Below, piece after piece: positions 1-44,733 of a stretch of 44,733 bases of DNA. Source of the DNA: a virus; the IMG/VR virus record IMGVR_UViG_3300042867_000519, positions 1 through 44,733 of that record; one strand, written 5' to 3'. Made by a program: the position numbers and the translations under genes. Each line of letters opens with the position of its first letter. The stretch's first letter is position 1. The notes under the pieces were generated by a model. It did no database searches and was not told where the DNA came from. It worked only from the letters and a program-made list of their open reading frames with translations.

Positions 1-223
1 AATAGTTTTCACGTCGCTTGAGTGCGTCAACCAAGCATTGAACCGCCAATGTCTTGCCTTGACCAGCCGGTCCAAGCAACAGAATATTTTTGCCACGCAA
101 AGCACTGCGTACAAGATACTTCCATTTCAATTCGCCCATAAACAGCTTTTCGGGCTTGAGTGAATAGCAAGTATCAATGATGTCTTTGACTTCGTTGATT
201 GAATATTTCTTTGTTTTACTCAT
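1..223 (-). CDS. AAA+ ATPase, MoxR/CobS-like (N-terminal part; 3' end off window)
   Basis: The gene runs leftwards out of the window, so only about 74 residues are seen. I translated it by hand from an ATG at 221-223. A Walker A loop, GPAGQGKT, sits at residues 51-58 after a hydrophobic strand (NILLL). The preceding region KPEKLFMGELKWKYLVRSAL resembles the helix before the P-loop in MoxR/CobS-type AAA+ proteins, which are ring-shaped ATPases that remodel partner proteins. Walker B and the sensors lie outside the window, so the subfamily is inferred. The nearest upstream neighbour ends at 331, and a terminator hairpin lies between them, so this gene probably has its own promoter in 224-270. 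Confidence 0.75.
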   Translation of the reverse strand, partial: MSKTKKYSINEVKDIIDTCYSLKPEKLFMGELKWKYLVRSALRGKNILLLGPAGQGKTLAVQCLVDALKRRENY

Positions 224-270
224 GTGCATAACTATGACTTCTTTTTATAGAAAGTCAAGTACCATATCAT
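224..270 (-). promoter_or_regulatory. Possible promoter/operator before the AAA+ ATPase gene
   Basis: On the coding strand a TTGACT hexamer lies about 17-18 bp before a weak -10-like TAGTTA, just upstream of the ATG. The TTGACT is part of an imperfect dyad, GACTTTCT...AAGAAGTC. The preceding gene is closed by a terminator, so a promoter is needed here. The -10 match is poor and this call is tentative. Confidence 0.3.
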
Positions 271-303
271 AAAAAACCCCACTTTTATATAGTGGGGATT
301 TTT
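271..303 (-). terminator. Rho-independent terminator after the gene ending at 331
   Basis: The stem CCCCAC (277-282) pairs with GTGGGG (292-297) around a 9-nt AT-rich loop. On the minus strand it is followed by six U residues (plus-strand A run 271-276). It closes the unit ending with the 296-aa protein gene. Confidence 0.85.
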
Positions 304-330
304 GGGTATAAACAAATGTTATTTAAATTT

Positions 331-1221
331 TTACCATGCTCTGCAAGACCAGTATCTTGCTTTGTGTCTTGGACCTGGATTTGCACAATTATGTCTTGCT
401 CTAAAACTCTTGCGACGTTTTGGAATACTCTTTTTGATACGCATTTTCTTGTCGCCGAAATTAACTTTTACAACATTGCCTTTTGGGTTCTTAACATAAA
501 CTTTTGATTTTTTTACATCACCCTTCATAGGAACACCAAGTTTAACTTTACGACCTTGATATTCTGCTTCTTCTATTTTTTCCGGTTCGTATTTCATATC
601 TCCATATATTTCATAAAATTCATCACCTTCGCATGTATGTTCATCACCTTCTGGGATCATATCCCATTTGGTTGATTCATATATTTCTTCCAAATCTTTT
701 TCTCCCATGTTGAACTTTGACTTTGGATTGGTATGGCACCACTTACACTGTTCAAGTTCGGGATCGCCGGTGTATTTATCCTGTACTACATACCACCCTT
801 GATTTTCGCAATGAGGACAATCTTCTCCTTCGTTTTCTTCAACTTCGCCCATAAATGCAAATCTTTTAAATTCTGCATTTTGTGCAGCAATTGCTTCGGC
901 GTTCTTTTTTAACCATTGATCATATGCCCAACTTCCTTTGAATTGCTTGTCAAACCCCGCAACTGCGACTGTTGGGGAACTGAGGGCTTGTTTATAATAA
1001 ACTGCCTTTTCTGCATTTTTTTTCTTTAGAGCATCGCGCAGTTCACGGTGCAATCCATCTCCAAAATCTTCTTTCTCGTTAACAGGAACGCAGTTTGGAA
1101 CTTCTTTACCGCCCTTGTTCTTTGTACCATATGCTTTATAGCCTTTCCAACATGGATTTTCCATTTTTTTAACTTCTTCTATCACTTCACGAATAAGAGA
1201 TTTTAGTTCGGACTTTTTCAT
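331..1221 (-). CDS. Unknown phage protein with N-terminal targeting-type helix, zinc-finger pairs and basic C-terminal module
   Basis: This 296-aa protein has at least three recognisable parts. Residues 1-20 form the helix MKKSELKSLIREVIEEVKK, shared with other proteins here and containing I-E-E, an (L/I)-x-E tripeptide. It is followed by PCWKGY...KGGKEVPNCVPV, a Cys/Gly motif that I recall at the N-terminus of many uncharacterised phage proteins. Around residues 134-165 two CxxC pairs (CPHC, CKWC) suggest a small zinc finger. The C-terminus is basic and ends in KSFRARHNCANPGPRHKARY plus WSCRAW, a compact Cys/His-containing block. No enzymatic motif is visible. The helix suggests that it is carried to the prohead or virion, which is inference. 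It is 3 bp downstream of the next gene and probably co-transcribed with it. Confidence 0.7.
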   Translation of the reverse strand: MKKSELKSLIREVIEEVKKMENPCWKGYKAYGTKNKGGKEVPNCVPVNEKEDFGDGLHRELRDALKKKNAEKAVYYKQALSSPTVAVAGFDKQFKGSWAYDQWLKKNAEAIAAQNAEFKRFAFMGEVEENEGEDCPHCENQGWYVVQDKYTGDPELEQCKWCHTNPKSKFNMGEKDLEEIYESTKWDMIPEGDEHTCEGDEFYEIYGDMKYEPEKIEEAEYQGRKVKLGVPMKGDVKKSKVYVKNPKGNVVKVNFGDKKMRIKKSIPKRRKSFRARHNCANPGPRHKARYWSCRAW

Positions 1222-1224
1222 AAA

Positions 1225-1935
1225 TTATTTCTTCTTTTCTTTGAGAGCGGGAGTATCTTTTAGTTTTGTGGTAAGCTTGTCTGAACTTTCCATATCTTTG
1301 TCAGTTTTTAAGTGAGCGGTTTTTGCATCAGCTTTGTTCTTTAAGATACGATCAATAATCTTTTCAATCTTATCTACCATTTCTCCACCCATTGATGCAG
1401 ATACATCTTTATTGATTGGAGCATTTTCTTTATCTGCTTTAACATCTGCTTTTTCAGTATTGTCATCCGCAATATCAATCTGCAATTCTTCATCGGCATC
1501 ATCCATGGTATCTTCCAACTTCATGTCATCATCTCTTTCGGCTGTCTTCAGTCCAAATCCTTTTAAACTTTTGTCATATGCTTTTTGAACATATGTCTTT
1601 TCAGAATCACCGGCATGTTTCTTTACAAGTTCCATAGCAGCTTCAAGTGAAACACCACGAGCAATCTTGCGTTCAGATTCATTGGTAACTGATACAACAT
1701 CATAGTTGTCTTCTGCGTTCTTGCTCAACTCAACCTTTTGATTGTCATCACATCCAGCAGTTTTGCCAGTTCCAATGATGCTGCCAGCATTATTTTTACC
1801 CATTGCCTTGCCCAAGGCATCAGAACCTTTTTTGTCGGCATTATCTACGTGTACTTGTACACCAAATTGATTGTTGGCAATTTCTTGTAATACTAATTTT
1901 TTAATGGCTTTTTTGATAAGATCTCTGTTGTTCAT
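1225..1935 (-). CDS. Acidic unknown protein with N-terminal amphipathic helix
   Basis: The protein has 236 aa. The N-terminus MNNRDLIKKAIKKLVLQE is an amphipathic helix ending in L-Q-E and is a looser member of the shared N-terminal peptide family in this window. The rest is charged, low in hydrophobic residues, and rich in Asp, Glu and Lys (for example EDTMDDADEELQIDIADDN), so it is probably largely disordered with helical stretches. The C-terminus is lysine-rich. No catalytic motif is visible. The composition resembles phage internal or scaffold-core proteins, but that is inference only. It starts its own unit after the nrdA terminator; an AT-rich TATTTATATA stretch lies 20-35 bp upstream of the ATG. 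Confidence 0.65.
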   Translation of the reverse strand: MNNRDLIKKAIKKLVLQEIANNQFGVQVHVDNADKKGSDALGKAMGKNNAGSIIGTGKTAGCDDNQKVELSKNAEDNYDVVSVTNESERKIARGVSLEAAMELVKKHAGDSEKTYVQKAYDKSLKGFGLKTAERDDDMKLEDTMDDADEELQIDIADDNTEKADVKADKENAPINKDVSASMGGEMVDKIEKIIDRILKNKADAKTAHLKTDKDMESSDKLTTKLKDTPALKEKKK

Positions 1936-1975
1936 AGTGTATATATGCGTTTAGTATATAAATAGTTAGGTGCAC

Positions 1976-2003
1976 AAAAAAACCGCCATGTTATTGGCGG
2001 TTT
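1976..2003 (-). terminator. Rho-independent terminator after nrdA
   Basis: An AACCGCCA (1981-1988) / TGGCGGTT (1995-2002) stem has a 6-nt loop and is followed on the minus strand by a run of U. It lies 19 bp beyond the nrdA stop. Confidence 0.88.
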
Positions 2004-2021
2004 GTGTTGTTTTTATAATAT

Positions 2022-3671
2022 TTAAGCCTCACAACTCTTACAATCAAGGATACTTCGTCCAAGTTCTTGGGCTGGGTTTGTGCCACGTTGATAATATAGG
2101 CACTTTATACCCTGTTCCCAAGCGAATATAATCAATTGATTGACTTCTTTGACCGAAGTCTTGGGATGTATCTGTAAGTTTATACTTTGCCCCTGATCAA
2201 TAAACTTTTGACGAGCAGCAGCCTGTATTACAATTTCCTTTTGGCTAATTTCACCAAATGTCTTAAATACTTCTTTTTCATGATCACTCAAAAATTCAAG
2301 GTGTTGTACAGAACCACCCTTGTGAAGAATTGTTTTCCATACTTCTTGAGTATTCTTGCTATGCTTTTCTAGTACATTTTCAAGATATGGATTACGATAA
2401 GTGAATTTACCCTTGGCAAGATCCTTTGTATAATAATTGCTGTTGAGCGGTTCAACAGACGGAGACACTTGACCCAAAATAAATGAACTGCTTGTGGTTG
2501 GTGCGATTGCCATTGTGGTGACGTTTCTCAACCCATACCCCTTCAACAATGATGGTTCACCATATTCTTCTGCCATTTCTTTGCTTGCAGCAATACTCTT
2601 GTCGCGAATAACACGATGAATTTGAGTATTGAGAAGTTTGGCTTCTAGACTTTCAAACGCAATCATTTTGCTTTGCAGATATGAATGCCAACCAAGAACT
2701 CCAATACCAAGTGCTCTTTGATTTTTAGCAAAGTTATGAGCAGCCTTGAGAAACGGAATATTTTCAGTTGCATGAATATAATCTTCCATCACAGCATCAA
2801 GAAAGTATGTCAATGTTTCAACAGCATCAGTTGTCTTCCAATCATCATAATGAAGCAAATTCATAGATGATAAATTGCAAACAAATGTTTCGTCCGCTGA
2901 AGAACTCAAACAAATTTCGCTACAAAGATTGGAAGCATGTATCTTCATCTTTTTGTCTTTGTATACTTGAGGAGCATTATAGTTTACATTGTCGCTGAAA
3001 AAGATATATGGATAGCCACTCTCAAAACGCTTTTTGAGTACTTTTGCCCAGATTGATCGAGCATCTTTGTCTCCATCAATCATCTTTTTCATGAACTTGT
3101 TGTTTACGCAAACACCAATACTCAAATCTTGAATAGCATGACCTTCTTCACGAATACCAAGAAATTCCATAATATCTGGATGATCAATTGGCAAATATGC
3201 AGCAAATGAACCTCTACGAACATTTGACTGTGAAACAACTCTGGTCACGCTATCAAACATTTCCATGAAATGAACAGGACCAGAACTGGACCCACCAACG
3301 CTGATTGGTGTGCCTCTGGCTCGCAGTTCTCCGAAATATCCAGAAGTTCCAGCACCATACTTTGTGAGCATACCCACTTCAGCAGTCTTTTCTAGAATAG
3401 AGTTCATTGTGTCAGACACATATGAACCATTGCATGAAATAGACAATCCTCGACCATTGCCAAAATTTGCCCACACTGGGGATGATAAACTATACCATCC
3501 CTTGTGCATATAAGACTCAAACTTTTCAGCAAATCCTTTTTTCTTTAGAATTTTTTCAGCAGCCTTTGATATTTCATGAATTCGTTCTTCGGGTGTTTGA
3601 CCCTTGGGTAGATATCCTCTTTCAAGAAATGTTACGCTGTCTTTGTTTAGCCAATAAATGTCTTTGCTCAT
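2022..3671 (-). CDS. nrdA: Ribonucleoside-diphosphate reductase, large (alpha) subunit, class I
   Basis: The enzyme reduces ribonucleotides to deoxyribonucleotides for phage DNA synthesis and pairs with the NrdB encoded immediately upstream. Catalytic residues are intact: Cys80 in SISCNGS and Cys265 in FVCNLSS (redox pair), N248-x-C250-x-E252 in ASNLCSEIC (thiyl radical site), the stacked Tyr526-Tyr527 in CLYYQRG (radical transfer), and a C-terminal CKSC (Cys544/547) for re-reduction by thioredoxin or glutaredoxin. At 549 aa it is about 200 residues shorter than E. coli NrdA. It starts almost directly at the catalytic barrel, so it lacks the N-terminal ATP-cone that senses dATP. Loss of this feedback is common in phage enzymes. 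The nrdB stop is 5 bp upstream of its ATG. Confidence 0.97.
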   Translation of the reverse strand: MSKDIYWLNKDSVTFLERGYLPKGQTPEERIHEISKAAEKILKKKGFAEKFESYMHKGWYSLSSPVWANFGNGRGLSISCNGSYVSDTMNSILEKTAEVGMLTKYGAGTSGYFGELRARGTPISVGGSSSGPVHFMEMFDSVTRVVSQSNVRRGSFAAYLPIDHPDIMEFLGIREEGHAIQDLSIGVCVNNKFMKKMIDGDKDARSIWAKVLKKRFESGYPYIFFSDNVNYNAPQVYKDKKMKIHASNLCSEICLSSSADETFVCNLSSMNLLHYDDWKTTDAVETLTYFLDAVMEDYIHATENIPFLKAAHNFAKNQRALGIGVLGWHSYLQSKMIAFESLEAKLLNTQIHRVIRDKSIAASKEMAEEYGEPSLLKGYGLRNVTTMAIAPTTSSSFILGQVSPSVEPLNSNYYTKDLAKGKFTYRNPYLENVLEKHSKNTQEVWKTILHKGGSVQHLEFLSDHEKEVFKTFGEISQKEIVIQAAARQKFIDQGQSINLQIHPKTSVKEVNQLIIFAWEQGIKCLYYQRGTNPAQELGRSILDCKSCEA

Positions 3672-3676
3672 ATATA

Positions 3677-4651
3677 TTAAAATAGATCGTCGAATGTGAT
3701 AGACTGTGTTTTCTTGGAGTACTCTACAGGACGCTTGTGAAAGAAATCAGTCATAGTATTACCCATTACATCTTCATCCATCCACATAGTCAAATCAATA
3801 ATTTCTTGAGACACATTAAAAATCTTTTTGAATCCAATCATTTCTAGTGAATCATTTAATCTTTTTTGTACATATCCTTTGAGAATATCTGCACTGATTC
3901 TTGAATCTTTATAGTCACCAATCATCCAATCAATGATTTTGGATTCGGCATCGTAGGATTCTTTGGCTTCGTGCAGAATGCGTGCTTCCAATTCAGCGTC
4001 AAACAATTCTGGCAGTTCTTGTCGAATTGTATTTACGATCTTAACGCCAGCAAGACCATGCAATGTTTCTTCTTTGGCTGTATATGCAACTTGTTGTGCA
4101 GTGTCTTTGAGTAGACCCTTGTAGCGATTAAACCAATTGATGATATAAAACTGACTAAATAATGACACGTTCTCTACATACAATGTAAATAGAATAAGAG
4201 AGTATACAAATTGTTTTTTATCATTTTCATAGTTCTTATCAAGATACTTGCGTAAATACTTGATTCGTCCTTGAATAATATCCAACTTTAGATTTTCTTC
4301 AAATATATCCTGCAATTGTAGCACATCCAATAGTTTTTCATATGCATTGTTGTGAATAACTTCAATGTTTCCCATAGTAATACCCAAATCAGATAATGCT
4401 GGGTGTGGAAGTGTATCACCCAACTTTGTCCAAAACTTCTTTACAGAAATTTCAATTTGACCAATAGCACTCAATGTGTTCTTGATGATGAGCTGTTCTT
4501 GTAGAGTCATCTCAGTCTTGTATTGTTGCAAGTCAGATGTAAATGTGAACTCGTTTGGAGTCCAATGTCCCGCCCACATTGCGTCTATATATTCTTGTGC
4601 CCAAGGATAGCGATTCGGTTTGCGTGCAATTTGTTCGTCGAAAATAGTCAT
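3677..4651 (-). CDS. nrdB: Ribonucleoside-diphosphate reductase, small (beta) subunit, class I
   Basis: This is the di-metal/tyrosyl-radical subunit that initiates catalysis in NrdA. At 324 aa it has normal family length. Metal ligands can be placed: Glu67 in GQIEISVK, Glu97 and His100 in NIEVIHNNAY, Glu160 in YVENVSLF, and Glu195 and His198 in KEETLHG. The radical tyrosine is Tyr104, four residues after the His as in E. coli R2. The C-terminal tail ends in SITFDDLF, the sort of acidic/hydrophobic peptide that docks to the large subunit. It is transcribed just ahead of nrdA, giving the order nrdB-nrdA. Confidence 0.97.
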   Translation of the reverse strand: MTIFDEQIARKPNRYPWAQEYIDAMWAGHWTPNEFTFTSDLQQYKTEMTLQEQLIIKNTLSAIGQIEISVKKFWTKLGDTLPHPALSDLGITMGNIEVIHNNAYEKLLDVLQLQDIFEENLKLDIIQGRIKYLRKYLDKNYENDKKQFVYSLILFTLYVENVSLFSQFYIINWFNRYKGLLKDTAQQVAYTAKEETLHGLAGVKIVNTIRQELPELFDAELEARILHEAKESYDAESKIIDWMIGDYKDSRISADILKGYVQKRLNDSLEMIGFKKIFNVSQEIIDLTMWMDEDVMGNTMTDFFHKRPVEYSKKTQSITFDDLF

Positions 4652-4737
4652 AAAGGTTAATTTTTGGTTGGGTGTTGTGTGGTGAATAAATACATTTTAT
4701 AAAAAATAAATTTGTAAAAAAATTTTAGAATATTTTC

Positions 4738-6135
4738 TTACAAATTGGTGTTTTCGCCATTTTGCTTTTGGCGACCACTGTTCCATTTATTTTTCAACAT
4801 GTTCTTTACACTATTATCATCACCTTCCATAGTAGATTGGATTGCCATAGATTCTTTGGATTTGGCGTCATACAAATCAATTTGACCAGTGCTGGTGTTC
4901 ATATTGGCATACAAGGTAATACCATCCGGTCCAAATCTATTTTTGATAACATGACAACGAGCAGTGTTGTTGGCTTTGTCTGTTGTATTACGGGCAACAC
5001 TCAACACAAAGTCGGCAGTCATGATCTTACGATATGAATCGGCGATGTTATGGGCTTGAACAACATCTTCTTGACCACCGCCGCGATTGGTTTGTGAAGC
5101 AGTCCACACTGGAATCTGTAGTTCACCAGCAGCCTGACGCAGTTCTTCATATATACCACCAGCCTCGCTATAGCTGTTGCTGTTGGTTTCTTTTTCAAGA
5201 GGACGCAAAATGTCGGCATAATCAACCACCATTTCATCAATATGAATTCCTTCCAATGCTTGAATGCGTTCAATATGAAACTTTAATGATTGAGCACTTA
5301 CTGTCTTCAATGGAAAATACTTTACAAAAAGTTTTCCTTTGATGTCTTTGATTTTTTCTTCAACGTCGGATTGACGATGTTTAATTTCTTGAAACTCAAT
5401 TCCTGTAAAACAACAATCATAACGAAGACCAACATAGTTTTCATTTAGTTCCAGTGTGAAGTGAGCAATATTCTTTCCTGATTTCATTGCTCTGGCTCCG
5501 AGACTGCACAACAACCACGATTTTCCAATGCCCGCTGGAGCCACAATAATACCAAGTTCACCAGGTCCAAGACCGCCATCCATAAGGCTGTCAATGACTT
5601 CCCAACCAGTAGAAATTGTCTTGCGGCACATTTCACTCATGCGTCCAGCAACTTCCTTGTGATAGTTGTGACCAAGATTGCGTTCCATACCAGCCTTCAT
5701 TGCCTTATCAACCAACCCCTTGATTTTATCATATTCACCAGTTTTTAGATGATCAACTGATTCAATAATAGCACTCTTCAACTTTTGATTCTTACAGAAT
5801 TCAAGAAATTGTTCACGAACAAACTGCAAATCTTTTTCACTGATTTTTGTGTAAACTTGTGTTAGTTGCTGTACCACAGAAGATTTGAATGCGTCATTTT
5901 CAATAGTGTCAATACGAACCTTAAATACTTGCGGTGTTGGCAAGTCTTTGTATTGAATATGATATTGAATAATTTCTTTGAGAATCCATTGATGGGCTTC
6001 GTTTTCAAACGCATCCACATCAATAATGTCGCATATTCTTTCAAGAAATACTTTGTCAGTTAAAATACTTGCTACAATTTTTACTTGAAATTCCAAGCCA
6101 AATTTATGTAGATTGTCGATGATTACTGGTGCCAT
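4738..6135 (-). CDS. Replicative DNA helicase, DnaB/T4 gp41 family
   Basis: This is a hexameric 5'-3' helicase that opens the replication fork. The N-terminal ~150 residues are helical, as in DnaB-type primase-binding domains. The RecA-like motor domain starts near residue 175 (STGWEVIDSLMDGGLGPGEL). Walker A is APAGIGKS (199-206). The motif around TLELNE carries the catalytic Glu229, and Walker B is MVVDYAD with Asp305. A Gln in TASQTNRGG fits motif H3. At 465 aa it matches T4 gp41 (475 aa). No primase domain is fused and none is seen in this window. The ATG is preceded by AT-only sequence without a Shine-Dalgarno motif. Confidence 0.93.
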   Translation of the reverse strand: MAPVIIDNLHKFGLEFQVKIVASILTDKVFLERICDIIDVDAFENEAHQWILKEIIQYHIQYKDLPTPQVFKVRIDTIENDAFKSSVVQQLTQVYTKISEKDLQFVREQFLEFCKNQKLKSAIIESVDHLKTGEYDKIKGLVDKAMKAGMERNLGHNYHKEVAGRMSEMCRKTISTGWEVIDSLMDGGLGPGELGIIVAPAGIGKSWLLCSLGARAMKSGKNIAHFTLELNENYVGLRYDCCFTGIEFQEIKHRQSDVEEKIKDIKGKLFVKYFPLKTVSAQSLKFHIERIQALEGIHIDEMVVDYADILRPLEKETNSNSYSEAGGIYEELRQAAGELQIPVWTASQTNRGGGQEDVVQAHNIADSYRKIMTADFVLSVARNTTDKANNTARCHVIKNRFGPDGITLYANMNTSTGQIDLYDAKSKESMAIQSTMEGDDNSVKNMLKNKWNSGRQKQNGENTNL

Positions 6136-6201
6136 AATAGTTATTAGTTAATACGATATTTCGTATTTGTTATTTAGTCAATTGTTAATTAGAATGTAAA
6201 A

Positions 6202-7266
6202 TTAAGAAGTGGCCAACACCGATAAAGGATAGAACACTTCTTGCAACCACACATGAAAATTTGGTATACTTGTATGCATACCATATGTGGTTAGTTTCTG
6301 AATAAACCGAAACTTGTTGAAATCATATATGCGTTGTACCGATTCGTCAATCTTCATTTGCAAAGATGGTGCAAAATTCGGTTCTTTCAGTTGCATCAGA
6401 GTATAGTTACGTTGTACAATTTCTGAATTTTCAACAACCGTAGCATATACTTTAGACTCATTGATACAATCTTTGGCTCGAAGCAGAATATTTTCTACCG
6501 AAGTTTCGGTTGATTCAACAAGCATAGGAAATCTTTTGATTGCAGTTTTTAGTCCAATGCCGCTTACACCATCAATATTATCAGAAGAATCTCCTTCTAA
6601 TATACGATAATAAATAAAATTGCTGGGATGAATACCATATTCATTGATTACATCCTGTACTCCATAAATCTTTTTCTTGATTGGACTCCAAATTTGTACA
6701 CGATCATTTACCAGTTGTAGAAAATCTTTATCAGCACTCATGATAGTGATTCTGCTATCTTTATACATCTGTGTAGCAATATATCCAATAGTGTCATCTG
6801 CTTCAATATAATCAATTGACACAATGCTCACAGGAAGTTCTTGTAGAAAAGATACAAGTTTACCCATTTGCTCCACAACTGATTTTTGTTCAGTATTTCC
6901 GTCGCTCATATCTTCATATGCACGATTAAGTCGTTTCATAACCTTTCTACCATCTTTATATTGTGGATATAACTTTCTGCGACGTTCACTACCACCTTTG
7001 CCGTCAAATACAACAATAACTCTGGTTGGACGCAACAGTTTGATAGCATAACCCAAACTACTCAAAAACCCAGACACGCCACCAACATGTTCACCATTAT
7101 CACTCAGTGTAGGTGTTGCAACCCAACAGCGAATAAAGTTGTTAGTTCCATCAACCACCAGAATATCACTATTTTTTTCTTTCTTTGTGTTTACAGGCAA
7201 TGAAGCATGTTCAGATTTTATCTGAGAGAATATTGATGCGAATTTCTTTTTTGTTGGATCTTGCAT
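6202..7266 (-). CDS. 5'-3' exonuclease / flap endonuclease (T4 RNase H / Pol I N-domain type)
   Basis: The product would remove RNA primers and 5' flaps during lagging-strand synthesis. FEN-family acidic motifs are present in order: ILVVDGTNN near residue 36, VVFDGKGGSERRRKLYPQYK (arch entrance), IEADDTIGYIA, MSADKDFLQL, and EGDSSDNIDGVSGIG, which leads into the helix-hairpin-helix. At 354 aa it is a stand-alone nuclease. The polymerase of this phage is of family A but is encoded separately at 12,891-14,258, so the two halves of a Pol I are split. The next gene upstream ends 1 bp before its ATG. Confidence 0.9.
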   Translation of the reverse strand: MQDPTKKKFASIFSQIKSEHASLPVNTKKEKNSDILVVDGTNNFIRCWVATPTLSDNGEHVGGVSGFLSSLGYAIKLLRPTRVIVVFDGKGGSERRRKLYPQYKDGRKVMKRLNRAYEDMSDGNTEQKSVVEQMGKLVSFLQELPVSIVSIDYIEADDTIGYIATQMYKDSRITIMSADKDFLQLVNDRVQIWSPIKKKIYGVQDVINEYGIHPSNFIYYRILEGDSSDNIDGVSGIGLKTAIKRFPMLVESTETSVENILLRAKDCINESKVYATVVENSEIVQRNYTLMQLKEPNFAPSLQMKIDESVQRIYDFNKFRFIQKLTTYGMHTSIPNFHVWLQEVFYPLSVLATS

Positions 7267-7623
7267 TTACTTTGTTTGTTCCAATATGGCGTTGAAGAAT
7301 CTTTGCATGTTGTGTAGATATGATAATCCACCAACTTCTTTTATACCACTGTCATCTACTTTACAGAACGTTGATCCCATCAGTTCATTTCCTTTGAATC
7401 GTATTTCACAAAGCATAACAGTGCGAAGTGCTACATTGTCATGTTTTGTAAAACGAACAAGTTGCTCATCATATCTAAGACTGCATTTATTTGTAGTCAA
7501 ATATACATTATCTCCATATCCAGTTTTATGAATTTCAATCTTCTTTTCTTTGCACCATTTTTGAAATTCTTCTGGTTCGGCGGGTGTAAAATTTGATGTA
7601 ATATATTTATTTTTTGTTGCCAT
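7267..7623 (-). CDS. Small unknown protein in the replication cluster
   Basis: The 118-aa protein begins MATKNKYITSNFTPAEPEEF. It is predicted to be a mixed alpha/beta soluble protein with no membrane segment; two Cys residues are scattered without metal-site spacing. I do not recognise the family. It is wedged between the exonuclease gene, whose ATG abuts its stop, and another small gene. A role in replication or host takeover is suggested only by position. Its start region AATATTATGGCAACAAAAAA is nearly identical to that of the gene upstream at 7,864. Confidence 0.7.
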   Translation of the reverse strand: MATKNKYITSNFTPAEPEEFQKWCKEKKIEIHKTGYGDNVYLTTNKCSLRYDEQLVRFTKHDNVALRTVMLCEIRFKGNELMGSTFCKVDDSGIKEVGGLSYLHNMQRFFNAILEQTK

Positions 7624-7627
7624 AATA

Positions 7628-7864
7628 TTATTCGGATGCTGGTCCCCAGTTGCCTTCCATCAACTCCCGCTTTGCTTGTTCAATGCATTGCTGCAAAGAA
7701 TATGTGGGACCACCTTTATCTTGTTCTCTCCAAAGCCAACGCCCATAATCTTTAATGTCAGCCGAATATGTTTTAAACACTTCTTCTTCAGTCATCTTTT
7801 CAAAACTCTCATAACTCAATTCTTCGAGAGGAATTTTTTTATTGTTTTCTTTTTTTGTTGCCAT
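7628..7864 (-). CDS. Small unknown charged protein
   Basis: The 78-aa protein is highly charged: a Lys-rich start, then several Glu-rich helices (EELSYESFEKMTEEEVF), and a conserved-looking DYGRWLWREQDKGG segment. No family is recognised. Its translation start context is the same as that of the next gene (ATTATGGCAACAAAAAA), which suggests either common ancestry of the leaders or a preferred initiation sequence. It lies in the uvsX-exonuclease interval, downstream of a hairpin. Confidence 0.65.
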   Translation of the reverse strand: MATKKENNKKIPLEELSYESFEKMTEEEVFKTYSADIKDYGRWLWREQDKGGPTYSLQQCIEQAKRELMEGNWGPASE

Positions 7865-7882
7865 AATATTTTATTTGAGAAC

Positions 7883-7908
7883 CGTGTGGAGGTATTTCAC
7901 TCCACACG
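7883..7908 (-). other. Strong hairpin without U-tract between uvsX and the next gene
   Basis: A perfect 9-bp stem, CGTGTGGAG (7883-7891) with CTCCACACG (7900-7908), has an 8-nt loop and lies just after the uvsX stop. On the minus strand it is followed by GTTCTCAAAT, not by a U run, so it is a poor rho-independent terminator. It may act as an mRNA 3'-end stabiliser or processing/attenuation site that sets the ratio of uvsX to downstream genes. Confidence 0.6.
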
Positions 7909-7918
7909 ATTAATTTCT

Positions 7919-9151
7919 TTAATCTTCCATTCCTTCTGCTTCCGAATCATATGAAATATCATCTGCCATTTCACTATTCGGTGCCTTGTATTTCATTACG
8001 AATTGCTCGCAAATCTTAGAATACAAGTATTCTTTACATTCGGGGCGATCAACAAGCAACTTTGGCAAGTCTCTCTTTTCAAACACAACGGTTTCTGGTT
8101 CTTTACCAACAACCTCCATGATGAATTGAAGATTCTTTGCTTTCTTGTCTTCTTCTTTTTCTTCTTCTAATTGCTTCTTGGTTTTTTTCTCACCCGCAAC
8201 TTTCACTTTCTTGGCGTTGGTAACAACATCCCATTCAATCAGTTTTTCCAACCAATTTCCATAGTTGTCAATGCCACGGTCAAAGTAGATATCAAACTCA
8301 ACAGAACGCATTGGTGGTCCCATGCGATTTTTGATAACCGTGCATTTGGTTTTGATACCAATTGCTTGCTTGTCGTTGTTTTTGATTTGACCGATACTCT
8401 TTAGACGCAAACGCAACGAGGCGTGGAAAGCAAGAGCCTTGCCACCACTGGTTGTGTATGGATCGCCCAATCCAACAAAGCCAACCTTTTGGCGAAGTTG
8501 ATTGGTGAAAGCCAAACAAATACGCTGTTTGGCAATCAGCCCTGTGATCTTTCTCATTGCTTTGCTGATTGCGATGGCTTTGCCAGTGGCATAGCCATCG
8601 GCACCGTGATCGCTTGCCATTTCCTTTTTTGTGGAAGCAGCAGCAACCGAGTCAACAAGAATTGTAACAAGACGATTCTTGCTGCTCTTGCGAACATAGC
8701 CGATGATTTCTTCGATTTTATCAAAAATATCTTCGACAGTATCAACATTGATATACAACATTTTTGGTACATCAACTCCAATCGCAGTCAAGAATTCAGT
8801 TGAAACAGATGTTTCTGTATCAATGAAGACTGCCATACCTCCCTTGCGCTGTGTTTCTGCAAGCAAATGAGCACCCATTAAACTTTTTCCAGATGCTTCA
8901 AGACCAGTTAGTTCAGTAATTCGACCAACAGGCAACCCCGCGTTTGGACGATTGGCAATAGCCAAATCAACCAAACTGTTTCCGCTAGAAACCCAATCAA
9001 CTATTTGAGAAGGATCGTCTTCGGCGTCAAGAAAGAAAGCAACTTTACCGTCACTGTTCTTGTTGATAGACTCAGCCAATGCTTCTGCCAGTTCATCTCG
9101 ACCGGATGTAATTTCAACTTCTACGGATTTTTTCTTTTTTTCTTTTTCCAT
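7919..9151 (-). CDS. uvsX: RecA/UvsX-like recombinase
   Basis: This ATP-dependent strand-exchange protein serves recombination-dependent replication and repair. The core includes Walker A GLEASGKS (83-90), the FIDTETSVS motif near 109-117 with the catalytic acidic residue, and Walker B VTILVDSVA with Asp167. An AFTNQLRQK segment matches the RecA motif 4/L2 start. At 410 aa it is close to T4 UvsX (391 aa). The N-terminus is a short Lys/Glu-rich tail, and a charged coiled segment with runs of Lys and Glu (about residues 310-340) interrupts the C-terminal domain. It lies downstream of the SSB gene, with a hairpin between them, and pairs functionally with that protein. Confidence 0.93.
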   Translation of the reverse strand: MEKEKKKKSVEVEITSGRDELAEALAESINKNSDGKVAFFLDAEDDPSQIVDWVSSGNSLVDLAIANRPNAGLPVGRITELTGLEASGKSLMGAHLLAETQRKGGMAVFIDTETSVSTEFLTAIGVDVPKMLYINVDTVEDIFDKIEEIIGYVRKSSKNRLVTILVDSVAAASTKKEMASDHGADGYATGKAIAISKAMRKITGLIAKQRICLAFTNQLRQKVGFVGLGDPYTTSGGKALAFHASLRLRLKSIGQIKNNDKQAIGIKTKCTVIKNRMGPPMRSVEFDIYFDRGIDNYGNWLEKLIEWDVVTNAKKVKVAGEKKTKKQLEEEKEEDKKAKNLQFIMEVVGKEPETVVFEKRDLPKLLVDRPECKEYLYSKICEQFVMKYKAPNSEMADDISYDSEAEGMED

Positions 9152-9174
9152 AATAATTATTATTTTTAAAAGTT

Positions 9175-9213
9175 AAAAAGGGTGTACCATTGTGTACAAC
9201 AGTACACCCTTTT
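9175..9213. terminator. Bidirectional-looking terminator between ssb and uvsX
   Basis: A long stem AAAAGGGTGTAC / GTACACCCTTTT with a loop of about 14 nt has A/T runs on both sides. On the minus strand it ends in five U after the stem. It separates the gp32-like gene from uvsX, so uvsX transcription would need readthrough or a promoter in 9152-9175. Confidence 0.75.
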
Positions 9214-9244
9214 ATAATTTAGTTTATTGATTGATCAACGCTTA

Positions 9245-10063
9245 TTAGGCGTTGTTGAACAAATCATTAAACTCGTCCGCAATTGCCTTTGTGTTGGCGG
9301 GAGCCTTGACAGAAGCCTTGGCGGTTGCACTCACAACCGGCTTTGAGGCAGGTTCTTCCGAGGCAGTGTCAGTTGTTTCTGGTGCAGAATCACCGTCTGG
9401 ATTTGCTTCTGAGGCATTGAGCCAAGTATCCATAACAGATGCCAGTTCATCATAAGTCAATTCAGGAAACAGGTCTGTGACGTTCTTCTGATTTTTGACC
9501 TTTTCTTTGACTGCACCATCATTCACATCAAACGCAACAGTTGCATTTGGCTTGACGCGAATTGTAGTTTCTGGAAATGACTTTCCGGTTTCTTCTGCGG
9601 TTTTGAATTCCACAGTAATATCGCGACCAGATTTTAGGTCAGTAATATCACCATAGTCAGGATCAGCAATGATGGCAAGAATTTCTTGATATACTTGCTT
9701 GCCCATACCCCAGAATTTCACACCTTCAGATTCTTGACCGCGAACAAGAATAGGAACATATGTACGAAGTTTTGGTTCCAAAGCCCGTCCCTGTTTCCAT
9801 TCTTCTTTGCTGCCAGTCTTCTTGAGCTTGCTGGCAAACTCAACGATTGGATCTGGACGACCAAACGAAGATGGAGACAAATATGTCTTGCCATTCATGT
9901 TGTAATGAAAAAGCAATTCAATGAACGGATTTTCAGGATTGTGTGAGTAAGGAACAATACGGATCGTTTGTTTACCTTGCGGTTTCCACAATGAAGTGGA
10001 TTTTGTTGTGTTGCTCTTGAGAGAATCAAGACGCGATTTAATTTTTGATAGGTCCAATGCCAT
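9245..10063 (-). CDS. Single-stranded DNA-binding protein, T4 gp32-like
   Basis: The protein coats ssDNA at the fork and in recombination. At 272 aa it is near T4 gp32 (301 aa). The N-terminal basic segment MALDLSKIKSRLDSLK matches the self-association region. It is followed by a core with the typical LWKPQGKQTIRIVPY and FHYNMNGKTYLSPSSFG stretches of the OB-fold. The C-terminus is a low-complexity Ala/Ser/Thr/Pro linker ending in an acidic tip (DEFNDLFNNA) that in gp32 recruits other replication proteins. No cysteine occurs anywhere, so the zinc site of T4 gp32 is absent. Confidence 0.88.
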   Translation of the reverse strand: MALDLSKIKSRLDSLKSNTTKSTSLWKPQGKQTIRIVPYSHNPENPFIELLFHYNMNGKTYLSPSSFGRPDPIVEFASKLKKTGSKEEWKQGRALEPKLRTYVPILVRGQESEGVKFWGMGKQVYQEILAIIADPDYGDITDLKSGRDITVEFKTAEETGKSFPETTIRVKPNATVAFDVNDGAVKEKVKNQKNVTDLFPELTYDELASVMDTWLNASEANPDGDSAPETTDTASEEPASKPVVSATAKASVKAPANTKAIADEFNDLFNNA

Positions 10064-10263
10064 AATTTTTTATTTGTTAATGTTTAATCTTGTTTGACCA
10101 ATTTGAAATGCATCAACTAGGTCAAGGTTGATACAATGCATCAACAAACGACAATGGTCAATCTATAATAAGCAATATGCTCATTTTTTAATCGTTAATT
10201 AGTCATTTGTTAATTCAAATATAAGTATAAATTCATAGGTTAAATACCTAAAAAATTTGGTAA
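10064..10263. promoter_or_regulatory. 200-bp AT-rich intergenic region with nested repeats upstream of ssb
   Basis: This is one of the two largest gene-free gaps. It holds a direct repeat AATGCATCAAC at 10107-10117 and 10135-10145 (28-bp period). The pair is flanked by an inverted repeat, TTGACCA (10094-10100) and TGGTCAA (10155-10161). To its right is a long A/T stretch with ATTAACAAATGACTAATTAAC on the minus strand. It lies directly upstream of the ssb-uvsX-replication cluster and could hold its promoter and an operator, or an origin element. I see no convincing sigma70 pair. Confidence 0.45.
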
Positions 10264-10659
10264 TTATATTTTAACAATTTTGACTAATTTTGTTGGCGTG
10301 ATTTTGACTTTTCCGTCACGCGATGTGATAAAACAGCTACGATAATTGTTCCAAGATATTTGATGCGAAGATGACATTACCCCATTATTCTCAAGTTTGA
10401 TCAACTCGTTGAGAGCATTTATGCTATAGATAATGTTATATTCTTTTTTACGATGCACACTCATGGTATGTGGATAAAACTCACTGCCATTCTTTACTAC
10501 ATTATAAGTCAAAAATATGTCATCAATATTGTCTCCACTTTGTAATACATACACTTTATTGTCTACGATTTGATAATAGCTGCTCAATGCAGTTATTTCA
10601 TTTTCGTAAGTTTGATATTTTGCAAACGTACACAACAGCTGTGCATTATATTCTGGCAT
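10264..10659 (-). CDS. Unknown 131-aa protein
   Basis: This compact alpha/beta protein begins MPEYNAQLLCTF. It contains an aromatic-rich C-terminal half (SVHRKKEYNIIYSINALNEL, then ISWNNYRSCFI) and ends in a basic KLVKIVKI. There is no membrane segment, signal or metal motif. I do not recognise a named domain. It follows the preceding gene by 1 bp and is the last gene of its unit before the 200-bp regulatory gap. Confidence 0.65.
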   Translation of the reverse strand: MPEYNAQLLCTFAKYQTYENEITALSSYYQIVDNKVYVLQSGDNIDDIFLTYNVVKNGSEFYPHTMSVHRKKEYNIIYSINALNELIKLENNGVMSSSHQISWNNYRSCFITSRDGKVKITPTKLVKIVKI

Positions 10660-10660
10660 A

Positions 10661-11557
10661 TTACACCGCAGTATTTTTTTCAGATGCGATTTTTAATTCA
10701 TCGCGGTCTGTATTTTTGAGCGGAACTACTTCACCGGATAGACCGGTCACGGCTACTGTATTTCCAAGACGATCACGCCATTCACCATATGGCGTTGATT
10801 TCCACCCTTTATCCGTGGCAAATTTTTTGGAAGGTTTTGTGAAGTCGGGTGTCATTGGAGATACCGGTGCCTGTGCTGGGGTTGGTGCGACTTGAGGAGT
10901 TTGTTGGGCTAGTGCTGGCTGTGCAGTCGGTTGTTTGTTTTTTGCCCAAAAATCTCCAAATGCTTGTGCTGCTTTTTCCTCATCATCGGCATCATCGGAC
11001 GCTGTATAGTCATCTGTATATTCTTCCGGTTCTGTCGGCGGTGTTTTGTTGGATTTTTTCTTTGAGCCGGTTGATTTATCTATGGTAGTTGCAGTGGCTA
11101 TTGGTTTTTCCGTTGGGGCTGGTTGTGTGGCAGGTTGCACGGGTGCTTTTTGTACGGGGGTTTTGGAACCGGTGGATGTCAAAGTTTGTTGTGTTTGTCT
11201 CTTTTGTTTTCCTTTACCCTTATAATACAAATGCATTCCGCCTTTACCATGAGTTGGATCGGACCCATAGTGTGTTCCTTTCTTTATTGCACGTTGTTTA
11301 TATTCAGCCGATGGAAATGTTACGAGCCAACCATCTTTGTTGTATGCCTGTCGTTCTGGATACTTACCTTCGTCAACCACCAATTCATTGATTACTTCGG
11401 AAATAATAGCACCATCAATACCCTGCGCAGCCATATGTTCTGCCATGATTTGCATATGCTCAATATTATGTATATCAAAAATACCACTTTCAATTCGCGG
11501 ATCTAATGCCGATTCTGTCAATATAATATCAATCAGTGATGTAATCTTATTTTTCAT
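10661..11557 (-). CDS. Unknown protein with N-terminal (L/I)-x-E helix and Pro/Ala-rich linkers
   Basis: I chose the ATG at 11,557 over a TTG two codons upstream, giving 298 aa. The N-terminus MKNKITSLIDIILTE is a short hydrophobic helix ending L-T-E, like T4 capsid-targeting peptides that are cut after (L/I)-x-E. A folded segment follows (AYNKDGWLVTFPSAEYKQRA then KGTHYGSDPTHGKGG). The middle and C-terminal thirds are Pro/Gln/Thr/Ala-rich linkers with a strongly acidic patch (DDYTASDDADDEE). The last block, WKSTPYGEWRDRLGNTVAVTG, looks folded. A structural or internal virion role is inferred. It is 8 bp downstream of the next gene. Confidence 0.65.
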   Translation of the reverse strand: MKNKITSLIDIILTESALDPRIESGIFDIHNIEHMQIMAEHMAAQGIDGAIISEVINELVVDEGKYPERQAYNKDGWLVTFPSAEYKQRAIKKGTHYGSDPTHGKGGMHLYYKGKGKQKRQTQQTLTSTGSKTPVQKAPVQPATQPAPTEKPIATATTIDKSTGSKKKSNKTPPTEPEEYTDDYTASDDADDEEKAAQAFGDFWAKNKQPTAQPALAQQTPQVAPTPAQAPVSPMTPDFTKPSKKFATDKGWKSTPYGEWRDRLGNTVAVTGLSGEVVPLKNTDRDELKIASEKNTAV

Positions 11558-11565
11558 AGTCAAAG

Positions 11566-12825
11566 TTATATTCTCTTAAACGCCACGGCGTTTTGTGCAT
11601 ATAGATAAAATATAAAAGGATTTTTTAAATTTGACAAGTCCGGTTCATAATAAAACGGCTCTGATGCACCCGTTTGATAAAATATTATTCCGGCGGAATA
11701 ATGTTTCATAGAACTAAACATCTCTTCCGCGATTCTGCGTGAAGTAAACATTTCTTCTGGACTTGCGGGTTTTTTAAAAATTTCCAAGTTTTTTATTTCC
11801 GGTAACAATATTGCGTTCTTTTTATCCGATATTGCTGATACATTCAATGTCACTGGTTCGGATGCTGTGCCGGGATTCAAAATTTTATTTTTTGTTTCCG
11901 GAGAAATTTTATCAATTGACATTATTTGTTGGTCGTCTCCGATATCAAATTCTACTCTATCTTTCATTCCCGCCTTTTCCAAATCATCTGGAGACATTTT
12001 GTGCAAATAAATTGTAAGCTCAAACAATCCCTTTATTGCTGTGCTGACGACTCCACTCCAATCCAATTCTGTGAGCAATCGTTTTGTATATTTGCTATAC
12101 TTTGTTTTTCCAGAATCTTTTATTCCAGCCTCGTCGATCATATTTATTAATATTTCCACAGCATCTGGCGTGCTTCTGCAATACGAAAACAATTCATTCA
12201 TTGCGTGTGGAAATTTGAGTTTGGAAAATCCTCTGTCAAACACTGTCAATGGTACTCTAAATGTTCCTTGACTTGCATCCAATTCTTTCACATCTATTAC
12301 ACCACCGTCCATTAGTTGCAAATCTCCAGATTTTTGTCCGGTTGTTTTGCATCCTTGTATCAGAATAGTAAAAATAAATTCTCCGCGACCAACTTGAGTT
12401 TTTACCAATTCTCTTCTCACAGAAGTATCATCCAACGCTTGAATGAATTTTCCATATATTGAAGAATTATAATTCTTATTCACGAAATCAATCGCTTGTT
12501 CGGGCGACAATTTATCATAATAAGTGTTTACAAATTCTGCGTATGTTTCTTCGTCAAAAAACTTTTTTGCTCTTGATATTATAGCCGCAGATACACCCGG
12601 ATTAAAACCTTTTTCTATTTCAAGATTTTTTGCGGTGAATCCCGTAGATTGTTTGGTAAATCCAAGTCCAATTTTCTTTTCTTTTGGAGTTGCAATTCCT
12701 TTTTCGGACAATATCTCATTTAGTACTATCATGTTTTCCGGCGTATCATGTCCAGACACCAATCCATCATGCGAACGCATTGCCCACTCATTTAAAATGT
12801 CGTTTACGATCTTGTTTTTATCCAT
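11566..12825 (-). CDS. Unknown 419-aa protein, possible structural/internal protein
   Basis: The ATG at 12,825 is preferred (MDKNKIVNDILNEWAMRS); an upstream in-frame extension to 12,876 would encode an unlikely HIYHRRFCGIYEYLYT leader. The N-terminus ends in L-N-E and loosely matches the shared targeting-type helix. The rest is a soluble mixed alpha/beta protein with no recognised catalytic motif and no transmembrane segment. It lies between a polymerase and other unknowns. Two AT-rich motifs lie upstream: TGATATTTATA at 12,883-12,893 and a near match at 12,829-12,839. Confidence 0.65.
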   Translation of the reverse strand: MDKNKIVNDILNEWAMRSHDGLVSGHDTPENMIVLNEILSEKGIATPKEKKIGLGFTKQSTGFTAKNLEIEKGFNPGVSAAIISRAKKFFDEETYAEFVNTYYDKLSPEQAIDFVNKNYNSSIYGKFIQALDDTSVRRELVKTQVGRGEFIFTILIQGCKTTGQKSGDLQLMDGGVIDVKELDASQGTFRVPLTVFDRGFSKLKFPHAMNELFSYCRSTPDAVEILINMIDEAGIKDSGKTKYSKYTKRLLTELDWSGVVSTAIKGLFELTIYLHKMSPDDLEKAGMKDRVEFDIGDDQQIMSIDKISPETKNKILNPGTASEPVTLNVSAISDKKNAILLPEIKNLEIFKKPASPEEMFTSRRIAEEMFSSMKHYSAGIIFYQTGASEPFYYEPDLSNLKNPFIFYLYAQNAVAFKRI

Positions 12826-12882
12826 GGTATATAAATATTCATATATACCACAAAACCGCCTATGATATATATGCAACTATAT

Positions 12883-12893
12883 TATAAATATCA
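12883..12893 (-). promoter_or_regulatory. TGATATTTATA motif, copy 1
   Basis: This is an exact 11-bp copy of a motif found upstream of four other minus-strand genes. It lies 58 bp before the ATG at 12,825, and its first three bases are the stop codon of the polymerase gene. It may be a phage-specific promoter element, but the function is unproven. Confidence 0.4.
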
Positions 12894-14258
12894 AGCAAGA
12901 TCAATATGCTTCATATCTTTGTAATTTTTACCAATATATAATTTGACCGGAAACTTGTCGCGTTCCATGATGCTTTTTAATCTTTTTATAGTATCCATCT
13001 TATCATCTTTGTGCATATCAAACAATATGCTGTCATATGTATACAACACAGGCTTGCTTTTTTTGTGTTTTAGGTACTCTAATAGATCACCTAAAACACC
13101 CACCGCCATCTCAGTTTCAAATGCTTGTAATATATAATTAAACAATTTGCTTGGATTGGCGTCTGGAATATGGCATGTCTTGATTTTTCTTTTATATTTG
13201 GGAGTTTCAATATATCCATTCTTGGTATAGAACTTCCATCTATGGTCAATATATTCTTGAATCTTGGCAAAGTATGGTATGTGTAGCCATTTCTTGTCAA
13301 ACCCCCCATAAATCTGTGGAAAGGTATATGCTTTGGCTACTGCAATATCTTCTTCATTAGCATCTTTCTTGTTAAAATAATACTTGGATAGATAAGCATA
13401 TGGATTTTCATTCTTTTCCATATGAAAGTTGACCAAATGAGCAATAAGACGAGGATGAAAAGCATTATAATCCATCATAACAAGCATACCATCGTCGCTA
13501 TGTCTACTCACAAAACATGTTCTGCTATTGTCTGTTTTGTTCAAAGCAGCATAATTTACACTTGCAAATCTATTGCTTGGTCTGCCTGTTGAAGTTAGTA
13601 GGTTATACTGCGTATATACCAGATTATTTTTAACATGCTTGGTTTGTTCGTTGCCAAATTCTTCAGTAAAATCTTCATTTACACACATGCCATTGGCTTC
13701 AAGTTCTGCAAAACAGTTTGTGGTGGTATTATTTACAAACTTAAATCCATCTTCTTTTATAATACTTGTGTCTAGTTCATCAATACCTTTTATTTTTTCC
13801 ATGAATGCGCGAGCATGCTTTAGCAATGGCACACACATGTTTACATCTGGTATATTTCTGAAATTATTTTCAACAAACTTATGTGCGTTTGTGCTATAAT
13901 CAACATCATCAATTTTACCTTCACTCAAATACTTTATCAAATTCACATCCACAAAATCATAATCTTCACCCAACAACTGAACTATATTCTTTTTGTTTAT
14001 CACAAACTTGTCGCGAATACTGATTTTAAGTGCTTCTTTTATTTTAGACAAACAATATGGCAACATCAAGCCTTCATTGTGTTTTATTGGCGCACACCAA
14101 TATGATTTTGAAGCCAAAAAATAAAAGAACAAAATACTGACTTCATTGTTTAAGCTGTGCTTTTCTGCGTCCATGCATACTGCATCTATCAGCATAATAT
14201 CTGATGTGATATGAGACAACAACAGTTGCAATTCAAAATCTGTTTCTACAATTTGCAC
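12891..14258 (-). CDS. Divergent family A DNA polymerase with degenerate 3'-5' exonuclease domain
   Basis: The product is the likely phage replicative polymerase (455 aa). Palm motifs are recognisable but altered. In motif A, DYNAFHPRLIAHL keeps catalytic Asp263 but has His268 where Pol I has Glu710. In motif B, AKAYTFPQIYGG keeps Lys309, Phe313 and Tyr317 but not the preceding Arg. In motif C, YTYDSILFD keeps Asp409, with Ser replacing Glu883. TSTGRPSN (222-229) and NYILQAFETEM (374-384) match the fingers/palm regions. The N-terminal ~160 residues resemble the proofreading domain, with D30-x-E32 present, but the ExoII aspartate appears to be Ile. There is no 5' nuclease domain; that is a separate gene at 6,202-7,266. 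No ATG is available; GTG at 14,258 is the best start. Confidence 0.85.
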   Translation of the reverse strand: MQIVETDFELQLLLSHITSDIMLIDAVCMDAEKHSLNNEVSILFFYFLASKSYWCAPIKHNEGLMLPYCLSKIKEALKISIRDKFVINKKNIVQLLGEDYDFVDVNLIKYLSEGKIDDVDYSTNAHKFVENNFRNIPDVNMCVPLLKHARAFMEKIKGIDELDTSIIKEDGFKFVNNTTTNCFAELEANGMCVNEDFTEEFGNEQTKHVKNNLVYTQYNLLTSTGRPSNRFASVNYAALNKTDNSRTCFVSRHSDDGMLVMMDYNAFHPRLIAHLVNFHMEKNENPYAYLSKYYFNKKDANEEDIAVAKAYTFPQIYGGFDKKWLHIPYFAKIQEYIDHRWKFYTKNGYIETPKYKRKIKTCHIPDANPSKLFNYILQAFETEMAVGVLGDLLEYLKHKKSKPVLYTYDSILFDMHKDDKMDTIKRLKSIMERDKFPVKLYIGKNYKDMKHIDLA

Positions 14259-14300
14259 ATATTCACGTTGAATGAAATTTGTGCTTTTGTCAAACAGATA

Positions 14301-14687
14301 TCAATGACCCTGCCAATATTCCAAAAGGTTATGCAATACTTTTTTTAAATCAATGTCAGCTTCTTTTTGTACTCTTTCAATTTCAAATCTATTCAAGTCA
14401 GAAACGCCCGGATCAATCACACCATTGATGCTGCGATTTTCTCTTGGTCCAATAATCACCCAATTTATATACACTACTTTATATAAATTTTGATTTATTT
14501 TGTTTGCTTGTTCACTTTTTATTTCAATAAGAATATCATCGTTTATTTTCTTTGCAAATGCTCTGGTGAAATTTCCGTTTGTGTAATTTTTTGAAGATGG
14601 TGTTGGCTTAAATGGCAATGGAGATTCCCCTGTGGATATTTCACTAAATTTGCCATATTGCAATGTTATGTCATCATTGTATTTCAT
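14301..14687 (-). CDS. Unknown 128-aa protein, probable tail/baseplate-associated
   Basis: The protein is a beta-rich soluble candidate with an N-terminus MKYNDDITLQYGKF, a VVYINWVIIGPRE core and a helical C-terminus ending LLEYWQGH. No named family is recognised. It sits 3 bp after the large baseplate protein gene and is probably part of that operon, hence the tail assignment, which is inference. Its TGA stop (14,301-14,303) is in the same frame as the following polymerase gene, with no other stop between them. Confidence 0.65.
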   Translation of the reverse strand: MKYNDDITLQYGKFSEISTGESPLPFKPTPSSKNYTNGNFTRAFAKKINDDILIEIKSEQANKINQNLYKVVYINWVIIGPRENRSINGVIDPGVSDLNRFEIERVQKEADIDLKKVLHNLLEYWQGH

Positions 14688-14690
14688 ATA

Positions 14691-16931
14691 TTATTCAATT
14701 GATGTTAGTGGTCTTGCTTGTGCAGTGACGGACGTGGTCCATATTTTATTTTCAACTTTCTGTTTCACATCCGAAACTTGCCACACACATCTTTCATAAT
14801 TATATGAACTTGGTACATGGTCAAGTGTAAATTGAGAAAGTGCCGTGATTCCACCAATACCTAATAATTCCATAGTGAAATTGGTACCTGGCATCAATCC
14901 ATTGTTGGTATAAACCGATCGTTTGTCTTTTGTATTCAACAAAACAGACTTCAAGAAACTTGGTCCATTTTCAGCTAAAATATGAACTGTTTTTTTGTCC
15001 GGTGCTGTATAAACATAAAATTCTTTCTTGTTTTCGGATTTGAACATTCGTTTAAGCTTAGTTTGGCTATTATCCTTGGTATTATTTGACGGGGTTGTTT
15101 TGTCTGGCGGAATGACGCCTCTATCAAACAATCTGTCTCCGCGAGAGAACTTACTTATTTCCATCGTCTTTGCATCATAGTTTGCGGTGCCATATTCTCC
15201 CGGTAGATCTTTTCCACTTGCACTCTGCATGACCATTTGATTGGACATTTCGCCGCTCAACTTTACAGAAAATTCTGCCGATTTCATGAACGCGGAATTT
15301 ACCGACCCAATTGATATTGTTAACAAACTTTTGGCATCTTTTACCGTGTTGATTGGACTAAAATTGGAATCTATAACCGTGTATACCGTTCCATTTCTTT
15401 CAACGGGTCTGCATTGCAATTGGCAAATATTACACACTGCTTCGGATATATGCTGCAACAATTCTTCTACCAACTTCAGTATAGTTTCATTTTTCTTAAC
15501 AAGCGATTTAAAAAAATCTACAGAAATATATATGTCTTGTAGATATCCCCAATATCCAGAAGTTGGGCCAGTTCCATCCGTGCTTGGATATATGCTATAT
15601 ACCGGAAACGAAGTTCCATCTTTGTTTATGACGGATTTTATATCATCATATGATTCTTCAAATTCAAATTTATCTATTACGTTTTTGATATCCGGAAACA
15701 ACGTGTAATAATTACCGGACTGCGTCGATGCATCTGCAAGACTTTTTCCTTGGGTTGCTTTTGGGTCTTTAGTTACAAACCTGGGGGCAAATTGATTTGG
15801 AATCAGAATGTTTTTGTTGGTAGATTTTAGCGCAGGGTGTGCACAGATTGTGACATCTTTCACATCAAACCTTGACGCGCCGACATTGGTATCATTTTCG
15901 TCTTTATCAATAAACTTTATAGAGAAGAACGTGTTTATTATGTCAGCAACCAGATCCATTTTCATCCAAGCGTCTTTTTCATACTTAAACACTCTACCTT
16001 CAATTTTTATGTTTAATTTTTTGGCCACATCTGTTTTTTTGTCAGGTTTATTCTGTATAGTCATATTTTCCATATCATTGAAAGTAAACTCGGTGAAATC
16101 TTTTAATTGAATAGTTTTCTTTTTGTCTTTTGCATCTGTTTGGGATGTTTGTTTGTTTTGATACGATTGCCCTTCAACCAAATAATTTGCATTTGTTATT
16201 GTTGTAAAACAAGTATAGCCGCCGTATTCATTGATAGAATATCCATAATCTGTTATAAACCCCATAGCCAAATCATAATTTCCGTTGGAAGCTTCAATCC
16301 ATTCTGATGTGTATTCGCGTGTTCCTTCAAAAATTCCATACAACCATTTTGTGTCTGTCAAATCCACCAAAGAAATTGTATCATAATGATTCCATCCCCA
16401 TTCCACCAAACAAGTGATTCTTGGCGTAAGAAAATACGGAGTGAGATATTCAAGTTGTGACAATGAATAACATTTCCATGTTATTTTTGTTTTACGACAC
16501 AATGCATTAAATCCACTATTTGCACCGCCGGAAAATTCAGTATCTATTGAAACAATACTTGGGGGCGGGCGGTGTGGAAAATCGGAAAACAATTTAGTTT
16601 TGTCGCCCACAATCGCCTCACCGGTCATGCTCCCAATCTCATGCGGTTTTCCATATGCGTCCACCCCTATTGTTATATAGTTATCAGTCCCAAATCCATA
16701 ACTCTCGTCAAATCCTTCGGTTCCGCCCATCACAAAACCCTGAAGTCCTTCGTCGGCCATTGAAGATATTCCATTGGAAAATACTCTTGTCCACGCGGTC
16801 TTTGGTCCGCTGTATGGTTTTCCTGCTGGATCGGACCCATATTCGCGAGTTCTTCTATCAAGTTCATCTTTGATCCAATTATCCAACGGATGCAATCCCC
16901 ATGGAAATATTTTTTTATTTTCTTCTGCCAT
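14691..16931 (-). CDS. Large baseplate/tail structural protein
   Basis: I chose the ATG at 16,931 (MAEENKKIFPWGLHPLDNW), which has AAAGG about 9 bp upstream and gives 746 aa; a longer version would overlap the gp53-like gene. It begins with a Trp/Pro-rich N-terminus and then a beta-rich body with the segment YLTPYFLTPRITCLVEWGWN around residues 190-210. I have seen this aromatic EWGWN pattern in large baseplate proteins of marine T4-like phages, but I cannot name the T4 equivalent. There is no enzymatic motif. Neighbours on both sides are baseplate genes, so it is probably a hub or wedge component. Confidence 0.75.
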   Translation of the reverse strand: MAEENKKIFPWGLHPLDNWIKDELDRRTREYGSDPAGKPYSGPKTAWTRVFSNGISSMADEGLQGFVMGGTEGFDESYGFGTDNYITIGVDAYGKPHEIGSMTGEAIVGDKTKLFSDFPHRPPPSIVSIDTEFSGGANSGFNALCRKTKITWKCYSLSQLEYLTPYFLTPRITCLVEWGWNHYDTISLVDLTDTKWLYGIFEGTREYTSEWIEASNGNYDLAMGFITDYGYSINEYGGYTCFTTITNANYLVEGQSYQNKQTSQTDAKDKKKTIQLKDFTEFTFNDMENMTIQNKPDKKTDVAKKLNIKIEGRVFKYEKDAWMKMDLVADIINTFFSIKFIDKDENDTNVGASRFDVKDVTICAHPALKSTNKNILIPNQFAPRFVTKDPKATQGKSLADASTQSGNYYTLFPDIKNVIDKFEFEESYDDIKSVINKDGTSFPVYSIYPSTDGTGPTSGYWGYLQDIYISVDFFKSLVKKNETILKLVEELLQHISEAVCNICQLQCRPVERNGTVYTVIDSNFSPINTVKDAKSLLTISIGSVNSAFMKSAEFSVKLSGEMSNQMVMQSASGKDLPGEYGTANYDAKTMEISKFSRGDRLFDRGVIPPDKTTPSNNTKDNSQTKLKRMFKSENKKEFYVYTAPDKKTVHILAENGPSFLKSVLLNTKDKRSVYTNNGLMPGTNFTMELLGIGGITALSQFTLDHVPSSYNYERCVWQVSDVKQKVENKIWTTSVTAQARPLTSIE

Positions 16932-16944
16932 AATGTATAAACCT

Positions 16945-17247
16945 TTATATTGAATTCTCTCTTCTAAAATTTGATACAATTGTATCAATGTTTTGCGGTA
17001 TTCTTATTTGAGTTCCCGTCGGTGCTTTGAGTGTGGCTTTGATGCCATTGGCTTGAGCAATAATCCACCACAAAGTTGCGTCTCCATAATATTTGCTAGC
17101 CATGCTGTCTAAATAATCTGTTTCATTAGCCACTATATAAATATCATTGGCATAATATGGTATTTTTGGATAGCGTGTAGTTCTATACACTCTCTTTCCG
17201 TCATAACGATTAAACACATTGTTTTTGTTTGATATATATCTGTTCAT
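16945..17247 (-). CDS. Baseplate wedge protein, gp53-like with LysM-type fold
   Basis: This 100-aa protein starts at the ATG at 17,247, which overlaps the TGA of the preceding gene (ATGA), so the two are translationally coupled. The core ETDYLDSMASKYYGDATLWW followed by IIAQANG, and the C-terminal GTQIRIPQN, is the LysM-like pattern seen in T4 gp53 and small tail proteins (a YYGDxxLWWxIAxAN signature). In T4, gp53 helps assemble wedges around the hub. Its position between two large baseplate genes fits this. Confidence 0.85.
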   Translation of the reverse strand: MNRYISNKNNVFNRYDGKRVYRTTRYPKIPYYANDIYIVANETDYLDSMASKYYGDATLWWIIAQANGIKATLKAPTGTQIRIPQNIDTIVSNFRRENSI

Positions 17248-19313
17248 AATAACCACCTTCCAGTTTCTTTTCCATCTGTACTATATGATGCATTGCCGTA
17301 GTGAGCATCGCTGCCCAGTGCTTGTCGTTTTTCCATCAGTTTCAGTTGCACACCCACGTCCACTTTCATTGGTAATTGGCGAGACTTTACACCATCAATA
17401 ATTATGGTTTTTGTTGGACTGGCAATGTACGAATAATCTTTTGAACGCAGTGTTTCCCAATTTGTGTCGTCTGGTATGGTCACACTCACCGATTGCATGA
17501 CCGCCGGTTGATCATAAAACAAATCACCCAGTCTAAATGTTATCATTGGTGGATAAATGAAACGACTTTCTTTACCAGATGTATTAACATTCTCAGATTC
17601 ATTTGTCACAGTTGCTTTGCCGGTATATTTACTTGGTTTTGTGAATCCAACTAAATAATTGATTCTGTTCCACATTGGTAGCATTTCTAATGCACTGTTT
17701 GCATATACAGTGAATGAAAGGTTCACATCTCGGCTAAATCCTTTGTATAAAAATAGTTTATCTGCGCGACCAATATATTCTATAGTTTCCCAGTCTGCAC
17801 TGTGTTGATCACTCAGTCCTGTGACAGTTGCTCTGAATGGCACATATATCTTGTTGATCAAATCATAAAAATAGAAGAATATTAAATCTTTAGATTGATC
17901 GCCCAAAATTAATTCATCTGGAATTTCACCTCGTTCTCCATCAATGACATCATATTCATTATATTGATCACTTGAATTTGCCAAAGAATTGGCTTCATAG
18001 TCAGATACTTTTGCAAACATTCTATTATCAAGAGTAATAATTCCTGCCGCTTTTTGCATCAGAGATTCAAACTTCTCATTGGTGCTTCCTTTTCCTGGTA
18101 TATCTTTATATGTTGGATAAGATACACCTTTGTAATCTTTTAATCGAGTATGTGCTTCTGTTGACCGTCTAGATTGAATGGGTTTATTTATATCAAACGA
18201 CTCAATAGCAGTTTTCATGTATTCTGCATATACATTCTTCAATCCCGTAGTTCCTTGCAATCCTCCTATACCGCCTGTACTTGGGTCTGAAGTTAATCCT
18301 TCGGTTTTAATTTTATCATCATCTGCATACCAAACTATTGTATCTTTTCTCTTTTGTTTTTGTGGTGAATATTTATGAAAAACTTTAACGTTATTTTTTA
18401 GATCAATGTTTAATTCAATTTTACCATTGTAAAATTTTGGATAGTTTATGGCGGTAGTGGATAGTAATTCAGCCTTGTCTTCCAAAAATACATGATATGC
18501 ACCGTCGTTGCCATTTGGATATTCCGGTCTAAATTCCCAAGATAAATCTGGGTTTCCGTTTATACCACTGCGCCAGCGTGGATTGGTACCCGAAATGTTA
18601 TTTTTTAAATTTTTTATCAAACCATCCAACAAATTTTGTAAAAAAGTCTTATTTTTTTTTGGACCGGTTGTGGTAGTAATCCATGTTCTTGAAAATCTAT
18701 CGTCTGCCGACATTGCTGTATTAAGACGAAGTTTTCCCGCTCTGCTTCCTCCCCGTCCACCCGCATAGTCTGAAACGTCACGAGTCGCAGTTCCATCTAT
18801 TGGATTTACGCTTTGGGCTTCCATTTCACAGGATTGTATGCCAAGTGTGCTAAGAATCGCGGTTCTAAAAAAGTCCAATCCAACCGTTTCCATGTGACGA
18901 ATTGGATAATCAATCAATCCAAACGAACCGGGCTTTGCCGTTGCTTTTAACAAACTTAATGGATTGTATACTCTTGTTTCATTAAAAGCATTTGCATTTT
19001 GCATCGACCTCTGACTGCTGAAGAACTTGAGTCCATTTCCTGTTACTGAGTATTTACCAATTCTTTGCAAATCTCTTACAGTTGAACCAATCGGAGATGC
19101 TTGACTATCATATTTGGTTAAATTCTTTAAAAATGTAGAATCACTTATTTTTGTATATACAAATGGCTGTGATGGTCCAAAACTATATGTTGTGAACGGA
19201 GTGTATTTATTATATATAGAATTGGCATTGGCTTGAAATGTAGCCACTCTTTGATCAGCCGTTTGTCTTTGTATTGGGCTAAATCCGTTTGGTATTGGTG
19301 TATCTTCTAGCAT
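17244..19313 (-). CDS. Baseplate / tail-tube-junction structural protein, 689 aa
   Basis: This large virion protein has no enzymatic motif. Its N-terminal half is Asn/Ser/Thr-rich. The C-terminal third (about 480-660) has a beta-rich pattern: WETIEYIGRADKLFLYKGF, then a GDLFYDQPAVMQSVSVTIPD stretch, WETLRSKDYSYI and QLPMKVDVGVQLKL. This resembles tube-fold proteins that cap the baseplate (gp48/gp54-like), which is my best guess rather than a firm match. It is encoded immediately after the tape-measure gene and coupled by ATGA overlap to the gp53-like gene, consistent with a hub-proximal protein. Confidence 0.7.
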   Translation of the reverse strand: MLEDTPIPNGFSPIQRQTADQRVATFQANANSIYNKYTPFTTYSFGPSQPFVYTKISDSTFLKNLTKYDSQASPIGSTVRDLQRIGKYSVTGNGLKFFSSQRSMQNANAFNETRVYNPLSLLKATAKPGSFGLIDYPIRHMETVGLDFFRTAILSTLGIQSCEMEAQSVNPIDGTATRDVSDYAGGRGGSRAGKLRLNTAMSADDRFSRTWITTTTGPKKNKTFLQNLLDGLIKNLKNNISGTNPRWRSGINGNPDLSWEFRPEYPNGNDGAYHVFLEDKAELLSTTAINYPKFYNGKIELNIDLKNNVKVFHKYSPQKQKRKDTIVWYADDDKIKTEGLTSDPSTGGIGGLQGTTGLKNVYAEYMKTAIESFDINKPIQSRRSTEAHTRLKDYKGVSYPTYKDIPGKGSTNEKFESLMQKAAGIITLDNRMFAKVSDYEANSLANSSDQYNEYDVIDGERGEIPDELILGDQSKDLIFFYFYDLINKIYVPFRATVTGLSDQHSADWETIEYIGRADKLFLYKGFSRDVNLSFTVYANSALEMLPMWNRINYLVGFTKPSKYTGKATVTNESENVNTSGKESRFIYPPMITFRLGDLFYDQPAVMQSVSVTIPDDTNWETLRSKDYSYIASPTKTIIIDGVKSRQLPMKVDVGVQLKLMEKRQALGSDAHYGNASYSTDGKETGRWLL

Positions 19314-19319
19314 ATTCTA

Positions 19320-19330
19320 TATAAATATCA
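19320..19330 (-). promoter_or_regulatory. TGATATTTATA motif, copy 2
   Basis: An exact copy of the 11-bp motif fills most of the 17-bp gap between the tape-measure stop and the ATG at 19,313. It ends only 6 bp before the ATG, so if it is a promoter the transcript would be nearly leaderless. An RNA-level role is an alternative. Confidence 0.35.
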
Positions 19331-22300
19331 TTATCTTCCAGTTGCTGACATGGCTGCACTCACATCACTTCCATCCAAATATACTCTTACAGCTCCACCG
19401 ACCAATAGATTAGTCAATGTGTCAAGTTTAGCTTCCAATGCAGATGTGTCAATTTTTGTTCCGGCTGTTAGTGTTTCTGTTTTATCAGATTTTCCAAGAT
19501 TTGCTACAGCATCTGTTAATTGTTGCACAACTTCTCTCAATGCATCTAGATTCTTTACTTCTATGACGCCAGCTGTTTCCATCGTGGTGCTGTCTATTTG
19601 AGGCTTAGATTCGGTAGCAATATCATTTCCACCAAACAATTTTCCAATAAATGGAATGTTTTTAACAAAATCAAGTGCTTTCTTGAATGGAGATGTAATG
19701 AAACCAAATATTTCGGATGCTGCGTTTTTGATGCTATCTACAACAAGTGAGAATGCAGATGTGATAAAATCAAAAGCAGCACCAAATGAAGATTTGATAC
19801 CATCTACAATAGAAGTTCCAAGATTTCCGTCTCCGCCGAATATACCAGATATAAAATTAAACGCGGTTCTGAATGGGAATGTTATTACATCGAGTAGCAT
19901 TGATCCTATTGCTTTTATACCATCTACTATCATTAAACCAAGTTCGGATGGCGACTGCCCCGCTATTCCGGAATCGTTTTTGAACCAACCAAACATCTTT
20001 TGGAATGGCCATTTTAACCCCCCAAATATAGCATCCCCCACAGACTTAATTCCCTTCAGCATACTGTCACCAACTCCTGGCCACATCCAATTTAAAAGCC
20101 ATGCCGCCATATCTATGAACGGTTGCACCAACACATTATACAATGCTTTTGGTATTGCGACGAACGATTTTAGTATTTTTTCTCCAATATCCATATCATC
20201 ACTTGACCATATGTCCATGAATTGACCTACAAGATCAACTACCACTTGAACTGCGTTTATTATCAATCCAATTGGACCCGCAAGCTTCGCAATCGTACCA
20301 AAAACTTTAACAAAAGGACCAACAAATGATGCTCCTTTAGAAGCAACTCCAAAAAAGTTGCTTGCCATAGAAATTAATGGCTTAAATAAATTATAAACTC
20401 TGGAGAATCCGGATGCAATAAATTCCACAAACGGTACCACCGATTGAAATATTGTTTTTAAAAATCCAAAATTGGATGCTATTGATGTGGCAAGTGACGA
20501 AATAAGTTTTGCGGTTGATGCAACTGCGTCAAAGTTGCTTCCAAATAATCTAGCAATACCAGTAACTCTGTTTAGTGCCAAGAAAATTTCTCCAATCACC
20601 TCTCCAATTTTTTCGGACCAATCATATACAGTCACCATAACAGCCGATACTTTTTCTGCAAAAGCTGCAAATTTCTTTGTATTTTCTGCATTTCCCATCA
20701 AAGCCTGTCCAATGTTTAGTATTGGTTTCAACATTCCGCGTATCAAAGCTGACACTATTTTAAATGCTGGTAAAAGTATCATTGCAACCACTCGAACGAC
20801 CGGTTCAAGAATGTCTGCCAATGAAACCAAAAGTGATTGGAACGTGTTTGCAAAGTTACTCATCATTCCTTGCATTTTTTGTTGCATCAGTACTTTTTCA
20901 TTTTGTTTTACCAAGTTGGCATCATCAAGAGATGCCATATTTTTTAAGTTTTCCAACTCGGCTTCTTGTGCTAATAGTTTATCTTTTGCCGCTTGATCCC
21001 CGCCTAGTAATATAGCATCTCTTTGCTTTTCAACGGCAATCATCTTTGAAAGGTCTTTGAGTTCCATACCAGCCGCCACTGCAAGTTTCTCGCGTTGATA
21101 TACGCTCATTTTTTCAAAATCGCCAGCTTTTTTTACAGTATCAAGCGTTGCCTTGGCAGCACCGGCAATGTCTCCGTCATACGCCAACTGTCGTGCTTTT
21201 TGGAAAGAAACACTCTTGCCGAGTAAGGCACTCAACTCCAATTCATCGTTTATGCTAGAACTATAATCCAACAACTTTCTTTGAGATGCCACAATCTTGT
21301 TCATGTCCGTTCCCAATGCTCTTGCTGCAATTGCGGATTTCATGAGTTTGCTTGGATTTGAACCCAACATTGCGGTAGTTTGTTCAGATGCATTGGCAAT
21401 ATCATTCATCACCAATTTAAATGGAACGCCCGCCTTTTCAGATATACCAGCACCAACCTTGATCACATTCATTGCGGCTTCTTGCGTGGCTCCTCCCAGT
21501 CCTTGGAAATTAGCCAACACATTTGCAGAATCTGCTTCTGCCACACCAAGGTTTGCTGACAACAATGCAACATTACCAAGCGTTTCTTTTGTTATTAACG
21601 AAGTTCTTCCAAATACATCCGTTAATGCTTTTGCTGATGTATATACTTCTTTTATACCAACACCCATATCTTGGAATTGTCTATTGACGGATTCTGCGTC
21701 AGAACGCAATTGTACCATCTGGTTAATTGAAAATCCTGTTTCTTTTCTAAATGATTCCGCTGCTTTATCTAATTCAACAAATCTTTCATATGCCATTTGA
21801 ATAAGCTTCCAAAAATTTAATTTACCGGTGAGATTTGATATTTCCTCTGTGATTTCTTTTGATTTTTTTAAAAGAATATTTATTTCTTTTCTTCTTCCAA
21901 CATTTTCTGCTTGCAAATACCCTTGTCGTTTTTCCAGTTCTAAATTCTCTTTTCCAATCGCGGGGATGTCGTTCTTTTTTTCTATTTTTTTTCGTTTTTT
22001 TATTTCACTTGCCAGATCTATTTCAACAGTTTTTAATTGTTCTGATGCTAATACCTGTGCGTCTATCAACCCGACACCTCGTTCAATTGTCCGATTTCTT
22101 TCATTTATAAGCTCTCCATATGCAACTTCCGATTGTGTAAACTCTTTATTTAAAAGAGATTGTTCAATCGACAAAGTGTGTGATTGTTTTTGGAGTTCCG
22201 CCCTTTCTTCCATTAATTTTTTATAAGACTCTGCGGTATGTGTGTCACCTTCACCACCTTCTCGTATATCAAGTTCAACATCTCGCAATTTAAAAGCAAT

Positions 22301-22786
22301 GTCCAATTGCTTCTTTGCATTTTCTTCGGCTTTATCCGTTAATAATCCACGAGATTGCATGTTCGACAACATGTCTTTATCAATACGTTGTAATAGACCA
22401 TCATTTTTTAAAATTTTTCTACCAAGACTTTCCGCCTCTTCCAATAATGACAATTTTTCACTTTCTAAAATATTTATATTTTTTACAATTGACTCATGAC
22501 GTTCTAGAACCTTTTTATTATCATTTATTTTTTCTCCAATTGACTGGAGTTCAATATTATTGTCCCGTATAGCGGTTTGTTGTTCTCGCATCGCCGTTTT
22601 GGTTTTATCCAAATCACTGTATGCGTTTTTTATAGATTTTTGTACATTTTTATATTGATCGGCAATCTGTTTTGAAAAATCCAATTGCTCTGAAAGTTTT
22701 TCGACGATATCTTGCTCGCCTTTTTGGCGAGCTTCCATAATCTCCTCGATTTCTTTAGCTGTTAACTTTGGGTCTTTGTCGGCCAT
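19331..22786 (-). CDS. Tail tape-measure protein
   Basis: At 1,151 aa this is one of the longest genes here, and it sits between hub and tube-junction genes as expected. It sets tail length and fills the tube lumen. Residues 1-310 are coiled coil, rich in Lys, Glu, Gln and Leu. The middle (about 360-620) is Ala-rich helical. From about 640 on there are repeated hydrophobic helices (for example VVRVVAMILLPAFKIVSALI) and Phe/Gly-rich amphipathic repeats of the FKKALDFVKNIPFIGKLFGG type, typical of membrane-active tape-measure C-termini. There is no peptidase or transglycosylase motif. If tail length scales at about 0.15 nm per residue, the tail would be much longer than that of T4. Confidence 0.9.
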   Translation of the reverse strand: MADKDPKLTAKEIEEIMEARQKGEQDIVEKLSEQLDFSKQIADQYKNVQKSIKNAYSDLDKTKTAMREQQTAIRDNNIELQSIGEKINDNKKVLERHESIVKNINILESEKLSLLEEAESLGRKILKNDGLLQRIDKDMLSNMQSRGLLTDKAEENAKKQLDIAFKLRDVELDIREGGEGDTHTAESYKKLMEERAELQKQSHTLSIEQSLLNKEFTQSEVAYGELINERNRTIERGVGLIDAQVLASEQLKTVEIDLASEIKKRKKIEKKNDIPAIGKENLELEKRQGYLQAENVGRRKEINILLKKSKEITEEISNLTGKLNFWKLIQMAYERFVELDKAAESFRKETGFSINQMVQLRSDAESVNRQFQDMGVGIKEVYTSAKALTDVFGRTSLITKETLGNVALLSANLGVAEADSANVLANFQGLGGATQEAAMNVIKVGAGISEKAGVPFKLVMNDIANASEQTTAMLGSNPSKLMKSAIAARALGTDMNKIVASQRKLLDYSSSINDELELSALLGKSVSFQKARQLAYDGDIAGAAKATLDTVKKAGDFEKMSVYQREKLAVAAGMELKDLSKMIAVEKQRDAILLGGDQAAKDKLLAQEAELENLKNMASLDDANLVKQNEKVLMQQKMQGMMSNFANTFQSLLVSLADILEPVVRVVAMILLPAFKIVSALIRGMLKPILNIGQALMGNAENTKKFAAFAEKVSAVMVTVYDWSEKIGEVIGEIFLALNRVTGIARLFGSNFDAVASTAKLISSLATSIASNFGFLKTIFQSVVPFVEFIASGFSRVYNLFKPLISMASNFFGVASKGASFVGPFVKVFGTIAKLAGPIGLIINAVQVVVDLVGQFMDIWSSDDMDIGEKILKSFVAIPKALYNVLVQPFIDMAAWLLNWMWPGVGDSMLKGIKSVGDAIFGGLKWPFQKMFGWFKNDSGIAGQSPSELGLMIVDGIKAIGSMLLDVITFPFRTAFNFISGIFGGDGNLGTSIVDGIKSSFGAAFDFITSAFSLVVDSIKNAASEIFGFITSPFKKALDFVKNIPFIGKLFGGNDIATESKPQIDSTTMETAGVIEVKNLDALREVVQQLTDAVANLGKSDKTETLTAGTKIDTSALEAKLDTLTNLLVGGAVRVYLDGSDVSAAMSATGR

Positions 22787-22812
22787 TTATTATAAATTCG
22801 TTAGTGTTATAT

Positions 22813-22823
22813 TATAAATATCA
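22813..22823 (-). promoter_or_regulatory. TGATATTTATA motif, copy 3
   Basis: An exact 11-bp copy lies 27 bp upstream of the tape-measure ATG in the 44-bp gap after the hub paralogue. The spacing suits a promoter with a short leader. Confidence 0.45.
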
Positions 22824-22830
22824 CTTTTGG

Positions 22831-23748
22831 TTACTTTTTTGCTGTTGGAGGACGTGCTATCTTGCTGGGCTGTTTGCTTCCTTCACTGGCCGATTTGTTG
22901 GCATCTGCTTCTGCTTTCTTGGCATCCACCAACTTTTTGATATAAAAAGCCCTCAACATTGTTGGCATTTTATATACACCTTCTTGAGTAAATGCACCAT
23001 TGCTATAATAACAAAGATCAAATATCTCGCTGTGTATGTTCATTTTACTTTCTGGTCTTATAGCAAATATATCAGTATTTATGTCCATTTTGCTGTTTCT
23101 GACAACATTGCATGATGGACAACTTACTGCTATTTCATTTATATAACCTGGTGTATGTTCTTCATAAAACTTTCTGAATAGTTTGCTGTCTGTTGCACTC
23201 AGTTCATATTCATAAAAGTTATTTATATCTATTACATCATCTATTTTTAAAGTGATAGCTTTGGCAAAAGCCAACCAACCATGTTTTATATATATATCAT
23301 GTTCATTGCAGGTTGGTAATTTGAAATATACATTCTTTTTGCATTTTTGAAAAGTGTAGCTCAAACAATTATTTCCGCGTTCATATATTGAAAAATCAAA
23401 CATTTTGCCGCGAAATGCAAATGATATATCATGTTCATATTCAGACTCACATTCTGAACATTGTGCTTTCATTTTTGTATAAGCACCATAATTGGCAATA
23501 CGCAGATTCAATAATATTGCTTGCTTATCACAATACAACAATTCACTGGTGTCTATACCACCTTCTACAACAGCATCAAGAAATGATGTTTCCAATAGGC
23601 CGCGTTTGGCCAAATTATTATTACACAACAGTTCTTCGTGTTGTCCCGTTATAGGAAATATATTTAATTTACCGGAAGCATATCGCGAACCGCTTGGATA
23701 GAAATATCCTTCTGATGCCAGATCAATGATTTCGGCGTGCAGATTCAC
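22831..23748 (-). CDS. Baseplate hub protein, T4 gp26/gp51-type, paralogue 2
   Basis: The 305-aa protein carries the T4_baseplate family pattern: LASEGYFYPSG...G+LNIFPITGQHEELLCNNN, then CSECESEYEHDISF (a CxxC pair) and a second pair, CPSC, near residue 210, suggesting a zinc-stabilised fold. It is homologous over its length to the protein encoded upstream at 23,757-24,620. The only reasonable start is GTG at 23,748, because an in-frame TGA lies two codons before it and the nearby ATG is out of frame. The C-terminus is a Lys/Ala-rich tail that the other copy lacks. Confidence 0.8.
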   Translation of the reverse strand: MNLHAEIIDLASEGYFYPSGSRYASGKLNIFPITGQHEELLCNNNLAKRGLLETSFLDAVVEGGIDTSELLYCDKQAILLNLRIANYGAYTKMKAQCSECESEYEHDISFAFRGKMFDFSIYERGNNCLSYTFQKCKKNVYFKLPTCNEHDIYIKHGWLAFAKAITLKIDDVIDINNFYEYELSATDSKLFRKFYEEHTPGYINEIAVSCPSCNVVRNSKMDINTDIFAIRPESKMNIHSEIFDLCYYSNGAFTQEGVYKMPTMLRAFYIKKLVDAKKAEADANKSASEGSKQPSKIARPPTAKK

Positions 23749-23756
23749 GCTTCATT

Positions 23757-24620
23757 TTAGTTCTCGGTCAAGTTTGGCCAGAAGAAATTTGCTCCCAATG
23801 GAACAGTCATCTTGACTTGATGCCCACATGCTGGACAAGTAAAGTCAAAATTCATATTCATGTCTGGTGTGTTTTCGCGCACAAACTTGCGTAGAGCCAA
23901 ACTATCTTTGGCTGTTAGTTGAGTATCAACAAAATTCTTAATTTTACCACGATCAGATTCACCATCAATCGACTTTATAGTATATTTCAAACGAGTGGTG
24001 ATTTCCGGAGCATTTGTATTGTTGGCTCCGCTAAATTTAGCCAATGCTTTTAGTTCAGCGTCAATATCAGTTTCATCTTTATGGGTCAGCAAACTGACTG
24101 TAACAACTTTACCAGAATTTGGCAATTTGAACGACAATCTGTTTTCACCTTTTGTCAGCATATCTGTGTTCAGTGGTTTGGCTTTTAATACACCCAAATC
24201 AATTTCCACATTTGATTCAACGCCGCATTCTGGGCACTTGATTTTTGTGGTATAATTTTCACCATATGCACTTTTGCGAGCAGCAATAAACAATGCATTT
24301 TTGTCACCAATAAGCAGATCTTCTATACCAACATTTGGTGTAGCAATAAGTGCTTTTAGAAACTCATCCAACACTGTGCCTTTCTTGAGTAAATTGGTGT
24401 TGCTCAGAATGTCTTCATGGCGAGCTGTGACTTGGTATATTTCAATCTTGCCATTGCTCAATGGATGATTGGCTGGATAAAAATAACCTTGAGATGGCAA
24501 ATCTACATTTTCAGTTGGTATATTTTGCTTTGGTGCTTCTGCTTGATTTTGAATCAATGCAGTTTTGACCGCGTTATTGAACGGTGCTGACTTTGATACA
24601 GGAATGGTTGTGTCTGACAT
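23757..24620 (-). CDS. Baseplate hub protein, T4 gp26/gp51-type, paralogue 1
   Basis: The 287-aa protein has the conserved VDLPSQGYFYPANHPLSNGK start, then IYQVTARHEDILSNTNLLKK, a CPECG pair near residue 130 and CPACG near residue 270. The two CxxC pairs probably bind one zinc. In T4 this family (gp26 and relatives) takes part in hub assembly. It is followed after 8 bp by a diverged second copy, so the hub may be a hetero-oligomer. The N-terminal 35 residues are disordered and Pro/Gln-rich. Confidence 0.85.
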   Translation of the reverse strand: MSDTTIPVSKSAPFNNAVKTALIQNQAEAPKQNIPTENVDLPSQGYFYPANHPLSNGKIEIYQVTARHEDILSNTNLLKKGTVLDEFLKALIATPNVGIEDLLIGDKNALFIAARKSAYGENYTTKIKCPECGVESNVEIDLGVLKAKPLNTDMLTKGENRLSFKLPNSGKVVTVSLLTHKDETDIDAELKALAKFSGANNTNAPEITTRLKYTIKSIDGESDRGKIKNFVDTQLTAKDSLALRKFVRENTPDMNMNFDFTCPACGHQVKMTVPLGANFFWPNLTEN

Positions 24621-24699
24621 AATATTTGTAACGATTGATTGTTACTCATATATATGAACTACAAAAAGTTTTGTGTATATATAAAAACTAAGATATTAT

Positions 24700-25683
24700 T
24701 TATATCTTTTTCTTATCTTCATCCGCTGCTTTCTTTTTATTTGCAGCAATCAATTGAACAACACCCATCAATAATATAGAACCAGCCGCTATTGCTCCAA
24801 CGATCCACATAGGAATTGTTGTTGCCATATATGCAAGACCCAGAAATGTGATGCCAGAAAAAATCATATTGAAGCTCTTGAATAACACGCCGAGAATCAC
24901 AAACAATATTCCAATACCACCCAACAATCTAACCAACCATACCATAAGTTCTTGTTGTTGTGCTTCTTTTAATAAACGAACTTGATCTACTGCATCAGCA
25001 CGAATGCGATCAACTTCTATTTTCTTTTCAGCTTCTATCTTTTCAATTGCAATACGATTGGATTCTTTTAGTTGCGACTTTTCTTTTTCTTTTTGAACAA
25101 TTATTGCTTCAGCATCATCCAATTGAGCTTTTTGATTCACAGCCAATTCAATTGTTGCTTTGTATTTTATATACAATCCATCTATACTTTTTTGAAGAGA
25201 TTCTTTAATGATTTTTTCTTCAGCAACTTCTTTTTGAATTTCTGATTTTTTAGCGTCAGTTAGAATATCTGTGCGCATCATTATTTCTTTTGAACGTAGA
25301 TGTGCAATGGTGGTATTAATGTCTACTTTTTTCTTTTCTTGAGTTACATGATATACACCATAGTTTATTTCTGATATTTTAACGAAATTCTCAAGGTCTT
25401 TTTCGCGAAGATCATTATATGCCTTTTGTGTTTCTGCCTTTAACTTGGCATATTCAGCCTCCATATTTTTTTTGTCATCTGCTGCTTTTTTTTCCACCGT
25501 TTCTGCCCTTTCCATTGCTTCTTTTGCCGTTTGTGCAGCAACAACTGCCGCCACATTTACTTCTGGTTCTTTTACTATTTGTTCGGATTTTTCCAGTTTC
25601 TTTCCAAAACTAGGCATTTTTGGTATACTTGGACAGCCTGTCAATAGAAACAGAGCCAGAAATGATATGACTAGTTTTTTCAT
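24700..25683 (-). CDS. Phage lipoprotein with long coiled coil and C-terminal membrane segments (spanin-like candidate)
   Basis: I place the start at the ATG at 25,683 (327 aa), because the sequence then opens with a perfect lipoprotein signal: MKKLVISFLALFLLTGC, with Cys17 as the lipidated residue. An upstream extension would bury this. Residues ~25-240 are Lys/Glu/Ala-rich coiled coil. Residues ~247-313 hold three hydrophobic segments, and the C-terminus is Lys/Asp-rich. An outer-membrane lipid anchor, a periplasm-spanning coil and inner-membrane segments give the topology of a unimolecular spanin, which fuses the two membranes at lysis. Known u-spanins are shorter with a single TM, so a different envelope role is possible. 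Confidence 0.75.
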   Translation of the reverse strand: MKKLVISFLALFLLTGCPSIPKMPSFGKKLEKSEQIVKEPEVNVAAVVAAQTAKEAMERAETVEKKAADDKKNMEAEYAKLKAETQKAYNDLREKDLENFVKISEINYGVYHVTQEKKKVDINTTIAHLRSKEIMMRTDILTDAKKSEIQKEVAEEKIIKESLQKSIDGLYIKYKATIELAVNQKAQLDDAEAIIVQKEKEKSQLKESNRIAIEKIEAEKKIEVDRIRADAVDQVRLLKEAQQQELMVWLVRLLGGIGILFVILGVLFKSFNMIFSGITFLGLAYMATTIPMWIVGAIAAGSILLMGVVQLIAANKKKAADEDKKKI

Positions 25684-25687
25684 GATA

Positions 25688-26743
25688 TTATTTGATTGCT
25701 CGTTTCGCTTGTAGTTTCTTAATAATAAAGGCACGCTGTGCGGCTTTTCTTTTTTCTTCTGAAGATGACATAGCAGCAAGATCGCTTTCTGGAGCGTCGT
25801 CTAGTTGATTGTCTGTGTCAGCAGAAAGTTCTTTTCTCAATTCATCTGCGGTTTTCTTGACAAACGCTGGATCTAGATTGAGAGATACTTCTTCTTCGCT
25901 TGCACTTGAAGACAATTGTTGCATGATATCGCTGTCTGTTGTGTTGGGCGCGGCGGTCAAAATATTTTCAATTGCACCACGAGTTGCTGTATCAAAGTCA
26001 GATCCACCGACACTTGAAACTGGTGCAACTTTCTTTGGACGACCCATACCAGCAATTCCTTTTGGAATATATGGTCCTTTTGGAGCTTCGGTTGGTGTGC
26101 CATCTGGAATGGTCTTGTGACCTTTGACTACCCAGCCGGTTGGAGAACTTGAATCTTGCACTTTAAACTTGCTGCCCACAGCACCTTTAACACGAATTTC
26201 TTCAATGTCCGATTCTGCAATAGCTTCGCGAATCATTCCCAAGATATCTTCTTTGAGACTGCCCATATTTTTTGATGTGGATGGTTTCTTAAATCCAGAT
26301 AATCTTTTGGTTTCGTCAATACGTTTTTGCTTTACCGCAACAACTTCTTGAATAATTACTTTTAATAGTGCTTTTAGTTCAGATTTTTTCATGGTAGTTT
26401 TGTTTTCTTGTAAATTATTTTCGCTGATTTTTGTATTTGGCATATCAGATTCAATCCACTTCTTTACTTTTTCAATCATAGCTGGAGACTTCCAGTTAAT
26501 TTCATATGGACTTATGTTCACGTCGTATTCTTTACCGTCCGGTCCTTTGACATAATGAAACAACTTGATATTGTCTTCTTCACGATCTTCATCTGCCCAA
26601 AATTTATATGGTCCTTTGCTAGTTTGAATCATAACAGAATTGTCAAACAACTCATTCAAATCAGTAGCATGTGTGTCTTGTGGCAATGGATGTTGATCTT
26701 GTAGCATTTCTTTGATCAAATCCTTTAGTTCAGATTTATTCAT
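25688..26743 (-). CDS. Unknown protein with two copies of the targeting-type helix
   Basis: The 351-aa protein begins MNKSELKDLIKEML and, at residue 118, contains a second full copy, MKKSELKALLKVIIQEVV, with its own ATG at 26,392. A third weaker copy (SLKEDILGMIREAIAES) follows near residue 165. The first 117 residues include a small folded domain (KGPYKFWADEDREED...YDVNISPYEINW). The C-terminal region is acidic, with Ser/Asp-rich stretches and a basic end. It looks like two cargo genes fused head to tail, and the internal ATG could also give a short product of 234 aa. The function is unknown; virion-internal is my inference. Confidence 0.7.
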   Translation of the reverse strand: MNKSELKDLIKEMLQDQHPLPQDTHATDLNELFDNSVMIQTSKGPYKFWADEDREEDNIKLFHYVKGPDGKEYDVNISPYEINWKSPAMIEKVKKWIESDMPNTKISENNLQENKTTMKKSELKALLKVIIQEVVAVKQKRIDETKRLSGFKKPSTSKNMGSLKEDILGMIREAIAESDIEEIRVKGAVGSKFKVQDSSSPTGWVVKGHKTIPDGTPTEAPKGPYIPKGIAGMGRPKKVAPVSSVGGSDFDTATRGAIENILTAAPNTTDSDIMQQLSSSASEEEVSLNLDPAFVKKTADELRKELSADTDNQLDDAPESDLAAMSSSEEKRKAAQRAFIIKKLQAKRAIK

Positions 26744-26746
26744 AAT

Positions 26747-27244
26747 TTATTGTTTGTCTTTGATGCCGTTGATTCTGTCCACGATTTGACCTTGTTTCTT
26801 TGCCAAACTTGCTTTTTTACGTTCAAGTCCTTCTATTTTTCTTTGGACTGGTGCCTGTAACTTGGCAACATCAGCATCAATTTTTCGAATGTCATTGGTG
26901 AATTTATCCAAAGCGGCTTGATATGTGGCCAATGATTTTTTGTCTGAGTCTTTCATACCAGATTCTGGTGAAGCAATACCCATCGCACCAACTTCACCAA
27001 TTTCTTGAATAGTTTCATTTTGTTCAACTGAATCTGTATTTACACTAAAATACAAAACGCCGTTGTTTTCATAAATTTCTACAATTTCCAAATTGTGTGA
27101 ACCAGCATGAGTCATTATCTTCACATCTTTTATAGAATTTTCACCAACAATTTTATTCACAGCATCAGCGTTCTGACCAATATTTTCATTCAGTTTACGC
27201 TGAACAATTTCTTTGATAAGATTTCTTAGTTCAAATTTTTTCAT
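26747..27244 (-). CDS. Unknown coiled-coil protein with targeting-type N-terminus
   Basis: The protein has 165 aa. The N-terminus MKKFELRNLIKEIVQRKLNE is the shared helix and ends in L-N-E. A short beta-rich part follows (THAGSHNLEIVEIYENNGVL). The C-terminal 60 residues (from about residue 105) are a Lys/Glu/Ala coiled coil (KFTNDIRKIDADVAKLQAPV). Its ATG overlaps the stop of the upstream gene by 4 bp, so translation is coupled. The function is unknown. Confidence 0.7.
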   Translation of the reverse strand: MKKFELRNLIKEIVQRKLNENIGQNADAVNKIVGENSIKDVKIMTHAGSHNLEIVEIYENNGVLYFSVNTDSVEQNETIQEIGEVGAMGIASPESGMKDSDKKSLATYQAALDKFTNDIRKIDADVAKLQAPVQRKIEGLERKKASLAKKQGQIVDRINGIKDKQ

Positions 27245-27606
27245 TTGCCGTGCATTTTTAATATTTCTTCAGCAGCGGCTTTTGCTTTTTTAGCCAATTC
27301 AACTTCACGCTTTTCTTCTGGATTATTCATGTCTGTTTCATCATGTTCTTCATTCATTCCTTTATTTTCATAAGCAGCCCACATTTCACAAACACGCTGA
27401 TTACCTTCGTTTTTAGAATTGTGCATCTTCCACATTGTTGCATAAGCTTTTTGTGGAACATCTTTGTATCTACTCAACAATTTCTTTTTAAGAGCAGCTG
27501 GAAAATTTGGTGGAGTTCCTTCTTGTAGATTGGTTTCAGCCACTCCCAATCCAATTGCTTCTTTTACTATTTGTCTTACCAGTTGTTTTAGTTGATTTTT
27601 ATTCAT
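27241..27606 (-). CDS. Unknown 121-aa protein with targeting-type N-terminus
   Basis: The N-terminus MNKNQLKQLVRQIVKEAIG is the shared helix. The middle (about residues 30-77) contains FPAALKKKLLSRYKDVPQKA then YATMWKMHNSKNEGN, a compact helical segment. The C-terminus is Glu/Lys-rich (EEKREVELAKKAKAAAEE). It is the first gene of a three-gene run of such proteins and is preceded by a copy of the TGATATTTATA motif 29 bp upstream. Confidence 0.7.
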   Translation of the reverse strand: MNKNQLKQLVRQIVKEAIGLGVAETNLQEGTPPNFPAALKKKLLSRYKDVPQKAYATMWKMHNSKNEGNQRVCEMWAAYENKGMNEEHDETDMNNPEEKREVELAKKAKAAAEEILKMHGK

Positions 27607-27634
27607 AGATTTTCTATTCTTATTTTTAAGTATA

Positions 27635-27645
27635 TATAAATATCA
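27635..27645 (-). promoter_or_regulatory. TGATATTTATA motif, copy 4
   Basis: An exact copy lies 29 bp upstream of the ATG at 27,606. Because a terminator lies further upstream, this gene cluster needs its own promoter, which makes this copy the best promoter candidate of the set. Confidence 0.5.
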
Positions 27646-27790
27646 ATAAGTTTATAAAAAAAGTGTATTTAAGTTACACAGTGTTTGCATTTATTGTGTG
27701 ATTTGTGATGCTCGGAATCAAGATTGTATAGTCAGATATATACAGATGTCAAGAACAAAATACTCAACAACATGTTCTTATAACAATATA

Positions 27791-27826
27791 TAAAAAAGAA
27801 AACCACCGATTTTTTGGTGGTTTTCA
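27791..27826 (-). terminator. Rho-independent terminator after tail tube gene
   Basis: A GAAAACCACC (27,798-27,807) / GGTGGTTTTC (27,816-27,825) stem has an 8-nt loop and is followed on the minus strand by a six-U run. It lies 30 bp past the tail tube stop. Confidence 0.9.
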
Positions 27827-27855
27827 GGTGTAGAATCAAACTTTAATATGTTATA

Positions 27856-28350
27856 TCAATATTGTAGGATACAATAATCCATGGTCAGTGTCATGCTGAT
27901 GGTCAATGCTTCGTTTGCACTCCAATCCAAACCGGCACCATTGAAATCGACGGTGGATGGAAAGCACCCCTTCAGTTGCCATTGTTCAACTTTGTCGCCG
28001 ACTGGTCCAAGAACGTCGATGCTAACATCTTTTTTGTAAAAATCAGCATAGCCGTTACGACCTGTGACAGATTCATGAGCCAAACGAACCCACTCCATGC
28101 ATGCTTGTGCAGCAGATGGAACGATTGGGTCATATAAAGAAATTTGAATGTCTTGCCATTCACTCTTGCCCTTCAGTTTGCGATATGTGTTGATGTGGTC
28201 AAGTTTGATTGTTCCATTTGTGATACTTGGACGAGCAGCGGCTTTGATAAGATATGCTGGAATGCCGTCGATGTTCATGATAAAACGGTTCTGAACTTTT
28301 GGTTCAAAACTCGTAAAGAATATTTGATTTGCGTCTAGTAGTTCTGCCAT
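27856..28350 (-). CDS. Tail tube protein, T4 gp19 family
   Basis: The 164-aa protein is the same length as T4 gp19 (163 aa) and forms the inner tail tube. Family features are the opening FEPKVQNRFIMNIDGIPAYL, the IKLDHINTYRKLKGKSEWQD loop, YDPIVPSAAQACMEWVR, and a beta-rich C-terminus with LTMDYC. It has one of the few clear Shine-Dalgarno sites in the window (CGGAGAAAC about 8 bp before the ATG), fitting high expression. It is separated from the sheath gene by an inserted cassette. Confidence 0.93.
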   Translation of the reverse strand: MAELLDANQIFFTSFEPKVQNRFIMNIDGIPAYLIKAAARPSITNGTIKLDHINTYRKLKGKSEWQDIQISLYDPIVPSAAQACMEWVRLAHESVTGRNGYADFYKKDVSIDVLGPVGDKVEQWQLKGCFPSTVDFNGAGLDWSANEALTISMTLTMDYCILQY

Positions 28351-28478
28351 AATTATGTTTCTCCGATTGATTGTTTACTGTGAGTTTTCACTAATAATAA
28401 ATAAAGAACTGTCAATGAAATATTTTCTTTACATATAAGATATATAATACTATACTGCATACGAACTCAAATACACTT

Positions 28479-30029
28479 ATGGCAAGACCCAAGAAAAATC
28501 CAATACACACAAACATGCTTTGCAAGACATGCCAAATGGATTTTCAAGTCAAATGGGTCAAACGAAATATACAAAAATATTGTTGTAAGTCATGTGCCAA
28601 TAAAGACCCAGAGGTGCTGCTAAAAATGAGGCAATCTCAAAAACAAACTTCGTTGCTAAAATATGGTGTGGAACATCCTATGCAGACAGCAAGTGTTGTA
28701 CAGAACCTCAAGATCAGTATGAAAGCAAAGTATGGTAAAGAGTTTGCTCAACAAGTAAAATCTATCAACGACAAGTCTAAGCGAACCAACATGATACACT
28801 ATGGAGTTGAAAATATTCTACAAAAAAACAGTCCATTGAGAGAAAAGATCATAGATGGTTGGATGAAAAAATATGGAGTGGATAATCCTGGTAAATCTCG
28901 TGAAGTTATAGATCGCAGAAGTAAAGTAAAACAAGAAAATCATTATGAAAAACTTTGTGCATATTTTAATAATCAAAAAATAGAATGGTTGATAAAACCA
29001 GAAGAATATGATGGTTATCATTTTTCCAAGAAATACAATTTCAAGTGTAAGAAATGCAATGGAGGATTTGATTCTACTGTATATGTTCCCACAGATGTGT
29101 TTTGTGAATTGTGTCATCCTGAAAAGAAAATCACCGCCGAAACATCATTGCACGAGTTTTTGGTGTCTGAACTAAACGGAAAAACTGTGTCAAGACACAA
29201 TCGAACTATATTAGAAGGTAAAGAACTTGACTTTTATATACCAGAATTAAATTTTGCTATTGAATATAATGGTTTATATTGGCACAGAGAAGGTCAAACA
29301 AGAATGAGTAAAAACTATCATTTGGATAAAACAACAAAATGTGCAGAGAAAAATATACGATTGATTCATATATTTGAGAATGAATGGAAACATAAAACAA
29401 ATATTGTTAAATCTATTATTCGCCAAAGTTTGGGCGGTTCAATGGCTAAAATATATGGCAGAGAATGTGAAATCAAAAAAGTTGATAAAAACAGCAAACG
29501 AGAGTTCTTGAATAATTGTCATATACAAGGTGATGATCGTTGCAGTGTTGCTTATGGATTATACTATAAAGATTCTCTTGTGAGTATTATGACATTTTGT
29601 AAGAGTCGATTTGATAAGAAAATAGAATGGGAAATATCAAGATTTTGCAATTCACTCAATACACGAATACTTGGTGGTGCCAGTAAATTGTTTAGTATCT
29701 TTTTAGAAGATTATAAACCAAACAGCGTGGTAAGTTATTCTGACAGACGATTTTTTACTGGTGACATATATAACAAACTTGGCATGCAGTTTGTTGGAAA
29801 TACTGCACAAGGATATCATTATGTATCGCCGGATTTTAGCACATTATTCAATCGTCAAATGTTTCAAAAATCCAAACTAAAGAAAAAATTACAAAAATTT
29901 GATGAGTCATTGTCTGAATGGGAAAATATGAAAGTTAATGGATTTGATAGAATATGGGATTGTGGGCATTCAAAGTGGATTTTTAAAAATTCTATAAAGA
30001 ATAATACACTGTCTGTTAATATAGTGTAA
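28479..30029 (+). CDS. Homing endonuclease, EDxHD/Vsr-like nuclease with repeated DNA-binding motifs
   Basis: This 516-aa protein is on the opposite strand from its neighbours. Near the N-terminus are CxxC pairs (CKTCQMDF, CCKSC), a zinc-finger-like element. They are followed by repeated units of the form KYGVEHPMQ / HYGVENILQ / KYGVDNPGK, typical of phage homing enzymes and their DNA-recognition repeats. The nuclease core around residues 235-310 reads ELDFYIPELNFAIEYNGLYW then H, with a downstream Y-H-L-D-K-T-T-K, which fits the EDxHD family related to Vsr/PD-(D/E)XK. The C-terminal part resembles the extension seen in Hef-like proteins. It is a free-standing selfish element inserted between tail genes. 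Confidence 0.85.
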   Translation: MARPKKNPIHTNMLCKTCQMDFQVKWVKRNIQKYCCKSCANKDPEVLLKMRQSQKQTSLLKYGVEHPMQTASVVQNLKISMKAKYGKEFAQQVKSINDKSKRTNMIHYGVENILQKNSPLREKIIDGWMKKYGVDNPGKSREVIDRRSKVKQENHYEKLCAYFNNQKIEWLIKPEEYDGYHFSKKYNFKCKKCNGGFDSTVYVPTDVFCELCHPEKKITAETSLHEFLVSELNGKTVSRHNRTILEGKELDFYIPELNFAIEYNGLYWHREGQTRMSKNYHLDKTTKCAEKNIRLIHIFENEWKHKTNIVKSIIRQSLGGSMAKIYGRECEIKKVDKNSKREFLNNCHIQGDDRCSVAYGLYYKDSLVSIMTFCKSRFDKKIEWEISRFCNSLNTRILGGASKLFSIFLEDYKPNSVVSYSDRRFFTGDIYNKLGMQFVGNTAQGYHYVSPDFSTLFNRQMFQKSKLKKKLQKFDESLSEWENMKVNGFDRIWDCGHSKWIFKNSIKNNTLSVNIV

Positions 30030-30110
30030 ATAGTATTGACTATACCAATCAAATGTATAACAATACATATTATCAATCAATAACGGTTGATGCAACAAAA
30101 GAAATAATAT

Positions 30111-30326
30111 ATGAATAAGTATATCGTATTAGCACTAGCAACAGTATTGTCAGTTGTAGCCGCAGAACAGAAAGAACGCCCACCATTGACCGATGCACAA
30201 AAAGCAATCGTTGCCAAGTATGATACCAACAAGGATGGTAAGTTGGACAAAGAAGAACGAGCAAAGATTACACCAGAAGATGCAGCAAAGTTGCCGCCTC
30301 CTACCGCTGGTAAAAAGAAGCAATAA
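30111..30326 (+). CDS. Small exported EF-hand protein
   Basis: The 71-aa protein has a signal-peptide-like start MNKYIVLALATVLSVVAAEQ (probable cut after Ala18), then one canonical EF-hand loop DTNKDGKLDKEE (positions 1, 3, 5, 9 and 12 of the calcium loop are all suitable: D, N, D, D, E). A Lys/Pro-rich tail follows. It resembles small EF-hand proteins of bacteria such as Verrucomicrobia and Planctomycetes rather than any phage family I know. It sits on the plus strand behind the homing endonuclease with its own terminator. A TTGACT at 30,036-30,041 could be a -35 box but no good -10 is visible. It may be a gene acquired from a host. Confidence 0.75.
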   Translation: MNKYIVLALATVLSVVAAEQKERPPLTDAQKAIVAKYDTNKDGKLDKEERAKITPEDAAKLPPPTAGKKKQ

Positions 30327-30349
30327 GTTCGTGAAGCAATAATTCACTT

Positions 30350-30380
30350 AAAAAAAAGCCCCGATTTCTCGGGGCTTTTT
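30350..30380. terminator. Bidirectional terminator between EF-hand gene and nucleotidyltransferase gene
   Basis: A GCCCCGA / TCGGGGC stem is flanked by A7 on the left and T5 on the right. It serves the plus-strand EF-hand gene (stop 30,326) and the convergent minus-strand gene (stop at 30,390). Confidence 0.92.
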
Positions 30381-30389
30381 AATAGGTGA

Positions 30390-31283
30390 TTATGTCGTCA
30401 GTTTGTGAAATCCTCTGGCAACGTCAGAATAAACAGTTTCAATATCTAAATTGAATCTGCCAGCCAGTTTTTCTAAAATTGGATTTATATCTGGATATTT
30501 TTTATATTTTGTTGTATAACCATATATTTCATCTACAACATCATCCACCGACGACTCATATTCGCTTTTGTTCATCGCAATTTCTTTGACGCTCATCTTT
30601 TTATCATATGTCTTGGCTATATTATCTTTGATTTTATCCAAATATCCATGAGCACGAATAATCTTGAATACTATATTTTCTTCACTCAATTCGCCGCCAC
30701 TATCCAAACCAGATTGACGATACTTATAAAGCTTGTCCAACAGACTCTTTAGAGCAGTTTCATCATGTTTTGACAATAGTGTTGTTATTTTCTTCTTGTA
30801 TTCTTTATACTTCTTTTTTATAAGTTCTTTGTTGAAAGTTGGACTTTCCTTAACAGGTTCTTGTATCCAATCATTTTTATATACACTATATGAACTGGCT
30901 GAAGTGGGTACATGTGCTGTGTCTTGAACATATATTTCAACATCATGACCTTTCATGGTAATATTATGTTTGTTGTTCCAACCCACTTTTATAGCATCAA
31001 ATAATGTTTGAGCATCATCTGCTGTCATATCCAAATCTTTAAAATCTGTGACAACATGCAAGTCAATATCACTATAATCTGTCCAATTATAATTGGTGAT
31101 GCTGCCAATGATAACAATATCATGTATCTTTATATGTATATTATTTTCTTTCTTGAGATTAGCCACAAAATCTTGGGCGATTTTTAACAATCCTTTGCGC
31201 ACTATATTATCAAGTTTGGCACCATCTTCATTGATGTTCCAAAGTTTTGGACAAAGAGTATTGCGATATAAAGGATAATTCAT
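30390..31283 (-). CDS. Nucleotidyltransferase-fold protein (pol beta superfamily)
   Basis: The 297-aa protein has the NTase signature: helix GS motif IIGSITNYNW (Gly60-Ser61), then YSDIDLHVV with Asp72 and Asp74, and a third acidic candidate, Glu116, in HDVEIYVQD. This supports transfer of a nucleotide to an RNA, protein or small-molecule target; the substrate is unknown. I recall the GS...YNW...SDIDLH pattern followed by a VEIYVQD segment from several marine phages. The C-terminal 140 residues are helical and Lys-rich. Its ATG overlaps the TGA of the HAD gene (ATGA), so the two are translated together. Confidence 0.8.
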   Translation of the reverse strand: MNYPLYRNTLCPKLWNINEDGAKLDNIVRKGLLKIAQDFVANLKKENNIHIKIHDIVIIGSITNYNWTDYSDIDLHVVTDFKDLDMTADDAQTLFDAIKVGWNNKHNITMKGHDVEIYVQDTAHVPTSASSYSVYKNDWIQEPVKESPTFNKELIKKKYKEYKKKITTLLSKHDETALKSLLDKLYKYRQSGLDSGGELSEENIVFKIIRAHGYLDKIKDNIAKTYDKKMSVKEIAMNKSEYESSVDDVVDEIYGYTTKYKKYPDINPILEKLAGRFNLDIETVYSDVARGFHKLTT

Positions 31284-31843
31284 TCGATCAGAAATGGTTG
31301 CAATTTTTTGATGCTACTTGAAGCGTCGGTGTGCAATATAGCAATACGATGATATGCAACATTATCCCAAACATTTATGTTCTTTTGAGTATCATCCAAT
31401 AATACATGAGTAACACGTCCGGTTGTTTTTAAAACATATTCCGGCTTTTTTGAACCAGCAGAAGCAATAATAACTTTCACAGTTGGATCAATATGTTTGA
31501 TAATCCATGCAGTTTTTTGTTGAACAATGCTGCTGCCTTGACCCGCACTTAAAATAACCGGAGGTGGGTTCGTGAAGTTCTCTTTGATAAAATCCCATAG
31601 AATTTTAGCATCTGGCATTGGTTTCAAATCAATCCAAAAATTTGGCTTGCTTGCAATTAATTTCCAAAATGAACTCTTTCCATTTTTTGCTTCATATTCT
31701 TTTGGAGTCAATCCACCAGAAAGCTCCATAAATCCAGCTTCCATATCAACCAAAACTCCATCCATGTCACAGTATAATTGAACTTGCAGAGCACTTTTTT
31801 CTTCTTCTTCTTCTTTCAATAGATCTTTTAACAATATATGCAT
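31280..31843 (-). CDS. HAD-superfamily phosphatase (5'-nucleotidase-like) with N-terminal L-K-E helix
   Basis: The 187-aa protein has HAD motif I LYCDMDGVLVDM, with nucleophile Asp26 and Asp28. Motif II is VILSAGQGS, a Lys precedes motif III near SAGSKKPEY, and motif IV is HVLLDDTQKN. The cap insertion MELSGGLTPKEYEAKNGKSS is like those of 5'(3')-deoxyribonucleotidases, so dNMP or another small phosphate ester is the likely substrate. The first 16 residues, MHILLKDLLKEEEEEK, loosely match the N-terminal targeting-type helix of other genes here, with an L-K-E tripeptide. It is translationally coupled to the nucleotidyltransferase gene. Confidence 0.8.
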   Translation of the reverse strand: MHILLKDLLKEEEEEKSALQVQLYCDMDGVLVDMEAGFMELSGGLTPKEYEAKNGKSSFWKLIASKPNFWIDLKPMPDAKILWDFIKENFTNPPPVILSAGQGSSIVQQKTAWIIKHIDPTVKVIIASAGSKKPEYVLKTTGRVTHVLLDDTQKNINVWDNVAYHRIAILHTDASSSIKKLQPFLIE

Positions 31844-31847
31844 ATAC

Positions 31848-31858
31848 TATAAATATCA
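31848..31858 (-). promoter_or_regulatory. TGATATTTATA motif, copy 5
   Basis: An exact copy spans the stop codon of the homing endonuclease gene (its first three bases are the TGA) and ends 4 bp before the ATG at 31,843. Confidence 0.35.
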
Positions 31859-32653
31859 CGATTTTGTTGAATGAGCGAGTTTTTTCTTTGAGTTTTCCCA
31901 AACTATTTCAACACCATAACCGGCCAACATCAATTTATTTGTTTTAATAGCATCTTTGTTCCATTTTTCTTTTGCCGTCATGTGCAAAGACTTATTATAA
32001 TAATCCGGTTGACATTTTGATGGATTGCAATGCCAATAATCACCGTAACATTCTATTGCTTTTTTTAACGACGGTATGTAAATATCCACCGAACATCTTG
32101 CATCTTTTAGATATTCTTCCAACCGTGCGTCTGGATATTCTAATAAAACAAGATCATAAGTTTGTTTTTGAAACTTAGATATGCGTTTTCCGTTTGATAA
32201 TATGGCAGACGGGCTATCAAAATAGCACGCGGTTCCGTATTTTCTCATGCAAGTATTTGCAGCTTTTTCCGGATTGTTGTATTTATAATTTCCGTATTTT
32301 GTTAGTTTGGTTTCCGATATTTTCAATCGAGACTTTTTTGAATTCATTGGATTGTTTGTTAAAAATATGTTTCTGCACATCTCTTTGTGCTCATTGGATT
32401 TCACATTACATTCATTTGAACAATATTGCTGCAATTTTCCAGACCTTGGGTGTAGTATTCTTTTATATCTATCAAACGGTTTATTGCAATTTAGGCAATT
32501 TACAATTTCGTGATTTTGCGATTTTCTCCAAGCATACATGGCTTTTGTGTCTATGAATCTTTTATTTCTGTGCTTCCAATCAACCGTGAAATATTTACCA
32601 GTCCATTCGCAAATTTTATTTATTGACTTCGGGTTTCCATAATTTGTTTTCAT
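31856..32653 (-). CDS. Second homing endonuclease, Vsr/EDxHD-like
   Basis: I chose the ATG at 32,653 (265 aa); a TTG at 32,683 would add 10 residues. There is a zinc-finger-like pair CLNCNKPFDRY...CSNEC in the N-terminal half, then repeats of the KYGNYKYNNPEKA / KYGTACYF type. The catalytic region SVDIYIPSLKKAIECYGDYW is followed by H, C and a downstream H-M-T-A-K-E-K-W...D, which matches Vsr-like/EDxHD nucleases. It differs in sequence from the endonuclease at 28,479 but has the same architecture. It sits between tail sheath and HAD genes, downstream of the sheath terminator. Confidence 0.8.
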   Translation of the reverse strand: MKTNYGNPKSINKICEWTGKYFTVDWKHRNKRFIDTKAMYAWRKSQNHEIVNCLNCNKPFDRYKRILHPRSGKLQQYCSNECNVKSNEHKEMCRNIFLTNNPMNSKKSRLKISETKLTKYGNYKYNNPEKAANTCMRKYGTACYFDSPSAILSNGKRISKFQKQTYDLVLLEYPDARLEEYLKDARCSVDIYIPSLKKAIECYGDYWHCNPSKCQPDYYNKSLHMTAKEKWNKDAIKTNKLMLAGYGVEIVWENSKKKLAHSTKS

Positions 32654-32704
32654 ATAAACATAAATATACGACCCTGTAGGCAAAATGATGAAATCCTGCT
32701 ATAT

Positions 32705-32735
32705 AAAAAAGAAACCCACTTTTTAGTGGGTTTCT
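32705..32735 (-). terminator. Rho-independent terminator after tail sheath gene
   Basis: A GAAACCCACT (32,711-32,720) / AGTGGGTTTC (32,725-32,734) stem has a 4-nt loop and is followed on the minus strand by a run of six U. It lies 21 bp past the sheath stop. Confidence 0.93.
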
Positions 32736-32755
32736 TGTAATCAATTTTTTATGAT

Positions 32756-35743
32756 TTATGCGCCCGGAAAAACAGCACCGCTCGGGAGTACATTGAAATC
32801 AAGTACGATAAATTCTGCTGTGCGTGTTGGTTGAATATAGATTTGTCCGTATAGAATATTGCGGTCAACCACATCAGGTGTGTTGTTGCTGTCATCCATG
32901 ATTACCTTGAAGGAATAGATGCCAGAACGTTGTTGTACGCTTTCTAGATATGGATTAACGATGTTCAAGAAACGTTGACGAGTTGTTGATACATTCTGCT
33001 CAAACACTAGATAGCGAGAAGAAGATGCAATGAACTTTTTCAGTGCAATCAACAAACGGCGAACGTTGATGCGATCCAATGCAGAAGGCTGACGTTGCAG
33101 TGTCTTTTGACCCCATGCCACCACACCTTGACCTGGAAACGCTGCGATTGGATTAACGTGACCTTCGTATAGAGTGTCGCGCTCGGTATGTGTCAAACGA
33201 TCAGCAACTTGAACGGCTTGTGGAATACCACCACGGTTCAGACCGGCGGGTGCAAACCATTCAGCAGCCACCTTGTCATTGGCGGCGTAAACGCTCATCA
33301 TAACGACAGATGGTGGAACTGGTATGACTTTGTTGCTGTTGGTATCAACGATCTTGACCCAAGGATAATAGGTGGCAGCATAGTTTGTGTCAAACTGTGA
33401 AGCTATGTCTACTACGTTTTGGATAGAAGTATCACCAGCCATTTGGTTTGGTGCAATGTCCATGATATAAAATGCATCACCACGACGTTCACAGGTGTCG
33501 ATAACGAGCGAAGCGACGTATGGATGATCTTGATATTGAATGCCGGGTGTTGTGATGAGATTAAAATCAAACTCATCTGCATTACCCAATGCAGTCAAAC
33601 ATTGTTTGTATGCGTAAGAACCATAGCTTTTGTTGGTAGAACAATCCAATCCTTGTTGATTGGTTGGTAAGATGTCATTACCAACCAGTAATGGAATCGA
33701 AGGAGATTGACCGTCAAAACCACCTTGGAAACCAAGAATGAAACGACGTTTCTTGACGTTTATATTTTCTTGGCTGGCAACATACAATGGAGTAATACCG
33801 CAGTTTGTTTCCAAATCAAATGCAGTGTTTGCTCCGGCTGCAAAACCAAGTGGAATTGGAGCAAAATATTGCTTGTTGTCAAGTTCTGGACCAACCGAAC
33901 GACCGGATGGATACAGGGCCGAAAGATCATCGTCGGCTTGTGCTGGCGCTGGTTGAAATACAATGCCAGATGCATAACGACCTGGCTGCAACAAATAGGC
34001 AGACGCACTACAATATTGCATTGCTGGCAACTTGCTTAGGCGTGCATATTCTCCACCGATTGGTGCGGCATATGGGCCAAATCCAAATGGAATTGAGTCA
34101 ACTGGCCACGGAGATGTTGCCATTTCAACGCGTATCAGCTTGCTCTTGTTGGAATAATCACCAAATTCAACAATCTTTCCGTTAAAGTCGATATAGTTAT
34201 AAACATCTCCGATGCGACGAGCAACATAGTTGCTGCTGTTTACATCCAAGTTTAGACCGTCATAACGTTCTATTATTTGTGGTTTTGCGTCTGTGTCGGC
34301 GAATGCACGCAGAATCAGCGAGAACGAACCATATTTTGAACCTGGAACTGAACCAGCAGAACGAACGTTGTTGATTTCAACCTTGTATAGAGTATTGGCA
34401 GAAGTTCCATCACATATGGTATTCACTTTGAACAAGTCATACGCCAGAGACGCTGATGTATTGAAACCAGCAACCAATTGTGAGCGAATATATGGAGTAT
34501 AAGCATTGGTCAAATCATAAAGAGATGTTCCAACGTCTGGTGTAATGCCATCAGTGAAAGCCATGTTATCGCGAGAAGAAATTTGAATCTTCCAACTGCC
34601 AGAAGCCAACATTTCATTTATAACTTCTCTTGTTCTGTTCTTGAAGTTTTTGTAGGTATAAGCAGCCTCGATCTTTTGACCGGCTGATACTGGAATAAAT
34701 CCGGCTTTTGGATCAGTACCAAATACATTAGTTAGATAAGCAGAAGATTCTGTATCTAACGAGAATGTGTATGTACCATATGAACTGCTAACATATTGAT
34801 TTGTGTCAGTGTCAAGGTGAACGTCATTTAGTACTAAACTATATTCCGCATTAAGGACTGTTGCATTGCTTGCTGTTTCCAACAGAACAGAGCCACTGAA
34901 ACCAAATAGATTTTGTCCGCGATCATATGCCGTGTTGGCCAGAACAGCCAAAACAACTTCGTCACGACCAGTAACCATCGAGGCACTTCCACAACTGTCT
35001 TCACTGGAAATTGTATCAGGTGTCCAGTTGCTAACATTTATAGCACCATAAGAACCGGTCAAAATACCAGAGATATCCAAAGTGTAATTACAACCACCGG
35101 CTTCTAACAGCGTAATGCTTGCGGTTGGAATGGTTGATGCGGCTGGTAGATTGGAAGAAGTCACCGATAGATTATAAGCAACGCAAGAAAAGAAACTGCT
35201 GGTAGTAGAACCAGTTACAGTTTGACCCGCGACTGTTGTGAACGCAACATCACCAACAACTACAGTAGAACCGGCATAGATGCCAGATGAGAATTCCAAG
35301 CTCAACGAGCCAGAAACTGTGAATACTCCAGGTGAAACGTATGTTACTGAACTATCAAGCAACGATCCACTAAATGAACCGCTTTCAGCGAAGCGTGCGT
35401 ATTGACCAGGAATTGCACTGATGATCAAAGCATCTTTTTGTTCATAGCCACCCAATCCACCAACGCGGCAGACTGTGACTTGACCTTGCTGACGCAAGTA
35501 TTGTTGAGCAGCGATTGGACCATATAGTGTACCATCAGGATCACCAAAGATGCTTGTTAAGTCACCCTCGCTGGTTATTACCGTTGGAGAAAATCCTGGT
35601 CCCTTGTTGAAGGGAGCAACGACTACTCCACCGATTGCTGCCACACCTTGTGCCAGAAACGATTGATCAATTTCGCGGGTGAATACACCCGGTGAAACGA
35701 CACGTTCTGACGGACTATAATTTGCATTTTGTTCTATTGCCAT
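32756..35743 (-). CDS. Tail sheath protein, T4 gp18 family
   Basis: The 995-aa protein forms the contractile outer tail. N-terminal signature: VSPGVFTREIDQSFLAQGVA then GGVVVAPFNKGPGF. C-terminal domain: GVVAWGQKTLQRQPSALDRI then NVRRLLIALKKFI and FEQNV, followed by IYGQIYIQPTRTAEFIVLDF, all typical of gp18. T4 gp18 has 659 residues, so about 330 are extra; the added Ser/Thr/Gly-rich beta segments lie roughly at residues 110-300 and probably form domains displayed on the sheath surface. It has a clear Shine-Dalgarno sequence (AACAGGAGAAAATAAC before the ATG). Confidence 0.95.
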   Translation of the reverse strand: MAIEQNANYSPSERVVSPGVFTREIDQSFLAQGVAAIGGVVVAPFNKGPGFSPTVITSEGDLTSIFGDPDGTLYGPIAAQQYLRQQGQVTVCRVGGLGGYEQKDALIISAIPGQYARFAESGSFSGSLLDSSVTYVSPGVFTVSGSLSLEFSSGIYAGSTVVVGDVAFTTVAGQTVTGSTTSSFFSCVAYNLSVTSSNLPAASTIPTASITLLEAGGCNYTLDISGILTGSYGAINVSNWTPDTISSEDSCGSASMVTGRDEVVLAVLANTAYDRGQNLFGFSGSVLLETASNATVLNAEYSLVLNDVHLDTDTNQYVSSSYGTYTFSLDTESSAYLTNVFGTDPKAGFIPVSAGQKIEAAYTYKNFKNRTREVINEMLASGSWKIQISSRDNMAFTDGITPDVGTSLYDLTNAYTPYIRSQLVAGFNTSASLAYDLFKVNTICDGTSANTLYKVEINNVRSAGSVPGSKYGSFSLILRAFADTDAKPQIIERYDGLNLDVNSSNYVARRIGDVYNYIDFNGKIVEFGDYSNKSKLIRVEMATSPWPVDSIPFGFGPYAAPIGGEYARLSKLPAMQYCSASAYLLQPGRYASGIVFQPAPAQADDDLSALYPSGRSVGPELDNKQYFAPIPLGFAAGANTAFDLETNCGITPLYVASQENINVKKRRFILGFQGGFDGQSPSIPLLVGNDILPTNQQGLDCSTNKSYGSYAYKQCLTALGNADEFDFNLITTPGIQYQDHPYVASLVIDTCERRGDAFYIMDIAPNQMAGDTSIQNVVDIASQFDTNYAATYYPWVKIVDTNSNKVIPVPPSVVMMSVYAANDKVAAEWFAPAGLNRGGIPQAVQVADRLTHTERDTLYEGHVNPIAAFPGQGVVAWGQKTLQRQPSALDRINVRRLLIALKKFIASSSRYLVFEQNVSTTRQRFLNIVNPYLESVQQRSGIYSFKVIMDDSNNTPDVVDRNILYGQIYIQPTRTAEFIVLDFNVLPSGAVFPGA

Positions 35744-35845
35744 ATGTTATTTTCTCCTGTTAAATTTGGATTAAAATTCTATATATAAGTATGTTAGAAA
35801 AACTCAAAACATAAAAAATATCAACTTGTGTGTCCAAATAATTAA

Positions 35846-36133
35846 TTAACTTACTTTGGGAGAAAAAACACCGGTATTAATATCAAATGTTCCTTCACCA
35901 TATTTGGCAACAATTTTGTCTAAAAATACTTTTTCTTGATTTTCAATAGCAGTGATTTTTTGTTCAATTCTAACTTCATTCTTTTTAACTTCACGCTTTT
36001 GAAGTTCCAATTGACCAAGAGCCAATGTGGTTTCTTCATAACCTTGACGAATGGCAGAAAGTTCTGTTATTTCTTCTTGGTTGAATTTAGTTGGGCTATT
36101 GGCCGTATTTTGAGCAGGTTGATTTAGTTCCAT
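35846..36133 (-). CDS. Small coiled-coil protein upstream of tail sheath
   Basis: The 95-aa protein has a disordered N-terminus (NQPAQNTANSPTKF), then a heptad-type helix from about residue 20 to 72 (QLELQKREVKKNEVRIEQKI), and a short C-terminal VAKYGEGTFDINTGVFSP. This 'coil plus YGxGxxdxxtG' layout is common in small phage proteins of unknown function. It is the first gene of the sheath unit, but there is a 100-bp gap before the sheath ATG. Confidence 0.7.
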   Translation of the reverse strand: MELNQPAQNTANSPTKFNQEEITELSAIRQGYEETTLALGQLELQKREVKKNEVRIEQKITAIENQEKVFLDKIVAKYGEGTFDINTGVFSPKVS

Positions 36134-36251
36134 ATAGTTTTATAACGTTTATTGTTTCATTCATATATATGGATATATATAGTCAAACAATATATATAAT
36201 AACTAAAAACTTACCATTGCAAACTTTTCATCATTCACAACCATTTAAAGT

Positions 36252-36932
36252 TTATATATTATAACCATAATTGAATTTATCAAAATCTTCTTTATAAAAT
36301 TTATATACTTTATCTTGTAATTCTTGTGTATAATATTCTTGATAAGGCTTGTCTATATGACTCTTTCTTGTGTGGTAATCAACAGTTCCGTTGGTTTTTT
36401 GCTTGATTTCGGCGAAACACTCTGCCAAGTTTTCGTATCTGTATATTTTTATATTTGTAGAGATGTGTTCACCGTCTGTCAAAAATGAAACTTGCGGTTC
36501 CAAATGTCCCTCAAACATTTGGATACGATCTGATTCGGTGTGGTCTAATTTTGTTAAAAAACTCTGAAATGATTCAGGAACATATGAATTAATTGCTTTG
36601 TTTATAGAAGCTTGATATAACAAATAGTGATATTCTGATACTATTCGGGAGTATGGATTTCTAACAACAGAAAATACAAAAAAATTTTTTAAAAAATAAA
36701 ACGGCAATAACTTTTTAAGTTCCGAGTATGTGTAATGATACGCTGTTCGATGTGTCAATCTAACCACATCATCCACTGAAAATTTTTTGGGATTAACATA
36801 AATGGATGTCTTCTTTATGTCTTGAAAACACAATTCATCAATAGTGTTAACATCTATCAACCGTTGAACAGAACTGCCCGCACATTTTGGAATATGTACA
36901 AATATTATTCTGTGTTTATAACTTATAGGCAT
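36252..36932 (-). CDS. Sulfotransferase (carbohydrate-type, PAPS-dependent)
   Basis: The 226-aa protein would transfer sulfate from PAPS to a sugar. The PAPS 5'-phosphosulfate loop is FVHIPKCAGSS (11-21), and the 3'-phosphate motif is SVVRNPYSRIVSEYHY (88-103). Both match the Sulfotransfer_2 family, which includes chondroitin and heparan-type sulfotransferases. Catalytic His and Lys/Arg candidates fall in the LTHRTAYHYTY block around 59-69. Its ATG lies 17 bp inside the end of the upstream GT8-like gene, so they are co-expressed. The acceptor is unknown; neighbouring glycosyltransferases and fibres suggest a virion or host-surface glycan. Confidence 0.88.
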   Translation of the reverse strand: MPISYKHRIIFVHIPKCAGSSVQRLIDVNTIDELCFQDIKKTSIYVNPKKFSVDDVVRLTHRTAYHYTYSELKKLLPFYFLKNFFVFSVVRNPYSRIVSEYHYLLYQASINKAINSYVPESFQSFLTKLDHTESDRIQMFEGHLEPQVSFLTDGEHISTNIKIYRYENLAECFAEIKQKTNGTVDYHTRKSHIDKPYQEYYTQELQDKVYKFYKEDFDKFNYGYNI

Positions 36933-38025
36933 CCTTATATTCCCGAATGTATTTTATTTTGGTATTACCGTTCGTGGCAGATCCAGCAAAATGCAAAATA
37001 ACGCCGTGTGAATTATGAACCATTTCTAATGTAAATGATTCTGGTACCGGTTCTTTAAAAGAATATATACTGTTCATGGCACCATACACTATCAAACTCT
37101 TGAGCAGTTTTTTTACTGGTTTTTCAACTGGTTTTTCAACTAAAATCTTTTTCAGACGAGAAAAATTGATCAATTCAGCATCACCAATTTTTAATTTTGA
37201 CGATAGTCCATTAAAAACAAAATATTGATTTACAAATGATTGCTCGAAAAAATACAATGCTGGCCAATTTTTCATCATCCATTTTACATTTTCAAAATGT
37301 TTCTTCATTCTTTCGGTGTTCAAAAAAAGAAATTGCCCCGCATTTATTGCCAATATTTTTTCTGGGTTTTGCTGAATGAATGTTGCATCTCTTGTTGTTA
37401 AATACATCAAACCGTGTGTAATTGTGTATATCTTTTCAAATGATACGTCAACAGGAACTGCGCTATAAAACAATCCGTCTCCAAGTTCAACGTCAAATAG
37501 TATATTTAAATCTCTCAGACACAGGATATCACAATCTAAGAATAAAATTTTATTGTAATCTGAGATAAATTGGAAATCGTGTATATTCATTTTTTCCATT
37601 GATGCGCGAACCCCTGATATTGGTGATTCTTTTATCAAGAAGTGAATATTGAATTTGTCGTAGAAGATTCGCTGTTTAATTTTTTCTGCAAAAATTTCGT
37701 CAGTTATAAACAATATATCAAAATTTATATTTGGGGTATGTTTCAACACACCGTCCAACAGCATTTCAACCATGTCTAAATATGTATCATTTAAAAACAA
37801 AGTAAAATATAAAAGGTTCTTTGTTCCACTTGGCGCAGATGTTGGAATAAGATTTGCCTCGTCTATTTTTAAATACAAATCATTGAAGAAATTCTCTTTA
37901 CCACCATCGTTATTTTCGTATGGAGAATTTTTGTTCTTGAGTAGCATCCGACCCATACCACGAATAAGTTCAATATTTTTCGTTGAAGTGTTGCTGGCCA
38001 GTGCTTTGATTTCTTCTATTAGCAT
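36916..38025 (-). CDS. Glycosyltransferase, GT8-like, paralogue B
   Basis: The 369-aa protein is a GT-A fold glycosyltransferase using nucleotide-sugars. The DxD metal site is ILFLDCDILCL (DCD 164-166), preceded by NFDILFITDE. The motifs INAGQFLFLN and KKHFENVKW, then YFFEQSFVNQYF, and the C-terminal VILHFAGSATNG correspond to GT8 features (HFxG near the end). It is a clear homologue of the protein encoded at 38,431-39,531, including the N-terminal helical region before the catalytic domain. An unusual VEKPVEKPVKK repeat lies near residue 300. Acceptor and sugar are unknown. Confidence 0.85.
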   Translation of the reverse strand: MLIEEIKALASNTSTKNIELIRGMGRMLLKNKNSPYENNDGGKENFFNDLYLKIDEANLIPTSAPSGTKNLLYFTLFLNDTYLDMVEMLLDGVLKHTPNINFDILFITDEIFAEKIKQRIFYDKFNIHFLIKESPISGVRASMEKMNIHDFQFISDYNKILFLDCDILCLRDLNILFDVELGDGLFYSAVPVDVSFEKIYTITHGLMYLTTRDATFIQQNPEKILAINAGQFLFLNTERMKKHFENVKWMMKNWPALYFFEQSFVNQYFVFNGLSSKLKIGDAELINFSRLKKILVEKPVEKPVKKLLKSLIVYGAMNSIYSFKEPVPESFTLEMVHNSHGVILHFAGSATNGNTKIKYIREYKDAYKL

Positions 38026-38119
38026 ATTTATAAATAATATTTTACCGCGTTTGTATCAAGATCATATTATTATATATATTAAACTCAAGACCTAAAACAT
38101 TATTATAATAATTAAAAAT

Positions 38120-38383
38120 TTACCATTTATTGGCTGGACACTTGCTGGCATCCAATCTCACTTTGGTGGTCATAAAACATCCACAAAGTTTGCAGCGTGC
38201 CGATGCTACTTCAAAACAAGTGCAAGTTGAACATATCTGCATACGAGATTGTGCTTTTTCTTCTGTTGCCATAAGTACGCCATTTTTTGCCATACCTTCT
38301 AAAGATTTCAATACAGACTCGCTCAAATTGAACATGAGGCTGATTGGATTGTTGTTCATTTTTACTTCTGGTTCATTGTTCAT
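38120..38383 (-). CDS. Small zinc-ribbon protein between the glycosyltransferases
   Basis: The 87-aa protein has a C-terminal half with CSTCTCF and CKLCGCFMTTK, then ASKCPANKW. This is a compact Cys cluster that probably binds zinc, in a family I have seen in many T4-like and marine phages with the ending CPxxKW. The N-terminal half is helical and hydrophobic (PISLMFNLSESVLKSLEGM). The function is unknown. It may belong to the glycan island only by position. Confidence 0.75.
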   Translation of the reverse strand: MNNEPEVKMNNNPISLMFNLSESVLKSLEGMAKNGVLMATEEKAQSRMQICSTCTCFEVASARCKLCGCFMTTKVRLDASKCPANKW

Positions 38384-38430
38384 ATGCTATAATTAAAGTT
38401 TTGTAATAATAATGACTGATAGGCATGACG

Positions 38431-39531
38431 TTAATATATAAATAATTGATGCGTTGTTGCGTAAGTTTGAATATACTCCAATTTTATTGCACCGTTGAGA
38501 GGATAACCGGCAAAATGTATCAACACCGTAGCGTCTGTATGTTTTTTACTATAATCCAACTGGCCGACGGACTGTGACATCAAAACCGGAGCATATTTGC
38601 TATTCGTCGCGCCCGTAACAACCACGTTCACACGCGTTTTTTCTGGGTTTTTTAGTTGCGGTGGGTATAAAACCATTATGTGTATGGGCTCAAGCAAAGG
38701 TATTTGGTCGGTCAAATCATTGAGCGCAAAATAATGGTTCATGAACGATTGTTCAAAGAAATATATTCCAGGCCACACGTTTTTCAACCATCGTACATTT
38801 TCAAAATGCAATTTCATGCGATGTGAGTTCAAAAATAAAAATTGACCAGCATTGAATGATATAACGTTTGTATTTTCGTCAATAAACTTTGCGTCTTTGT
38901 ATGTAAGATACATCAAACCGTTAGTAGCAGATGTATGTGACGAGATTGAACCATTTGATTTTGTATTTAGTTTTTCTGGCGTCAAATCATAACTAAAAAT
39001 CGTATTGATGTCTTTGATACACATTATGTCCGCATCCAAAAACAATATCTTTTCATACTCATTTATTCTATGATAATCATATATGCACAATTTATTAAAT
39101 GATGCTTCTACTCCGTCTTCTGGAGTATCTATTATATGAAAATAACAATTGAACTTTTGTAGTATAGGTTTTTTCAATAATTCTTGTTTGAACTTTTCGT
39201 CTGTGATAAACAACACATCAAAGTTGATTGTTTCTGTGTTGTGAAAAATACTATTGAGAGACCATTCCAACATTTGTAGATATTCATCAGACAAAAATAC
39301 TGAATAGTATATCAGATTTTTCCCAGTGCGATATATTTGGTCTGGTGTATTTCTTGTATCTTCTATTTTCTTATATAGGTGTTGACATATTATCTCTTTA
39401 TCAACATCGTTGTCTTTATACAATGTATTCTCATTTTGTCGCATAACATGCGATGCAATGCGATTTATCAATGCAACATTTTCTGGTGTATTTGGGTTGG
39501 CGGCACGCCGCAGATTTTCTATTGCACTCAT
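38431..39531 (-). CDS. Glycosyltransferase, GT8-like, paralogue A
   Basis: The 366-aa protein has a GT-A fold with NFDVLFITDEKF and the metal site ILFLDADIMCI (DAD 166-168). FNAGQFLFLN and LHFENVRW, then FFEQSFMNHYFAL, are shared with paralogue B, as is the C-terminal VLIHFAGYPLNGAIKLEYIQ. The pair probably arose by duplication and now differs enough to use different acceptors. Its ATG overlaps the TGA of the GT2 gene by 4 bp (ATGA), so the two are coupled. Confidence 0.85.
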   Translation of the reverse strand: MSAIENLRRAANPNTPENVALINRIASHVMRQNENTLYKDNDVDKEIICQHLYKKIEDTRNTPDQIYRTGKNLIYYSVFLSDEYLQMLEWSLNSIFHNTETINFDVLFITDEKFKQELLKKPILQKFNCYFHIIDTPEDGVEASFNKLCIYDYHRINEYEKILFLDADIMCIKDINTIFSYDLTPEKLNTKSNGSISSHTSATNGLMYLTYKDAKFIDENTNVISFNAGQFLFLNSHRMKLHFENVRWLKNVWPGIYFFEQSFMNHYFALNDLTDQIPLLEPIHIMVLYPPQLKNPEKTRVNVVVTGATNSKYAPVLMSQSVGQLDYSKKHTDATVLIHFAGYPLNGAIKLEYIQTYATTHQLFIY

Positions 39532-40304
39532 AGCTCAGGAATCAAGTCCCATAGTTGTTTCCAATTTATTAAACGATCTCTGTTTTCTTCAAATTGCATA
39601 TGCAAAGCGAGGCTTGTTAATGGAGTAAATAATTGTATGTTTGGTTGTTGCCATACTTGGTTGATGGTTGAATCTTCACAAATTTCGGGATTAGATCCAT
39701 AATTGTTAGCAAAATTCTCAAAATGTTCCCATCCGCGTCTAATTACGCCTGGTGTTGTAAAAAATGTGCAAGTGGTATAATAATTTGTACGCCAATGTTT
39801 GTTTTTTCCCAAAACCACATTGCATGGTGCTATGTTTCTGGGTGATATATAATTAGCAGGATCATCAAATGGATGAATAACTATGTCTTTTTTCTGACCA
39901 AGTTGTTCAAACGCGAGATTATAAAAACCCTCCATTTCTCCCAACATCATTGGAAGATGCAAATAATCATCTTCAACCAGATACACCAATGTTGCTTCAC
40001 TGTCTCTGGCCAACTGAAAATATTGCAGTGTGGCATCATTATAGTTGTTATTTTGACGACAAATCATTTCAACTTTGTGCTGACTAGCTTGTAGAATTTT
40101 TGCAATGGAATTTATTGTTTCTGTTGAACTACCATCATCAACCACAGTCAGTTTGGTTTCATATGGACGATTGTTCGATGCAATCACAATGCTGGATAAA
40201 CATTTTTTTATTAGAGTTAGTTTGTCAGTTTTGCAAAAACGTTCTTGTGTTGAACCATGCATATTTTTTACATCACATGTTTTTATAATAATATCTAGTT
40301 TCAT
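39528..40304 (-). CDS. Glycosyltransferase family 2-like
   Basis: The start is placed at the ATG at 40,304 (MKLDIIIKTCDVKN, 258 aa); a TTG 13 codons upstream also exists. GT-A features are TKLTVVDDGSSTETI (VDD 55-57) and YLVEDDYLHLPMML (EDD 111-113). The C-terminal half is aromatic-rich with WEHFENFANNYGSNPEI. It probably adds a sugar to the same glycan as the GT8 enzymes. It starts the minus-strand glycan operon and shares a 47-bp divergent promoter region with the plus-strand GT gene. Confidence 0.82.
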   Translation of the reverse strand: MKLDIIIKTCDVKNMHGSTQERFCKTDKLTLIKKCLSSIVIASNNRPYETKLTVVDDGSSTETINSIAKILQASQHKVEMICRQNNNYNDATLQYFQLARDSEATLVYLVEDDYLHLPMMLGEMEGFYNLAFEQLGQKKDIVIHPFDDPANYISPRNIAPCNVVLGKNKHWRTNYYTTCTFFTTPGVIRRGWEHFENFANNYGSNPEICEDSTINQVWQQPNIQLFTPLTSLALHMQFEENRDRLINWKQLWDLIPEL

Positions 40305-40351
40305 AATTTCTTTAAATTCATCATATTGTGATTGACTTGTCAAGCATAAAT
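40305..40351. promoter_or_regulatory. Divergent intergenic region of the glycan island
   Basis: A 47-bp gap separates the minus-strand GT2 start and the plus-strand GT9/TPR-like start. It must hold initiation signals for both. On the plus strand CATAAATA immediately precedes the ATG, a match to the T4-type late motif TATAAATA at 7 of 8 positions, although too close to the start to be a normal promoter. Confidence 0.35.
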
Positions 40352-41386
40352 ATGTCTAATGATACAAAAATGAACGAAACAGAATTCAAAAGACAAAATG
40401 AAGGACTTGATGCAGCATTTGCATTGTCTGTCAAAGGAGATCTGGATGGTTCTGAAAAAATACTATCTAGTCTTGGCGACAATGATCCTAGAGTAAGATT
40501 TAATTTGGGTTGGCACAACATGCGGCGCGGCAATTTATTCAAAGGCTATGAAGGATTAAACTCTGGTAGAATTTTCGATGGATTTGGTGGTGCAAAAAAT
40601 CCATATGGCACATTATACAATGGTCAGTCACTAAAAGACAAAACTTTGTTGTTTCATGGCGAAGGAGGTTTGGGTGATGAAATTATTAACGTGAGATTTG
40701 TCAAAGATTTTCATGAGCGTGGCGCAAAAGTATTATTGGGATGCAACAAAGAATTGTATCCAATATTTAAGAACATACCATATGTATCTGCTGTGATAGA
40801 CAAGAATGTTTGTGTTCATAGTCATTATGATTATTGGGTACAAGCTATGTCAGCTCCATATGCTCTAAAATATGAATATAATGATTTGAGCGGCAAACCA
40901 TATTTAAATTATTTTTCACCAAAATATTTACCCAACAAACACAATAAAATCAAAGTGGGATTGCGTTGGGCAGGCAGTCCAAAATTTGAGCATGAACAAC
41001 ATCGTCGATTTCCAACAAAACATATGCTTGAATTGACTGAACTAAAACAATTTTCATTTTATAGTTTGCAAAGAGATGATGATTTGTTGAGCACTGGACA
41101 ATTTATAGATTTGAGATATGAAATGAAAACATGGCGTGACACTGCTGAAATTATATCTGGACTAGACTTGATAATAACATCTTGTACATCTGTGGCTCAT
41201 TTGTCTGCTGCTATGGGCAAACCAACATGGATAATTGTACCTGCGTTGTCATATTATATGTGGGTATTACCAGGAAACAAAAGTCCTTGGTATGATGGTG
41301 TGACATTATATCGCCAAACAGAATATAACAATTGGAACGCTCCGTTTGAGCAACTAAAGAAAGATTTGAGCAATTACAAAGTATAA
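40352..41386 (+). CDS. Glycosyltransferase, GT9/TPR-type (GT-B fold)
   Basis: The ATG at 40,352 is preferred over GTG at 40,328 (344 aa). N-terminal residues 10-70 are helical, TPR-like (GDLDGSEKILSSLGDNDPRV then RFNLGWHNMRRG). Next come KDKTLLFHGEGGLGDEIINV, a GT-B glycine loop as in GT9 heptosyltransferases, then KVGLRWAGSPKFEHEQHRRF. The C-terminal half has DLIITSCTSVAHLSAAMGKP, which matches the nucleotide-sugar site (S/T-x-x-A-H-L-A-x-A-x-G), and an ending WYDGVTLYRQTEYNNW as in bacterial TPR-glycosyltransferases. It is encoded opposite to the others but shares their promoter region, and its 3' end overlaps the convergent gene by 13 bp. Confidence 0.83.
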   Translation: MSNDTKMNETEFKRQNEGLDAAFALSVKGDLDGSEKILSSLGDNDPRVRFNLGWHNMRRGNLFKGYEGLNSGRIFDGFGGAKNPYGTLYNGQSLKDKTLLFHGEGGLGDEIINVRFVKDFHERGAKVLLGCNKELYPIFKNIPYVSAVIDKNVCVHSHYDYWVQAMSAPYALKYEYNDLSGKPYLNYFSPKYLPNKHNKIKVGLRWAGSPKFEHEQHRRFPTKHMLELTELKQFSFYSLQRDDDLLSTGQFIDLRYEMKTWRDTAEIISGLDLIITSCTSVAHLSAAMGKPTWIIVPALSYYMWVLPGNKSPWYDGVTLYRQTEYNNWNAPFEQLKKDLSNYKV

Positions 41387-41757
41387 GTTATACCTTGTTT
41401 GTCACATTCATCTTTTCCAATAAATGGTATATTAGCATCTATCCATTGTAGATCAATTGATATTGGATTTTGTGTATCAACGCCCAACATTTCTGGCGTA
41501 TCTGGAAACATCAATGCTTTTGTGATTGGATTTATTGGTCGCATATCTATAATAGGATATTTTATTGTAGCAATTAAAAATTTCACAGTGTCTGCTTGAA
41601 CAAGATTATACATCTTTGTTTCTGTGTTGCTGATATGTTCATGATGCCAACCATATTGAGAAGATTCGTATGCAGCATTTCCATATTTATTGAAAATTTC
41701 ATTGCGAACTTCACCAATTGGTGTACCTGCTTCTGTGTCATAGTATGGGCTTGGCAT
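41374..41757 (-). CDS. Unknown 127-aa protein near fibre genes
   Basis: The N-terminus is MPSPYYDTEAGTPIGEVRNE, the middle is Tyr/His-rich (YESSQYGWHHEHISNTETKM), and the C-terminus is hydrophobic/Pro-rich (IKYPIIDMRPINPITKALMF). No family is recognised. Its 3' end overlaps the plus-strand glycosyltransferase gene in a convergent arrangement. It is likely to be a fibre-associated or assembly protein by position, without sequence proof. Confidence 0.6.
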   Translation of the reverse strand: MPSPYYDTEAGTPIGEVRNEIFNKYGNAAYESSQYGWHHEHISNTETKMYNLVQADTVKFLIATIKYPIIDMRPINPITKALMFPDTPEMLGVDTQNPISIDLQWIDANIPFIGKDECDKQGITYTL

Positions 41758-41821
41758 AAAATTAATAATGTATATAAGTAATTATGTTATGTTGAATAAT
41801 TAGCTGCTGTTAGATCATATC

Positions 41822-43321
41822 TTACACTACGTCTTTTATAAGATAAAAACCGAGTCCTGGGTTTTGCCGAATTAATTTGGTTGCACTCCCACCGCTGTAA
41901 ATGGTGCTGTATGTAGTGGTGCCGTAACTGTTATAAAATACCACATTTCCGGATGTTGTAATCACCGGATATCCCGAAACACCGTTTATAGTTGGATAAA
42001 AATCAGACGTCGAATCAATCATTAAGGCTTTGTGAAAAGTATTTGAACTCATTTGCACAGGAGAACTGACAGTCGTAGCGGGATTGACTCCGTATGTAAT
42101 ACCACCCCAGCCCCATAGCGTGCCATCAGTTTTTATCGCACGCGGTCCATAGTAGCCCCCCGCTTCAACGGAGTTCCAACTGGTTCCGGCACCAACTTGA
42201 ATTGGACTGCTTTTGTCCACGGTCAAGCCGTTGCCCAAATCACCGTACGCGCCATACCCCCAACTCCACAATGTGCCATCTGTTTTTATAGCATGTGTGG
42301 TACCGGTAAATCCGCCCGAACTTAATTTCGCCCAATTGGTTAGGGTGCCAACTTGGGTTGGACTGCTGCGACTTGTTGTGTCTCCTAACCCCAATACGCC
42401 GTAACCACCGTTCCCCCAAGCCCACAATGTGCCGTCAGTTTTTATCGCAAATGAGTTGTTGCCGGTGTTGCTCGCAATTACTGTTGCCCAATTGGTTCCA
42501 GCACCAATTTGAACTGGACTGCTTTTGTTCGCAGTTGTTCCGTCACCCAGCTGACCATTTGCGTTATAGCCCCACGCCCACAATGTGCCGTCAGTTTTTG
42601 TCGCCAATACGTGATATCCAAGCCCAGACACACTGACCGATCTCCAGGTTGTTCCAGCGCCAATTTGGGTTGGAGTGCTGCGATTTACACCGTTTCCTTG
42701 CCCCAACTGGCCATACAAGTTGCTACCCCAAGACCATAGCGTGCCATTTTTCTTTACTCCAATCTGCATCGAACGTCCATAACTAGCATTTGCAAGATAC
42801 CAAGCGCCCGCGCTTCCGTATGCGCCACCGTCGCAATCTACGCAGTCCTGACCACCGGGTGCGGCGTCGCCACCGGCACCAAAACTAACAAAACCGGAAC
42901 TTATTCCTGCATCTGTTGTATAATACCCACTGGTATTGGTACCACCAAAATTCTCCAAATAAATCGCGGCAAATAAGCCGGTGGGATGCTCGCAGATACA
43001 CTGGCCATACTCATCGGGATTACCACAACAACCGCAGTTATCATCAGTAGTAAGCTCGCAGGCACCGATGTTTTCATTTTGACCTAGACCATCAAAATAT
43101 CTACCAAACGCTCTGTATCCAATTGTGTCTATTACTCCTTCATATGCATAAACTATTGCAGCACTTTTTCCATATCCATCACTCAAAGATATTGCACCAC
43201 TTGATTTATTAAATAAAGTTCTTACTGCTGCATCATTTAATGTTATTACAGCAGTGGCTGAATACCCCAGTTCGGTATTTACCATACTCATTGAAATTGG
43301 ACCTGATGCTGGTAGTGCCAT
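41822..43321 (-). CDS. Tail fibre / receptor-binding protein with RCC1-type propeller
   Basis: The 499-aa protein has a short virion-type N-terminus (MALPASGPISMSMVNTELGY then ISLSDGYGKS, residues 1-53) that resembles phage adaptor regions and probably anchors it to the tail. Residues 88-163 contain eight Cys (88, 96, 98, 99, 108, 110, 160, 163), for example CGCCGNPDEYGQCIC, an unusual Cys-rich loop that may bind metal or form disulfides. From about 186 onwards five RCC1-like repeats follow, each with GTLWSWG or GTLWAWG and a G-x-L-G turn, predicting a beta-propeller, here as a putative ligand-binding head. The last ~70 residues do not match the repeat. Confidence 0.82.
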   Translation of the reverse strand: MALPASGPISMSMVNTELGYSATAVITLNDAAVRTLFNKSSGAISLSDGYGKSAAIVYAYEGVIDTIGYRAFGRYFDGLGQNENIGACELTTDDNCGCCGNPDEYGQCICEHPTGLFAAIYLENFGGTNTSGYYTTDAGISSGFVSFGAGGDAAPGGQDCVDCDGGAYGSAGAWYLANASYGRSMQIGVKKNGTLWSWGSNLYGQLGQGNGVNRSTPTQIGAGTTWRSVSVSGLGYHVLATKTDGTLWAWGYNANGQLGDGTTANKSSPVQIGAGTNWATVIASNTGNNSFAIKTDGTLWAWGNGGYGVLGLGDTTSRSSPTQVGTLTNWAKLSSGGFTGTTHAIKTDGTLWSWGYGAYGDLGNGLTVDKSSPIQVGAGTSWNSVEAGGYYGPRAIKTDGTLWGWGGITYGVNPATTVSSPVQMSSNTFHKALMIDSTSDFYPTINGVSGYPVITTSGNVVFYNSYGTTTYSTIYSGGSATKLIRQNPGLGFYLIKDVV

Positions 43322-43356
43322 GTATATTTATATATAACCGCTATTGTATATTATTT

Positions 43357-43581
43357 TTAGCTGGTTGTTGGAAATCCTGGAAATGGTATGAATGATTGTG
43401 AAGCTTCGTCCCATAGCTTAGGCAGTCCATCAGTTGGCCATGCCACAGGTGGCACAAAGCTGACAGCAGTTTCGTCCCATACCCATGATGCTGGATGACT
43501 GGCAGCTAATGCATTGGCACGAGCTTCTGCAATTTGTTCTGGTGTTGGTGGTGTATTTGAGATTCCTGGTATGTCTGGCAT
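43357..43581 (-). CDS. Small WDE-repeat protein between fibre genes
   Basis: The 74-aa protein has two similar units: WVWDETAVSFVPPVAWPTDG and KLWDEASQSFIPFPGFP. The N-terminus is Pro-rich (MPDIPGISNTPPTPEQI). Small phage proteins with the WxWDE...SFxPP repeat occur next to tail-fibre genes, but no function is known to me. It could be a fibre adaptor or assembly factor. Confidence 0.65.
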   Translation of the reverse strand: MPDIPGISNTPPTPEQIAEARANALAASHPASWVWDETAVSFVPPVAWPTDGLPKLWDEASQSFIPFPGFPTTS

Positions 43582-43653
43582 GATGTTTTGATGTGTTTTT
43601 TGTTTTAGTTTTTTAACGCCGCTAATATTTAACGCTTATATATAACTATATTT

Positions 43654-43674
43654 GTATTTGTAAATTTACAATAC
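43654..43674. repeat. AT-rich dyad after the collagen-like fibre gene
   Basis: GTATTTGTAAATTTACAATAC is nearly a perfect palindrome with the core TGTAAATTTACA. It lies downstream of the fibre stop (43,704) on the minus strand. It is too AT-rich for a strong terminator and could instead be a protein-binding dyad in the 122-bp gap. Confidence 0.35.
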
Positions 43675-43703
43675 ATACGATAGATTTATTTTTTCTATTA
43701 TTT

Positions 43704-44733
43704 TTATAATCTATTTATTTTTTGCTGCAAATCTACTATCATAGAATTTTGTTCTTTGATAGCTTCAATAAGTAGTGGAATAAGTTTTTCATATCTTACT
43801 GTCATATATATTGGATCAATTGGAGCAGCTGCAATAATTTCTGGTAATATTGCTTGTACTTGTTGAGCAGATACACCCACTTCTTTTTGTTTTGTATAAC
43901 CAAAATCTAGTGCAGTTTGATTTGGCTCAAAATAAAATCCATTAAGAGACAATACTTTATTTAGTGAATCTGGAATATTACCAAGATTATTTTTAAGACG
44001 ATCATCAGAAAAATATGCAGTAACATTACCTATAGCAGTAATGTCACCAGTCACGGCCAATGAACCTGTTATAATTGTATTTCCATTAACATCCAATTTA
44101 GCATTTGGTGTTGTTTTAGATATACCAACATTTGTAGCATTGTCATATAATACACCAGTTGATAATGTTGTTGCACCAGTAAATCTTGCTACATAACTTG
44201 CTGTGCCGCCAGATATGGTGCCAGCTCCGCTGCTGCCACTTGAACCGCTGGTTCCGGCTGCTCCGGTTGCTCCGGTTGCTCCACCAGCTCCGTTGGCTCC
44301 ACTGGTGCCACTTGAACCGCTTGTGCCGTTTGCTCCGTTGGCTCCGTTGGCTCCACTGGTGCCACTTGAACCACTTGTGCCGTTGGCTCCGTTTGCACCA
44401 CTGGTTCCACTTGAACCTCTGCTGCCGCTGCTGCCGCTGGTGCCACTTGAACCGCTGGTTCCGGCTGCTCCGGTTGCTCCGGTTGCTCCACCAGCTCCGT
44501 TGGCTCCACTGGTGCCACTTGAACCGCTTGATCCGTTGGCTCCGTTGGCTCCACTGGTGCCACTTGAACCGCTTGTACCGTTTGCTCCGTTGGCTCCACT
44601 GGTTCCGCTTGAACCTCTGCTGCCGCTGCTGCCGCTGGTGCCACTTGAACCGCTGGTTCCGGCTGCTCCGGTTGCTCCACCAGCTCCGTTGGCTCCACTG
44701 GTGCCACTTGAACCGCTTGTGCCGTTTGCACCA
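43704..44733 (-). CDS. Collagen-like tail fibre with C-terminal S74 chaperone domain (5' end off window)
   Basis: The frame stays open from the window end through 43,704 (about 343 codons visible). Codons from 44,732 down to about 44,213 encode Gly-X-Y triplets (GTSGSSGTSGANGA and GATGAAGTSG types), a collagen-like triple-helical shaft. After the transition GTISGGTASYVARFTGATTL come beta-type repeats. The end contains SDDRLKNNLGNIPDSLNKVL and VGVSAQQVQAILPEIIAA, hallmarks of the peptidase S74 intramolecular chaperone that trimerises fibres and cuts itself off. The only methionine-type start inside the window (TTG, 44,096) is internal. The protein is a trimeric fibre by family knowledge. Confidence 0.9.
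   Translation of the reverse strand, partial: GANGTSGSSGTSGANGAGGATGAAGTSGSSGTSGSSGSRGSSGTSGANGANGTSGSSGTSGANGANGSSGSSGTSGANGAGGATGATGAAGTSGSSGTSGSSGSRGSSGTSGANGANGTSGSSGTSGANGANGANGTSGSSGTSGANGAGGATGATGAAGTSGSSGSSGAGTISGGTASYVARFTGATTLSTGVLYDNATNVGISKTTPNAKLDVNGNTIITGSLAVTGDITAIGNVTAYFSDDRLKNNLGNIPDSLNKVLSLNGFYFEPNQTALDFGYTKQKEVGVSAQQVQAILPEIIAAAPIDPIYMTVRYEKLIPLLIEAIKEQNSMIVDLQQKINRL
44213..44732 (-). repeat. Collagen Gly-X-Y coding repeat with a higher-order 198-207 bp period
   Basis: Besides the 9-bp triplet periodicity, long stretches recur nearly identically at 44,242, 44,449 and 44,647 (for example GAACCGCTGGTTCCGG on the plus strand). The unit length is therefore 207 and then 198 bp, i.e. 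69 and 66 codons. High DNA identity suggests recent expansion and likely length polymorphism. Confidence 0.85.

What the first reader, a model, noticed from the sequence alone, without database searches (positions are those of the whole stretch)
36252..41386. Phage-encoded glycan assembly and sulfation island
Seen: within 5.1 kb there are a PAPS-type sulfotransferase (both binding motifs intact), two GT8-like enzymes, a GT2-like enzyme and a GT9/TPR-type enzyme, with coupled starts (ATGA at 39,528; 17-bp overlap at 36,916). They lie next to two tail-fibre genes. Known: phages use glycosyltransferases to modify DNA, virion proteins or host surfaces. Inference: this set could build a sulfated oligosaccharide on fibres or sheath, or remodel the host surface. 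I know of few phage systems that combine glycosylation with sulfation.
Basis: partly seen in the sequence, partly recalled or inferred. Interest (0 to 1): 0.77.

Follow-up and report, generated by a model that had tools for sequence, protein, structure and literature searches.

The report
Phage tail-fibre glycosylation and sulfation cassette
A T4-like phage from an environmental sample carries, between its tail-sheath and tail-fibre genes, a conserved set of sugar-adding enzymes and a sulfate-adding enzyme that probably decorate its own tail fibre; one of these enzymes sits beside the same kind of fibre gene in dozens of unrelated phages and is often fused to a sulfate-adding enzyme.

Summary
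Virion-fibre modification is partly supported and sharper than stated.

(1) GT9(+)/GT2-GT8-ST recurs in two divergent relatives (L029-L032, L089) in the same slot between sheath and fibres; GT8-ST alone sits there in two more. Other relatives lack them, so it is an exchangeable cassette; ST+GT8a is bracketed by a 34-bp direct repeat present once in relatives.
(2) The GT9 gene lies beside an RCC1 fibre gene in 55 of 60 viral loci (five exceptions cut at the contig edge), including non-T4 phages; 0 of 65 distant cellular homologues do.
(3) In 16 GT9 clusters the enzyme is fused to a different sulfotransferase family (PF13469), 15 of them beside an RCC1 fibre.

Model: GT9 attaches a first sugar to the RCC1 fibre, GT2/GT8 extend it, ST sulfates it. 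The GT9 fold matches heptosyltransferases including TibC, which glycosylates an adhesin. Enzyme activities and acceptor are inferred; GT8-ST also occurs without RCC1, so its acceptor is less certain.

The parts
36252..36932 (-). PAPS-dependent sulfotransferase (ST), 226 aa, Sulfotransfer_2 family
   Evidence: PF03567 E=4.2e-16, phrog_3347; PAPS motifs conserved in 13 homologues; profile hits heparan sulfate 6-O-sulfotransferase in the PDB
36916..38025 (-). GT8a glycosyltransferase, 369 aa, overlaps ST by 17 bp
   Evidence: PF01501 37.1 bits; DxD, NAGQ and HF motifs invariant in 8 homologues; PDB profile hit 3tzt GT8
38120..38383 (-). 87-aa Cys-rich (zinc-ribbon-like) protein inside the island
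   Evidence: phrog_13558 8e-16, PF19668 below cut-off; recurs in the slot in L003, L089, L091-L093
38431..39531 (-). GT8b glycosyltransferase, 366 aa, paralogue of GT8a (40% identity)
   Evidence: PF01501 28.2 bits
39528..40343 (-). GT2-like glycosyltransferase, 271 aa (TTG start annotated; a later in-frame ATG is possible), overlaps GT8b by ATGA
   Evidence: PF00535 22.3 bits, just under cut-off; homologue in L165 above cut-off; invariant VEDDYLH; dN/dS 0.034 vs L028
40328..41386 (+). TPR plus GT9-fold glycosyltransferase, 352 aa (GTG start annotated; ATG at 40352 possible)
   Evidence: AlphaFold2 pLDDT 81.8, pTM 0.82; Foldseek best hits GT9 3tov, WaaF, TibC, WaaC; 25-member alignment with invariant GD, K and H residues
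41374..41757 (-). 127-aa protein of unknown function between GT9 and the RCC1 fibre
   Evidence: inside a 95.8%-identical DNA block shared with L028; homologue in L029; no family hit
41822..43321 (-). RCC1-repeat tail fibre, 499 aa: proposed acceptor
   Evidence: PF00415 E=1.6e-33; N-terminal 54 aa 94% identical to fibres with other C-termini in L149/L150/L153, i.e. a shared anchor
43704..44732 (-). Collagen-like (Gly-X-Y) fibre with S74 intramolecular chaperone, runs off the window end
   Evidence: PF01391, PF13884; at least 190 triplets, mainly GTS/GAN/GSS, in L002
35846..36133 (-). 95-aa protein; constant sheath-side border of the variable slot
   Evidence: conserved beside the sheath in all relatives examined
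36185..36218 (.). 34-bp imperfect direct repeat, copy on the sheath side of ST
   Evidence: 30 of 34 columns identical to the other copy, score 46 vs max 32 for random pairs; one copy only in L088/L093/L097/L098
38095..38127 (.). Same direct repeat, second copy, overlapping the end of the 87-aa gene; brackets ST+GT8a
32756..35743 (-). Tail sheath (context)
   Evidence: phrog_23 E=1.3e-73

Best explanation
The island is an exchangeable cassette that makes a sulfated glycan on the phage's own tail fibre. Shown: gene content, motifs, conservation, linkage, cassette behaviour. Inferred: the TPR-GT9 enzyme transfers a first sugar from a host nucleotide sugar onto the RCC1-repeat fibre in the cytoplasm before assembly (it works like a protein heptosyltransferase paired with its adhesin); the GT2 and two GT8 enzymes extend that glycan; the sulfotransferase, translationally coupled to GT8a, sulfates it with host PAPS. 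The likely benefit is altered receptor binding, fibre stability or charge, or escape from binding or defence. The GT9-to-RCC1 step is the best supported; the GT8-ST step acting on the same acceptor is less certain.
For: GT9 beside an RCC1 fibre in 55 of 60 viral loci found from GT9 alone; all five exceptions start within 98 bp of the contig edge. Forty-eight of the 55 are same-strand with a gap of -72 to +37 bp. Reverse test from RCC1: 32 of 46 loci with sequence beyond RCC1 have a GT9. Genome contigs: 12 of 15 phage-type homologues (33-45% identity) next to RCC1, 0 of 65 distant cellular ones. Within the T4-like clade RCC1 and GT9 are present or absent together. Fusion of GT9 to a sulfotransferase in 16 clusters at 80% identity, N- or C-terminal, 15 beside RCC1. 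Full GT9/GT2-GT8-ST order conserved in L029-L032 and L089. Isolates S-SRM01 and BUCT-ZZ01 and the single-cell virus AG-345-E08 repeat RCC1-GT9, the first with a sulfotransferase gene nearby. GT9 fold closest to heptosyltransferases including TibC. Purifying selection on GT2 and GT9. No membrane segments in the enzymes, so cytoplasmic protein acceptors are natural.
Against: GT8-ST also occurs without RCC1, GT9 or GT2 in L004, L094 and the short contig L003, so that pair is not tied to RCC1. In the window the GT9 faces the RCC1 gene from the other strand with a 127-aa gene between. Many GT9-RCC1 pairs lack any sulfotransferase. GT9 is below Pfam's cut-off and TM-scores to GT9 structures are only about 0.45-0.5. 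No virion glycan data exist.
Confidence: 0.5

Rival explanations
1. Two independent modules share the slot: GT9 (+GT2) decorates the RCC1 fibre, while GT8-ST decorates another virion protein, such as the Ser/Thr-rich collagen-like fibre or the sheath.
For: GT8-ST occurs without RCC1/GT9 in L003, L004 and L094. The collagen-like fibre has at least 190 Gly-X-Y triplets rich in GTS and GSS, compatible with O-glycosylation.
Against: The collagen/S74 fibre also occurs in L028 and L093, which lack GT8-ST. ST domains fused to GT9 show that sulfation and GT9 do belong together in other phages. GT9-GT2-GT8-ST order is kept in three lineages.
Confidence: 0.2
2. The enzymes remodel host LPS or capsule (receptor masking, superinfection exclusion).
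For: GT8, GT9 and GT2 families are typical of LPS core assembly; GT8b has a weak hit to LPS 3-alpha-galactosyltransferase and GT2 to GtrB-like O-antigen conversion. A GT25 (LPS family) lies in some GT9 clusters.
Against: No membrane segments, flippase or polymerase in the island. Genes lie among structural genes and GT9 follows the RCC1 fibre gene rather than host-takeover genes.
Confidence: 0.17
3. The TPR-GT9 protein is a fibre-folding or assembly factor with a degenerate GT fold rather than an enzyme.
For: Strict pairing with a fibre gene; TPR helices; sequence below the Pfam GT9 cut-off.
Against: Invariant GD, K219, E221, H222, H225, R226 and the T-S-AH motif over 25 divergent members; repeated fusion to a second transferase; a divergent RCC1 neighbour in L143 is a clear PF01075 GT9 (50.4 bits).
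Confidence: 0.08
4. DNA hypermodification: the transferases glycosylate and sulfate phage DNA bases.
For: PMC10829341 cites phage systems with nucleotide glycosylation and sulfation.
Against: No thymidylate-synthase-type base hydroxymethylase in the 297-kb relative or the others; location among tail genes; no match to phage DNA glucosyltransferases.
Confidence: 0.02

Closest known systems
Bacterial autotransporter heptosyltransferases (TibC/AAH with TibA/AIDA-I), PMC4358343
   Same: GT9-type GT-B fold (TibC is among the best Foldseek hits); a dedicated enzyme paired with a repeat-rich surface adhesin that it glycosylates
   Different: No iron-finger cysteines in the C-terminal region; TPR N-terminus instead of the beta-barrel; the partner is a phage RCC1 fibre, not an autotransporter; often fused to a sulfotransferase; sugar unknown
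Synechococcus phage S-SRM01 fibre/transferase region (MW015081, PMC8557907)
   Same: RCC1 fibre followed by TPR-GT9; RCC1 followed by sulfotransferase, GT2-like, glycosyltransferase and epimerase genes
   Different: Different sulfotransferase family (PF13469), no GT8 pair seen; RCC1 genes annotated as hypothetical and the linkage not described
Synechococcus phage ACG-2014f 'Galactose-3-O-sulfotransferase' cluster (NC_026927)
   Same: PF03567-type sulfotransferase (26% identity) among glycosyltransferases and epimerases, about 1.7 kb from a tail fibre gene
   Different: No RCC1 or GT9 homologue in the stretch examined; large nucleotide-sugar cluster near photosynthesis genes
Mycobacteriophage virion glycosylation
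   Same: Phage-encoded glycosyltransferases proposed to modify virion proteins (PMC11256854 abstract)
   Different: No sulfation, no RCC1 pairing (from general knowledge)

Membership tests
PF03567 PAPS sulfotransferases | Profile score above curated cut-off | tested here: met
   60.3 vs 22 bits
PF03567 PAPS sulfotransferases | Conserved 5'-PSB and 3'-PB PAPS motifs | tested here: met
   HIPKC and VRNP invariant in 13 homologues
PF03567 PAPS sulfotransferases | Sulfate transfer to a carbohydrate | not testable with these tools
   Only homology; nearest solved profile hit is heparan sulfate 6-O-sulfotransferase
GT8 | Profile above cut-off, DxD and C-terminal metal-binding His | tested here: met
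   37.1 and 28.2 vs 24.3 bits; D166xD168, H339F invariant in 8
GT2 | Profile above cut-off and GT-A fold | tested here: inconclusive
   22.3 vs 23.3 bits; homologue L165 25.0 bits; model pLDDT 67.7, pTM 0.74; PDB fold search could not be run
GT9 | Pfam PF01075 above cut-off | tested here: not met
   13.8 vs 22 bits; 17 of 25 members hit weakly
GT9 | GT9-type GT-B fold | tested here: met
   Best PDB matches 3tov (GT9), 1psw WaaF, TibC, WaaC; E=1e-5 to 1e-3, TM about 0.45-0.5
BAHT (TibC/AAH) | C-terminal iron-finger cysteine motif | tested here: not met
   No cysteine after C286 in the 352-aa protein (sequence)
BAHT (TibC/AAH) | Encoded beside the surface protein it glycosylates | tested here: inconclusive
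   Adjacency to RCC1 fibre shown; glycosylation of it not testable
RCC1-repeat protein | Several RCC1 repeats above cut-off | tested here: met
   PF00415 115.5 vs 21.7 bits, 4 stretches
Phage tail fibre | Virion localisation | not testable with these tools
   Inferred from the shared fibre anchor and position

The most novel reading that the evidence does not exclude
RCC1-propeller tail fibres form a widespread class of glycosylated, often sulfated, phage receptor-binding proteins, each with its own dedicated TPR-GT9 protein glycosyltransferase; sulfotransferases of two different Pfam families have been recruited to this module repeatedly by gene fusion or as neighbouring genes, which would give a function to phage sulfotransferases of unknown role.
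Probability: 0.4. Interest if true: 0.8.

Novelty: new variant of a known kind. Interest (0 to 1): 0.63.

Why it matters
The function of phage sulfotransferases is stated to be unclear (PMC10580990). Linkage of a GT9-type enzyme to RCC1 fibres across unrelated phages, with repeated sulfotransferase fusions, turns that into a concrete, testable claim: the fibre is the acceptor. Sulfated or glycosylated fibres would change how phage host range is read from fibre sequence alone and would be the first dedicated fibre-plus-transferase pair of this kind known to me. Cultured freshwater cyanophages (S-SRM01, BUCT-ZZ01) carry the pair, so the test can be done now.

Tried and rejected
Assembly chimera: rejected, an independent contig is identical over the island genes. 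DNA modification: no base hydroxymethylase in relatives. Phage-supplied PAPS: no PAPS_reduct-family gene in the T4-like relatives; an APS-kinase-like P-loop ORF exists in the 297-kb relative, but related P-loop kinase families score too, so it is not used as evidence. Specific link of GT8-ST to the collagen fibre: not supported, since L028 and L093 have that fibre without GT8-ST. TATAAATA late-promoter sites are enriched in the window (17 vs 3.9 expected), but those at GT8a and RCC1 lie too close to the start codons to be argued as promoters. phmmer of ST, GT2 and GT9 against the PDB gave nothing useful. Paper searches on phage RCC1 with glycosyltransferase found no prior description in the held library. 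A near-nucleotide search against phage records found no match.
Full report
What is there. The window is a 44.7-kb fragment of a T4-like myovirus: RNR, replicative helicase, UvsX, gp32, DNA polymerase, baseplate, tail tube and sheath genes. Its closest cultured relatives are distant: Microcystis phage Mel-JY01 (sheath 42% identical) and Flavobacterium phages. A second contig repeats every one of these genes at 100% identity.

Are the enzymes intact? ST keeps both PAPS motifs; much of them is invariant over 13 viral homologues, and its profile finds heparan sulfate 6-O-sulfotransferase in the PDB. The GT8 enzymes keep DxD, NAGQ and the C-terminal HF motif in 8 homologues. GT2 keeps VEDDYLH. The GT9-like protein is weak by sequence (13.8 bits against a cut-off of 22), but its AlphaFold2 model (pLDDT 81.8, pTM 0.82) has a helical TPR-like N-terminus and a GT-B domain whose best PDB matches are GT9 enzymes: 3tov, WaaF, TibC, WaaC. 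Its invariant GGLGD aspartate is at the place of the TibC/WaaC catalytic aspartate (inference from motif position; the TibC base is Asp-110, PMC4358343). Against the 297-kb relative, dN/dS is 0.034 for GT2 and about 0.10 for GT9.

Conservation and mobility. The stretch between the 95-aa gene and the fibre genes is a variable slot. GT9(+)/GT2-GT8-ST recurs in L029-L032 (four contigs of one phage type, with a second GT8 after ST) and in L089. GT8-ST alone sits there in L094 and, inverted, in L004; L003 is a short contig with Cys-rich-GT8-ST. The 297-kb relative keeps GT2, GT9 and the 127-aa gene but has no GT8 or PF03567 gene anywhere in the contig. L091-L093, L095 and L096 hold other genes. ST+GT8a is bracketed by a 34-bp direct repeat (36185-36218 and 38095-38127; score 46, maximum of random pairs 32) that is present once, at the junction without ST+GT8a, in L088, L093, L097 and L098, as expected for a gained or lost cassette.

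The link to the RCC1 fibre. A search with GT9 alone found 61 viral loci. Leaving out the window's twin contig, 55 of 60 have an RCC1-repeat gene within 2 kb, 48 of them on the same strand with a gap of -72 to +37 bp; the five without start 10-98 bp from the contig edge. Many of these contigs are not T4-like by their neighbouring genes (read by eye). The reverse search from RCC1 gives a GT9 in 32 of 46 informative loci; L143 has a clear PF01075 enzyme overlapping the RCC1 stop codon. In genome contigs, 12 of the 15 best homologues (33-45% identity) are beside RCC1, but 0 of 65 more distant cellular TPR-GT9 homologues are, which serves as a natural control. None of 24 viral sulfotransferase loci had RCC1. 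Within the T4-like clade, RCC1 and GT9 are both present (window, L028, L029-L032) or both absent (L004, L091-L096, L098), with L089 cut at the GT9 end. The RCC1 protein of the window shares a 94%-identical 54-residue anchor with fibres that have quite different C-termini, so it is a swappable distal fibre domain.

The link to sulfation. In 16 clusters at 80% identity the GT9 enzyme is fused to a sulfotransferase by motif; the nine members scanned with Pfam are PF13469, N-terminal (L049, L055, L057, L061, L082, L085, L108), C-terminal (L166) or, in L171, a sulfotransferase-GT9-methyltransferase fusion. Fifteen of the 16 are beside an RCC1 fibre. The window's ST is from another family (PF03567), so sulfotransferases appear to have joined this module more than once. 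L049 adds GT25, GT32-like and APS-kinase-like genes; the MAG contig L165 puts GT2 and GT9 together with a sulfotransferase and genes resembling sulfate-activation enzymes. In the isolate S-SRM01, RCC1-GT9 and RCC1-sulfotransferase-GT2-like-GT lie within 10 kb.

Interpretation. The best reading is modification of the phage's own fibre: GT9 as the protein-attaching enzyme for RCC1, GT2 and GT8 as extenders, ST as the sulfating enzyme. It works like TibC with its adhesin, but it is not a BAHT: the iron-finger cysteines are absent. The weak point is GT8-ST, which also lives without RCC1; that pair may serve another virion protein. Host-surface remodelling remains possible because the enzyme families are those of LPS assembly, but nothing membrane-bound accompanies them. 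DNA modification is unlikely. No activity, glycan or acceptor has been shown experimentally.

Verdict. Observation confirmed; interpretation partly supported and narrowed to the RCC1 fibre. The RCC1-GT9 pairing and the repeated sulfotransferase fusions were not found in the held literature, which covers open-access papers only.

Noticed in passing
L005-L026 source contigs (for example those of L015 and L018): Some viral contigs carry up to 11 matches to the PF03567 sulfotransferase family, in places as near-tandem arrays (L014).
   Followed up: no
L171:4664-7051: A 795-aa sulfotransferase - TPR-GT9 - methyltransferase fusion on a contig binned as Woesearchaeota.
   Followed up: partly
L165:41-7023: PAPS_reduct-domain, EF-Tu-type GTPase (CysN-like) and APS kinase genes, a sulfotransferase, a GT41 enzyme, GT2 and GT9 in one cluster on a MAG contig.
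   Followed up: partly
window 38120-38383; L091:1617-2411; L092:2660-3496 and 3763-4566: A Cys-rich DUF6171-like domain recurs in the variable slot, alone or as part of 264-278-aa proteins; function unknown.
   Followed up: no
window 28479-30029 (+) and 31856-32683 (-): Homing/HNH endonuclease genes near the tail tube and sheath, variably present among relatives.
   Followed up: no
window 43704-44732; L002: The collagen-like fibre has at least 190 Gly-X-Y triplets without proline, and its repeats align in many registers between the two contigs.
   Followed up: partly
window 32756-35743: The sheath is 995 aa, about twice the length of the matched PHROG profile (496 positions), implying a large insertion.
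   Followed up: no
window, both strands: TATAAATA (T4 late-promoter core) occurs 17 times against 3.9 expected.
   Followed up: no
L004:13132-18311: A run of about eight proteins of 217-247 aa, LamG-like by eye, in the fibre region of a relative.
   Followed up: no
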